Below, piece after piece: positions 1 to 44,654 of a stretch of 44,654 nucleotides of DNA. The notes beneath the pieces are model-generated. The model made no database searches and had not been told where the DNA came from. It saw only the letters and a list, made by a program, of their open reading frames with translations. The position numbers and the translations under genes were made by a program. How positions within the stretch are numbered: position 1 is the stretch's first letter; every line of letters starts with the position of its first letter. Source of the DNA: a virus; IMG/VR virus record IMGVR_UViG_3300045971_000138, positions 1 to 44,654 of that record; one strand, given 5' to 3'.

Positions 1-28
1 TTGTTATTAAAGACTGCTATGTCCCAGT
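1..28. repeat. Terminal direct repeat (circular assembly overlap), left copy
   Basis: The first 28 bases are identical to the last 28 bases of the window. The leftward reading frame of the nuclease gene continues exactly across the join (296 codons in total with no stop), so the two ends are adjacent in a circular or circularly permuted molecule. An overlap this short is more likely an assembly feature than the packaged terminal repeat, which cannot be read from the sequence. Confidence 0.9.
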
Positions 29-323
29 CCATGAGAATGTTCTCAAGATAGGGAATAGCTGTTGTTATGAGATTAACTGCGATCTCTTCTGTTCTCTTCT
101 CATCTTCCACAACAGGGGAGAAGCCAAGATAGGTTGCGAAGATTGCCTGATCTATGTCACGGAAGGTGAGATATGAAGCAACACCTTTACCGAAGGCTGT
201 TCCAAGAACAGTAGCAGGCCAGTCTTGCTTACTCTTGATCCCAGCTAATAGACGATCAAGCTGGAACTTTCTCTCGCATACATTAAGGAGATCAAGAGCT
301 GAGTGAGATAGGCGGTATTTCAT
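1..323 (-). CDS. PD-(D/E)XK nuclease, Cas4/RecB-like, N-terminal part (continues at 44626-44062)
   Basis: This is the N-terminal 107 residues of a 295-residue protein whose remainder lies at the other end of the window. The start ATG at 323 overlaps the stop of the upstream gene as ATGA. The N-terminus reads MKYRLSHSALDLLNVCERKF. The cysteine at residue 16, in a C-x-R-K/R setting, matches the first iron-sulfur ligand of Cas4, AddB and Exo5 type nucleases. The catalytic residues are in the other part (see 44062-44654). The join is in frame: 323 nt here plus 565 nt there make 296 codons. The role is probably single-strand or end-processing exonuclease activity in phage recombination, beside the Sak4-like ATPase gene. 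Confidence 0.8.
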   Translation of the reverse strand, partial: MKYRLSHSALDLLNVCERKFQLDRLLAGIKSKQDWPATVLGTAFGKGVASYLTFRDIDQAIFATYLGFSPVVEDEKRTEEIAVNLITTAIPYLENILMDWDIAVFNN

Positions 324-631
324 TCTTCCCTCGTTGAGAAATCTTCTATCGCTAGAAGTTGCTGGATCTGTTCTTCTACTTCGTTTATCTCTTTCTGTTT
401 CTCAGCACGTATTCCGTCTATCTTCTTCCTTAGACCTGCCACAATCGCAGGACGAAGATCATCATGTGCTGGTATCTTTGTCTTTACAGTCACCTTCTTA
501 ATCATAGGATAGCCATGATCTGTCATATCCGATAGAAAGAGATGATAATCTGTTTTCTTATCCCATGTGGAATAGGAAGCACAGAGAAAGAACTCACTTA
601 TCAAGGTACTACCTTCTACTTTTGAACTCAT
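320..631 (-). CDS. Hypothetical protein with C-terminal coiled coil
   Basis: I do not recognise this 103-residue protein. The first two thirds look globular, with mixed beta-prone segments. The last 40 residues are highly charged (EKQKEINEVEEQIQQLL) with heptad spacing typical of a coiled coil. The stop overlaps the start of the nuclease gene (ATGA), indicating translational coupling. Upstream, the sequence AAAGGATATAAA before the ATG is a clear ribosome binding site. A partner of the nuclease is possible from position alone; the function is unknown. Confidence 0.75.
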   Translation of the reverse strand: MSSKVEGSTLISEFFLCASYSTWDKKTDYHLFLSDMTDHGYPMIKKVTVKTKIPAHDDLRPAIVAGLRKKIDGIRAEKQKEINEVEEQIQQLLAIEDFSTREE

Positions 632-670
632 TTTATATCCTTTCGTTGTCTGCGTAACTGCGTTATGTGT

Positions 671-841
671 CTATGTATTGTTTCCGATTGTGTCTAAGAT
701 ACATCCTACAAGTACAGGTTCTTCTCTTAATATAGCTATCTTCTTAGCTTGTTCAAAAGCTTCATTCTTGGTGCAAGGCGGAAGAAAATATACCACTTCA
801 GCATCTCCGTTAGTAGGCTGAGATATTACAATGTAGTCCAT
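671..841 (-). CDS. Small hypothetical protein (56 aa)
   Basis: An intact ORF of 57 codons starts with MDYIVISQPTNGDAEVVYFL and ends ILDTIGNNT. It fills an otherwise gene-free gap. Its ATG at 841 lies one base after the stop of the upstream gene (TGA-T-ATG), the same tight spacing as the rest of the operon, and GAGGA lies 4 bases upstream of that ATG. Composition (beta strand, then amphipathic helix EAFEQAKKIA) is that of a real small protein. Family and function are unknown. Confidence 0.65.
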   Translation of the reverse strand: MDYIVISQPTNGDAEVVYFLPPCTKNEAFEQAKKIAILREEPVLVGCILDTIGNNT

Positions 842-842
842 A

Positions 843-1121
843 TCATTCCTCGACTACCATTCTTGCTTTCGTGACAAGAGTTACCATCTCACTATCATTG
901 AGGAAATAGCAAGATCCATTTGTGAGATTCACAATGAGAGGTTTATTCTTATTAATGGAATCGCATATCAGAGTTGAATTCAAGAGATAGTGAGTCGGCT
1001 TAACTCTCATGTAGTAAGCTGATTCTCCTTTCCTTGTAAAGACATCGAGAGTCTTAGTATCCTTCGCTTGGATCTCTTGATCTTTGAAGGAACCATCTAT
1101 TACGAGTCTAGAAGTTGTCAT
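843..1121 (-). CDS. Hypothetical protein (92 aa)
   Basis: I do not recognise this protein. It starts MTTSRLVIDGSFKDQEIQAK. I chose the ATG at 1121 because it sits one base after the upstream stop (TGA-G-ATG) with GAGG about 9 bases upstream; an in-frame ATG further upstream (1136) would overlap the previous gene. Alternating hydrophobic and polar residues suggest a small beta-rich fold. It lies in a chain of small, tightly packed genes, probably early-expressed accessory functions. Confidence 0.7.
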   Translation of the reverse strand: MTTSRLVIDGSFKDQEIQAKDTKTLDVFTRKGESAYYMRVKPTHYLLNSTLICDSINKNKPLIVNLTNGSCYFLNDSEMVTLVTKARMVVEE

Positions 1122-1122
1122 C

Positions 1123-1437
1123 TCAGAAGTCCTCATCTTCAAGAGCTGCTTTAAGTTCCTCAGGAGTCATCTGTTTCTTCTTATCTTTCTTCTCCTTAGC
1201 TGGTTTCGAGGATGCCATGATAGCAGTTCCTACTACCTTCCGAAGATTCGCTACCATCATTCCTATATCTTCTGGAAGGAGGAGAGCACAAGCTGCGGGA
1301 TTATCTAGGAGAGCGCGTTTAAGCTGGCTCATCTCGCTCTTAAGACTCTCTCCAGATAATGAGTCAAGTTGATTTATACGCTGTGTAATATCTGAAGCTG
1401 CTTGCTTTATATCTACTTCATTTAGTTCAATCGTCAT
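1123..1437 (-). CDS. Hypothetical charged helical protein (104 aa)
   Basis: This is a mostly helical protein starting MTIELNEVDIKQAASDITQR. A lysine-rich stretch (KPAKEKKDKKKQ) precedes an acidic C-terminus (EELKAALEDEDF). The ATG at 1437 is preceded by AGGAG at 9 bases. A TTG two codons upstream is in frame but badly placed. The start overlaps the end of the zinc-ribbon gene by 11 bases. Acidic C-terminal tails are common in SSB-type and DNA-mimic proteins, but nothing else supports either role. Function is unknown. Confidence 0.65.
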   Translation of the reverse strand: MTIELNEVDIKQAASDITQRINQLDSLSGESLKSEMSQLKRALLDNPAACALLLPEDIGMMVANLRKVVGTAIMASSKPAKEKKDKKKQMTPEELKAALEDEDF

Positions 1438-1603
1438 AGTCAAAATCTCCTGGTTCTACATCTCTTGTTTCACCACATTCAGAACAAAGGAAATAATGTA
1501 CTTGTTCTGTACCATATTCATGATCAAAAGAATCATCACAGAATTCCCAATTATGATCACATTCTTCCTGTTCTTGCTCTTTATCTTGTTCAGAATTTAT
1601 CAT
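1427..1603 (-). CDS. Small putative zinc-ribbon protein (58 aa)
   Basis: The protein starts MINSEQDKEQEQEECDHNWEF. It contains a C-x-H-x-W motif, then about 25 residues later C-x-x-C-G (FLCSECGE). This C/H...CxxCG arrangement is that of small phage zinc ribbons. The C-terminus is very acidic. I placed the start at the ATG at 1603, inside the last codons of the upstream gene (14-base overlap). The longer frame to 1666 would lie largely on top of the upstream gene. A metal-binding adaptor or nucleic-acid-binding role is inferred; nothing shows the partner. Confidence 0.6.
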   Translation of the reverse strand: MINSEQDKEQEQEECDHNWEFCDDSFDHEYGTEQVHYFLCSECGETRDVEPGDFDYDD

Positions 1604-1931
1604 CTGGGATCTGGATCTTCTTGATCTTAACAACACTCTTTCTTGCGAGAGAGATTGAGAGATCAATCATTCCATCATATTCTTCTGAAAGACGTTCTAC
1701 AAAAGTGAGGACAGAAGGATCAGGGACAAGACCATCCTCTTTGAATCTAGTAGCCTGCTTGCTCTTAAGATTCTTGATTCCAGTCTTAGTCCTCTCAACT
1801 TCTTCTGGAGGGATTGTTATAATAACCTCTCCATTCAAGGTAACTGCTGCGAAGATCTCAGAGAAAGACATCTCATCATCCTCTATATTTTCTTCTATGT
1901 TCATTTCTGTAATATCCTTATCAGTTGTCAT
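1590..1931 (-). CDS. Hypothetical protein (113 aa)
   Basis: I do not recognise this protein. An acidic N-terminal 20 residues are followed by a mixed domain with a beta segment (FAAVTLNGEVIITIPPEE) and a C-terminal helix-strand rich in lysine. The start overlaps the upstream stop (ATGA at 1931-1928), so translation is probably coupled. It has no membrane segment or cysteine motif. Confidence 0.7.
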   Translation of the reverse strand: MTTDKDITEMNIEENIEDDEMSFSEIFAAVTLNGEVIITIPPEEVERTKTGIKNLKSKQATRFKEDGLVPDPSVLTFVERLSEEYDGMIDLSISLARKSVVKIKKIQIPDDKF

Positions 1932-2362
1932 AAGATAGCCTCCTCTGTGGTTGAGTTGGTATTATGAAGATTATACGCGGAAACTCCGAAATTGTCAATC
2001 CAAATTTTTCCGTATAATATCTTAACAGTCTCTTCATAGGCTTTAAAGAGCTGTTTACTATTACATCCTACAACTCTCTCTATTTCATGGGCATCATAGT
2101 TATGATATAGTTTAGGAACCATAGTATTTTTACATTCTTCCATCGGAGGAACTTCTATAGGAGATAGAAAGTCAACAAGAAGTTTGAATCCTTCCATGTA
2201 GTTTATGTAAAGATCTTTACTATATGCTCTGTCGTATAGAAGAAGGAGAGCATAGAAAGGAAACTTCCTAGTCTCCTCTTCTATCTCTTCCTTAATAGAA
2301 GGCTCAAGGGAGTCTGCCTCTTGAACCCCCCTTTGAGCTAACAAGAGTTCTTTAAGACCCAT
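1928..2362 (-). CDS. Hypothetical protein with N-terminal LKELL motif (144 aa)
   Basis: The protein starts MGLKELLLAQRGVQEADSLE. I chose the ATG at 2362, near the end of the upstream gene. The frame stays open further upstream, but that extension overlaps the upstream gene almost completely. The first 12 residues match a motif in the SF1 helicase (residues 59-69) and, more loosely, in the 392-residue protein encoded at 5178-6356. The body contains hydrophobic and aromatic helices (FPFYALLLLYDRAY) but no clear membrane anchor. Family is unknown. The shared motif suggests a common binding partner for these three proteins. Confidence 0.65.
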   Translation of the reverse strand: MGLKELLLAQRGVQEADSLEPSIKEEIEEETRKFPFYALLLLYDRAYSKDLYINYMEGFKLLVDFLSPIEVPPMEECKNTMVPKLYHNYDAHEIERVVGCNSKQLFKAYEETVKILYGKIWIDNFGVSAYNLHNTNSTTEEAIL

Positions 2363-2678
2363 GACGTGGATCATCCAGTCTTTGATCCTCATCTTCTCGG
2401 AACTCTTCTCTATTCCTTCTATTCTCTTCCTCGTATTCTTCCCTCCCTTCCTCATCGTATTCCATATCATCATGTATTTCTATGATAGGAAGTGGAGGGA
2501 GCTTCCCGTATGAATTCTTAGCCATCTCTTTCTCCTTTCTCTTCTGTTCTATATTCTTGTTCCAATCGGATATATCTTTTGGAATAGTATAATCTGCTGA
2601 GAGGATAGCTCCCTTCTTATGTCTTAGTTTTCTCCCATTCTTAGAAGATGAAGGAACAAATGTTATACCTTTTGGCAT
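2352..2678 (-). CDS. Hypothetical highly charged protein (108 aa)
   Basis: The N-terminal half is basic (SKNGRKLRHKKGAIL). The C-terminal 40 residues are extremely acidic and arginine-rich (EEGREEYEEENRRNREEF), consistent with a long single helix or a disordered tail. The ATG at 2678 is three bases after the stop of the small membrane protein gene. I do not recognise the family. Nucleic-acid contact through the basic half is possible but not shown. Confidence 0.65.
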   Translation of the reverse strand: MPKGITFVPSSSKNGRKLRHKKGAILSADYTIPKDISDWNKNIEQKRKEKEMAKNSYGKLPPLPIIEIHDDMEYDEEGREEYEEENRRNREEFREDEDQRLDDPRHGS

Positions 2679-2681
2679 GAT

Positions 2682-2816
2682 CTAATCCTTATCAAAGAGA
2701 TGATAACCGATCTCTATCCAAGTCATTATGAACTTAGCAAAGATTCCGATTATGACACAGGGAGAGGTTAGGATAACAAAGATCATCCCTATTCCGAATC
2801 TTATTTCCTTTATCAT
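2682..2816 (-). CDS. Small membrane protein (44 aa)
   Basis: An intact ORF of 45 codons reads MIKEIRFGIGMIFVILTSPC and onward. It has one hydrophobic segment (about residues 8-31) followed by an amphipathic C-terminus (MTWIEIGYHLFDKD). Its ATG overlaps the stop of the upstream gene (ATGA), the operon's usual coupling. Single-pass micro-proteins in phage early regions often act on host membrane processes, but no function can be assigned here. Confidence 0.6.
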   Translation of the reverse strand: MIKEIRFGIGMIFVILTSPCVIIGIFAKFIMTWIEIGYHLFDKD

Positions 2817-2995
2817 TTTATATCCATCCTCTTAAGAACTCGTTTATCAAGCATATGATCGCAATGATCGTTATGTGGACAATCTACCTCATATATCTCA
2901 CAACGACCTGAGAGTATCGCATCATTGTTATCCTTCCAGAAGATACAATGAAAGCAAGATACTTCAGGTATTCCTACACATTCTACTTTAGACAA
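2813..2995 (-). CDS. Small cysteine/histidine-rich protein (60 aa), TTG start
   Basis: The protein carries cysteines at residues 6, 14, 17, 32, 39 and 45 with nearby histidines (PHNDHCDHM), so it probably binds one or two zinc ions. The start is TTG at 2995, supported by GGGAG seven bases upstream and the absence of any in-frame ATG before the cysteines. It overlaps the end of the helicase gene by 13 bases. Function is unknown. Confidence 0.6.
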   Translation of the reverse strand: MSKVECVGIPEVSCFHCIFWKDNNDAILSGRCEIYEVDCPHNDHCDHMLDKRVLKRMDIK

Positions 2996-4857
2996 GATAT
3001 ATCTCCCATATCAGTTAGAGTTCCAGAGTTGAAGTATTCTATTTTCTCTTGTATTGTATTCCCTTTGATCCTCTGAGTTCTTATTGCCTTCTCAATCATG
3101 AAGTCTTTCGCAATAAGGACGACTTTCTCTTTCGCTCTTGTGACAGCAGTATAGAGAAGCTCTCGGAAAGCCATGATAGAATGATCTTTGTGAAGGATGA
3201 TATATACCTTCCTCCACTCACAACCCTGTGCTTTATGTACTGTGAGACAGTATCCGAGAGAGAAGGTAGAAGGTGCAAAGTCTCCTACTGTTGAAAGAGA
3301 TATTTCCTCCTCAGTCTCAAGTTTGATTGTTACAATAGATGAGGCTTGTCTTACTACATCCTCTTTCATATTCTCATCCATGATCTTATCGAGATCAAGA
3401 GACTCATATCCTGCAAGCTCAAAATCATCATGCTCATCATCTACACCTGTTGCCTTAGATGCGATGCGTGTACCGAATCTCGTAAGATCTTGTCCTGCAA
3501 GCTGGGGTATCTTTCCTTGATACTCATAATTTCTTGAGATTCTTACAATCTCTCCGACCTGCTTGTTATACATTATCTTATCCCCGACTGCAAGATAATG
3601 TGTGGACATACCTGCTATGATCTCATGTACTACTGCTTCCCTATCAGCTCCTAGGAATTGTGCTATCCACTTGTTAAGGTTATCTGTTCCTAGATCCTGC
3701 TTATTGAATGGGGAGAGTATAATATCTTGAGCGGGATCATACTCTCCTGCCTTATACCATTTCGGAAAGGTTTGTCCTATCATTTGGCTCATCTTAGCCT
3801 GAGTATGCTGGACTGTTCCTGTTCTCATGATAACGAAGTCAGGAGCTTCTTTCAGAGATTCACCCTTAAGAATACGATGTGCGTTCTCAAGGATTGTAGA
3901 ATCTCCTGCTTGTCTATATACTGTCTTAAGTTCTACTACAGGGAGTTGAACAAGAGCATAGTTGAGAATAGAGGCTCCAAAGACAGGGGGAAGTTGGTTT
4001 ATATCTCCTATGAATATGATTTGTGTTCCTGATCTCATAGCATCATAGAGTTTCTTCCACATATTAGCCACATCTACCATAGAAGATTCTTCGATAACAA
4101 GATGAGTTATATCAAGAGGGTTATTCGCTGTTCTTTTAGGAACAAAGCGGAACTTCTCTTTCTCTTCTAGAGGATCCCAATATGTCTCAGGTTGATATTC
4201 TAGAAGGTTATGTGCTGTTGTTATGTTATGCTCAAAGACTGCCTCAAGATCAGGATCTTTATGTATTGCTCTTCTAAGATTACCAGATGCTATCCTTGTC
4301 ATTGCAATGAAGGCAATAGAAGGTGCTGAGACTCGGGTTCCCTGTCCTTGTACGCGAAAGACATGAGTTCCTAGCTTATCTTGTCTCAAGAGTTCGGCTG
4401 CTATCTCACGTTGTGCTGTTGTCTTTCCTGTACCTGCTGCTCCTATGATACAGAAGCTCTTACCTGCGAAAGCCATTTCCTTTGCAAGAAGCTGTTCCGC
4501 ATTAAGCTTTATGTTCATAGAGAACTGTTCGTTCTTCTTAACTTCTTTTATGATCTCAGGAGAATGTGAGAGTATAATATCTTCTGCCTTCTCCTGAGAT
4601 GTATTTTCCTTAGTTTCGCTCATAAGACCTAGTTTAATTGCAGCATCTATTCCACGCTGTTTAAACAAGAGTTCTTTGAGAGATAATGGCTTTGCCTGTT
4701 CTTTTACAATTTCTTGTGGAACTTCTTTATCTTTATCTATCTCAGAAAGAGATTTCCTCATTGCTATAACTTCAGCAAGAGAAGCCTTAGGATTATTTAA
4801 GACTCGTTCCATTGTCTGAAGTTTCTTTTGTGCTATCAGTTCGCTTAGTGAAGTCAT
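2983..4857 (-). CDS. SF1B DNA helicase, RecD2/Dda-like
   Basis: This 624-residue ATP-dependent DNA helicase is probably 5'-3'. It has Walker A GAAGTGKT (residues 139-146), a Walker B-like IEESSMVD, motif III GDINQLPP, motif IV VYRQAG, motif V TVHKAQG and motif VI YTAVTRAK, in the RecD/Dda order. The first 110 residues are a non-helicase extension carrying three copies of a short motif: SLSELIAQKK (3-12), SLAEVIAMRKS (26-36) and SLKELLFKQRG (59-69). The ATG at 4857 lies just after the upstream stop. It probably serves phage replication or recombination together with the Sak4-like ATPase and the nuclease. A role as main replicative helicase is less likely because a ring-type candidate is present at 38379-39602. 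Confidence 0.92.
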   Translation of the reverse strand: MTSLSELIAQKKLQTMERVLNNPKASLAEVIAMRKSLSEIDKDKEVPQEIVKEQAKPLSLKELLFKQRGIDAAIKLGLMSETKENTSQEKAEDIILSHSPEIIKEVKKNEQFSMNIKLNAEQLLAKEMAFAGKSFCIIGAAGTGKTTAQREIAAELLRQDKLGTHVFRVQGQGTRVSAPSIAFIAMTRIASGNLRRAIHKDPDLEAVFEHNITTAHNLLEYQPETYWDPLEEKEKFRFVPKRTANNPLDITHLVIEESSMVDVANMWKKLYDAMRSGTQIIFIGDINQLPPVFGASILNYALVQLPVVELKTVYRQAGDSTILENAHRILKGESLKEAPDFVIMRTGTVQHTQAKMSQMIGQTFPKWYKAGEYDPAQDIILSPFNKQDLGTDNLNKWIAQFLGADREAVVHEIIAGMSTHYLAVGDKIMYNKQVGEIVRISRNYEYQGKIPQLAGQDLTRFGTRIASKATGVDDEHDDFELAGYESLDLDKIMDENMKEDVVRQASSIVTIKLETEEEISLSTVGDFAPSTFSLGYCLTVHKAQGCEWRKVYIILHKDHSIMAFRELLYTAVTRAKEKVVLIAKDFMIEKAIRTQRIKGNTIQEKIEYFNSGTLTDMGDISCLK

Positions 4858-4861
4858 GATA

Positions 4862-5194
4862 TTATACTCTTTCCTCGTGGGTCATTGTCCGATTATCTAC
4901 TGAAGGAACATCCTCGAATATCCTTGCTATTGCATAATCCCCGTGTGTTCTCTGTTGGAAGGATACTATGCACTTAACACATTGTTCCTTTTCGAGAAGG
5001 TTCCTCAAAGTTGCGTTATAATAGAGGGAATAGATTCTAGAACTCTTGTATTTCTGTGAAGGATATATCACAGTTCCGAGTTCATAATCGTATTTCGTTA
5101 TATAGACTGCGGCAAGGAAGGCTCTCTTTATATCTGGGAGCTTGTTCCCGAAATCATCTGTTATTGTGAATGATAGATCAGAACGTGTTTGCAT
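4862..5194 (-). CDS. Hypothetical protein (110 aa)
   Basis: I do not recognise this protein. It starts MQTRSDLSFTITDDFGNKLP. The ATG at 5194 is seven bases after AGGAG, whereas the alternative ATG at 5200 is only one base after it, so 5194 is preferred. It overlaps the upstream gene by 17 bases and precedes the helicase by four. The sequence looks beta-rich with an OB- or SH3-like feel (VIYPSQKYKSSRIYSLYYNATL), which is only an impression. Confidence 0.7.
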   Translation of the reverse strand: MQTRSDLSFTITDDFGNKLPDIKRAFLAAVYITKYDYELGTVIYPSQKYKSSRIYSLYYNATLRNLLEKEQCVKCIVSFQQRTHGDYAIARIFEDVPSVDNRTMTHEERV

Positions 5195-6356
5195 TATCAT
5201 GCTCCTGTTCTTCTTCCATCATTTCCTTAGAGATAATACCCATCTCAGCTCCTATCTCAAGCATCATATGTCTTGTTTGAATTGCTTTCTCCTCTTTCTC
5301 ATCTTCTAGGAAGGAACAGAATCCAATCGAAGGACAATCTGATATGTCATAGTCGCAATTCTTACAATCCCCATGAAGGAATGTTATCTGATTCCTAAAA
5401 GATGTAAAGGATTCTTGTTCTTCTATTTCATCTTCCTCATCATCTTCTATACTCTCTTTAGGAGGAACTCCTATTATCCTCTCTTGTAAGAGTTCTTTCA
5501 ATGTCTTTTTCTTCTCAGGAAGGGAAGGAATATCAGGGAAGATAGAATCCATCTTCTCATCATCTTCCTGCTTGAATAGTCTTTCAGCAGTCGAGAGATT
5601 CTTTTCCACATTCTTTAGAATATCAATCAATGCGATTGATGCGATTGTGTTTATACCCTCAAGTCTTGAGATTACTTTATCTCGTATTGTATAGTGAAGG
5701 GTTATAAGGTTATTCTTTTGGCATATTAAGCGAAGGATTGAGAGAAGTTTCGGGCTGAGTTCGCTCTCATTTGCTAAGGTGTTTACTAGATCCTTTGCCT
5801 TATTCCTTAGCTCAGATGTTATAGAATCCCTCTTTGTAGCCTTATTGATCTTAGTGTAGGAAAGGACTCTTGATGACTGTTCCGAATATGCTTGATCTGG
5901 GGAAAGAGTCTGTTTACAGGTAAGAGTATAGTTCCTTACAACATCAAGAATCGAGGAATCTCTTATCTGTTCGCTATCTAATGAGATTCGTGGAAGCATA
6001 TACGATTCTTTCATTGTTATATCTGAGAAGAATCGTATAGCGGATATTAGATGATATGGAGGAACAGGTATAAGAATCTCATTCCTTTGAATCCCTGTTA
6101 GATGATCTTCTATGAGATGGAAATGATTCCATACTGAGAGAAGAACTCCTGATAGGATAGTAGGCGGTATCTTGTTCTGTTCTATGAATTCAAGCTTTGC
6201 TATTCCTTGAGCATTCTCAAAGACTGAGAAGGGATTCGGATATTCTAGGATCTTACCGATTGAGATTCTTGGAATATCTATTCTTATTACAATCCCTGTG
6301 ATAGGGCAAGCTGCAAGAGTCTTTGTTTCCTGATACATCTTTCTGTAGAGATTCAT
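5178..6356 (-). CDS. Hypothetical protein with C-terminal Cys cluster, helicase-linked (392 aa)
   Basis: This is the largest unidentified protein of the leftward unit. The N-terminus contains ACPITGIVIRI (residues 16-26). The middle is helical. Residues 285-294 read TLKELLQERI, resembling the motif in the helicase and in the 144-residue protein. An acidic stretch (304-316) is followed by a putative zinc site, H328, C331, C334, C341 and C347. The start ATG at 6356 has AAAGGAA upstream. The genome has no recognisable primase or helicase loader, so this gene is a candidate by elimination; no primase motif is visible. Confidence 0.75.
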   Translation of the reverse strand: MNLYRKMYQETKTLAACPITGIVIRIDIPRISIGKILEYPNPFSVFENAQGIAKLEFIEQNKIPPTILSGVLLSVWNHFHLIEDHLTGIQRNEILIPVPPYHLISAIRFFSDITMKESYMLPRISLDSEQIRDSSILDVVRNYTLTCKQTLSPDQAYSEQSSRVLSYTKINKATKRDSITSELRNKAKDLVNTLANESELSPKLLSILRLICQKNNLITLHYTIRDKVISRLEGINTIASIALIDILKNVEKNLSTAERLFKQEDDEKMDSIFPDIPSLPEKKKTLKELLQERIIGVPPKESIEDDEEDEIEEQESFTSFRNQITFLHGDCKNCDYDISDCPSIGFCSFLEDEKEEKAIQTRHMMLEIGAEMGIISKEMMEEEQEHDNANTF

Positions 6357-6374
6357 TCTATTTCCTTTCCGAGA

Positions 6375-6713
6375 TTAGCTTTGTGAGCGGGGATATGCTT
6401 TCGGAACTATCCAATATGTATCATCTTCCTCTGTTCTCCAATCCTCTTTCAGAAGCTCTTTTGTCATATATGCCATTACATAAGATGAGTCAAGAGCATG
6501 AAAGACAGGAACCCATTCATGCGTTGTGTATTTATATCTCCATGATGTAAATTTAAAACCTTCTATTCCTAGAAGATCATCTTGTGAGATATGGGAGTCT
6601 TGTATCGGACACATTCTCCCATCTATCTCTACCATGAGACAAGGACTATCAGATAATTCAAGTTTTGTCATTATGGTATTAAGGGTATAGATACCACCTT
6701 GAGAGGGTCTCAT
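6375..6713 (-). CDS. Hypothetical protein (112 aa)
   Basis: The protein starts MRPSQGGIYTLNTIMTKLEL. The ATG at 6713 follows AAGGA by about eight bases; a TTG further upstream is in frame but overlaps the previous gene. The content is aromatic-rich (SWRYKYTTHEWVPVFHAL) with likely strands and a C-terminal helix. I do not recognise the family. Confidence 0.65.
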   Translation of the reverse strand: MRPSQGGIYTLNTIMTKLELSDSPCLMVEIDGRMCPIQDSHISQDDLLGIEGFKFTSWRYKYTTHEWVPVFHALDSSYVMAYMTKELLKEDWRTEEDDTYWIVPKAYPRSQS

Positions 6714-6717
6714 GATC

Positions 6718-7008
6718 TTATCCTTTCCTTGCATTTGTGATCTTATTTGAGAGCTGATAGATCAGAGCCATAGAATCCTCATATTTCTTCTTAAGGAAGG
6801 CTCTTTCTGTAAGGACTGCTATGAGTTCTTCCTTATATTCCATAGGCCAGAGATATGCTGAATAGATGCAATCTTCTGGTCTATGATGTCCGTCTATCCA
6901 AGCTATATCCTTCTGTTTTGAGAGCTTTGTTATTGTTCCCTCATGAGATATGATAGGAGAAGCAAGGTCTGAAGCTAGGATTACAGAGTCACCTAATTTG
7001 AATTCCAT
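6718..7008 (-). CDS. Hypothetical protein with SH3-like N-terminus (96 aa)
   Basis: The N-terminal 40 residues (MEFKLGDSVILASDLASPII, then GTITKLS) have the 'GD-V-L ... G-I-K' pattern of small SH3-like or KOW-like beta barrels. The C-terminal 45 residues form a probable helix (ELIAVLTERAFLKKKYEDSM). It lies four bases before the next gene in the early operon. No function can be stated. Confidence 0.65.
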   Translation of the reverse strand: MEFKLGDSVILASDLASPIISHEGTITKLSKQKDIAWIDGHHRPEDCIYSAYLWPMEYKEELIAVLTERAFLKKKYEDSMALIYQLSNKITNARKG

Positions 7009-7025
7009 GATCTACTTTTCTCCGT

Positions 7026-7208
7026 TTATACAGGTTTGAATCTAGATATATCAGCCAGTTTTATAGATTCTACTGTGCTCATAATTCTAGTTTGCCATTG
7101 ATAGAAGTCTTTTTGTGTGTTTACTGTCTCTTCCATGATAAAATATTTCTTACCATTCACTAAGACTTCTACTCTTAGAACATCATTACAATTAGTATCT
7201 TGATTCAT
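7026..7208 (-). CDS. Small hypothetical protein (60 aa)
   Basis: The ATG at 7208 lies one base after the stop of the metallopeptidase gene (TAA-A-ATG), the typical operon spacing. The protein starts MNQDTNCNDVLRVEVLVNGK and looks like a beta hairpin plus helix. I do not recognise it. A longer frame beginning upstream would overlap the metallopeptidase gene and is not preferred. Confidence 0.6.
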   Translation of the reverse strand: MNQDTNCNDVLRVEVLVNGKKYFIMEETVNTQKDFYQWQTRIMSTVESIKLADISRFKPV

Positions 7209-7209
7209 T

Positions 7210-7701
7210 TTAGATCTCCACATCATTATATTGAAGGTTAGCAGGATTATCTCTGAGAGATTGAGCCATTGCTGTTATTCCTGCAGCCATAGCATTTCTT
7301 GGTTTATATCCTATCTCGTGATGTATGCTTCTAGAAGGACATATCTCAATAAGAGCACGCATAAAGAGTATCCCATGATTAGCTGAGAACTGTTTCCTAT
7401 TAAAGCATATAGCATGAGCCATTTCATGCGCTACATACCACTCCATATACTCTGCGCCTTTATTCATAGCCCAGATTGGAATTGTTATGATCTTTGTCTC
7501 ATAATAGCAACGACCTCTCTTAGCTTCTACAGCGTAGAAGTTCCAGTTCTTGCTTATGAGATCATTGTATGTTATCAAGAGATCAGGGGATATTGTTTTA
7601 TTTAGTCTATCCGTCTCTTTGAAAGAGATTCCTTTCGGATACTTATTAAGGGGGATTATCTTAAACTCATCATCATCTTGTTTCATTATTAGGGTGTTCA
7701 T
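7210..7701 (-). CDS. SprT-like zinc metallopeptidase domain protein (163 aa)
   Basis: Residues 92-96 read HEMAH, an HExxH zinc protease motif. They are followed 12 residues later by NHG (H109) in the arrangement HE-aH...HG-F seen in SprT/Spartan-like putative metallopeptidases. The preceding strand (TKIITIPIWA) fits the family. The start ATG at 7701 has AAGGAAG upstream. As the second gene from the early promoter it is expressed early and may cleave a host or DNA-bound protein. SprT/Spartan relatives remove DNA-protein crosslinks; whether that applies here is inference. Confidence 0.7.
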   Translation of the reverse strand: MNTLIMKQDDDEFKIIPLNKYPKGISFKETDRLNKTISPDLLITYNDLISKNWNFYAVEAKRGRCYYETKIITIPIWAMNKGAEYMEWYVAHEMAHAICFNRKQFSANHGILFMRALIEICPSRSIHHEIGYKPRNAMAAGITAMAQSLRDNPANLQYNDVEI

Positions 7702-7728
7702 TATATCTTCCTTCTATTTGTTTGAAGC

Positions 7729-7935
7729 TTAGGATTTCGTTGGGAGGGATTCTATTTTTAGTCCGGTGTTACGATCTATCTCGCCTACTCTTGGCGCAGG
7801 AAGCTTCCATTCTATCTTCCGTATCGCATAGCAGAGTTCTCTTGATGTTATCAATCCATTCTCATACTGTTCTATTATCTTTTTCAAATCCTGATCTATC
7901 TCGATCATTAGAAGGTTTTGCTTTGAGAGATCCAT
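7729..7935 (-). CDS. First gene of the leftward operon, hypothetical helical protein (68 aa)
   Basis: The protein starts MDLSKQNLLMIEIDQDLKKI. It is the promoter-proximal gene of the leftward unit, with AAAGGA about nine bases before the ATG and a sigma70-type promoter about 65-90 bases upstream. Helix-forming N-terminal half; no known domain. Small first genes of phage early operons often target host proteins, but nothing in the sequence proves that. Confidence 0.7.
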   Translation of the reverse strand: MDLSKQNLLMIEIDQDLKKIIEQYENGLITSRELCYAIRKIEWKLPAPRVGEIDRNTGLKIESLPTKS

Positions 7936-7999
7936 TTTCTATTATCCTTTCCGTGGTTTAGAATATACCCTTGTCTGGGATTCTGCAATCCCATATATT

Positions 8000-8028
8000 A
8001 TTATAGTTGATGATTCTGGAAAAGTCAA
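8000..8028 (-). promoter_or_regulatory. Sigma70-type promoter for the leftward operon
   Basis: On the minus strand the -35 box TTGACT (8028-8023) and the -10 box TATAAT (8005-8000) are separated by exactly 17 bases. Transcription would start near 7993, about 58 bases before the first gene. The -10 box sits in the 11-mer TCAACTATAAT, which is repeated in the rightward promoter. Confidence 0.8.
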
Positions 8029-8067
8029 GGAAAAAAGTCAAAAACTTGAAAAACTCTTAAAAGTCAA
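8020..8067. repeat. Iteron-like AAAAGTCAA repeats
   Basis: The 9-mer AAAAGTCAA occurs at 8020, 8033 and 8059, spacings of 13 and 26 (twice 13) bases, so all copies lie on nearly the same phase grid. On the opposite strand it reads TTGACTTTT. The first copy supplies the -35 box of the leftward promoter. A further copy, AAAAGTCAAGG, lies at 9179. The repeats could be binding sites for an initiator or a repressor. Confidence 0.55.
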
Positions 8068-8073
8068 AGAGTT
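8052..8073. promoter_or_regulatory. Inverted repeat, possible operator
   Basis: AACTCTT (8052-8058) and AAGAGTT (8067-8073) are perfect 7-bp arms around an 8-base centre that contains the third AAAAGTCA repeat. It lies about 24-45 bases upstream of the leftward -35 box. This looks like a dimeric protein-binding site. It lacks the GC-rich stem and T-run of a terminator. Confidence 0.45.
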
Positions 8074-8187
8074 ACCCCTTGTCCCATCGGTTTTGTCTGT
8101 TCGGTTCAATTCCTATGATATTCTGTTGATTAAGTAGATAATAGAGATGTGTTCTTTAGAAGATTCTAGGTGCAATACGTGTACGAG

Positions 8188-8216
8188 TTTAAATTTTAAA
8201 AATATAAATATATATA
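8188..8216. other. AT-rich block, possible unwinding element
   Basis: Twenty-nine consecutive A/T bases lie in the middle of the divergent control region. Together with the nearby iterons this could be a DNA unwinding element of the phage origin, or a curved upstream element for the rightward promoter. No direct evidence distinguishes these. Confidence 0.35.
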
Positions 8217-8406
8217 CATATCTTCTAAACAAGGGTTTGTCTTATAGGATAGCAAGAGCTTATAGTTCTGTGAATATAAGATGATAGGGTTCGGTCGCTC
8301 TCAGGAACCCATAGGACAGGGGGGAAACTTGCGACTTTTAGGACTTTCCGTAGTTTCCGGATTAGGATGAGATACTAAATTATTTTAGAATAAATGAAAA
8401 TATTCC

Positions 8407-8435
8407 TTGCTTTCCTCCCATTCCTCAACTATAAT
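8407..8435 (+). promoter_or_regulatory. Sigma70-type promoter for the rightward unit
   Basis: The -35 box TTGCTT (8407-8412) and -10 box TATAAT (8430-8435) are separated by 17 bases. The -10 box is in the same 11-mer TCAACTATAAT as in the leftward promoter. Start of transcription would be near 8442, giving a leader of about 70 bases with short inverted repeats (CGGG/CCCG at 8457/8473 and GTTCCT/AGGAAC at 8467/8482) before the gene at 8512. Confidence 0.7.
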
Positions 8436-8511
8436 TCAGTCATAGGTTGAATAAAACGGGTTTAGGGTTCCTCCCGATAAAAGGAACTCACATCATAAAG
8501 GAAAGCGTATC

Positions 8512-9090
8512 ATGAAACAGTTTATTATGGTAGTTAGCAAGAAGGTTGATGGCGAATATCAAGAAGTCGGCAAAGTTAATATCTTTTTCCCTTTGCTCTC
8601 AGAACTCGGGGTAGCAGTTGAACCGAAAGAATATGATGAGGCGGGTTTTCCTGTATATGAGGATGATAAGGTTCAATACGCTTTTGATGCTGTTCTTGCC
8701 GCTGTTAAGGCTCAGGCTCGCAATAAGCTTGTATCGGGTACTGCTACGCTGAAGGACGGTTTGAAGATAGCGGAAAGCGTGGAAGAACTGCTAGAATCCG
8801 GTAGTGGTAAGACAGGCGAAGCTTTGGCGATTGTACGAGACTTCTTGAAAGCTTTCAAAGCTTGGCTGCCGACTACTAAGAAGTCCGAGAAGGTTCAAGC
8901 AGCAGTCTATGAGCTTGCATCAAATCGTAAGGGTCTTGCACTTCAGACAGTAGATAAGAAGTCTAAGTTTAGCGTCTATCTCTCGGACTTCACAAAGACG
9001 CTTAACCCCGAACAGGCTACTCGCTTTTCTCGCCCTCTCTTGGCCTTAGATGAGGCTTGCAGCGCCGTTGATGCTTTGGACGATATGTAA
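8512..9090 (+). CDS. Unknown, probably abundant protein (192 aa)
   Basis: I do not recognise this protein. It starts MKQFIMVVSKKVDGEYQEVG, has a beta-rich N-terminus and is otherwise helical. It stands alone between a good promoter (8407-8435) and a strong terminator (9122-9150), and AAGGAAA precedes its ATG. Its codon choice (CGT/CGC, CTG/TTG, GGT) is unlike the AGA/CTT/GGA-rich neighbours and resembles the major capsid gene, which points to high expression. A DNA-binding, anti-host or virion role are all possible; there are no motifs to choose among them. Confidence 0.8.
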   Translation: MKQFIMVVSKKVDGEYQEVGKVNIFFPLLSELGVAVEPKEYDEAGFPVYEDDKVQYAFDAVLAAVKAQARNKLVSGTATLKDGLKIAESVEELLESGSGKTGEALAIVRDFLKAFKAWLPTTKKSEKVQAAVYELASNRKGLALQTVDKKSKFSVYLSDFTKTLNPEQATRFSRPLLALDEACSAVDALDDM

Positions 9091-9103
9091 CCCTTCCGCC
9101 TAA

Positions 9104-9119
9104 TAGATCGCCCGATCTA
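9104..9119. repeat. Perfect inverted repeat just after the 192-aa gene
   Basis: TAGATCG (9104-9110) and CGATCTA (9113-9119) are perfect arms around CC. It lies 14 bases after the stop codon and directly upstream of the terminator stem. It may stabilise the transcript 3' end or be a protein site; the very short loop makes an RNA hairpin less favourable than a DNA palindrome. Confidence 0.45.
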
Positions 9120-9121
9120 GT

Positions 9122-9150
9122 AGCCCTCCTGAAGTTTAGGGGGGCTTTTT
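9122..9150 (+). terminator. Rho-independent terminator
   Basis: Stem AGCCCTCC (9122-9129) pairs with GGGGGGCT (9139-9146) with one G-T pair and a 9-base loop, followed by TTTTT. It closes the monocistronic 192-residue protein gene. Some read-through or a second promoter is needed for the terminase genes downstream. Confidence 0.85.
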
Positions 9151-9151
9151 C

Positions 9152-9369
9152 ACGCCTATCAAAACCATGAAAGCTAAGAAAAGTCAAGGGGGGCTAAGGG
9201 CTTTTTTTAGATCGGCCACGTGGCTCAGCTATCAATAGCTTCTAAAAAATTTTCCTAAACTTTTCCAGGAAATCCACTCTTGCTCTTCTTCTATCTATGT
9301 TACTATGTCCTTATCCTTTTCATAACCACTTTTCCGAAAGCTTTTATTATTTCCGAAAGGAGATCTTAT
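9152..9369. other. Gap before the terminase genes
   Basis: This gap holds a further AAAAGTCAAGG copy (9179-9189), the 10-bp palindrome GCCACGTGGC (9215-9224), an inverted repeat AGCTAT/ATAGCT (9227-9240), and a weak extended -10 candidate TGTTACTAT (9298-9306) with TTGCTC 15 bases upstream of TACTAT. A packaging (pac/cos) site is often near the small terminase gene, so the palindromes are candidates. No convincing gene is seen. Confidence 0.4.
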
Positions 9370-10035
9370 ATGAATAAAGAAAGAGTAGCTCTCCTTCTGG
9401 CATCCGGCCTGAAACAAGCTAATGTTGCTTCTATAGTAGGATGCTCACCAGCTCTTATCTCCCAGCTTATGTCCTCGGATGCGGAGTTCAGAGATCTCTA
9501 TGCAGAAGCTCAGACGAAGACAGCAGAGAAGGATCAGGAAGAACTTGCTATCTCTGCGAAATATCTCACAGCGGAGCATGCCCTTCTCGACCAAGTTCTT
9601 AATATGGCTCCTGCATCTGAGCTTCGAGATGTCGTAGGAGCCTTGCGTGTTATCTCTGAGCGTCAAGATCGCGCACGTTCTCGTGTGAACCCAATTCCTC
9701 TTGGAGGGAATGTAGTCTTTACACAGAATATAGTACAACTCAGTCTCCCAGGTCATGCTATTCAGATAGCCCCTGTTATGACTCGAACGAAAGATAATGA
9801 AATTACAGCGATAGAAGGTCAAAATCTGGCTCCTCTATCTTCACAAGGTGTTACAAACCTTTTTAAGAACCTTAAGCAAGAGAAGGAGATTCAAAATGAG
9901 CGTCCAAGAATATCTTCAGAAGCAGAAGGATGCTCTGAAGAAGTTATTCCCTTTCTTGACTCCTGCGAAGAAATAGTAGAAATACCTCTTCCTGTCAGGA
10001 TGCGAGATATAGAGATAGAAGATGTTAGAATCTGA
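9370..10035 (+). CDS. Terminase small subunit
   Basis: This protein would bind the packaging site and regulate the large terminase. The N-terminus (MNKERVALLLASGLKQANVA, then SIVGCSPALISQLMSSD) is a helix-turn-helix of the kind found in phage small terminases. It is followed by a helical oligomerisation region (residues 45-115) and a variable C-terminus. The ATG at 9370 is seven bases after AAAGGAG. The frame is open to 9280, but that 30-residue hydrophobic extension has no proper start. It overlaps the large terminase gene by 14 bases. Identification rests on the HTH and position. Confidence 0.75.
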   Translation: MNKERVALLLASGLKQANVASIVGCSPALISQLMSSDAEFRDLYAEAQTKTAEKDQEELAISAKYLTAEHALLDQVLNMAPASELRDVVGALRVISERQDRARSRVNPIPLGGNVVFTQNIVQLSLPGHAIQIAPVMTRTKDNEITAIEGQNLAPLSSQGVTNLFKNLKQEKEIQNERPRISSEAEGCSEEVIPFLDSCEEIVEIPLPVRMRDIEIEDVRI

Positions 10036-11515
10036 AATACAAGATGTTAATGTAGCTCTAGGGGATGCTTATGAGCGAGGTAAAACAGATATTAACTTCT
10101 TCGCTGGTCTATGTATTCCAGACGTGTGTCTATTTGCTCTTCCTATGTTTTATGTTGCTGTGTGGAGTCTTCTTACTACGCGTACTGAAGAGAATCTGGG
10201 TAAGCTTCTTAGGTTTGCTCTAGGACTTCCACGAGGTCATGCAAAGACTACATTCATAAAAATAATAATCTGTTGGCTTATAGTATATGATAAAGCTAAT
10301 TTCATCCTCATTGTCTGTTCTAACTCAGATTTGGCTGAGCTTCTGCTCGCTGATATTCATAACATTCTTCTCTCTCCTAATATGGTCTCTATATATGGGA
10401 ATTGGAGAGAGAACCTAGCAATCGACTCTGCAGATACTAAGAAAGCAGCTTATCATAACAGATCAGTTAGCATAGTAGCTCGTGGCTGGTCTGCTGGCAT
10501 ACGAGGTATCAACTTACAGAATCAACGGCCTGATGTTATATTCTGTGATGACGTACAAACAAGGAAGAATGACGAATCTCCTACAGAGAGAACTAATCTT
10601 CTTACAGAGCTTGTCGGTACGATCTTTAAGGCGTTAGCTCCTCGTGGGAATCGTCTCATAATCTACGTAGGAAATATGTATTCTGAGGAGTGTATCCTCA
10701 ATAAGTTTAAGAAGATGTCCTCCTGGGTCTCTATGGTTACAGGAGCCATCTTAGAATCTAGTAGACCTTTATGGCCTGAGTTGTTCTCAATAGACGAACT
10801 CATGGAATCTTACTATCATGATGAGGCTCTTGGATTAGCTCATATATGGTTTGCTGAGGTGATGAATGATCCTAAGAGTGTTGCTCTTTCTATACTTCCT
10901 CATCCTGTGCCTGATTGTGACCTTTCAGATGAGGATCTTCTAGACCCAGATGGTTCTTTTATCACGATAGATCCTGCTGGATTCCGTAACACATCAGATG
11001 ATAATGTGATAGTAGTTCATCTAAAATATCAGAATAAAGGTTATGTTGTTAAGACTGTGAAGGGTATTCTTGATCCTGCAGAGATCATAGAGAAAACGAT
11101 AACCCTTGCCATACAGTATAACTGCTGTCTCATAGGAGTCGAGGATGTGGGATATCAGCAGACTCTTGGATTCTGGCTCACATTCTATATTAATAAATTT
11201 AAGATAACTGGTCTAACAGTTGTTCCTCTTAAGCCTCATGGAAGAACTAAGGAATCTCGTATACGTCAATTCATTCAAGAACTTTATGCAAAGACATATT
11301 TCCTCTATAGCCCTGAGACAAGAAGAGATTTCGTCTGGCAGGCATCGACTTATAAGATAGGAAAGAAAGAGGGAAACAAGGATGACCTTCTAGATGCTAT
11401 CGCATACGGTCTTGATATAAGAAATGAGTACTGGCATCTTATCCATACTCTTACCAGGAAGGTTACAATAGATCATGGGAAGTGTAATGTAGTAGCAGGG
11501 AATACACCTTTCTAA
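10022..11515 (+). CDS. Terminase large subunit
   Basis: This 497-residue packaging ATPase-nuclease has an ATPase loop GLPRGHAKTT (residues 68-77), Walker B VIFCDD (172-177) and a motif III-like stretch (RLIIYVGN, 211-218). The C-terminal RNase H-like nuclease has conserved acids D317 (FITIDPAG), E374 (GVEDVGYQ) and D454/D455/D458 (KDDLLDAIAYG). It is full length for the family. Gene order (small subunit before, portal after) is classical. Which packaging strategy it uses cannot be read from the protein alone. Confidence 0.93.
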   Translation: MLESEIQDVNVALGDAYERGKTDINFFAGLCIPDVCLFALPMFYVAVWSLLTTRTEENLGKLLRFALGLPRGHAKTTFIKIIICWLIVYDKANFILIVCSNSDLAELLLADIHNILLSPNMVSIYGNWRENLAIDSADTKKAAYHNRSVSIVARGWSAGIRGINLQNQRPDVIFCDDVQTRKNDESPTERTNLLTELVGTIFKALAPRGNRLIIYVGNMYSEECILNKFKKMSSWVSMVTGAILESSRPLWPELFSIDELMESYYHDEALGLAHIWFAEVMNDPKSVALSILPHPVPDCDLSDEDLLDPDGSFITIDPAGFRNTSDDNVIVVHLKYQNKGYVVKTVKGILDPAEIIEKTITLAIQYNCCLIGVEDVGYQQTLGFWLTFYINKFKITGLTVVPLKPHGRTKESRIRQFIQELYAKTYFLYSPETRRDFVWQASTYKIGKKEGNKDDLLDAIAYGLDIRNEYWHLIHTLTRKVTIDHGKCNVVAGNTPF

Positions 11516-11525
11516 AGAGGATGAT

Positions 11526-12116
11526 ATGGCAGATCTTGAAAAAGTAAAAACAGTACCGTTTTATAGACCTGGATATAAAGAGAAGAACCTTGCCCCAGAG
11601 AAGATCCCGGTCGCTCATATAGAATCTCTTGTGAAGGCTATGAAGATCTCTGTGCAGAATGGTGCTCTATCTCCTGAGATTGCCAAGAAACTCCTTCCAA
11701 TAGCTCTCAAGGAAGGAAGACCAGATTTCGGAAATAATGTAAATGGTTACGCTAATAACCCTCGTAATAGAGAGATCGTAAATAAACTCTTCGATGGATA
11801 TATTAACACACCAGATGATATGGGAGATATGGCTCCTATTCGTCTCGTGTCTTCTAAGCTTGGGAATCAACTTCTCACAGCTTCCCATGACATGATTTCC
11901 ACAGATGATTTTGCTAAACTGAGTGCCCTTAAGCTCGCCATGACAGGACAACAAGATCCTAACAAAGCTGTTGAGATGTATAATGGAAAGGGTAAGCAGG
12001 CAGTAGCTTATTCTAAGGCTGTGGGAGAATACGAGAAAATGATAGACCATGAGGATAATAAAGAACTCAGAACCTTGGTCGATTCATTAGCGTCTTCCCC
12101 CTTCTCCCCTGATTAA
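11526..12116 (+). CDS. Hypothetical protein between terminase and portal (196 aa)
   Basis: This is a mostly helical, soluble protein starting MADLEKVKTVPFYRPGYKEK. It contains a conserved-looking stretch EGRPDFGNNVNGYANNPRNR (residues 64-83). The position between large terminase and portal suggests a morphogenesis or internal virion role. I do not recognise a family. Its ATG follows AAAGAGGATGAT. Confidence 0.75.
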   Translation: MADLEKVKTVPFYRPGYKEKNLAPEKIPVAHIESLVKAMKISVQNGALSPEIAKKLLPIALKEGRPDFGNNVNGYANNPRNREIVNKLFDGYINTPDDMGDMAPIRLVSSKLGNQLLTASHDMISTDDFAKLSALKLAMTGQQDPNKAVEMYNGKGKQAVAYSKAVGEYEKMIDHEDNKELRTLVDSLASSPFSPD

Positions 12117-12139
12117 TATAAGAAACAAGGAGCATCAAA

Positions 12140-14158
12140 ATGGATATTCAAGCTAATAGTCCTGTTGTTATCCCGAAGCCAAATTCTCAGAAACTCATTC
12201 TTGAGTTCGCTACGAGGATTCTAACAGAGCATAAGAAATTCTCCCAATACTACAATAAGATGGAAGCCATAGATCAAGCCTATGCTCGCTTCCAGGCAAA
12301 TAAAGATCCTCATACAGGTGAAGTTACTGGGCAAGGGATAGATGCTGCTACAACCCCAGTAGGAGTAATGAATCTTCCTTCTACGGTTCCTCCTGTTGTG
12401 ATCTCTCAAGTAGATTCTATGGTGGCTTATCTCTCTGAGGTTTTTCTCTCAGGATCTCCACTCTTTCCTATCGTCTCGAACCCTAAGAATAAAGACTCGG
12501 CTGAGCAACTTGAAACTCTCATAGATGATCATGCAACATTAGGGGGATATGCTCGTCAACTCCTTATGTTCATACGAGATGGAGTGAAGTATAATTTCTC
12601 AGCACTCGAAGCTGATTGGACTTCTGTCTCCCAGTATTCGATAATGAACGATCTTCTGATGAATTCGAATCAGAAAGGTCCGAAACAGAAGCTCGATAAA
12701 TCGATTACTAAATACACGAAGCTGAAACGGCTTGATCCTTATAACACAGTCTACGATCATAATGTGAATCCTGGTGACATATCTGCGGAGGGGGATTACG
12801 CAGGTTATGTTGAGGTTCTATCAAGGACGAAGACTAAGAGATTCCTTAATCGGCTAGCTGCAGAAGGGAAAGCCTTCAATGTAAGAGAAGCTCTTAGTTC
12901 AGGAGATCTCTCCACAAGTCCTGAAAGTGTTGCGAATTATAGGGTTCATCCAACAGTCTCTAATTACATAGATGCCAGGAGACCTCTTGATGGTATGAAC
13001 TGGTATACATATCTCACAGGTCAGCAAGAATCTAAGGATACTATTAAGACTGGTAACTTTGAGATCTTTCGTTTCTATGCTCGTATTATGCCTTCTGAAT
13101 TCCAGATAGTAGGTCCAGAAGCTAAGACTCCTCAGATCTGGAAGTTCGTTGTTGTAAATAATGCAGTGCTTGTACAGGCTGAAAGGATTATATCTGCATA
13201 TGATTATATTCCTATCCTATTCGGTCAACCTCTTGAAGATGGTCTCGGACATCAAACCCAGTCTATTGCTGAATCGAATATTCCGTTTCAGTCTGCGGCT
13301 ACTACGTTATTTAATATCCGTTTTAATTCTGCTCGTAGGGCTGTGTCTGATCGTGCCTTATATGACGCTGACCTTATTAGTCCCGCCGATATTAATGCGC
13401 CTGTCCCAGCTGCTAAAATACCTGTCAAGAGTAATTCCCTAGATGGTACACGTAGAATCCAGGATGCATATCATCAGATCCCTTTCGATGCTAGAGGAAC
13501 TGAGGCTGCCTTTCAAGATGGTATGTCTATCGTATCCTTCGGAAAGGAGTTATCCGGTCTTAACAATCCTATGCAAGGGAAGTTCCAGAAGGGGAACAAG
13601 AGTGTTAAAGAGTGGGATGATACAATGTCTGGTGCGGATGCTAGACTTCGTCTACCAGCTCTCACCCTTGAGTTCCAAGTCTTTATGCCATTGAAAGAGA
13701 TCCTTAAACTTAATATCTATCAATATGGAGAGGATGCAGAAGTCGTCTCTCAGAAAGATGGATCTGTCAAGAAGGTAGATATAGAGAAACTTAAGACCCA
13801 GGTTCTCTCCTTCCGTGTAGCAGATGGTTATACTCCTAAGAGTAAACTCGCTGGTACAGACTCTATCATGCAACTTATGCAAATCCTTGGACAATCTCAG
13901 CTTCTTCAGCAGAGATACGGTCCAATGCTTCCTGGTATGTTCGCTCATCTTGCTCAGCTTTTAGGTGTGAGAGGTCTTGAGGAATATACTCCAGATGCAG
14001 GACAACAAGAGAGTAATATGATGCAGGCGAATCAGATGCAACAAGGTGTTCATCCTCAGACTGGTATGCCAATGAATCCCGCCGACATGGCTCCTATGGT
14101 TCAAGCGGCAGCAACCGCAGCTGCACCTCCTGTTGGTCAAACTCCTACTAAACAATAA
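12140..14158 (+). CDS. Portal (head-tail connector) protein
   Basis: This 672-residue protein forms the dodecameric ring at the packaging vertex. Identification rests on its place (large terminase, one small gene, portal, scaffold, capsid), its length, which suits podovirus portals (500-750 residues), and its mixed alpha/beta composition. The C-terminal tail is Met/Gln/Ala-rich (ANQMQQGVHPQTGMPMNPAD), as in many portal C-termini. A long wing-like N-terminal region precedes a helical core around residues 450-520. I cannot point to a decisive short motif. Confidence 0.8.
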   Translation: MDIQANSPVVIPKPNSQKLILEFATRILTEHKKFSQYYNKMEAIDQAYARFQANKDPHTGEVTGQGIDAATTPVGVMNLPSTVPPVVISQVDSMVAYLSEVFLSGSPLFPIVSNPKNKDSAEQLETLIDDHATLGGYARQLLMFIRDGVKYNFSALEADWTSVSQYSIMNDLLMNSNQKGPKQKLDKSITKYTKLKRLDPYNTVYDHNVNPGDISAEGDYAGYVEVLSRTKTKRFLNRLAAEGKAFNVREALSSGDLSTSPESVANYRVHPTVSNYIDARRPLDGMNWYTYLTGQQESKDTIKTGNFEIFRFYARIMPSEFQIVGPEAKTPQIWKFVVVNNAVLVQAERIISAYDYIPILFGQPLEDGLGHQTQSIAESNIPFQSAATTLFNIRFNSARRAVSDRALYDADLISPADINAPVPAAKIPVKSNSLDGTRRIQDAYHQIPFDARGTEAAFQDGMSIVSFGKELSGLNNPMQGKFQKGNKSVKEWDDTMSGADARLRLPALTLEFQVFMPLKEILKLNIYQYGEDAEVVSQKDGSVKKVDIEKLKTQVLSFRVADGYTPKSKLAGTDSIMQLMQILGQSQLLQQRYGPMLPGMFAHLAQLLGVRGLEEYTPDAGQQESNMMQANQMQQGVHPQTGMPMNPADMAPMVQAAATAAAPPVGQTPTKQ

Positions 14159-14167
14159 GGATATATC

Positions 14168-14419
14168 ATGCTTAATGGAATAATCACACAGGAAACTCTT
14201 TCAAAAGAAGAGATAGCATCAATCACAGATATCTTCTCATCCCCTCTTGTGAAGAAATACCTTCGCATAATGGGACAGAATGATCTCGCAGAACTAGCAG
14301 TTCTCTCAGTGTCCGAGAGAGATGATAGTGAAGTAGCAAAGAAGCATGCCCTTGTTCAAGGGAAGTTGTCAACTCTCGTAACACTTCTTAGTATTATCAA
14401 ACCCCCAGTAAAGGAGTAA
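14168..14419 (+). CDS. Small hypothetical morphogenesis protein (83 aa)
   Basis: This is an all-helical small protein starting MLNGIITQETLSKEEIASIT, located between portal and scaffold with AAGGATATATC before the ATG. Short helical proteins at this place are often scaffold or assembly chaperones. The family is unknown. Confidence 0.7.
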   Translation: MLNGIITQETLSKEEIASITDIFSSPLVKKYLRIMGQNDLAELAVLSVSERDDSEVAKKHALVQGKLSTLVTLLSIIKPPVKE

Positions 14420-14423
14420 CATC

Positions 14424-15149
14424 ATGGCCGGTATTATGGATATGTTTAGAGCAAAAACACCAGAAGCACCTTCTTCGAGTAATCAAGGAGAAGATCCTAA
14501 TAAGCAAGGGAAAGAGAATCTCTCAGATAATGCACCTACTACGGATAAGTCCGGTAAGATGCCTGGAACTGAGATGACAGCTGAAAATCCCCTTGATGCT
14601 TATAAGAAAATGTTCGATAATGCCACTAATAACTCCGAGATCCAAGCTCCAGAGTTCAAATTAGATCCTAAGGTATTAAATGATGTATCTCGTAAGATGG
14701 ACTTTACGAGGGGGATAGAACAAGAGACATTGACAAAAGCTACTTCAGGAGATGTCAATGCTCTGATGGACATAATCAGAACTGTAGGACAAAACTCTTA
14801 TAAGGCTGCTATAGAACATAGCACTAACCTTACAGACACTTACATCAATCAACGTGGAGACTACGAGTCTAAGAAGTTAGAGAGAGGTGTTAAGTCTCAA
14901 CTGACTTCTAATGAACTTGCAAGTGCTCCTAACTACAGTCACCCAGTAGTAAAAGCAGAGCTGAATAGGATAGCTAATCAGTTTGCAGCGGCTAATCCGG
15001 ATGCTTCTCCGGTAGAGGTAGCCAAAGCAGCTCAGAAGTATATCTCAGATCTGCAATTCGCTCTTAACCCGTCTTCTCCTACTAAGAACTCTGATGGCTC
15101 CGATAAAGCTGAAGAGATGGATTGGACGAAATATCTTTCTAACTCTTGA
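14424..15149 (+). CDS. Capsid scaffolding protein
   Basis: This 241-residue protein sits directly upstream of the major capsid gene. The N-terminal 60 residues are low-complexity and disordered (Ser/Pro/Asn-rich). The rest is strongly helical and charged (ELNRIANQFAAANPDASPVE), and it ends with a short aromatic tail (MDWTKYLSNS) that may bind the capsid protein. Composition, length and position are those of podovirus scaffolds. No protease is encoded nearby, so it is probably released rather than digested. Confidence 0.75.
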   Translation: MAGIMDMFRAKTPEAPSSSNQGEDPNKQGKENLSDNAPTTDKSGKMPGTEMTAENPLDAYKKMFDNATNNSEIQAPEFKLDPKVLNDVSRKMDFTRGIEQETLTKATSGDVNALMDIIRTVGQNSYKAAIEHSTNLTDTYINQRGDYESKKLERGVKSQLTSNELASAPNYSHPVVKAELNRIANQFAAANPDASPVEVAKAAQKYISDLQFALNPSSPTKNSDGSDKAEEMDWTKYLSNS

Positions 15150-15164
15150 TAAGGATCTACAATC

Positions 15165-16367
15165 ATGGCTTTGCTCTCCGGCATCTTTAATACTAACCTG
15201 AACCCTGCAGAACTTAACACACGTTCTTTCGCAGGAACCATTCTTCGTCTGTTCCCGAATGGCTCAGCTCCTCTTTTTGCTCTCTCATCGCAAGCTGGTA
15301 AGAGCAAGGCAAAGAGTTCTACACATGGTTACTTCAGCAAGACGTTGTCGTTTATTAAGACGACTTCGACCGCAGGTGACTTGGTAGGAGCTACTACTCT
15401 TACTGTAGGTACTACCGCTGGTATGACGCCGAATATGGTTCTGTTCAATACTAGGACTCGTGAGAACGTTCTGGTCTTGACGATAGCTTCTGGAACCACC
15501 ATTACTGTAACTCGTGCCTTTGGTCGTGTTGCTGCAGCTGCTCTTAACGCTGCGGATAACTTGATCCAAGTAGGTACTGCGTTTGCAGAAGGTTCTAACC
15601 GTCCTGCTGCTCGTATGCTGGCGACTGTGTATGTTCCGAATTATACACAGATCTTCCGTAATGCGTGGGGCTTGACTGATACCGCTCGTGCTAGCTTGGC
15701 TGAGATGGGTTATAGTAACATTGCTGAGTCTCGTAAAGACTGCGCTATGTTCCATTCCATCGACATTGAGAGCGCAATCCTGTTCGGTCAGCCGAAGATG
15801 GATACTAGCGGTGCGCAACCGATTCATGCAACGCAAGGTATTATCGACGCAATCTATCAATACGCATCGGCTAATATCAATGCTGCGGGTGCTACCACGA
15901 ACTACGATCAACTTGTGGCTCTGGTAGAAGAAGCGTGGACGTATTCGACTGATGCTTCGAATCCTAAGATGCGTGTCGGCTTCTGCGATTCTGTTGCTAT
16001 GAAAGTTATGCATCAGATCGCTCGTCTGTCAGCAATGGTAGAAGTTATGCAATCCGAGACTGTCTTCGGTATGCAGTTCACTAAGTTCAAATTCTACAAA
16101 GGTGAGATCAATCTGATCGAGCATCCTCTGATGAATGGACTGGCTGTAGGTACTACTGGTACTATGCTTGTCATGGATCTTCCGGCCTTGAAACTGGCTT
16201 ATATGGATGGTCGTGATACTGTTGCTGAAGAGTATGGTCAGAACGGTAAGCTGGTAGAGAACGGAGTAGACGGTGTGGGTGGTTCTCTCACGTCGGAACT
16301 CGCAGTAGAACTTATCAATCCGTACTCGTGCGTGTATGTTACTGGCCTTACGGCTGGTGCTGCGTAA
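15165..16367 (+). CDS. Major capsid protein
   Basis: This 400-residue protein follows the scaffold gene and is ended by its own terminator. Its sequence (N-terminal arm with NTRSFAGTIL, central AEMGYSNIAESRKDC, beta-rich C-terminus) fits an HK97-fold capsid subunit of the podovirus/N4-like type. Codon use differs from neighbours (CGT, GGT, CTG instead of AGA, GGA, CTT), as expected for the most abundant virion protein. An insertion around residues 65-140, rich in Ala/Thr/Gly, could be a surface domain. Confidence 0.85.
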   Translation: MALLSGIFNTNLNPAELNTRSFAGTILRLFPNGSAPLFALSSQAGKSKAKSSTHGYFSKTLSFIKTTSTAGDLVGATTLTVGTTAGMTPNMVLFNTRTRENVLVLTIASGTTITVTRAFGRVAAAALNAADNLIQVGTAFAEGSNRPAARMLATVYVPNYTQIFRNAWGLTDTARASLAEMGYSNIAESRKDCAMFHSIDIESAILFGQPKMDTSGAQPIHATQGIIDAIYQYASANINAAGATTNYDQLVALVEEAWTYSTDASNPKMRVGFCDSVAMKVMHQIARLSAMVEVMQSETVFGMQFTKFKFYKGEINLIEHPLMNGLAVGTTGTMLVMDLPALKLAYMDGRDTVAEEYGQNGKLVENGVDGVGGSLTSELAVELINPYSCVYVTGLTAGAA

Positions 16368-16377
16368 GAGTTCTTTT

Positions 16378-16414
16378 AAGACTTCCCTGTCTTAGGATGG
16401 GGAGGTCTTCTTGT
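16378..16414 (+). terminator. Terminator/attenuator after the capsid gene
   Basis: AAGACTTCCC (16378-16387) pairs with GGGAGGTCTT (16400-16409) with one G-T pair and a 12-base loop, followed by CTTGTTG. The weak T-tract suggests partial termination, setting capsid transcripts above those of the tail genes. Confidence 0.75.
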
Positions 16415-16438
16415 TGTACCTTGTAAGGAACTCATATC

Positions 16439-16771
16439 ATGTCTCTCAAAGATGAATTAGATAGTGCTGGGAAGAATCCTCTTAATCAGAATCCTCTTAG
16501 TACTAATCAGACTAATCAGAATAGTCACTTTCCTGGGAATCATAATCTTCCCACGGATCGTATCCCTCCTGTGAATCATAACGAACTTCCACCTGTTACT
16601 AAGAAGGTAGATAAGTTCTCCACGAAGGCAGTATATACGGGAGATTTTCGTGTTCTTGGTTCTAATGCCGCTCCTATTCCTAAAGAAGGGGATGTGTATA
16701 AGCCAGAGAACGAAGATCATGTTGCGATGTTAGAGTACCAGGTCACACAAGGCCGGGTTACTAAGTCCTAG
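16439..16771 (+). CDS. Head-associated small protein, paralogue 1 (110 aa)
   Basis: The N-terminal 55 residues are Asn/Pro/Thr-rich and disordered (NPLNQNPLSTNQTNQN). The C-terminal half is globular and ends KPENEDHVAMLEYQVTQGRV. That end is homologous to the end of the next gene's product. Position directly after the capsid gene suggests a head decoration, head-fibre base or head-completion role. AAGGAA precedes the ATG. Confidence 0.75.
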   Translation: MSLKDELDSAGKNPLNQNPLSTNQTNQNSHFPGNHNLPTDRIPPVNHNELPPVTKKVDKFSTKAVYTGDFRVLGSNAAPIPKEGDVYKPENEDHVAMLEYQVTQGRVTKS

Positions 16772-16780
16772 GAGATTGAC

Positions 16781-17035
16781 ATGGCGAAGAATACTCAAAG
16801 TAATTCGATCGCTTCTATCAAAGCTTCGTATCATCCTGCACGAGCAAGTAATGCATATCATGCTGGTACTGTAGCTGCTCAGGCTACTGTGCATTATAAC
16901 TCGTCTGTTGGTTCAATCTATGATGACAATGCTACGAGAATTAAGAAGAGTGGTACTACATTCTTGCCAGAGACTCTTGATCAGGTAGCTGTTCTTGAGG
17001 TTCAGGTAACTCGTGGTGTCGTTATCAAGACCTAA
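16781..17035 (+). CDS. Head-associated small protein, paralogue 2 (84 aa)
   Basis: The C-terminus LPETLDQVAVLEVQVTRGVV aligns with the C-terminus of the preceding protein over about 22 residues (pattern P-E-x-x-x-V-A-x-L-E-x-Q-V-T-x-G-x-V), so the two genes derive from a duplication with divergent N-termini. The N-terminus is Ala/Ser/His-rich. GGAG precedes the ATG at 16781. Probable virion decoration protein. Confidence 0.75.
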   Translation: MAKNTQSNSIASIKASYHPARASNAYHAGTVAAQATVHYNSSVGSIYDDNATRIKKSGTTFLPETLDQVAVLEVQVTRGVVIKT

Positions 17036-17051
17036 AAGATAGAGGCATATA

Positions 17052-17657
17052 ATGGAATTCGCAGAAGCTCTTTCAGAGGCAATCGGAATAACAGCTCGTC
17101 CAGATAAGAGCACGGAAACCGAATCTGCCATCAATGCCACTATCTCTCTTTATACAACTAAGGTCAACTGGGCTAAGGATCTCGTAGAGACTTCTCTCGT
17201 CGTAGATCCTACCCTTTATGGGGCTACACTTCAATTTAATAATGTAGTTCCCACAAGTCTTGTAACACGTTTCCGTAAGTTCAAGTATGTAAAACCAAGG
17301 GATGTTAAGAGATATCTTCATCCTATAGGAGCTGATAAAGTATTCACTCCTGGAGAGTTTATCCAACGTGATGTATATTACGTAGGAGGTAATTCTATAA
17401 CCTACGTTCTTAGAGAACTTACTCCGTCACTTGAGATAGGTTATTATCAGTTTCCGTATAAACTAGATCTTGTTACCAATAAGACACATTGGATGCTTGA
17501 TCTCATGCCGTGGGCTGTGATAGATAAAGCCTGCGCAAGAATATTTCGTTCTATAGGTGATGATACCTCAGCTAAGTCATATGAGAGTTCTGCCTATGAA
17601 TTATTTACCGCAGCAAAGAGAGATTTTGAAGATCTTATTACTCCAGAGGCGAAATAA
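17052..17657 (+). CDS. Tail adaptor protein, T7 gp11-like (head-tail connection)
   Basis: At 201 residues it matches the usual length of podovirus adaptors (T7 gp11, 196 residues). The N-terminal helix begins MEFAEALSEAIGITARPDKS. The C-terminal part has the typical helical ending (MPWAVIDKACARIFRSIGDD, followed by a long helix). The adaptor ring sits beneath the portal. The stop overlaps the start of the fibre gene (TAATG). Confidence 0.7.
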   Translation: MEFAEALSEAIGITARPDKSTETESAINATISLYTTKVNWAKDLVETSLVVDPTLYGATLQFNNVVPTSLVTRFRKFKYVKPRDVKRYLHPIGADKVFTPGEFIQRDVYYVGGNSITYVLRELTPSLEIGYYQFPYKLDLVTNKTHWMLDLMPWAVIDKACARIFRSIGDDTSAKSYESSAYELFTAAKRDFEDLITPEAK

Positions 17658-20600
17658 TGGGTGCCTTTAATAATACTCCAGAGATAGTAGCACAAGTTCC
17701 TGTAGCTTCCTCTACTGTATTAGGCGGTGTAAAACCTCGCTCAGGTCTTGCTGTAGACTCTTATGGAAATCTTGATGTAGTATCAGGATATTCTGGTAAG
17801 AGCGGGGGTTCCGGCTATTCTGGTTATTCTGGACCTTCAGGATATTCTGGTTATAGCAGTGCTAGTGGCTATAGTGGATTCTCTGGTTATAGCGGATACA
17901 GTGGTATCTCTGGGAAGAGTGGATATTCTGGTGTTGGTATATCAGGATTCTCAGGTTTCCCAGGAGCTACAAGTCCTTCTGGTTATTCTGGACCTTCTGG
18001 TTATTCAGGTTCTAATGGTCTTTCTGGTATCTCTGGATATTCTGGTTTCACTGGTCCTGCTGGTATTAGTGGATATTCTGGATATTCTGGTTCTGGTATC
18101 TCTGGTTTTTCAGGATATTCTGGACTTATAGGTAATAGTGGATATTCTGGATTCTCTGGATATAGCGGAAGAAGTGGTTATTCTGGTTTCTCAGGAGCTC
18201 CTGGTAATTTCGTAGCTTCTGGATTCTCTGGCTATTCAGGTTATTATGGAGCAGATGGTGTTTCAGGATTCTCTGGATATTCTGGTGCTAGTGGACCTTC
18301 TGATCCTTCTGGATACTCTGGATATTCTGGAAGAAGTGGTTATTCAGGATCTAATGGTACAAATGGTACTAGCGGTTATTCTGGATTCTCCGGCTCTAAT
18401 GGAATAAATGGCACAAGTGGCTATTCTGGTTCTAACGGAACTAATGGATCAAGTGGTTATTCTGGGTATTCCGGTTCTAATGGTATCAATGGAACTAGCA
18501 CTAGTGGATATTCTGGATATAGTGGTTCTAATGGAACGAACGGTGTATCTGGATACTCTGGCTCTAATGGGACTAACGGAGTCTCTGGGTATTCTGGTTC
18601 AAATGGGACTAATGGTGCATCTGGATATTCTGGTTATTCAGGTACTAATGGTGCGGGTGGTTCTACTACAGGTACTTTAACTCCTACTGGTACGACTGCT
18701 GCTACCTCTGCTAATATAACAACTGATGTAACCATAGTACAAGGGGCTGGAGGTAATTTTCTTGGTGTTAATCTAAATAGCACTACTGTTAATACCATAA
18801 GAGAAGTATATAATTATGGTGGTTATGTAGTTAAGGTGTATGCTGATACTGCTACTGCCTATATAGATATGATAGGGGGTAATGCTCCTTATCTACTACG
18901 ACCATATGAGTCTATTAGACTAAGGTATATGGGTAGTAGTATGTGGAATCTGATTGGTGCAGCTGATGTTGATATAATTAACGTAGGTGCAGGTGGGACT
19001 AATCAATCTAATGCTACGTTAATACCAGGTAAAGTAGCTAGGATAAGTTCTGGGACTTCTGGTCAAGGTATATATCTCCCACATAATGATCTATCTGATT
19101 ATTATGGCCGTGCAGTTATATTCAATGCTACGGCAGCTCCGATTAATGTATATCCTGGATCTGGAGCTAGTATAAATGCTTTAGCAGTTAATGCTCCTTT
19201 TGTATTAGCTGGTAATACCTCTATCTCCTTGTATAAATACACAGGACAATGGTTAACAGAAGGTGGTGGATCAGGTGGTGCTAGTGGTTATAGTGGTTAT
19301 AGTGGAACCAATGGGATAAGTGGTTTCAGTGGGGCTACTGGTACTAGTGGTTATAGTGGAAAGAGTGGTTATAGTGGAACCAACGGAGGAGCTGGAAATT
19401 ATACCAGTATCTCCTCTGCTGGTACTACTGCTGCTACTGCCTCTGCTATAACAGCAGGTTTTACAGATCTTGATATTCTAAGTAATACAGAGGATGAGGG
19501 TGTACGTTTACCAGCTTGTTCTCTAGGTGTTACATGTACTATCAAGAATGGTAATGAGACAACTGCCGCTTATTCTTATGGTTATACATTCTTTGTGTAT
19601 CCTCCAACAGGTGGTTCTCTTATAGTTAATAACGTAGCTCTGGCTGTTGATGCCGGTATTCCAGTTACTCCTCAGAGTGTATTAAGATGTGTTAGTAGTG
19701 CATCCAATTGGTTAGTTACTCTTTATCCTATTCCATATGATACTGCTAGTAATGCTATAGGAACAACAGCTTGGGATGCTGATCGTATTCAAGGTCGTGA
19801 TGCGATAATTAAATTCAGTTATCCTAACGGTACTTGTAAATTACCTTTGCCAGTAAAATCCCAGTTAAATCGTGTATTTAACATCACAGCTAATACCATA
19901 TATGTATATCCTCATAGTGGTAGTTATATAAATGCTTTGGCTGTTAATACAGGATATGCAATACCTTCTGGAGGACAAGCAGAATTTATATTTACAGATG
20001 TCTATGATCCTAGATGGAGAACTATAGGAGGAGGTGGAGGAACTTCTGGTTATTCTGGTTATTCTGGATCAAATGGTACTAATGGTACTAGTGGGTCTAA
20101 TGGAACTAATGGATCTTCTGGTTACTCAGGATTCTCTGGTTCTAATGGTACTGGCTCAACAGGAGCCTTTATACAAAAGACTGTACTTACTGCTACTGGT
20201 TCATTTCAAACAACTGCTCAGACTTCTGGTATCTTCATAAGATTATGGGGTGCTGGCGCAGGTGGTGGTGGTGTATCTTCTACTACAGCATCCTCTGGTG
20301 CAGTAGCAGGAGGAGGTGGTGCAGGAGGTTATACTGAAGATAGACAGACTGTTTCATCCTCTACTTGGTATAACTTTGGAATAGGTGCAGGTGGTGCAGG
20401 AGGTGTAGGAAACCTTTCTGGAGCTACTGGAGGTCTTACTGTATTCTCTGGTACTGCTGTGGTATCTGCTTCTGGAGGTCTAGGAGGATCTGGTGGTGCT
20501 CAAAGTACTGTAGCTAGTAAATTCGCAGCGGGAGGAGCAGGAGCACCAATAGGATTCAGTGGTGATGTATTAGGAGGTGGTGGAGTAGGTGAGTTTGGTA

Positions 20601-20809
20601 TGATGGCTTCTCAAGTAGTAGGTCATGGAGGTAATGGAGCTAACTCAACTCTAGGAGGTGGTGGAGTAGGACCTACTACAAGCTCTAATAACGGTGGTGT
20701 TGCTAACGGATATGCAGCAGGGGGTGCTGGAGCCCTTATTATAACCTCCGGTCTTAGAAGTGGTGGTGCAGGCTCAGCGGGACTTATAGTTATAGAACAG
20801 TACAGTTAA
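17657..20809 (+). CDS. Collagen-like tail or head fibre with glycine-rich tip (1050 aa)
   Basis: Residues 1-42 (containing VPVASSTVLGGVKPRSGLAV) form a virion-attachment segment of a type common in fibres. About residues 44-335 are Gly-X-Y collagen repeats, mostly GYSGYSG and GSNGTNG. Two shorter collagen blocks lie near 540-580 and 795-835. Between them are four related beta-domains of about 80-95 residues, three with a recognisable 'YP-x-G-x-x-I/V-x-x-x-A-V-N/D ... W' core. The last 210 residues are a poly-glycine-rich tip (GAGAGGGG, AGGGGAGG) ending SAGLIVIEQYS, as in glycine-rich adhesin domains (Gly_rich_2; compare gp38 adhesins). It probably forms a trimer and binds the host receptor. 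Location after the adaptor leaves open head versus tail attachment. Confidence 0.8.
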   Translation: MGAFNNTPEIVAQVPVASSTVLGGVKPRSGLAVDSYGNLDVVSGYSGKSGGSGYSGYSGPSGYSGYSSASGYSGFSGYSGYSGISGKSGYSGVGISGFSGFPGATSPSGYSGPSGYSGSNGLSGISGYSGFTGPAGISGYSGYSGSGISGFSGYSGLIGNSGYSGFSGYSGRSGYSGFSGAPGNFVASGFSGYSGYYGADGVSGFSGYSGASGPSDPSGYSGYSGRSGYSGSNGTNGTSGYSGFSGSNGINGTSGYSGSNGTNGSSGYSGYSGSNGINGTSTSGYSGYSGSNGTNGVSGYSGSNGTNGVSGYSGSNGTNGASGYSGYSGTNGAGGSTTGTLTPTGTTAATSANITTDVTIVQGAGGNFLGVNLNSTTVNTIREVYNYGGYVVKVYADTATAYIDMIGGNAPYLLRPYESIRLRYMGSSMWNLIGAADVDIINVGAGGTNQSNATLIPGKVARISSGTSGQGIYLPHNDLSDYYGRAVIFNATAAPINVYPGSGASINALAVNAPFVLAGNTSISLYKYTGQWLTEGGGSGGASGYSGYSGTNGISGFSGATGTSGYSGKSGYSGTNGGAGNYTSISSAGTTAATASAITAGFTDLDILSNTEDEGVRLPACSLGVTCTIKNGNETTAAYSYGYTFFVYPPTGGSLIVNNVALAVDAGIPVTPQSVLRCVSSASNWLVTLYPIPYDTASNAIGTTAWDADRIQGRDAIIKFSYPNGTCKLPLPVKSQLNRVFNITANTIYVYPHSGSYINALAVNTGYAIPSGGQAEFIFTDVYDPRWRTIGGGGGTSGYSGYSGSNGTNGTSGSNGTNGSSGYSGFSGSNGTGSTGAFIQKTVLTATGSFQTTAQTSGIFIRLWGAGAGGGGVSSTTASSGAVAGGGGAGGYTEDRQTVSSSTWYNFGIGAGGAGGVGNLSGATGGLTVFSGTAVVSASGGLGGSGGAQSTVASKFAAGGAGAPIGFSGDVLGGGGVGEFGMMASQVVGHGGNGANSTLGGGGVGPTTSSNNGGVANGYAAGGAGALIITSGLRSGGAGSAGLIVIEQYS
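17788..18660 (+). repeat. Degenerate tandem repeat coding Gly-X-Y collagen triplets
   Basis: The DNA consists of 9- to 18-base units such as GGATATTCTGGT and GGTTCTAATGGA with many synonymous changes. It stays in frame and codes the collagen-like stalk. Such repeats can change length by recombination, so stalk length may vary between isolates. Confidence 0.8.
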
Positions 20810-20867
20810 TTCTTATAATTTCGTTGTTAAACCCAGGCGACAAGCCTACTAATCAGAGAGAGATATC

Positions 20868-22469
20868 ATGTCAGATGAAGAACAATATGCACTAGGTAAT
20901 GATTGGGAAAGACCTGTTATAGGAAATACGGAAGAACTTAGTGAGACCAATCTTCCTAGAGAATATAACAGGTATAAGTTTGCAGCCACATTTATAAAAG
21001 AAGGGATGTCTGTTCTTGAGTTCGGATGTGCTTCTGGATATGGAACTAAGATACTTCCTTCTTCTATAGATTACACAGGCGTTGACTATGATGCGGGTAT
21101 AGTAGAATTCGCTAAGAAGAATTTCGAAGACTCTAGTCATAAGTTTGTACAAAGTGGAATAGAAGAATTCCTAGAAACTAATACTAGGAAGTATGACATA
21201 ATCATAGCTTATGAGATTCTTGAGCATATAGCTAGAGGTAAGGAAGTAGCACAAGAGTTAAAGAAACATTGTTCTACTCTGATTATATCAACTCCCTATA
21301 ATGAGTTTCCTGGATTCTGGGGAAAACATCACGTTCTGCATCATCTGAAAGCTAAGGATTTTCCTTCCTTCTATTACATATATATGCACGTAGATGGTTC
21401 TCTTCATGATACACCGACACAAGAACCTACGAATCTCCTTATCATGACATGGGAGGAAGGTAAAGAATATAGCAATAAAAAGACAATCCTTTGTGCTATC
21501 CCTACAAGAGATAGATATGATTGTCTTATGCTTACATTACAATCTGTTGCATTTCAGACAGTCAAACCAGATAAGATAATAATCTATGATGACTCTCCGA
21601 ATAAGATGGATGTAAGAGAACATGTTGTTGGAAGATATTTACTTCCTCTTCTATCTCAGAAAGGAATAGAGTGGGAAGTTGTATTCACTCCAGGTAGAGG
21701 ACAACATATAGCACATCAGTTATCTAACACATCAGGCTATGATTATGTATGGCGTCTTGATGATGATACAATAGCTGAACCTGATGTGTTAGAAAGATTA
21801 GTTAAAATCTTAGGGAGTTCTACTGATATAGGAGCGTCTGCCGGAGCTGTCTATGAACCAGATAGGATAGTGTTTGGAGATGCTACAAAAAAAGAACATT
21901 TCTTTGATCGTAATAATGTACAGTGGGCTCCTAATCATGGTATATACGAAGTTGAGTGGTTATATTCCTCCTTCTTATATCGTGCTGGAATAACCAACTA
22001 TAAACATAATATGTCTCCGGCGGCTTTTCACGAAGAGAGTATATTTTCACATCGTCTAAGACTTGCTGGTTATCGTCTTATCGTTGATACAACCATACAT
22101 ACATATCATTATAAGGCCAGAACAGGAGGTACTAGGACTGGGAATCCTGATATGGAATGGGCTTATAATTGGGATCAAGTAGAATTCAATAAGATAATAG
22201 AGAATGAATGGGGTATGAAGTTGATACATCTTGGAGTAGGTCTAGGAGATAATATAGTATTCTCCAGAATCCTCCCAGAACTTAAAAAGAAATATCCTAT
22301 CATAGTTCTTGGATCTTGTTATCCTGAGGTTTTTCAAGATATGGGAGTTCACTTCATATCAGTCGAAAGATCTACTGAACTCAATGGAGATAATATCTAC
22401 GACTGGATGTCGGAACGAGATTGGAAAGGTTCCATAGAAGAAGCTTATCGTAGGATGTATTTGCTATGA
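20868..22469 (+). CDS. Fused methyltransferase-glycosyltransferase (GT2) with GT9 N-terminal half
   Basis: There are three parts. Residues 45-185 form a class I SAM methyltransferase (VLEFGCASGYG at 50-60, GVDYDAGIVEFA, IIIAYEILEHI). Residues 207-445 form a family 2 GT-A glycosyltransferase (CAIPTRDRYDC; acidic metal motif WRLDDDTIAEPD at about 296). Residues 450-533 resemble the N-terminal half of a GT9 (heptosyltransferase-like) enzyme (MKLIHLGVGLGDNIVFSRIL), whose C-terminal half is the next gene. It lies directly after the fibre gene, so it may modify virion fibres or surface glycans. A structural or accessory role of inactive domains cannot be excluded. Confidence 0.8.
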   Translation: MSDEEQYALGNDWERPVIGNTEELSETNLPREYNRYKFAATFIKEGMSVLEFGCASGYGTKILPSSIDYTGVDYDAGIVEFAKKNFEDSSHKFVQSGIEEFLETNTRKYDIIIAYEILEHIARGKEVAQELKKHCSTLIISTPYNEFPGFWGKHHVLHHLKAKDFPSFYYIYMHVDGSLHDTPTQEPTNLLIMTWEEGKEYSNKKTILCAIPTRDRYDCLMLTLQSVAFQTVKPDKIIIYDDSPNKMDVREHVVGRYLLPLLSQKGIEWEVVFTPGRGQHIAHQLSNTSGYDYVWRLDDDTIAEPDVLERLVKILGSSTDIGASAGAVYEPDRIVFGDATKKEHFFDRNNVQWAPNHGIYEVEWLYSSFLYRAGITNYKHNMSPAAFHEESIFSHRLRLAGYRLIVDTTIHTYHYKARTGGTRTGNPDMEWAYNWDQVEFNKIIENEWGMKLIHLGVGLGDNIVFSRILPELKKKYPIIVLGSCYPEVFQDMGVHFISVERSTELNGDNIYDWMSERDWKGSIEEAYRRMYLL

Positions 22470-22948
22470 TACTCATACAACCTTATGCACAGAAACTTCG
22501 TAATGGTATGCCTAATGCCAAGACATATCATAGATGGTCAGAACTTATCCATCGTCTTTATGAATTAGATAAGAACGTAGTCCAAATAGGTCTTGATGGA
22601 GAAGAGCAATTAACAGATGTTTTTATAAAACAACCTTCTCTTAAATATATAAAAGATCTTGTTACAGGGTGTTCTATCTGGATTGCAGTAGATAGTTTTT
22701 TACCTCATTTTGCTCGTGGTATAAAACCAGGTGTAGTTATCTGGTCTGTATCAGATCCTAATATATTCGGATATAAAGATAATTTGAATATATTAAAATC
22801 AAGAAAGTATCTCAGAGGTAATCAGTTTGGTATCTGGGAACAACAGAGTTTTATCAAGGAAGCTTTTCTACCACCCGATGATATTTTCTACCTCATAAAG
22901 GATTATTATAATGAACATACTGCAGGAAGAGGTGAAGAATCTACTTGA
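22466..22948 (+). CDS. GT9-like C-terminal half (split glycosyltransferase, 160 aa)
   Basis: The protein starts MILIQPYAQKLRNGMPNAKT. The centre (VQIGLDGEEQLT, later IWIAVDSFLPHFARGIKPG, then WSVSDPNIFGY) matches the donor-binding half of GT9 heptosyltransferases: the pattern 'ig-D-s-xxHxA-...-G-p-v-v-lwg-xsdP'. The ATG overlaps the previous stop (ATGATA), so the two halves are made in a coupled way and may assemble. Because similar split proteins occur in phages, I consider this a natural gene rather than a frameshift. Confidence 0.7.
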   Translation: MILIQPYAQKLRNGMPNAKTYHRWSELIHRLYELDKNVVQIGLDGEEQLTDVFIKQPSLKYIKDLVTGCSIWIAVDSFLPHFARGIKPGVVIWSVSDPNIFGYKDNLNILKSRKYLRGNQFGIWEQQSFIKEAFLPPDDIFYLIKDYYNEHTAGRGEEST

Positions 22949-23210
22949 GGTGGTAGCTCTAATTGGGTCTGCTACAGCTTTCATATGGACTATGTTAGAT
23001 AGCAGACTCAAGAATATAGAATCGAAGTTAATAACACATGAAGTCTTTGATGTACATACGACGGAAGAGAATGATAAGTTTAATATCTTATTCCGAAAAC
23101 ATGATACTCTTACGACTACAGTATCAGAAATAAAATCTTCTATCGCAAGGATGGAAGGTTATATGGAAAGAAGAAAAGAAGATAGAAATAATAGAGAGGG
23201 TACTCCGTGA
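22911..23210 (+). CDS. Small membrane protein with coiled coil, probable holin or i-spanin-like (99 aa)
   Basis: One N-terminal hydrophobic segment (about residues 13-28, VVALIGSATAFIWTML) is followed by a charged coiled-coil region (SEIKSSIARMEGYMERRKED). It overlaps the previous gene by 38 bases and the next by four. This topology and place at the head of the lysis cassette suggest a holin or inner-membrane spanin subunit. No lipoprotein o-spanin was recognised. Confidence 0.65.
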   Translation: MNILQEEVKNLLEVVALIGSATAFIWTMLDSRLKNIESKLITHEVFDVHTTEENDKFNILFRKHDTLTTTVSEIKSSIARMEGYMERRKEDRNNREGTP

Positions 23211-23647
23211 AAGCCTTTGCTCTCAGGACATCTACCTCAGATCAAGGGACATTCTCTGTACTCCGATCTGAGGATTCTACGTTCTCCTGCTTCCTTTCAG
23301 AACTTCCAGAGCGTAATAATATACCTACCTTTTCCTGCATACCCCCGTCTGTTTATAATGTAATATGGGATAAAAGTCCCAAGTTCGGTTGGTGCTATCA
23401 TGTACTTGATGTACATGGGAGAGGTAATATATTAATACATTCTGGTAATTGGGTAGGAGATTCAACTAAGGGATATAAGACAAATTCCTATGGTTGCATC
23501 CTTCCTGCTAAGAAACTAGGAATTCTAGCTGGACAAAAAGCTGGATTGCTTTCTCTCCCAACATTGCGTAGACTAGAATCATTCTTCGAAAGACGATCTT
23601 TTATCCTGGAGATAAGAAATGCTTACGATCCTATTATCACTCCTTAG
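23207..23647 (+). CDS. DUF5675-family protein, candidate cell-wall enzyme (146 aa)
   Basis: The family pattern is visible: CIPPSVYNVIWDKSP (residues 44-58), RGNILIHSGNW (72-82) and NSYGCILP (93-100). The H78...SYGC97 arrangement resembles the H...S/T-H-G-C motif of L,D-transpeptidases (YkuD), but the family's enzymatic role is not established. It starts with GTG at 23207, overlapping the upstream stop (GTGA), between two membrane-protein genes typical of a lysis cassette. No other endolysin is recognisable, so it is the best lysin candidate by position. Confidence 0.75.
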   Translation: MKAFALRTSTSDQGTFSVLRSEDSTFSCFLSELPERNNIPTFSCIPPSVYNVIWDKSPKFGWCYHVLDVHGRGNILIHSGNWVGDSTKGYKTNSYGCILPAKKLGILAGQKAGLLSLPTLRRLESFFERRSFILEIRNAYDPIITP

Positions 23648-24140
23648 TTCTAGTGGATTCGGTTCTATTGTAGGACTTGTGGGAGGTATGATAAATAGAA
23701 AGTTTGATCTTCAGGATAAGAATGCTGAAAGAACTTTCGAACTCGCTAAGATGGATAAAGAAGCCATTCAGATGGAAGCTGAGTGGAAACATAAGACTGT
23801 CGTTGCTGGAATAGAAGCAGATGCAGTTATAGAGAGTTCTGCTTATAAAGCAATGGAGAAGAGTTATGACTTCGCTGTAACTACTTCAGAGGATGGAATA
23901 GTAGATAAAATATCTAAGATGATACGTCCCCTTATTACAATCTGTTTCTTCTTCTTTACAATTTACGTGTTCTATAAGATTAACTCCATGATGGTAGAAC
24001 TTAAAGTGACTCCTGATCCTGAGGATGTAATCTCGATATGGAAGAGTTCTATTGAGTGGATTCTCTTTCAGGCGGGTGTCTCTATTGGATGGTGGTTTGC
24101 TATGCGCCCGGGAAAATCTCCTACCTTCATAGGTAAATAG
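23619..24140 (+). CDS. Holin, three-transmembrane GTA type (173 aa)
   Basis: Hydrophobic segments are at about residues 1-24 (LLSLLSSSGFGSIVGLVGGM), 104-126 (PLITICFFFFTIYVFYKI) and 145-163 (IEWILFQAGVSIGWWFAMRP). A charged helical linker between the first and second resembles the GTA_holin_3TM family. It starts with ATG at 23619, inside the end of the previous gene, with GGAG seven bases upstream. It would permeabilise the inner membrane at lysis. Confidence 0.7.
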   Translation: MLTILLSLLSSSGFGSIVGLVGGMINRKFDLQDKNAERTFELAKMDKEAIQMEAEWKHKTVVAGIEADAVIESSAYKAMEKSYDFAVTTSEDGIVDKISKMIRPLITICFFFFTIYVFYKINSMMVELKVTPDPEDVISIWKSSIEWILFQAGVSIGWWFAMRPGKSPTFIGK

Positions 24141-24148
24141 GAAATAAG

Positions 24149-24532
24149 ATGGCTACTCCACAACGTTATCCATTAGCTACTGTAGATGGTATATCAATTC
24201 CATTAGATGCTATTCGCCCTATAGGATATTGCAGGATAGATTTCAATAATAGTGGGGGTACTAGTCAACTCACAATTCCTACTGGATGTGAGCTTATAGC
24301 TATGGTAGCAGACATGGATTGTGTAATTACCTTCGGTAAGGTTGCTAGTTTACCTGCGGATTCTACTATATTAACTGATGCTATATTCCTTGTGCGAGGT
24401 CAGATGGTAATAGTAAGTCCTAATGCTACCACAGTATCAGTTCATGGAGCTGGTACTATAGGAACTCTGATTTGTAATTTCCTTGACAAATGGGCTGGTC
24501 TTGCTCTTCAAACAATGCTTGATAGAAGATAG
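24149..24532 (+). CDS. Hypothetical beta-rich structural protein (127 aa)
   Basis: The protein starts MATPQRYPLATVDGISIPLD. Beta-strand-rich and without charged clusters (TSQLTIPTGCELIAMVADMD), it looks like a small jelly-roll or tail component. It precedes the nozzle-like gene by 15 bases. I do not recognise the family. Confidence 0.7.
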   Translation: MATPQRYPLATVDGISIPLDAIRPIGYCRIDFNNSGGTSQLTIPTGCELIAMVADMDCVITFGKVASLPADSTILTDAIFLVRGQMVIVSPNATTVSVHGAGTIGTLICNFLDKWAGLALQTMLDRR

Positions 24533-24547
24533 GATAGGTGATATATC

Positions 24548-27500
24548 ATGCCACAAAAAGCTAAGATTATTGATGTATCTCGTAGTTTTCTTCCTATAGA
24601 TCCCAATGCACTTCCTGAGAATATGGTAGGAACTGCTCAGGAGGATACACCAGAAAAAGAACCTCCTATCCTTCTGTATGAGGGTTATAATTTTCTCCCC
24701 ACTTCCTATGGTTATCGTAGTTGGTTTGGTACGGATACTAAATTAGATATAGGAGTTCTATCCTCTAGATGTGATTATGTGATAATGTATCAGACTCTAG
24801 CTTTCGAGAACTTACTCGTAGCTATGTGCGAGGATGGTATATGGACTTGTAGAGCTAACTCTATTGGATTAGCTTGGACTCATCAAGTAACTCTTACTCC
24901 TCCCCCTGCGGGATCTCATAAAGACTGGTCTTACACTCTTATTGAGAATAAACTATATATGTATCGTCAAGGAGATTCCAGGGTTTATAGAATATCTCCT
25001 ACAAGTACTACCATAGATTATATAGAACCTACTTTCCTAAATATGTCAGGACAGATGGGTATCTTCCGTGCGAATGGTAGACTAGGATTCTGGGATTCTG
25101 CTAATTCAATCTCTTGGTCTTCGTTATTCGATCTCACAGATTTCGTACCATCTCTTACAACCCTTGTAGGTTCTACGATATTTAATGCCATCGTAGGAAG
25201 AATAACACTAATCCTTCCTATGTATGAGGGTTTTGTTATATATTCTACTAAGAGCGTCGTGGGAGTTAGATATACTCAAACAGGATCTCTTTTATGGGAT
25301 GCTGTTACCATAACGAATAAGGTAGGAGTAGCCTATAGAAGGCAAGTTACTCATGGAATAACAGATAAAGATCATTATATCATATCTAACGCTGGTGTGT
25401 ATGAGTTAGGTAAATATAATGTAGTGAGTCAAACTAATGACTTCACCCCTGTTTTTGTAGAGGTGTATGATTTCCTCAGGGAAACTAAAGATCCTATATA
25501 CATAACTTGCATGGCAGCGAGATATCTATGTTTTAGTCTTATAAATCCCAAGTATATCAACGGGTTGGTTAGTTTTGAATCTCAGGTGATACCTACTCTT
25601 AATAGAAGTATATCACTCGGTCCTACCGTATATGATGGAAATCTTTGGATATTACCTCAGACTATCCCAGGTTATACGGTATCTACTGTGTTATCTCAAT
25701 GGTTCAGTATGAAAACTGGTGCTCAGATAGCTGGGAACCCTGATGTAGATGCTCTTACCTATCCGGTATATCCACCTCTTACTGTAGTAACTGGATACTA
25801 TTGGACCTATGATATAAAGATGTTCTATTCAGATACGGAGAACTATAATAATAGATATTGGGAAGAATATGAGATCTCAAATCCTACCGTAGAATATGAT
25901 TATGTAACTCGTATAGGTACTTATAATGGACTGGCTCCTGACTATACTTTTGATACTGGTCCTTATACCCATTATCATAGTAATCAAGGATATGATACTA
26001 ATATATTCGCACAGTATGGTATATCACCTGGAGCTAATCAGTATGGTGATGTAAGAGCCCCATATACCTATGATACAATAGAATCTCTATTCTATAGACA
26101 AGAAGGTATATGGGCTAAGACCGCTGAAAGATATGCAAGATTGATGGACTCTTTGCGTCTTGCGTTAAGTCTTTCTATAACTACTGAATATAATCCAGGA
26201 TCTACTCCTGCAGACATAGATACTTCTACACTCAATGCTTCTATTCTATCCTTTGAAGGTCCTGAGGAGTTCTTACTTTCTACTAATGAGATAGTACTTA
26301 GAAAGTATTATAACGAATACTATGATATATACAGGAATGTAAAAAAGAGAAGTTATCCTTTTTATATGCCTCCACATAGTGTAGCCTATTATCTAAATTG
26401 TGGTGATACTATTGCTAATTGGATACCATTTAATTTATATGGTATGGCTTTTACATGTACAACCGCAGATTTCACAACTTTCCAGGATATAATTAAATCT
26501 GCTGTTAAGACTATGGTAGATAAATTACCTGGTTCTTATCTTACGAAATGGGTGTTAGGTGTACAAACATTCAGAACTATAACTATGGTGACAGACTATA
26601 GTTATAACAGTATAACCTACGAATACTCAGAGAATGGAGTATCCGGTACTGCTACTGAGAGTTTCTTAATTACCAAATCAAATATAGCAGATACAGGTCC
26701 TAGTCTTTATACCTATCTCTTAACAATACAGGGTGCAACCTATGACGTTAAGAGAAGGAATGTATCTGTTACTAAGACGGATGGTAGTACATCGGGAGGT
26801 ACTGTATCTGCCAGATTCGGATCTAGTGAAGGTTCTGGCTCTAACTCAGATGCGGCTATTGCAAGTCTAATAAGTAATCTAACTAATCCAGTTAAGTCTT
26901 TTATATATTCCGGTGGGACTTCTTTTGAATATAGATATTATGCACCCTTCTATTCAGATGGATTTACTCTTACCTGTTCCTCTCAAGAGACTTACACAAA
27001 CGGGGTTCTTACTTTCACTAGCACTCCTGGTATTCTAATCCTAGTACCTGGTGCTGTTGAGCTGTATTCATATCAAGATGAGGGAGTTGTAGCAGCTGGT
27101 ACTGGTGGGTATTCTGAAGCGAGAGCTAAGATATTAAGTTGGAAGCTTATAAATGGAAATACAGGTAATATAGTAAGATTTGTAAGTCCTTCCGCTGTTC
27201 CTCTTATGTCATGGGATCAGTCTTATCCCTTTAGTGTAGTTACTCATGTGAGATCTACCATACCAGCAACAGCTAAATTCCCTGGAACTACTGGTTCCTA
27301 TAGTAGTAGTACATTAGCTCTTACTACACCTAACTCTATTCCTCCTGTGACGGTAACAGGATCCTCTCCGTACGATCTTCAGAATATGACTATGGGAGGA
27401 GTATTTCTTCCTTATGGTATATTAACCTTTACACAACCTTCTATAACAATTCCGGGTTATGTACTTAAAGGGAGTAGATCACTTCCTGGTATGTTCACAG

Positions 27501-28042
27501 AGAGTATACCTGGTTCTACCTTTATAATACAGGATGGTTCAATAGAACCTATGTATCCTACATACGAAGGATCTCTTGTATACGATATGCATCTCAAGAA
27601 GTGGGGTAAGTATTGTGGGAGTCATAGTCAGTTAGTAGAATATACACCCATAAACCTCACAAGCGGTACTATTATACCCTACGATAACTTCGGTTTCTAT
27701 GCAGGTATTCTTGATACCGCAGGTTCTTTGTATCTTTTCAATACTAAACCTTCTGTTAACTTCGCTCGTTGGGGTAAGGTGGGTTTATATAGATTAGGTT
27801 ATACACAAGCTCTTGAAGTGAAAGTTCATTTTAGAAGTCTATCTACTGGTACTATTATCATAGATGCTTCTCTTGATGGAAGAGGTCTTGAACCAGCACT
27901 TCAGAAAACAGAGACTTTCATGGATACTATAGTCCATACCTTTAAGTTCGATGTGTCTGCTAGGTGGTTTACAATCACGCTATCTGGACAATTCGATTTA
28001 CAGTTTATGGAGTTCCGTGGTAATATCGTCAGTAGAAGATAA
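24548..28042 (+). CDS. Tail nozzle-like protein (1164 aa)
   Basis: The first 350 residues resemble podovirus nozzle proteins (T7 gp12 type): repeated beta-propeller-like strands and the phrase LGFWDSANSISWSSLFDLTDF (about residues 180-200), close to the 'w-S-x-x-x-D-x-x-d-F' pattern of that family. The rest (350-1164) is Tyr/Ser/Thr/Gly-rich, beta-rich and much longer than gp12 (794 residues), so it may include extra tail-knob or receptor domains. The C-terminus (KWGKYCGSHSQLVEYTPINL, then a beta-rich end) closes a final domain. Confidence 0.55.
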   Translation: MPQKAKIIDVSRSFLPIDPNALPENMVGTAQEDTPEKEPPILLYEGYNFLPTSYGYRSWFGTDTKLDIGVLSSRCDYVIMYQTLAFENLLVAMCEDGIWTCRANSIGLAWTHQVTLTPPPAGSHKDWSYTLIENKLYMYRQGDSRVYRISPTSTTIDYIEPTFLNMSGQMGIFRANGRLGFWDSANSISWSSLFDLTDFVPSLTTLVGSTIFNAIVGRITLILPMYEGFVIYSTKSVVGVRYTQTGSLLWDAVTITNKVGVAYRRQVTHGITDKDHYIISNAGVYELGKYNVVSQTNDFTPVFVEVYDFLRETKDPIYITCMAARYLCFSLINPKYINGLVSFESQVIPTLNRSISLGPTVYDGNLWILPQTIPGYTVSTVLSQWFSMKTGAQIAGNPDVDALTYPVYPPLTVVTGYYWTYDIKMFYSDTENYNNRYWEEYEISNPTVEYDYVTRIGTYNGLAPDYTFDTGPYTHYHSNQGYDTNIFAQYGISPGANQYGDVRAPYTYDTIESLFYRQEGIWAKTAERYARLMDSLRLALSLSITTEYNPGSTPADIDTSTLNASILSFEGPEEFLLSTNEIVLRKYYNEYYDIYRNVKKRSYPFYMPPHSVAYYLNCGDTIANWIPFNLYGMAFTCTTADFTTFQDIIKSAVKTMVDKLPGSYLTKWVLGVQTFRTITMVTDYSYNSITYEYSENGVSGTATESFLITKSNIADTGPSLYTYLLTIQGATYDVKRRNVSVTKTDGSTSGGTVSARFGSSEGSGSNSDAAIASLISNLTNPVKSFIYSGGTSFEYRYYAPFYSDGFTLTCSSQETYTNGVLTFTSTPGILILVPGAVELYSYQDEGVVAAGTGGYSEARAKILSWKLINGNTGNIVRFVSPSAVPLMSWDQSYPFSVVTHVRSTIPATAKFPGTTGSYSSSTLALTTPNSIPPVTVTGSSPYDLQNMTMGGVFLPYGILTFTQPSITIPGYVLKGSRSLPGMFTESIPGSTFIIQDGSIEPMYPTYEGSLVYDMHLKKWGKYCGSHSQLVEYTPINLTSGTIIPYDNFGFYAGILDTAGSLYLFNTKPSVNFARWGKVGLYRLGYTQALEVKVHFRSLSTGTIIIDASLDGRGLEPALQKTETFMDTIVHTFKFDVSARWFTITLSGQFDLQFMEFRGNIVSRR

Positions 28043-28059
28043 CGAATTAGGAGATAGAC

Positions 28060-29082
28060 ATGACAACAGGATGGTCTAATAGTACAGCCGATGGAATACC
28101 ATCTACTTCTTCAGCTTTAGAATCTACCACAGTAAGTAATAGTGGGGGTGGATCTACTAGTGGTGGAGGTACATCATTTGGTTCTCATAGTTCTTCTACG
28201 ACTGGAACTGGCGTATCTAAGACTGAGGGATATAATCAGACTCTCACACAAGCTCTTTCTCCAGAAGCTATTGCTGCTTTGATGAATACTATACAGCAAA
28301 TGGGGAATGGTGGAACTACTAACCAGAAGGCAGAGCAAGCCTATAGAGAACAGACTCGTCAAGCAATTATGAAGTTGTTTGATTCTATTGGATCAGACAA
28401 TGCCTTCTCAGATGCGGAAGGTCTCATGGCTGTACAGATGAGAATTGCTCTTGAAAAGAATATGCCAGCTATTGCGAAAGCAGTAGAAGGTGCGGGAACA
28501 TCAGCCTCCTCCATGCAAGGCCTTCTTTCGAATGATCTAGTAACTCGTTCATCTGAGGCGAGTGCGGCTCTTGGTGGAGAGCAAGCTAAGGCATATGCAA
28601 GTGAGAGAAGTAAGCTTGCAGCTGATCTTGCTAACATGGCTAATAATCCTAACAACCAAGTAGAAAATACTCTTGTAGCAGCACTTAATGCTCTTAAAGG
28701 TGCTCTTACTGTATCTAATTCTACGAGTAACAGCACAACTAACTCTGTGAATAATAGTGTAACTACTGGAACACAAAGTTCTTCTTCTACCAATAATAGT
28801 ACAACCAATCCAGGAAGTTCTACTTCTACAACCACAAGAGGTGGGGGTGGTGGAGGTTCTATTGGTTATAGTAATAATGGTAGTGGCTATACTGGAAACA
28901 CCTACGATAATAATGGTATAGTCGTAGGTAATGTAGATGATACAAGTGGTGGAGGAAGTGATTCTTATTACACCGGAGATACTGATGGAGGTTATATAGA
29001 TAGAAGTGAGAATACTGATTATATCACCTTACCTCCAGAGTATGATCCTTACGCAAGTGCTGACTCTTACTACGGGTACTAG
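28060..29082 (+). CDS. Ser/Thr/Asn/Gly-rich virion protein, probable ejection protein (340 aa)
   Basis: A low-complexity N-terminus (residues 1-60) is followed by a helical centre, residues 62-215, containing ALSPEAIAALMNTIQQMGNG. A long Ser/Thr/Asn/Gly tail follows (STNNSTTNPGSSTSTTTRGG), then a Tyr/Asp-rich end. It is the first of three genes before the late terminator, the position of internal virion proteins in podoviruses. The helical core could form a channel; this is inferred from position and composition. Confidence 0.65.
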   Translation: MTTGWSNSTADGIPSTSSALESTTVSNSGGGSTSGGGTSFGSHSSSTTGTGVSKTEGYNQTLTQALSPEAIAALMNTIQQMGNGGTTNQKAEQAYREQTRQAIMKLFDSIGSDNAFSDAEGLMAVQMRIALEKNMPAIAKAVEGAGTSASSMQGLLSNDLVTRSSEASAALGGEQAKAYASERSKLAADLANMANNPNNQVENTLVAALNALKGALTVSNSTSNSTTNSVNNSVTTGTQSSSSTNNSTTNPGSSTSTTTRGGGGGGSIGYSNNGSGYTGNTYDNNGIVVGNVDDTSGGGSDSYYTGDTDGGYIDRSENTDYITLPPEYDPYASADSYYGY

Positions 29083-29091
29083 GAGATAGAT

Positions 29092-30963
29092 ATGGCAGCC
29101 GCACAAAGCTCGCAAAGTTTAGAAGATATTCTAATGAGTCTTGCCAATAGTCCTGAGATTCCTGCAGGACAGGAGGCTACAACTCAACCCGTAGAAGATT
29201 CTTCTGCTCCTATCACCCAAGAACTTACCAATGATGCAGAACAGGTTATCCAGTCTGCCGATAGCTTTGTAACTCCTGATGAATCTCCTGTTGTTGTGGC
29301 AGATTCTTCGGGAAGTGTTCCTATCGGGATTCAACCTAAGAGACGAGTCATAACTAATATCCCATCCGAGATAATGAAACTCGACAATGATGGGACTATG
29401 CGTCTTATTAAGAATGAGTCAAAACCTACTCGTTTCGGTGGTGAGTTAGGTGATTCTTCTACTGCTCCTGTAACTGGTAAGATTATTCCTATCACTAAAG
29501 TAGGTGATATAACTTCGAGTCTGATAGATACGGCATCTAAGGATATCTCATCTCAGATCTCAGGTCTTGCTTCTGCAAAGACTATAGAAGATCGTGTTCA
29601 ACAATCTCTCCAGATTGATAAGACCTTCACTGAGACTGTAGCGAAAGCTCAGAGTGCTGCAAGACAGTTAGCTGAACAAAATCTAGGACTTCCTGTTATA
29701 GAGCAACAACTTAAAGCATCTGAAGCAAGAGATCATATGCATCCGCTGTGGAAGAAATATATGACGGATAGTAATGAGACTGCTCAGATAAGGGCAAGAC
29801 TCCAAACCACAGAACTTAAGGTAGAGACTCTTGCCAATCGTTACATAAAAGAGAATGGTCCTCTTAATGCAATGGCAAGTTCTGTCAAGAATGCAAAGGC
29901 TCTGGTTGATGTATATAACAGAAAAGACCAGATGAAACAGGATGCTCTTGATCGTGTAGAAGCCGGTGCTGCTGCTAGGAAGGAAGTGAAAGATCAAGCT
30001 GCCATTGATAAAGCAGAGACAGTGTATGCCATGCTTCCCCCAGATGTCAAGAATGATCTTGCTAAGATTCTTCCTAACTCTTTTGGGAATCCTGATATAC
30101 TTGTTCAAGGTAAGACTGTTGACATAGGACTTAAGACCAAGGAAGTAGCTCCTATCCTTCGTGGGGAGATTCAACCGGATAAGTATCTTCAATTCGGTAT
30201 AGAAGCGAATTCGAATATAGGTCTTGCTCTTGCTGCTAATAGACAAGCAGAACAAACAGGAATTCCTTTTAACGTAGTTCGTTCTCAAGTAGCAGCATTG
30301 GATCAATTTGTTAAGAATCCTGCTATCGCGGCTGAGAAGATCAAGAATTATGGTTCTTCTGTTCTAAGTCCTGAAGAACTCAAGGCTTATAACATGGTAT
30401 CGACCATGCAAGATAAAGCATCTCAGACCTCTGCCATGAAGATGCGAGCCTCTATGGTTGATCGTATAGCAACAGAAATGAATAAGAGAGCAGTCATGTC
30501 TGACATAAAGAACTGGCCGATTGCTCCTGGACAACCCTCCCTATATAGTCTCCCAGAATCTAAGGATATCTTCGATAAGGTAAGGACTGCTACAGGTAAA
30601 GATCCTGATATCCTTACATTCTCTAAGATGTTCGTTGGAGATCCTAACATATCGCGGGATGAGTCTCTTCGTAGAAGTAAACTCGTAAAAGATTCATATG
30701 GTGCTGCGATAGAATCCTATAACAATGGTATCTATGGAAATAAACTGGATACTATTAAGATGGTGAATCAAGCAGTTGTTGCAGCTGCTACGAGTACGAT
30801 GGGAAGGATAGGTGAGAAAATAGGATCTATGTTAAATAATAGGATTGAGAACATAGCAAGTCCTCTTAACTTCCCTGTCGGAACTGGGATAGCCTATAGC
30901 AAAGCTATAGCGGGTGGTGCTTCTGATCTCTATAAAGGTATCATAAGTGGGAGTAATCAATAA
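29092..30963 (+). CDS. Probable internal virion (ejection) protein (623 aa)
   Basis: The N-terminal 110 residues are disordered and Ser/Gln/Pro-rich. The rest is almost entirely helical with coiled-coil stretches (ARLQTTELKVETLANRYIKE; EKIKNYGSSVLSPEELKAYN). Length, helicity and place directly before the giant last gene match podovirus gp15-like ejection proteins. The stop overlaps the next start (TAATG). Confidence 0.65.
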   Translation: MAAAQSSQSLEDILMSLANSPEIPAGQEATTQPVEDSSAPITQELTNDAEQVIQSADSFVTPDESPVVVADSSGSVPIGIQPKRRVITNIPSEIMKLDNDGTMRLIKNESKPTRFGGELGDSSTAPVTGKIIPITKVGDITSSLIDTASKDISSQISGLASAKTIEDRVQQSLQIDKTFTETVAKAQSAARQLAEQNLGLPVIEQQLKASEARDHMHPLWKKYMTDSNETAQIRARLQTTELKVETLANRYIKENGPLNAMASSVKNAKALVDVYNRKDQMKQDALDRVEAGAAARKEVKDQAAIDKAETVYAMLPPDVKNDLAKILPNSFGNPDILVQGKTVDIGLKTKEVAPILRGEIQPDKYLQFGIEANSNIGLALAANRQAEQTGIPFNVVRSQVAALDQFVKNPAIAAEKIKNYGSSVLSPEELKAYNMVSTMQDKASQTSAMKMRASMVDRIATEMNKRAVMSDIKNWPIAPGQPSLYSLPESKDIFDKVRTATGKDPDILTFSKMFVGDPNISRDESLRRSKLVKDSYGAAIESYNNGIYGNKLDTIKMVNQAVVAAATSTMGRIGEKIGSMLNNRIENIASPLNFPVGTGIAYSKAIAGGASDLYKGIISGSNQ

Positions 30964-33900
30964 TGACTGATCTTCTGGATCTACCTCCTGAGATTGTTCA
31001 AGCAGGATCTTCTGATGTACCAGTGAATGATCCCTTCGAAAGTCTTGGCTCAAAGTATGATGTCAAGTCTGGGATCGTAGCAGATATGGTAGGAGGTACT
31101 ATTGCTTCTGTAGCAGATTTCGGATCTTCTGTCTGGAATTCTGTTACATTCAATAAATACCCCACATCTACAGAGGATCTCCTAACCCGCATAGATGACA
31201 ATGCTCTTAAGGTATATCAAGAACATCCAGATACAATTCATGCCGCTTCCTTTATAGGAGGTATGCTTGTTCCTACAGGACTTGCTCTTAAGGGGATGAC
31301 ATTAGCTCGTGCTGGAACTAAAGGGATCAATTGGTTTTCTCAAGAAGGAAAGATAGCACAACTTGGAAAGATAGATTCTGTCCTCCAAGAAAGTGGTATC
31401 GCCAGTGCAGCTTATAAGGCAGAACTGCGTGCTCTCTATACCACAAATATAGCGAATGTGGTAGTAGATAATGCTGCAATGGAGATAGCACTCCTTGGGA
31501 CAATGAACGCCCATCCTTTGATGGAAGACTACATGAAGGATCCTGCTAAGAACTTCGGGATCTCAATGCTTCTTGGAACTGCTATCGTAGGTCCTATCTC
31601 TCATATAGGTCTATCGTATGAAGCAAGGATGTCAGCTAAGGAACTATATACTGGAACTCTAAATATCCTAGAGAAAACAGCTACTCCCCTTCATACGATA
31701 GGAGATGCTTCAACTCTGATAAATGACTATCAGAGAAATATCAACACATGGTCTTCTCTCCTCCCCAAGACTGCTGCGGAAGAAACTGCTTCTGGTCTTT
31801 CTAAGACTTCAAGAAGTATCATCTCATCTTTCATAGATACAGCAAAAGGGAAGCAATTAGAGACTCTTAATAATATGCTATCTCCGGAACTTCGTGAGAT
31901 GACTGCTGATTTTAAGACGTCTATCATTGAGAGAATGTACGCTGAGCCAACAAGATTTGCTGGTATCAACAAGATAGAATTCGCAACAACTAAAGAAGAA
32001 CTTGGTTTCCTTGAGACGAAGTTTAACAAACTATTTGGTTCTACTATTCCTGTGGATGCAGGAGGTGCTGCCTTATCCGAGATCCCCCTTACAAGAACTA
32101 TCTTATCAGGTGCTAAGAAGGGTGAACTTACTCCTACGACTATAGTATATTCTCCCGCCTTCGATGGTTTCATGCTTAAGAAAGATCTTGCAGGATATGG
32201 TGTAGCAGCTGATCTTTATCAAGATGAGAAAGCACTTACAAAGGGACTTCCAAATAATTGGTTTCAGATTCCTAATAGAGATGCAAGTCTTGAGATGATG
32301 GTAGAATCTACTGCGAAAGTGGATGCAGAATATCTTAAGAAACTGAAAGCCGTAGATGAGATGTCTATCGAGAAACTTACTGAGATGGTGGTAAGTCCTC
32401 AGGATGCTCCTACGATGAACGCTGTTCTATCTCGTCTTATCAAACTTGGAGAGACTGATCCCACGGTTGCTTCTTCCATCAAGATAACTCTCACAGATGC
32501 GAAACCTGATTGGAATAAAATAGAAGAGGCTCTCTTCAAACAAGTTCCTTTGAGGAATAGAATAACTGGTAAGGTGGGTGTCTCTCCTGATTATCTCCAG
32601 AAGATACAAGCTGAAGTGAAAGGTCAAGCCCTTGAGAGATATAATCTTGGATCAGTCTCTATCTCAGGATTCACAGGACTTGTAAGGAAGTGGATAGGTG
32701 GTGGAGTACAAGATCTAAGAAATGCAGTAGATGATGCCTTTAGGCCGGGTGGTTATGGTAAGAATCGTGGTGCTCTCCCAGAGAATATAGCAGGTGTAAA
32801 GGCAGCCTATAACTCTCCTCAGTCTGTAGCATTTCGTGATATGCTTATGCAGAACGCGGATTCTGATGGGTATGTTTATCTATTCAGAGGTCTTAGGAAA
32901 GAGGCTGTGGGATCTCACTCTTTAGAATCCTTTGCGATGTTTGCTGAGAAGGGAAAAGAATTCGGATCAACTAAGTTATATCGTGTAAAGGTGACTGATA
33001 TTCTTGGTGTGATACGAGACGTAGGTCCTAAATATGATAAGAACGCTGAAGTTCTTGTGATGTCTCATACTCGTGAAGCGCATGATATTCTGCCAATAGC
33101 AGACCGTGCTAAAGCGATACCAGAGGATCTGTTCAAACTTGAGAATTTCGGTCTATCTGCTACTGGTCTTAAATCTTATGAGAAGACTCAGATGAAAGAT
33201 CTTACTGTGAATCTCTATGAAGATTTCGCAGACTCTAATCCTTTTAATAAATTCCATGGAACTAAAGAACTGTGGGATCAGCAAGCTAAGGATTATGTAG
33301 GAGAGGGACTCAAGGCTCATATCAAAGATATTAATGATTTTAATTCTGCTAAGAATCTGAATCAGACTGTCGTAAACAACACAGCAGGATTCCATGAAAT
33401 TATGGAAGCTTTAAACACTCTTAAAATGAATGAGATACAAGCTGGGATAAAACTAGGTGTTCCTCTTGAAACATTAGGTCTCCGCACGAATACTCCTCTT
33501 TATGTCGTAGAACTCATTGCGACCGGATCATTCACTCCTGGTATGAATATGTCTCGTTATACTAAGGCATCTGAGATACAGACATACCTTACTCCTGAGA
33601 ATAGATCTCTCGCTCTCAAGACGACAGCTACAAAAGTCCCAGTTGCAGAACTCCGTGCCTCTAACTTCAAAGCAATGGGAGATGAATCAGATTCTCTTAT
33701 CAAACAAGTTATCATGGAAGGTTCTCCTTCTCAGATCTCTAAAGATCTTGCTGCTTTCCTTTTCACGAAGGATACTCAATATTCTCTAGCTGCTCTTAAA
33801 GCTGCTATTAAAGAGATCACTCCTGCTTCAATAGGTTCTAAGTTCCTTCAATCAACAGACTTCTCTTTGAGAGATATGGGAGATGCGGGAGCAATTATCT

Positions 33901-36581
33901 CCATCCTCGGAAAGAATATGGAACACTTTAAAGGGAGATATACTAACCAGATTCTTGAACCTATCTCTCTTTCCTATAAGTCGATAACAAAAGATCCGGC
34001 TGCGATTGTAGAATTTAATACAGCGAAAGAAGTTAATGCTTCTCTCAAAGGATATAGGGAATTTAACAACGGTAAGTTCTGGGTACAAGATGAGAATGAA
34101 CCCTGGAAGATGGTTCCTGATCCTTCTGGTTCTGGGAAATCTGTCAAGACAATGAATCTCGTACAAGCAGAATGGAAAGGAACTCCGTTTGAGATAACAA
34201 CTCCTTCTGTCCTTCGTTCTTACGAGAATATGCAAGAAGCAGGAAGAGAGTTATATAATCTTCATTCGACAGAGAGAAAGATCCTAGGTCTTCCTCCTAT
34301 GAATGATAATGGATTCTGGATGCCTGCATTTAATCCACGAAATAAGTATATCTCTTTCGTGTGGAATAATAACGATCAGACAACAAGACTCCTTCATGCG
34401 AATACTCCAGAAGAACTTAAATCTCTCGAAGATGCTTTCTCCTCGACTCTTAAAGAGAGGGAGATCGAGAGAGGAATTGTGAAGATAGTAAGAGCAGGTG
34501 AAGAAAGAGAACTCTTCAATAAACTTCAGGGAAGGCATGATCCTATCTTCATGGCTTCTGCTGATATTTCATCTTTCCATAGCGGGGCTTCCACAGCTGC
34601 TATGGTAGCAACGAATAGTAATATCTTTTCGGATCTTGCAAACGCATATGAGCACTATATACATAGAAGTGTTTCTAATATCACTGAGCTTAATCTCTCT
34701 GATGTTATGGGAAGTCTGGATGCAATATCAGCTCTTGTGCGTAGGCCAGTAGCGAAGCAACCAGTATCTAAGATTCAAGAAGCTCTTAACAAACCCCTTG
34801 ATGCTGGGATGATTGCTAAGAATACCCTCCTAGGAAAAAGCAACCTTAAAGAATATACAGCCTGGCAAGATACACAGAATGGTATTCAGACTGCTGTTGA
34901 ATTAGGACTTCAGAGTGTAGCTAAGATAATGGATCCTATTCTGAATCCTATCAAGGGTATCTTCGGGAAAGGTAAGACCTTCTCTGATGCAGAATATGAA
35001 GCTCTCATAAAGGATATGGATACAAGAGGAATTCCTAATCCCTTTAAAGATCTTGATAATGCTGTCGCAAAAGATATATATCATATGGAGAGACTATCTC
35101 AGGCTCCGAATCTTACTCCAAGAATTGTAGCTCTTTCGAATAACCTAGCTGCGACTTTCCTTCTTAAGGTTATGGAGTTAGGACAACCCCTTGTTAATAT
35201 TCTATCTCTACCAGTCCTTACAAGTGCTGCGGTACAAAGGACATTCTCTAAAGAATTCATGGGGACTAAGTTAGCTCCTGACTTCCATATGGGAACCATC
35301 AAGGCTATGTATGGTGGAATACGATATATGGGGAATCCAGAATACCAGAAGTATGTGACACAAGCAAGAGATCTTGGTGTTATGACTCCTGTCGTATCTG
35401 AGGTATCTGAGCTTCTTCAGTTAAGCAGAAGTTTCAATCCTGGTATGATTCAGAAGACAGAGAATCTTTTGAATGGGAAACTTGTAGAGATGCTTTCTAA
35501 GCCAAGTAATTGGTCTGAGACCGCTGTCCGTGAGATGAGTTTTGCTAATGGAGTATATCTCGCAAAGCAAGCTTATCCAGGTCTGCATGATTCGGGTGTG
35601 ATAACCTTTGCTAGGAACTTCATGGATGTAGCTGTAGGAAACTATACTGCATCACAGAGACCTACTGTATTTCAAGGATCTCTTGGTGTAGCTATGGGAC
35701 TCTTTCAGACATACTTTGTAACTCTTATGCAACAGATCTATCGTAGATTTGAGTTAAGAGATTACAAACAACTGGCTAAGATGGCTCTTACACAATCTTC
35801 TATCTTCGGTGTGAAAGGACTCCCAGGGTTTAATCAAATATCAGAACTTATGGGAGAACATTTCTCAGATCAGAACTATGATCTTACAACCGGAACATAT
35901 AGGGCAATTCCTGAAACAGCAGCAAACATCCTTCTATATGGACTTCCATCTAATCTCGGACCGGCTGTCTATACTCGTGGGGATATTCAGCCAAGACTTC
36001 CTAATCCTTTTGGAGGACTTCAAACTCTCGCTTCCGTTAATATCCTTACGAGCGCATATCAGTCAAGTCATAAGTTACTGAGTGCTGCATCTCAGATAGG
36101 AGATCCTGGGACTTTCTCTGCGGTGGGAGAAGCTCTTTCTATGCAGAATATTTCAAGGCCGGTTGCACGTTTATCTGAACTTGCTACAGGATATTCTGTG
36201 ACTCAGAAGGGGAATGAAGTAGCAGGTCCAGAAGAATTATATTCTGCAGCTGGTATCTCTGCTCGTGTGTTTGCTACTCGTTCATTGAGAGAAGCGAAAG
36301 CAAGAGAAGCTATGCATCTTAATTCCATGTATGGAACTCTTGATAGGGATCAAAGAGAAGGAGCAATGGCTGTCCTTAAGAACCACGTTAGAAGTGGAAC
36401 TCTTACACCGGATGTTATGGAGAGAATACAGGAGAAGTATATGAGGACAGGAAGTCCTACTGGATGGAGATCTGTTATCAATAAGACGATACATGATACA
36501 GACTCACCTGGGGTATCCGCTGTTAGGAACCACCTATCTCCTAAGAGTCCAGCGAATATGATGATTGAGAGTTTGGACTGA
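30963..36581 (+). CDS. Giant internal virion (ejection) protein with putative ADP-ribosyltransferase-like segment (1872 aa)
   Basis: This is the last and largest gene of the late unit, about an eighth of the genome. It is mostly helical, with glycine-rich hydrophobic helices near residues 90-105 (FIGGMLVPTGLALKG) and 190-215, and further hydrophobic helices in the C-terminal third (LAATFLLKVMELGQPLVNIL; VFQGSLGVAMGLFQTYFVTL). Such segments fit a protein that forms or crosses a membrane channel on ejection, as T7 gp16 does. Residues 634-710 look like a compact ADP-ribosyltransferase: YLFRG with R642, a Ser-rich SHSLES (651-657), a helix, strand KLYRVKVTDIL, then NAEVLVMS with E696. I saw no lytic transglycosylase motif. 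Confidence 0.7.
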   Translation: MTDLLDLPPEIVQAGSSDVPVNDPFESLGSKYDVKSGIVADMVGGTIASVADFGSSVWNSVTFNKYPTSTEDLLTRIDDNALKVYQEHPDTIHAASFIGGMLVPTGLALKGMTLARAGTKGINWFSQEGKIAQLGKIDSVLQESGIASAAYKAELRALYTTNIANVVVDNAAMEIALLGTMNAHPLMEDYMKDPAKNFGISMLLGTAIVGPISHIGLSYEARMSAKELYTGTLNILEKTATPLHTIGDASTLINDYQRNINTWSSLLPKTAAEETASGLSKTSRSIISSFIDTAKGKQLETLNNMLSPELREMTADFKTSIIERMYAEPTRFAGINKIEFATTKEELGFLETKFNKLFGSTIPVDAGGAALSEIPLTRTILSGAKKGELTPTTIVYSPAFDGFMLKKDLAGYGVAADLYQDEKALTKGLPNNWFQIPNRDASLEMMVESTAKVDAEYLKKLKAVDEMSIEKLTEMVVSPQDAPTMNAVLSRLIKLGETDPTVASSIKITLTDAKPDWNKIEEALFKQVPLRNRITGKVGVSPDYLQKIQAEVKGQALERYNLGSVSISGFTGLVRKWIGGGVQDLRNAVDDAFRPGGYGKNRGALPENIAGVKAAYNSPQSVAFRDMLMQNADSDGYVYLFRGLRKEAVGSHSLESFAMFAEKGKEFGSTKLYRVKVTDILGVIRDVGPKYDKNAEVLVMSHTREAHDILPIADRAKAIPEDLFKLENFGLSATGLKSYEKTQMKDLTVNLYEDFADSNPFNKFHGTKELWDQQAKDYVGEGLKAHIKDINDFNSAKNLNQTVVNNTAGFHEIMEALNTLKMNEIQAGIKLGVPLETLGLRTNTPLYVVELIATGSFTPGMNMSRYTKASEIQTYLTPENRSLALKTTATKVPVAELRASNFKAMGDESDSLIKQVIMEGSPSQISKDLAAFLFTKDTQYSLAALKAAIKEITPASIGSKFLQSTDFSLRDMGDAGAIISILGKNMEHFKGRYTNQILEPISLSYKSITKDPAAIVEFNTAKEVNASLKGYREFNNGKFWVQDENEPWKMVPDPSGSGKSVKTMNLVQAEWKGTPFEITTPSVLRSYENMQEAGRELYNLHSTERKILGLPPMNDNGFWMPAFNPRNKYISFVWNNNDQTTRLLHANTPEELKSLEDAFSSTLKEREIERGIVKIVRAGEERELFNKLQGRHDPIFMASADISSFHSGASTAAMVATNSNIFSDLANAYEHYIHRSVSNITELNLSDVMGSLDAISALVRRPVAKQPVSKIQEALNKPLDAGMIAKNTLLGKSNLKEYTAWQDTQNGIQTAVELGLQSVAKIMDPILNPIKGIFGKGKTFSDAEYEALIKDMDTRGIPNPFKDLDNAVAKDIYHMERLSQAPNLTPRIVALSNNLAATFLLKVMELGQPLVNILSLPVLTSAAVQRTFSKEFMGTKLAPDFHMGTIKAMYGGIRYMGNPEYQKYVTQARDLGVMTPVVSEVSELLQLSRSFNPGMIQKTENLLNGKLVEMLSKPSNWSETAVREMSFANGVYLAKQAYPGLHDSGVITFARNFMDVAVGNYTASQRPTVFQGSLGVAMGLFQTYFVTLMQQIYRRFELRDYKQLAKMALTQSSIFGVKGLPGFNQISELMGEHFSDQNYDLTTGTYRAIPETAANILLYGLPSNLGPAVYTRGDIQPRLPNPFGGLQTLASVNILTSAYQSSHKLLSAASQIGDPGTFSAVGEALSMQNISRPVARLSELATGYSVTQKGNEVAGPEELYSAAGISARVFATRSLREAKAREAMHLNSMYGTLDRDQREGAMAVLKNHVRSGTLTPDVMERIQEKYMRTGSPTGWRSVINKTIHDTDSPGVSAVRNHLSPKSPANMMIESLD

Positions 36582-36606
36582 GGTTGTCTTAAGAGGAAGG
36601 AAATGC

Positions 36607-36640
36607 AGAAGCCCCTTTCGTGAGATTGGGGCTTCTTTGT
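36607..36640. terminator. Bidirectional terminator between converging units
   Basis: AGAAGCCCC (36607-36615) pairs perfectly with GGGGCTTCT (36628-36636) around a 12-base loop, followed by TTGTTT on the plus strand. On the minus strand the stem is followed by GCATTTCC. It lies in the 61-base gap between the convergent last genes and can stop both transcripts. Confidence 0.85.
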
Positions 36641-36642
36641 TT

Positions 36643-37179
36643 CTAGGTTATCTTGCCAAGATTAAAATGTTTCGTGAGGATAAGACGGGCGTGGGCTGCT
36701 TGATTCTGTGCATCCACTAATGCGTTATGCTTCATACCTTCGAAGGGTTCCATCTTCACATCGAAATAAAGATTCTTCAATGTCCTATAACATCTTCCGT
36801 TAAAAGGTTTCCATGGAGTTTTCATACCAACTCTGATATAAGCCGCTGCAAGTATCGGAAGATCGAAGTCTGCTCCATTACCCCAGATATAAATATCAGA
36901 GTTAATAGAACGTAAGAAGTCAGAGAAAGAACCAAGAATAGAAACAAGGTCTTTTGCTCCTGAGAAAGCTTCTTTCCTAGCTTCAGGATCTTGCTTATTC
37001 CACCAAGCCATAGTAGCAGGATCTTTGAAGAGACCTTGATGTTCTGAATCCATGACTGAGATCTTTTCATAGAATGTTCTATCACCACGGAATGTACAAG
37101 CACCTATAGAAAGAATGACACATCCTGGACTAACACCACAGGTCTCAAGATCAAGCATCACATCCGTATTTCCATTCAT
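36643..37179 (-). CDS. DEDDh 3'-5' exonuclease, RNase T-like (178 aa)
   Basis: Residues 10-12 read DLE (motif I), WGNGADFD (99-106) is motif II, and H151 with D156 in HNALVDA form motif III of DEDDh exonucleases. The general shape (D-L-E-T-x-G, aspartate after NGADF, Rv2179c-like region) matches the 3'-5' exoribonuclease family used by many phages. It is the last gene of the leftward unit, starting in an ATGA overlap with the dCTP deaminase-like gene. Substrate (RNA or ssDNA) cannot be told. Confidence 0.85.
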   Translation of the reverse strand: MNGNTDVMLDLETCGVSPGCVILSIGACTFRGDRTFYEKISVMDSEHQGLFKDPATMAWWNKQDPEARKEAFSGAKDLVSILGSFSDFLRSINSDIYIWGNGADFDLPILAAAYIRVGMKTPWKPFNGRCYRTLKNLYFDVKMEPFEGMKHNALVDAQNQAAHARLILTKHFNLGKIT

Positions 37180-37847
37180 TTACTATCTCCTTCTTCATCT
37201 TCGTTATCAAGGTCTAGGGTAGTCCTAGGATTTATATTGATCTTAACGGGAAAGTCTTTAGCGAAAAGATCTTCATATTCATCACCGAAGTTAATAGTTC
37301 TGGAAGCTTGCATCTTTGCTCCAGATACACTCTTATCTCCGTTATATCTTCCTCTCGAAGCGTAACTCTTATCATGAGGTACTTCGATGTGAGTGAAGAA
37401 TACCATCTGTCCTATCTTATCCATGTAGTTAAGAACGATGTTATGATTCTGTGTCATGTTCTTGAACTCAAGTGTAAGAGAAGATCCATTCCAGCCAGCA
37501 TCACACCAGCCAGCATTAAGATGTTCGAGTCCTATCCTTGCCATACTACTCTTCAGTTTATATTCTGCTGAGATCGTATTAGGTAAGTCAAAGGTCTCGT
37601 GTGTATGAGCAAGACAGAAGTTTCCAGGATATAAGGTAACAGGACCGTCTGTTATTAGGTCATGTTCCTTAACTTTCAAAGGATCTCTTTCTCGTAGAGA
37701 GATAGTAGAACGAATCTGTTGCTCTATGAGAACCTTCCTTCCTAGACGAAGGTCAATGGAGGCTGAGTTCACACACTCTATATCTCCATTCACTATCACC
37801 TTACGTTGGAGAAGTTCTACTATTTTATAATATGATAGGAGACTCAT
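37176..37847 (-). CDS. dCTP deaminase-like protein (Dcd/dUTPase fold, 223 aa)
   Basis: The protein shows SASIDLRLG (residues 28-36), KLKSSMARIGL (97-107, with S100 and R104 as in E. coli Dcd) and WNGSSLTLEFKN (119-130) with the catalytic glutamate E127. The usual D-P-G-W is D-A-G-W here. It would deaminate dCTP to dUTP, or carry out the bifunctional reaction to dUMP, supplying thymidylate precursors. I chose the ATG at 37847, one base after the upstream stop. A longer frame to 37922 overlaps that gene. C-terminal extension residues 170-223 end in an acidic tail. Confidence 0.85.
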   Translation of the reverse strand: MSLLSYYKIVELLQRKVIVNGDIECVNSASIDLRLGRKVLIEQQIRSTISLRERDPLKVKEHDLITDGPVTLYPGNFCLAHTHETFDLPNTISAEYKLKSSMARIGLEHLNAGWCDAGWNGSSLTLEFKNMTQNHNIVLNYMDKIGQMVFFTHIEVPHDKSYASRGRYNGDKSVSGAKMQASRTINFGDEYEDLFAKDFPVKININPRTTLDLDNEDEEGDSK

Positions 37848-37848
37848 G

Positions 37849-38106
37849 TTAGTGTCCTTTGTTAGGTAATGGAGCCATAGTAGCAGAATGAAGTCCGAAG
37901 ATATTCGCGTAGGCTGCATCAAACTTCTTCTGATTCGTTCTTATCTCAACAACAGACATAGAGAATCGAAGATCTCCTTCTAGCCATATCTCCATGTGAT
38001 CTGATATTGAGTTATGACGTATGCCAGAGAACTTCCTCTTACGGAGTTCAAAAGAGGTTGCGAAGTCATTATGATCTGGCCTCTTGAAATCTTCCATCTC
38101 GCTCAT
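37849..38106 (-). CDS. Hypothetical protein next to Tad2 (85 aa)
   Basis: The protein reads MSEMEDFKRPDHNDFATSFE and onward, probably an alpha/beta fold with a central stretch HMEIWLEGDLRFSM. I do not recognise it. It lies six bases after the Tad2-like gene and just before the nucleotide enzyme, so it may be a second counter-defence or host-takeover protein; that is inference from neighbours only. Confidence 0.65.
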   Translation of the reverse strand: MSEMEDFKRPDHNDFATSFELRKRKFSGIRHNSISDHMEIWLEGDLRFSMSVVEIRTNQKKFDAAYANIFGLHSATMAPLPNKGH

Positions 38107-38112
38107 TTTATA

Positions 38113-38382
38113 TCAGTCCTCTTCAGAATCTTCAGAATCTTCGATACTTACGATACTCCAGTCATCTGCTAAAACATCAGACTGGGATGCTAGCCAAGGA
38201 ACAATATGTCCCTGAGCATTTCTCATACTAATATAAGGAAGATATATCTGGTTAAACTCTTCTCTTCCATCAGTGAAGAATAGGAACATACCCTTACCAT
38301 TCCATCCTTCTCTTGCTACCTTATCTCCCTCTTTGATACAGATAAGAGCATCACTAAAATCCATAGTCCCTTTAATGTTCAT
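38113..38382 (-). CDS. tad2: Tad2-like anti-Thoeris protein (DUF2829, 89 aa)
   Basis: The whole family pattern is present: FSDALICIKEGDKVAREGWN, then GKGMFLFF, LPYISMRNAQGHIVPWLASQ, and SDVLADDWSIV. In DUF2829 proteins studied experimentally (Tad2), the protein forms an oligomer that sequesters cyclic ADP-ribose-type signals made by Thoeris TIR proteins and so blocks NAD+ depletion. The length is usual for the family. A short acidic tail (EDSEDSEED) follows the domain. The start overlaps the upstream stop (ATGA). Confidence 0.88.
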   Translation of the reverse strand: MNIKGTMDFSDALICIKEGDKVAREGWNGKGMFLFFTDGREEFNQIYLPYISMRNAQGHIVPWLASQSDVLADDWSIVSIEDSEDSEED

Positions 38383-39602
38383 AGCATTTCCTCTTGAGTT
38401 AAAAAGTCTTTATCTAACAACGATGGATCCCACTCCTTTGTCTCATGAAACATAGGCATATATCCTTGCTTGCCTTTTATTGTAACAACTTGAATCTTCT
38501 GTGCTGCCATAAGACCCTTAAGAATATCAGCGAGTTCTGTTACCTTTGTAAGATCTTTAGCAACTACCTTCCAAAGTTCGTTGATGGTATAAGGTTTTAT
38601 GGTATGACCTAATAGATCTAGAATAGTGTTAGCTGTATCGGAGTATCTAGATCTTCCAAACTCTCCGAGGGCTTTTGGCATCCTAAGTTCTGTATAATGC
38701 AACAATGTGTTTGCAGCAAGTGCATCATCTCTTGAGATAGAGGTTCTGCAATCTGAAGCTGCGATAATAAGTGCGAGTTTGAGCAGATGAGTAAAGCGTC
38801 TTGTGGAATAGTGTTTGAAACGATGATCTTCCACATCATGAAACTCCTTATACATTCTCTCAAGAAGGGGATAGGCGTCTTTCTCATATGAAATCTCGCC
38901 CTTAAGTTCTTTTATATCCATCATTCTATCTATAAGGAATTGTCTCTTCTCTACATCAACAAGACCAGGAAAGGATATTTTCTTTCCAGTCTGTTCTGAA
39001 TGAACGAAGATAAGACGAGACATAAAACCATTCCCAAGAGCTTCTGGAGGAAGGGCAAGAGCAAGTCCCTGAACAGTATTCGCTCCAAGAATATTCACAG
39101 TTGGTTTCTCAACAACGATACTCTTTCCATGAATCTTAGGATGAGAGTATGAGGTCATATTATCCCAGAGTTTTGTAAGCATCGTCATGAATTCTATTCC
39201 TCCATGACCTACAAAGTCTGTAAATTCCTCAGCTACTACATAGATCTCTGAAGCTGCATCGAATGTAAGAACGCTGAGATCCGAGTCAAGTTCTTCTGCA
39301 GTATGAGGTCTCATCTCCATAAGGAATCTCTCTTTCGAAAGACGATCAGGAGCGAAACGATTATATCCTGTCTGTTGAATTAACTTATGTGCTATGTTTA
39401 TTGCTGTTCCTTTCCTAGCTCCAGGGGATCCCATAAGCATGATATACTGATTAGGATATATCTTACCATGACCGAACGGGATATATACATTCCTTCCTAG
39501 GAGAGCACCAAGCATAGAAACACAACACCATCTGTGATATAACATTGGAGCTTCTGTCTCTCCAACGTATGAGAAATACTCACGAAAGAAATCATTTGAC
39601 AT
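38379..39602 (-). CDS. DUF3987-like P-loop ATPase, probable replicative helicase (407 aa)
   Basis: A P-loop GSPGARKGT (residues 58-66), of the 'G-x-x-G-x-x-K-G-T' type seen in DUF3987 and related primase-helicase proteins, follows a strand YIMLMGS. Downstream are VVAEEFTDFVG (Walker B-like acidic strand) and sensor-type GANT. A C-terminal winged-helix-like region (about residues 310-380, TINELWKVVAKDLTKVTELA) is probable. Located between Tad2 and the DUF3820-like gene, next to the polymerase. It is the best candidate for the ring helicase; no primase domain is evident. Confidence 0.75.
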   Translation of the reverse strand: MSNDFFREYFSYVGETEAPMLYHRWCCVSMLGALLGRNVYIPFGHGKIYPNQYIMLMGSPGARKGTAINIAHKLIQQTGYNRFAPDRLSKERFLMEMRPHTAEELDSDLSVLTFDAASEIYVVAEEFTDFVGHGGIEFMTMLTKLWDNMTSYSHPKIHGKSIVVEKPTVNILGANTVQGLALALPPEALGNGFMSRLIFVHSEQTGKKISFPGLVDVEKRQFLIDRMMDIKELKGEISYEKDAYPLLERMYKEFHDVEDHRFKHYSTRRFTHLLKLALIIAASDCRTSISRDDALAANTLLHYTELRMPKALGEFGRSRYSDTANTILDLLGHTIKPYTINELWKVVAKDLTKVTELADILKGLMAAQKIQVVTIKGKQGYMPMFHETKEWDPSLLDKDFLTQEEML

Positions 39603-39603
39603 C

Positions 39604-39861
39604 CTAATCCTCTTTCATGAAGTTTTCGTATACATCTCTCATCAATTGATCTTCTTCGTCGTCCATCTCCTCATACTGACATTGGTTATATAATTCTTTT
39701 GTACAAGTAACAGCATGTTTCACATTCTCATACATCCATAAAATATATTGTGGATCTCTGTCTGCGATATATCTTGGTTTGAGTCCCTTATACTTACCGA
39801 ATGTGATAGGAGTATCATCTATGCTTCTATCCTTATCATTCTCTGAAATCTTAAATGCCAT
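39604..39861 (-). CDS. DUF3820-like small protein (85 aa)
   Basis: Residues 18-49 contain ITFGKYKGLKPRYIADRDPQ followed by YILWMYENV. The 'FGKYKG...I...Y..W' pattern is that of the DUF3820 family, also found as a C-terminal module in exonuclease X-like proteins. It is encoded immediately downstream of the DNA polymerase. The acidic C-terminal tail (MDDEEDQLMRDV) may mediate binding. The role is probably accessory to DNA processing. Confidence 0.7.
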   Translation of the reverse strand: MAFKISENDKDRSIDDTPITFGKYKGLKPRYIADRDPQYILWMYENVKHAVTCTKELYNQCQYEEMDDEEDQLMRDVYENFMKED

Positions 39862-39865
39862 GATC

Positions 39866-42151
39866 TCATCCCTTATGTTCTATCATTGAACCCCAAGAGA
39901 TCCCATCCTTATAATCGACTGGAATTCTCAGAGTACGTCCTTTGACTATAACAGGATTGTCCATACAGGCTCTTACGGTTTGTGTGAGATCTGTTCTATG
40001 TGCTAGTCTTTGTGTGAAGATAGAATCATGTATCTGTGCTTTTAAACGAAGTGCTCCCTTCTCTTTCTTAACAAGTTGCCATACCTTCCACAGACCTTTG
40101 TTTAAGATAGTGACTGAAAGATTCTGCGGTCCATGAGCTACAACACTTCTTAACATATTGTTACTCTTATTCACATCACCGAAGAAATATCTTGTGTTCC
40201 CTAATGGGGATATAAGCATATGACTTGTAGCTACTGCTGTCTTTTGTTCAGCATACCACATACGGACACGAGGAAAAGGCTTGTGATAAGATTCGAGAAG
40301 CTGGGTTGCGAACATCGTCATAGTAACTTCCCCAGCTTTAGGAAGTTTAGAGAATGTAACTTTCGTCTTAAGAGGAACAGATGCGAGAAGAAGATTCTGT
40401 GCTCCTGCGTTCTCTATGAAGGTTACGGCTCCCATCATATAGTTTGTACCATGAACGATCTTCTTGAGAAGGTTGTTCCTAAATTCTTTCGTCACTTCCT
40501 CATAAGGAATACCGAAGAAAAGAGTACCAAGAGTCTTGTAGAAGTCTTTCTCTTTATTCTCAAGAGCCTTGATGAGATTCTCTTCTTGAGAAAGATAGGC
40601 TGTACATCTTGCTTCACTCTGGGAATTATCAAACTCCTCAAGAACATAACCTTCATCCGAGATAAGCATCTCCTTCGCATAGGGAGGGATATTCTGTATC
40701 TGTGTCCCACACCAGAAAGAAGATGCAGAACAACTCATACGATCCGTATCTGTTCCGAAAGGATTAGGAGTATAAAGAAGGCGACTATTCCGTTGATAGA
40801 AATCAAAGTAAGTTCCAATAGCTTTCTGAGCTTCTCTATAGGATATGATAGCTTCGGTGATACGTAATAGTAACGGGTGCTGTTCTCCCACGGAACGTAG
40901 ATTCTTTTCATCTGTGCCCCGTACCATCTTTGTTCTTCTACCATCAACCTTCTTCTTACCAATATGAGGATCAGCAGCACCAAATACATCATAGATATAA
41001 ATCTGTACCTGCTTATAACTTCCAGGATTGAAATTAGGATCGGCGAACATTGTACGGAGTACACTTAGATTCTCCTGTTGTTTCTTGAAAGCCTCTTCTC
41101 TTAGAGAGATTCTTTTACCTTGGTCGATAAGGATTCCCTCGAAACTCATATAGAGGCAAGGATATACTAGCTTGAACTGGGTTGCATAATTCTTCTTCGC
41201 ATAAGCTGGGAGATGCTTCAGATAGTGGAGACAAATTCTAGCTGTTGTCCATGTATCCTTTGCGTTATAACCCCAGTAGCGATGAATGTCTTTATCTTTT
41301 GCGGCGGCTTTAGCTTCACCCTTCCATTGACAATAATCTGGGAGGGTTATGGAAGCCACAAATGAGAGATCCTTCGGAAGAGATGAGAACTCTGAGTGCA
41401 TCATAGCCATCGTATCAAGAATCCATTGAACGGGTTCTGCGTGATATACGATAGAATGGAGACAGTCATATACTCCATTATGCATAACCTTAGGAATCTC
41501 TAAGGCATTAACTCGTTGCATGAATCGAATAGCGTAGATATATTCTTGATCTGTTACCCAATGATCTATTAGATAATCTACGAAGGGAAGGGTATAGGTT
41601 GTTATCTTCCCAGAAGGTGAAACAGCAGACCAAGAACAGCAGGTTATTACAGTCTCACCCCCTCTAAGAAGTTCTTCATCTTCTCCTAGGGTTACTGTCT
41701 CTATGTCATAGGCTATGAGAACCGATTCCTTAAGGACAAAGAAAGCTTCTTCCATATCATTAGCTGTCTCAAGGACTGTGAAGTTGAAAGAGACCTTCTC
41801 TTCTCCAAGAGATAAGAACTTATCTAGATCCTTTCCTAGAAGCCATGCTCCATGATCCACCGTGTGAGCATGAGCAAGAGCATTGCATACAATAGTAGGA
41901 ACAGAAAAGTTAAGAAGCGAACCTCTGTAATCATCCAGAGTCGGCTTATCTCCAGGTACGCAATTCTTAAGCGTATCCTCATTACATATAAGTATAGCTT
42001 GACAAGAAGCATTCTTTGCTTTAGCAAGAAGTTCTCCTATTGTTAAAGGTAAGTTCGTTGCTATAGCTTCAAGCCTTCTTGCCTTAAGATGATACTGCAA
42101 GATGGGAAGGAAGTTCTGTTCGTCTTTATGATAGTTTACAAGGATTCTCAT
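39866..42151 (-). CDS. polA: Family A DNA polymerase with 3'-5' exonuclease (761 aa)
   Basis: The proofreading domain has D149-x-E151 (AYDIE), Exo II HNGVYD (D229) and Exo III YNAKD (D299). The polymerase domain has RMSCSASSFW and IQNIP (motif 1-like, R471), motif A EFDNSQSEAR (D508), motif B RNNLLKKIVHGTNYMMG (R558, K564, H567, Y571) and motif C QIHDSI (H708, D709, S710). Two positions are unusual: histidine where E. coli Pol I has F762 and T7 has Y526, and HDS for HDE. There is no 5' nuclease domain. It is the phage replicase. Its start has only a weak, purine-rich ribosome binding site, downstream of a strong hairpin. Confidence 0.95.
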   Translation of the reverse strand: MRILVNYHKDEQNFLPILQYHLKARRLEAIATNLPLTIGELLAKAKNASCQAILICNEDTLKNCVPGDKPTLDDYRGSLLNFSVPTIVCNALAHAHTVDHGAWLLGKDLDKFLSLGEEKVSFNFTVLETANDMEEAFFVLKESVLIAYDIETVTLGEDEELLRGGETVITCCSWSAVSPSGKITTYTLPFVDYLIDHWVTDQEYIYAIRFMQRVNALEIPKVMHNGVYDCLHSIVYHAEPVQWILDTMAMMHSEFSSLPKDLSFVASITLPDYCQWKGEAKAAAKDKDIHRYWGYNAKDTWTTARICLHYLKHLPAYAKKNYATQFKLVYPCLYMSFEGILIDQGKRISLREEAFKKQQENLSVLRTMFADPNFNPGSYKQVQIYIYDVFGAADPHIGKKKVDGRRTKMVRGTDEKNLRSVGEQHPLLLRITEAIISYREAQKAIGTYFDFYQRNSRLLYTPNPFGTDTDRMSCSASSFWCGTQIQNIPPYAKEMLISDEGYVLEEFDNSQSEARCTAYLSQEENLIKALENKEKDFYKTLGTLFFGIPYEEVTKEFRNNLLKKIVHGTNYMMGAVTFIENAGAQNLLLASVPLKTKVTFSKLPKAGEVTMTMFATQLLESYHKPFPRVRMWYAEQKTAVATSHMLISPLGNTRYFFGDVNKSNNMLRSVVAHGPQNLSVTILNKGLWKVWQLVKKEKGALRLKAQIHDSIFTQRLAHRTDLTQTVRACMDNPVIVKGRTLRIPVDYKDGISWGSMIEHKG

Positions 42152-42187
42152 ATCTCTTTCTTCTCTTTCTTATATGAAGGAATATAT

Positions 42188-42253
42188 CTGTCCCTTCCAT
42201 CTCACCACAAGATTGTTAAGATTCAGGTAGAAGAACCTAACAGGAAGGGACAG
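42188..42253 (-). ncRNA. Structured leader RNA upstream of the polymerase gene
   Basis: On the minus-strand transcript, CUGUCCCUUCC (42253-42243) pairs perfectly over 11 bp with GGAAGGGACAG (42198-42188). The 44-base interior starts with UGUUA, which can pair with UAACA, and contains GGU/ACC. The structure lies between the micro-ORF stop (42289) and the polymerase start (42151) in a 196-base gap. There is no T-run, so it is not a simple terminator. Attenuation, RNA stability or translational control of the polymerase are possible. Confidence 0.55.
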
Positions 42254-42288
42254 GGTATTACATCACATCGTAGGAAGGCTATGACATA

Positions 42289-42324
42289 CTAGCACTTCTT
42301 ACCACCACCTTTCTTCTTGGCCAA
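42289..42324 (-). CDS. Lysine-rich micro-ORF MAKKKGGGKKC with strong Shine-Dalgarno (11 aa)
   Basis: Twelve codons starting with TTG at 42324 encode MAKKKGGGKKC. They are preceded by AAAGGAGGTGA, one of the best Shine-Dalgarno sequences in the window, with about eight bases between GGAGG and the TTG. The peptide is very basic with a glycine turn and a final cysteine. It lies between the SSB-like gene and the polymerase leader hairpin. It could be a leader peptide controlling the polymerase or a true micro-protein. Confidence 0.5.
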   Translation of the reverse strand: MAKKKGGGKKC

Positions 42325-42347
42325 TAGTCTCACCTCCTTTCAAGGGA

Positions 42348-42842
42348 TTACTTCGTTGCAGGAACAATACGGATCTGGACGTTCTCATAGAACTCGCCAG
42401 GCTTAGCCGGATTAGGAGACTTCCTGATGCTGATACGGCAATTGAATTCCGTACCTTTAACAGAAGCCATCATATCTCCCAGAGTAACTCCGGTAGTCTC
42501 TTCCACATTCATGATCTCACGGATACGCTTCTTGAAGTAGGAAAGACCTTGTTCCGTTCCTTGGAAAGTCTCAGTAAAGAGAGTACCATTAGGAACAGGC
42601 TGCTCACCTTCTGCCGTGCTCTTGGTCTCAAGAATCGAGTATGTGATCTTGAGGCGTTGAGCTTCTACGGAGGGCTGGCCTTGCTTTTCTTTCGTCTTAT
42701 ACTTATCAATCTTCGCATCCTGACAGCTCAGACGATACTCTCCTGCGGGAGGGTTAGAATAATCAGGAGCTTCTGGAATCGCATCCAGAGTCTCGTTCGC
42801 CATTGCTTCTAGATCCAACAGAGTTGCAGTTTCTTTAGTCAT
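42348..42842 (-). CDS. Single-stranded DNA-binding-like protein, DUF669-like (164 aa)
   Basis: After a helical N-terminus, residues 27-60 (PDYSNPPAGEYRLSCQDAKI, then DKYKTKEKQGQPS) and RLKITYSIL, LFTETFQGTEQ show the beta-barrel pattern of DUF669 and related phage SSB-like proteins. These usually lie beside Sak4 ATPases. Here the gene follows the Sak4-like gene directly. Codon choice is richer in C/G than in neighbours, consistent with high expression. Probable role: coating ssDNA for replication and recombination. Confidence 0.65.
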   Translation of the reverse strand: MTKETATLLDLEAMANETLDAIPEAPDYSNPPAGEYRLSCQDAKIDKYKTKEKQGQPSVEAQRLKITYSILETKSTAEGEQPVPNGTLFTETFQGTEQGLSYFKKRIREIMNVEETTGVTLGDMMASVKGTEFNCRISIRKSPNPAKPGEFYENVQIRIVPATK

Positions 42843-42893
42843 GATTCTATTACCTTTCTATTTGCATTGCGTTGAGAGAATGTAACTGCGTGC

Positions 42894-43724
42894 TTACGCT
42901 AGAACACCACCATCTATGAGGATAGATCTCATATCAGGTTCCTTCGCAGACTCCATCTTAGCGTTAAGACGGGAGCCTGTTATGCAGTCGCTTCTGAATG
43001 TAGAAGAAGATCCTGCAATATGTTTGCTCATCTTGATTTCGACATGAGCTATTGTTCCGAAATACTTTCCTACCTTCTGGCAGAAGTTTCTTGATCCTAC
43101 GAGAGGGAATATAACATCCTTCTTAACTCCATTATGTTCCTCTTCAATTGCTATCTCATGAGAGACCATAACGAAGTTCGTGAAGTATGCTTGTTGCATC
43201 GTGGATAGAAGGTCTCCGAGATATTTAGAGGCTGTTCCGAATTCAGTAAAGCCAGGTTTGAATGTTATATCCATTCCAGCACAGGCTAAATTCAGGGCGG
43301 AGTCTCCGAGTTGAGAGCCAGAATCTATGATGAGAAGATCATTATGTGTCAGCTTCCTTAGATTGAACACAGTATTCATCTTAGGATCTTTACATTCTAC
43401 ACAACCTATCTTACCATGATTGTGACAGATCAAGACATCATCCTTAGAAGAGAACATCTTAAGAAGTGTGACAATTCCTATCGGATTATCTCTTGTATCT
43501 GGGAGTTTAATCAAGTCTATTTTGTCGAGTTCTTGTTCTGAGAGACCCATATGTGTGAGAGTCTCTGCTCCGTTCTCAAGATCAACAAAGACTATTCTCT
43601 TAAGTTCAGGAATCTTAGCTGCTGTTCCTACGAGGCGGGTTTTCCCTGTCTTAGGACGACCGTATAAGAGGATAGAATGATTAGGCTTTGCTTGTACAGC
43701 CTTAGAAAGTTCTGAGAGTTTCAT
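42894..43724 (-). CDS. Sak4-like RecA-fold ATPase (276 aa)
   Basis: Walker A GRPKTGKT lies at residues 22-29, a second acidic strand RIVFVDLENG at 43-52, and Walker B LLIIDSGS around D134. This is the compact AAA/RecA core of phage Sak4-type recombinases, which act with an SSB partner in single-strand annealing. An extra Cys/His cluster CHNHGKIGCVEC (residues 100-111) looks like a zinc knuckle inserted between the core strands. The start overlaps the upstream stop (ATGA). Confidence 0.8.
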   Translation of the reverse strand: MKLSELSKAVQAKPNHSILLYGRPKTGKTRLVGTAAKIPELKRIVFVDLENGAETLTHMGLSEQELDKIDLIKLPDTRDNPIGIVTLLKMFSSKDDVLICHNHGKIGCVECKDPKMNTVFNLRKLTHNDLLIIDSGSQLGDSALNLACAGMDITFKPGFTEFGTASKYLGDLLSTMQQAYFTNFVMVSHEIAIEEEHNGVKKDVIFPLVGSRNFCQKVGKYFGTIAHVEIKMSKHIAGSSSTFRSDCITGSRLNAKMESAKEPDMRSILIDGGVLA

Positions 43725-44065
43725 TTCCTTATCCCCGCTGCCATCATCTGTTCATATTCTTTTATTGTCACTTCTTTTATCTCTCCTATAGGAACTTGTT
43801 GCTTCGAAAGTAGACGATCTGCCACAAGCTTCGTATATCCTACGATGTCATGCCATGAATCATGATAGTTTGGATCTCCATTCAGAATCCTTCCGATCTT
43901 ATGAGCTATCATATCAAGACATTCTCTCTGGTCGTCTGCTAGACGATCCCAATTAGGAGTCACGATATATACTCTCTTGATGGATTGAGTAATCATAGCA
44001 TGGCTATCAAAGGAACCATAACGAGATCCTCGTTCCTCTAATGTCTTTTCAATATCTTGGCTCAT
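43721..44065 (-). CDS. DUF6378-family protein (114 aa)
   Basis: The family pattern is visible: LEERGSRYGSFDSHAMITQS (residues 8-27), then LDMIAHKIGRILNGDPNYHD and SWHDIVGYTKLVADRL. This all-helical domain, with acidic residues and HD pairs, resembles MazG-like folds, so a nucleotide-hydrolase or nucleotide-binding role is possible; the family's function is not established. It sits in an ATGA overlap chain between the nuclease and the Sak4-like gene. Confidence 0.85.
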   Translation of the reverse strand: MSQDIEKTLEERGSRYGSFDSHAMITQSIKRVYIVTPNWDRLADDQRECLDMIAHKIGRILNGDPNYHDSWHDIVGYTKLVADRLLSKQQVPIGEIKEVTIKEYEQMMAAGIRK

Positions 44066-44654
44066 TGTGCTATCCTTCTGAGGTGTTCATCTATTACATC
44101 ATTCAAAGAGTAGACAAAATCATATACAATCTTATCTTCCTCTATTTCTTTATAATCATCTAGGGTATGAAGGTCACAGGTTCCTAGATGATAGCAAGGC
44201 CTCATATACTGAAGGCAATGAGATCCTCTCATGGGAAAGATGTTCATCTGAAGCATACGATGAAGTCTCTCAACATCCATCCCAAGAGTTATGAACCAGT
44301 TAAGACGATCAGATAATGTCTTAGGATAGAACAGAGTAGAGTGCTTTGGTTGAAAGCCATTCCCAGCACCTAATTGACCTACCTGATATATCACATCATA
44401 CTCTGCCTGAGATTCCCCAAGGATCTTGTCAAGAACAATTGAATAGCCTAGGGCTTGGCCGGAGTTCCTATAAATGGGATCAAGATCGAATAGATTAAGA
44501 GCTGTTGTTTTAACTTCAAGGACTCCAGATCTTCCATTGAACTTATTTCTAAGGATGATGTCGATATATCCTACGAAATAGAAGTCCTCATCTATGTTGA
44601 GACGGAACGAAAGTTCTACGGCAGGCTTGTTATTAAAGACTGCTATGTCCCAGT
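44062..44654 (-). CDS. PD-(D/E)XK nuclease, Cas4/RecB-like, main part (start at 323 across the junction)
   Basis: These are residues 108-295 of the 295-residue nuclease, plus the 28-base overlap. Catalytic motifs: E112 in VELSF, D130 in FVGYID, E145-x-K147 in VLEVKTT, and the QxxxY motif QALGY (165-169). Cysteines 245, 252 and 258 (SHC...PC...TC), together with C16 at the N-terminus, are placed like the four iron-sulfur ligands of Cas4, AddB and Exo5, although the spacing (C-x6-C-x5-C) is not standard. Its stop overlaps the DUF6378 start. Probable role: resection or DNA end processing with the Sak4 ATPase and SSB. Confidence 0.85.
   Translation of the reverse strand, partial: WDIAVFNNKPAVELSFRLNIDEDFYFVGYIDIILRNKFNGRSGVLEVKTTALNLFDLDPIYRNSGQALGYSIVLDKILGESQAEYDVIYQVGQLGAGNGFQPKHSTLFYPKTLSDRLNWFITLGMDVERLHRMLQMNIFPMRGSHCLQYMRPCYHLGTCDLHTLDDYKEIEEDKIVYDFVYSLNDVIDEHLRRIAQ
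44627..44654. repeat. Terminal direct repeat (circular assembly overlap), right copy
   Basis: Identical to bases 1-28. Removing one copy joins the nuclease gene into a single open frame and gives a unique length of 44,626 bases. Confidence 0.9.

What the first reader, a model, noticed from the sequence alone, without database searches (positions are those of the whole stretch)
32863..33090. Putative ADP-ribosyltransferase-like segment inside a giant ejection protein
In the 1872-residue last late protein, residues 634-710 show YLFRG (R642), a serine-rich turn (651-657), an A-x-x-x-x-x-F-type helix, strand LYRVKVTDIL and NAEVLVMS (E696). This R-S-E order is the signature of compact ADP-ribosyltransferases. 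If real, the phage would carry a modifying enzyme in the virion and deliver it with the DNA, as T4 Alt is. The R-to-S distance (about 10 residues) is shorter than usual, so the match needs testing.
Basis: partly seen in the sequence, partly recalled or inferred. Interest (0 to 1): 0.7.

Follow-up and report, generated by a model that had tools for sequence, protein, structure and literature searches.

The report
Miniature ADP-ribosyltransferase inside phage ejection protein
A giant protein that this short-tailed phage probably carries in its particle and injects with its DNA contains a small domain that, by conservation, profile comparison and predicted fold, looks like an enzyme that attaches ADP-ribose to host molecules; some close relatives lack that domain entirely, so it looks like an optional weapon rather than part of the injection machine.

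Summary
No Pfam, NCBIfam or PDB sequence search finds an ADP-ribosyltransferase (ART). But in 24 copies the triad is among the best-conserved columns (R 22/24, S 22/24, E 23/24), and 11/24 have the full E-x-E motif (window: N-A-E). A family profile matches phage T4 ModA/ModB (hhalign E about 0.001, score 29-30; best of 149 shuffles 17.7; no other part of the protein above 17.2), with R, S and, permissively, E-x-E aligned. AlphaFold2 gives a confident beta(R)-beta(S)-helix-beta-beta-beta(E) core; for a relative's model the nine best PDB hits are all R-S-E mono-ARTs (E 0.02-0.65, none individually significant). The domain is a clean module: two proteins 82% identical over 1558 residues differ by its presence; at least four gains or losses. 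Its R-to-E span is about half the usual. Best reading: a miniature R-S-E ART carried as optional cargo by the ejection protein of PaP2/PaMx41-like podoviruses. Activity, target and injection are untested; two relatives have lost catalytic residues.

The parts
30963..36581 (+). Giant late protein, 1872 aa (phrog_16165; homologue of PaP2 p25, PaMx41 gp24, Tiera_022, EBPR podovirus 3 gp20), inferred ejection protein
   Evidence: homologues annotated 'structural protein' or hypothetical
32505..33422 (+). Optional module, about residues 515-820; absent as a block in relatives L021, L022, L027, L029, L040, L052
32670..33107 (+). ART-like domain, about residues 570-715: four helices (W577xxG580, R586) then beta(R)-beta(S)-helix-beta-beta-beta(E)
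   Evidence: AlphaFold2 model, core pLDDT above 90
32886..32888 (+). R642, predicted NAD-binding arginine of strand 1 (YLFRG)
   Evidence: 22/24 copies R, 2 K; aligns with ModA/ModB R
32928..32930 (+). S656, first serine of the S-x-[ST] motif of strand 2 (here S-F-A)
   Evidence: 22/24 S; aligns with ModA/ModB S-F-[ST]
33042..33044 (+). N694, first position of the E-x-E motif (E in 11, N in 9 of 24 copies)
33048..33050 (+). E696, predicted catalytic glutamate (NAEVLV)
   Evidence: 23/24 E, 1 Q; aligns with ModA/ModB E-x-E at permissive threshold
29092..30963 (+). 623-aa late protein upstream, partner in the inferred ejection trio
   Evidence: position; same order in L002-L005; no family match above cut-off
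28060..29082 (+). 340-aa late protein (phrog_16266), partner in the inferred ejection trio

Best explanation
Residues about 570-715 form a compact ADP-ribosyltransferase of the R-S-E clade, embedded as an optional cargo module in the giant last late protein of a PaP2/PaMx41-like podovirus. Inferred mechanism: the protein is packaged with the two late proteins encoded before it, is ejected at infection, and its ART domain binds NAD+ through R642 and the S656 strand and uses E696 to transfer ADP-ribose to a host macromolecule early in infection. Shown here: the conserved R-S-E triad, the profile similarity to T4 ModA/ModB, the ART-like predicted core, the modular presence/absence. Inferred: packaging, ejection, NAD+ binding, catalysis. 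Unknown: the target; N694 in place of the first E of E-x-E makes classical arginine transfer less certain.
For: R642/S656/E696 among the most conserved columns of the region. E-x-E in 11 copies, e.g. PaP2 EREWLV, L023 EFEVLV. hhalign with T4 ModA/ModB profile: score 29-30, E 0.0007-0.0012, motifs in register; best of 149 column shuffles 17.7, no other region of the giant protein above 17.2. AlphaFold2 core pLDDT above 90 in the window and mean 83 for relative L043; top nine Foldseek PDB hits of the latter all R-S-E mono-ARTs, first non-ART at rank 10 with probability 0.01. Module missing as a block in relatives, including a pair 82% identical elsewhere; at least four changes on a tree built without the module.
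Against: No Pfam, NCBIfam or PDB sequence match. Foldseek E-values are never significant on their own and TM-scores reach only 0.41; for the window's own model the best PDB hit is ART2.2 at E 1.2. The R-to-E span is about half that of ModA/ModB and strands after the E-x-E strand are not confidently predicted. Two relatives lost R (L033, L087; L087 also S and E) and one lost S (L041), so at least some copies are probably inactive. Virion location of this protein was not tested and the primary PaMx41 paper is not held.
Confidence: 0.68

Rival explanations
1. The domain is an ART by descent but acts as an NAD+ glycohydrolase (or on a small molecule or nucleic acid) rather than as a protein ADP-ribosyltransferase, for example to deplete or pre-empt NAD+-based defence signalling at entry.
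For: Window and 8 other copies have N-x-E rather than E-x-E; in arginine-specific ARTs the first E is the one tied to acceptor transfer (established knowledge). ART-fold NAD(P) glycohydrolases exist (PMC13285283, title and abstract).
Against: 11 of 24 copies have the full E-x-E; the nearest detectable profile, ModA/ModB, modifies proteins.
Confidence: 0.17
2. An ART-derived pseudo-enzyme kept as a structural or binding domain of the ejection protein, with no catalysis.
For: L033 and L087 keep the fold signature but have lost R or the whole triad; the compact size may not form a full NAD+ site; window has S-F-A and N-A-E.
Against: The full triad is retained in 21 of 24 copies while most other columns drift; proteins lacking the module are otherwise intact, so it is not needed structurally.
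Confidence: 0.1
3. Not an ART: an unrelated small alpha/beta domain whose R, S and E fall by convergence or chance in ART-like order.
For: No significant single database match.
Against: Profile score against ModA/ModB well above the best of 149 shuffles, with motifs aligned unprompted; nine of nine top PDB folds are R-S-E ARTs; conserved triad.
Confidence: 0.05

Closest known systems
T4 ModA/ModB (phage R-S-E mono-ARTs)
   Same: YRG arginine, S-F-[ST] followed by A-x-x-F, E-x-E-[VWI]-[LM]; profile match E about 0.001
   Different: Mod are free-standing proteins of about 200 aa; here a domain in an 1872-aa protein; R-S 14 rather than about 24-27 residues, S-E about 40 rather than about 64-76
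T4 Alt (head-packaged, injected R-S-E ART)
   Same: Proposed logic: virion-borne ART delivered with the DNA; R-S-E active site
   Different: No detectable profile similarity (E 0.2-0.4); Alt is a 682-aa separate internal protein, not part of a giant late protein
ARTs of polyvalent proteins and N4-like vRNAP fusions (Tox-ART-HYD2 clade, H-Y-D; PMC5512222)
   Same: ART domain inside a very large phage protein proposed to be injected
   Different: Active site there is H-Y-D, here R-S-E; [quoted passage not shown]
MuF-ART fusions (Alt/VIP2 or N4-ART; PMC9503650)
   Same: ART fused to a virion protein, predicted head-packaged
   Different: Fusion partner is MuF; here the giant protein at the end of the late block, and the ART is internal, not C-terminal
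PaP2 p25 / PaMx41 gp24 / Tiera_022 (phrog_16165)
   Same: Orthologues with the same module
   Different: Annotated as hypothetical or structural, in Ph_15 as 'ejection protein peptidoglycan transglycosylase'; no ART annotation in the records seen

Membership tests
ADP-ribosyltransferase, R-S-E clade | Arg at end of strand 1 (aromatic-R-G) | tested here: met
   R642 in YLFRG, strand 637-644; R 22/24
ADP-ribosyltransferase, R-S-E clade | S-x-[ST] motif in strand 2 | tested here: met
   S656, strand 654-658; S 22/24; third position T or S in 19/24 but A in the window
ADP-ribosyltransferase, R-S-E clade | Catalytic Glu of [E/Q]-x-E | tested here: inconclusive
   E696 present (23/24); first position E in 11/24, N in 9/24 including the window
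ADP-ribosyltransferase, R-S-E clade | Split beta-sandwich ART fold | tested here: inconclusive
   Strand/helix order fits; top nine PDB hits R-S-E ARTs for L043 model, E 0.02-0.65, TM up to 0.41; window model weaker
ADP-ribosyltransferase, R-S-E clade | Sequence-profile similarity to a proven ART family | tested here: met
   T4 ModA/ModB, E 0.0007-0.0012, above all decoys
ADP-ribosyltransferase, R-S-E clade | R642 and E696 close in space around NAD+ | not testable with these tools
ADP-ribosyltransferase, R-S-E clade | NAD+-dependent transfer activity | not testable with these tools
   Needs biochemistry
T4 Alt family | Profile similarity to Alt catalytic domain | tested here: not met
   hhalign score 15.7-17.4, E 0.2-0.4
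T4 Alt family | Present in virion and injected | not testable with these tools
   Late position and 'structural protein' annotation of homologues only
ART-PolyVal / Tox-ART-HYD2 | H-Y-D active site | tested here: not met
   R-S-E instead; no Pfam match
Polyvalent protein | Several effector domains in one injected polypeptide | tested here: not met
   Only one enzymatic domain recognised; no other Pfam or NCBIfam domain

The most novel reading that the evidence does not exclude
A previously unannotated, miniature family of R-S-E ADP-ribosyltransferases (R to E in about 54 residues) that lives as an optional cassette inside the giant ejection protein of a podovirus lineage infecting Pseudomonas, Polaromonas and others, is repeatedly gained and lost, and is delivered with the DNA to modify a host target in the first minutes of infection.
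Probability: 0.5. Interest if true: 0.68.

Novelty: new variant of a known kind. Interest (0 to 1): 0.57.

Why it matters
Injected ADP-ribosyltransferases are one of the earliest ways phages take over a cell, but the proven example is T4 Alt, and ARTs of its R-S-E family were said not to occur inside genuine polyvalent phage proteins (PMC5512222). This family puts an R-S-E ART inside the presumed ejection protein of cultured podoviruses (PaP2, PaMx41, Tiera), with natural module-plus and module-minus relatives, so its role can be tested by deleting the module from a phage without touching the rest. The repeated gain and loss suggests a host- or defence-dependent benefit. It also offers a small ART for asking what the minimal catalytic core is.

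Tried and rejected
Pfam, NCBIfam and PHROGs scans of the window protein, segment and relatives: nothing but phrog_16165; a single DRAT hit (E 0.041 in one of 20 members) was not used as evidence because nine unrelated families scored similarly. PDB sequence search with two profiles: only unrelated weak hits. Single-sequence scan of viral contigs found nothing; an over-broad alignment had no usable pattern. One scan of bacterial and archaeal genomes found no cellular relative (only one short pattern was scanned, so this is weak). The T4 Alt profile did not match. T7 gp14/15/16 did not match the giant protein, so similarity to the T7 ejection core is by gene position and size only. A transglycosylase role, as annotated in phage Ph_15, found no domain support. 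Two partial loci (L028, L050) were wrongly labelled ART in the table; they do not cover the region and were removed for the recount.

Full report
What was claimed. The ORF is at 30963-36581 (+) and the quoted sequence is there.

The phage. The window encodes terminase, portal and major head protein, then a late block that ends with proteins of 340, 623 and 1872 residues before convergent genes for exonuclease, dCTP deaminase, primase and DNA polymerase. The giant protein matches only phrog_16165 (E 7e-209). Its relatives are the giant proteins of EBPR podovirus 3, Polaromonas phage Tiera and the Pseudomonas phages PaP2, 119X and PaMx41 (Fredfastierviridae, Jamesmcgillvirus), with the same late gene order in the four relatives whose neighbourhood was read. 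PaMx41 and Tiera label it a structural protein; I could not check the experimental basis.

Conservation. Scans of IMG/VR gave about 30 more relatives. In nine full-length proteins (relatives 27-39% identical to the window), the invariant columns between residues 205 and 832 are only W577, G580, A632, D633, G636, L640, R642, G643, F667 and E696. In 24 copies of the domain R642 is R in 22, S656 is S in 22 and E696 is E in 23; the position two before E696 is E in 11 and N in 9. PaP2 reads LYRG...SSYT...EREWLV and L023 reads LYRG...ESYT...EFEVLV. Two members are degenerate: L033 has K for R, and L087 has lost all three; L041 has G for S.

Link to known ARTs. Pfam, NCBIfam and PDB sequence searches find nothing. 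I therefore built profiles from T4 ModA, ModB and four relatives, and from T4 Alt and six relatives. hhalign of the family against Mod scores 29.0 (E 0.0012), and 30.4 (E 0.0007) with the larger family alignment; it aligns the YRG arginine, the S-x-T motif and A-x-x-F in register, and with a permissive setting the E-x-E as well. The best of 149 column shuffles scored 17.7, and stretches of the same giant protein outside the domain at most 17.2. Alt does not match (E 0.2-0.4).

Predicted fold. AlphaFold2 of residues 560-740 with 20 sequences gives mean pLDDT 77, with a core above 90: four helices, then strands 637-644 (R642), 654-658 (S656), a helix, strands 669-676, 680-685 and 695-700 (E696). 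Foldseek against the PDB puts the ART ART2.2 first but at E 1.2, with many PARPs below. The model of relative L043 (mean pLDDT 83) is clearer: ranks 1-9 are a Listeria ART effector, ExoS, C2-I, ART2.2 and CDTa, all R-S-E mono-ARTs, E 0.02-0.65; the first other fold is rank 10 with probability 0.01. None is individually significant and TM-scores are at most 0.41. The viral library shows the family's own proteins, then several annotated viral ARTs at E 0.2-1.7.

A module. Six relatives lack residues about 515-820 as a block while aligning on both sides; the five of them that are full length or nearly so are about 1450-1570 residues long. L031 (module) and L029 (no module) are 82% identical over 1558 shared residues and differ by about 208 residues exactly there. 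On a tree of the C-terminal 791 columns, which excludes the module, module-minus proteins fall in separate places: four changes at least, and a single module-minus clade is rejected (AU p 2e-71). So the domain is not needed to build or use the giant protein; it behaves like cargo.

Anatomy compared. R to S is 13-16 residues throughout the family against about 24-27 in Mod and 25 in Alt, and S to E is 32-49 against about 64-76 in Mod. It is a compact R-S-E ART. [quoted passage not shown] I found no paper or record among those searched that names an ART in the PaP2/PaMx41 giant protein.

Verdict. ART-like domain by descent: about 0.9. Catalytically active in most members: about 0.8, split between transferase (favoured) and NAD+ hydrolase. 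Delivered into the cell: plausible from position and size, not shown. Target unknown.

Noticed in passing
window 17657-20809 (+): 1050-aa late protein with long collagen-like SGYSGxSG repeats, probably a tail fibre or appendage.
   Followed up: no
window 20868-22469 (+): Late-block protein fusing a methyltransferase domain (PF13847, E 2e-10) to a family 2 glycosyltransferase domain (PF00535, E 5e-8).
   Followed up: partly
PV845595.1 (L008:5971-11520): Homologue annotated 'ejection protein peptidoglycan transglycosylase' although no transglycosylase domain was found in the family by Pfam or NCBIfam.
   Followed up: partly
L033:8402-8971 and L087:7716-8330: Copies of the ART-like domain with lost catalytic residues (K for R; in L087 also T for S and Q for E), natural candidates for inactive controls.
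   Followed up: partly
window 7210-7701 (-): SprT-like metalloprotease-type domain, just below Pfam's cut-off (24.2 v. 25.6 bits).
   Followed up: no
L006:5920-11403, L054 and L055: Distant giant-protein relatives of similar length that lack a detectable ART domain and match no Pfam family; what fills the corresponding region is unknown.
   Followed up: partly
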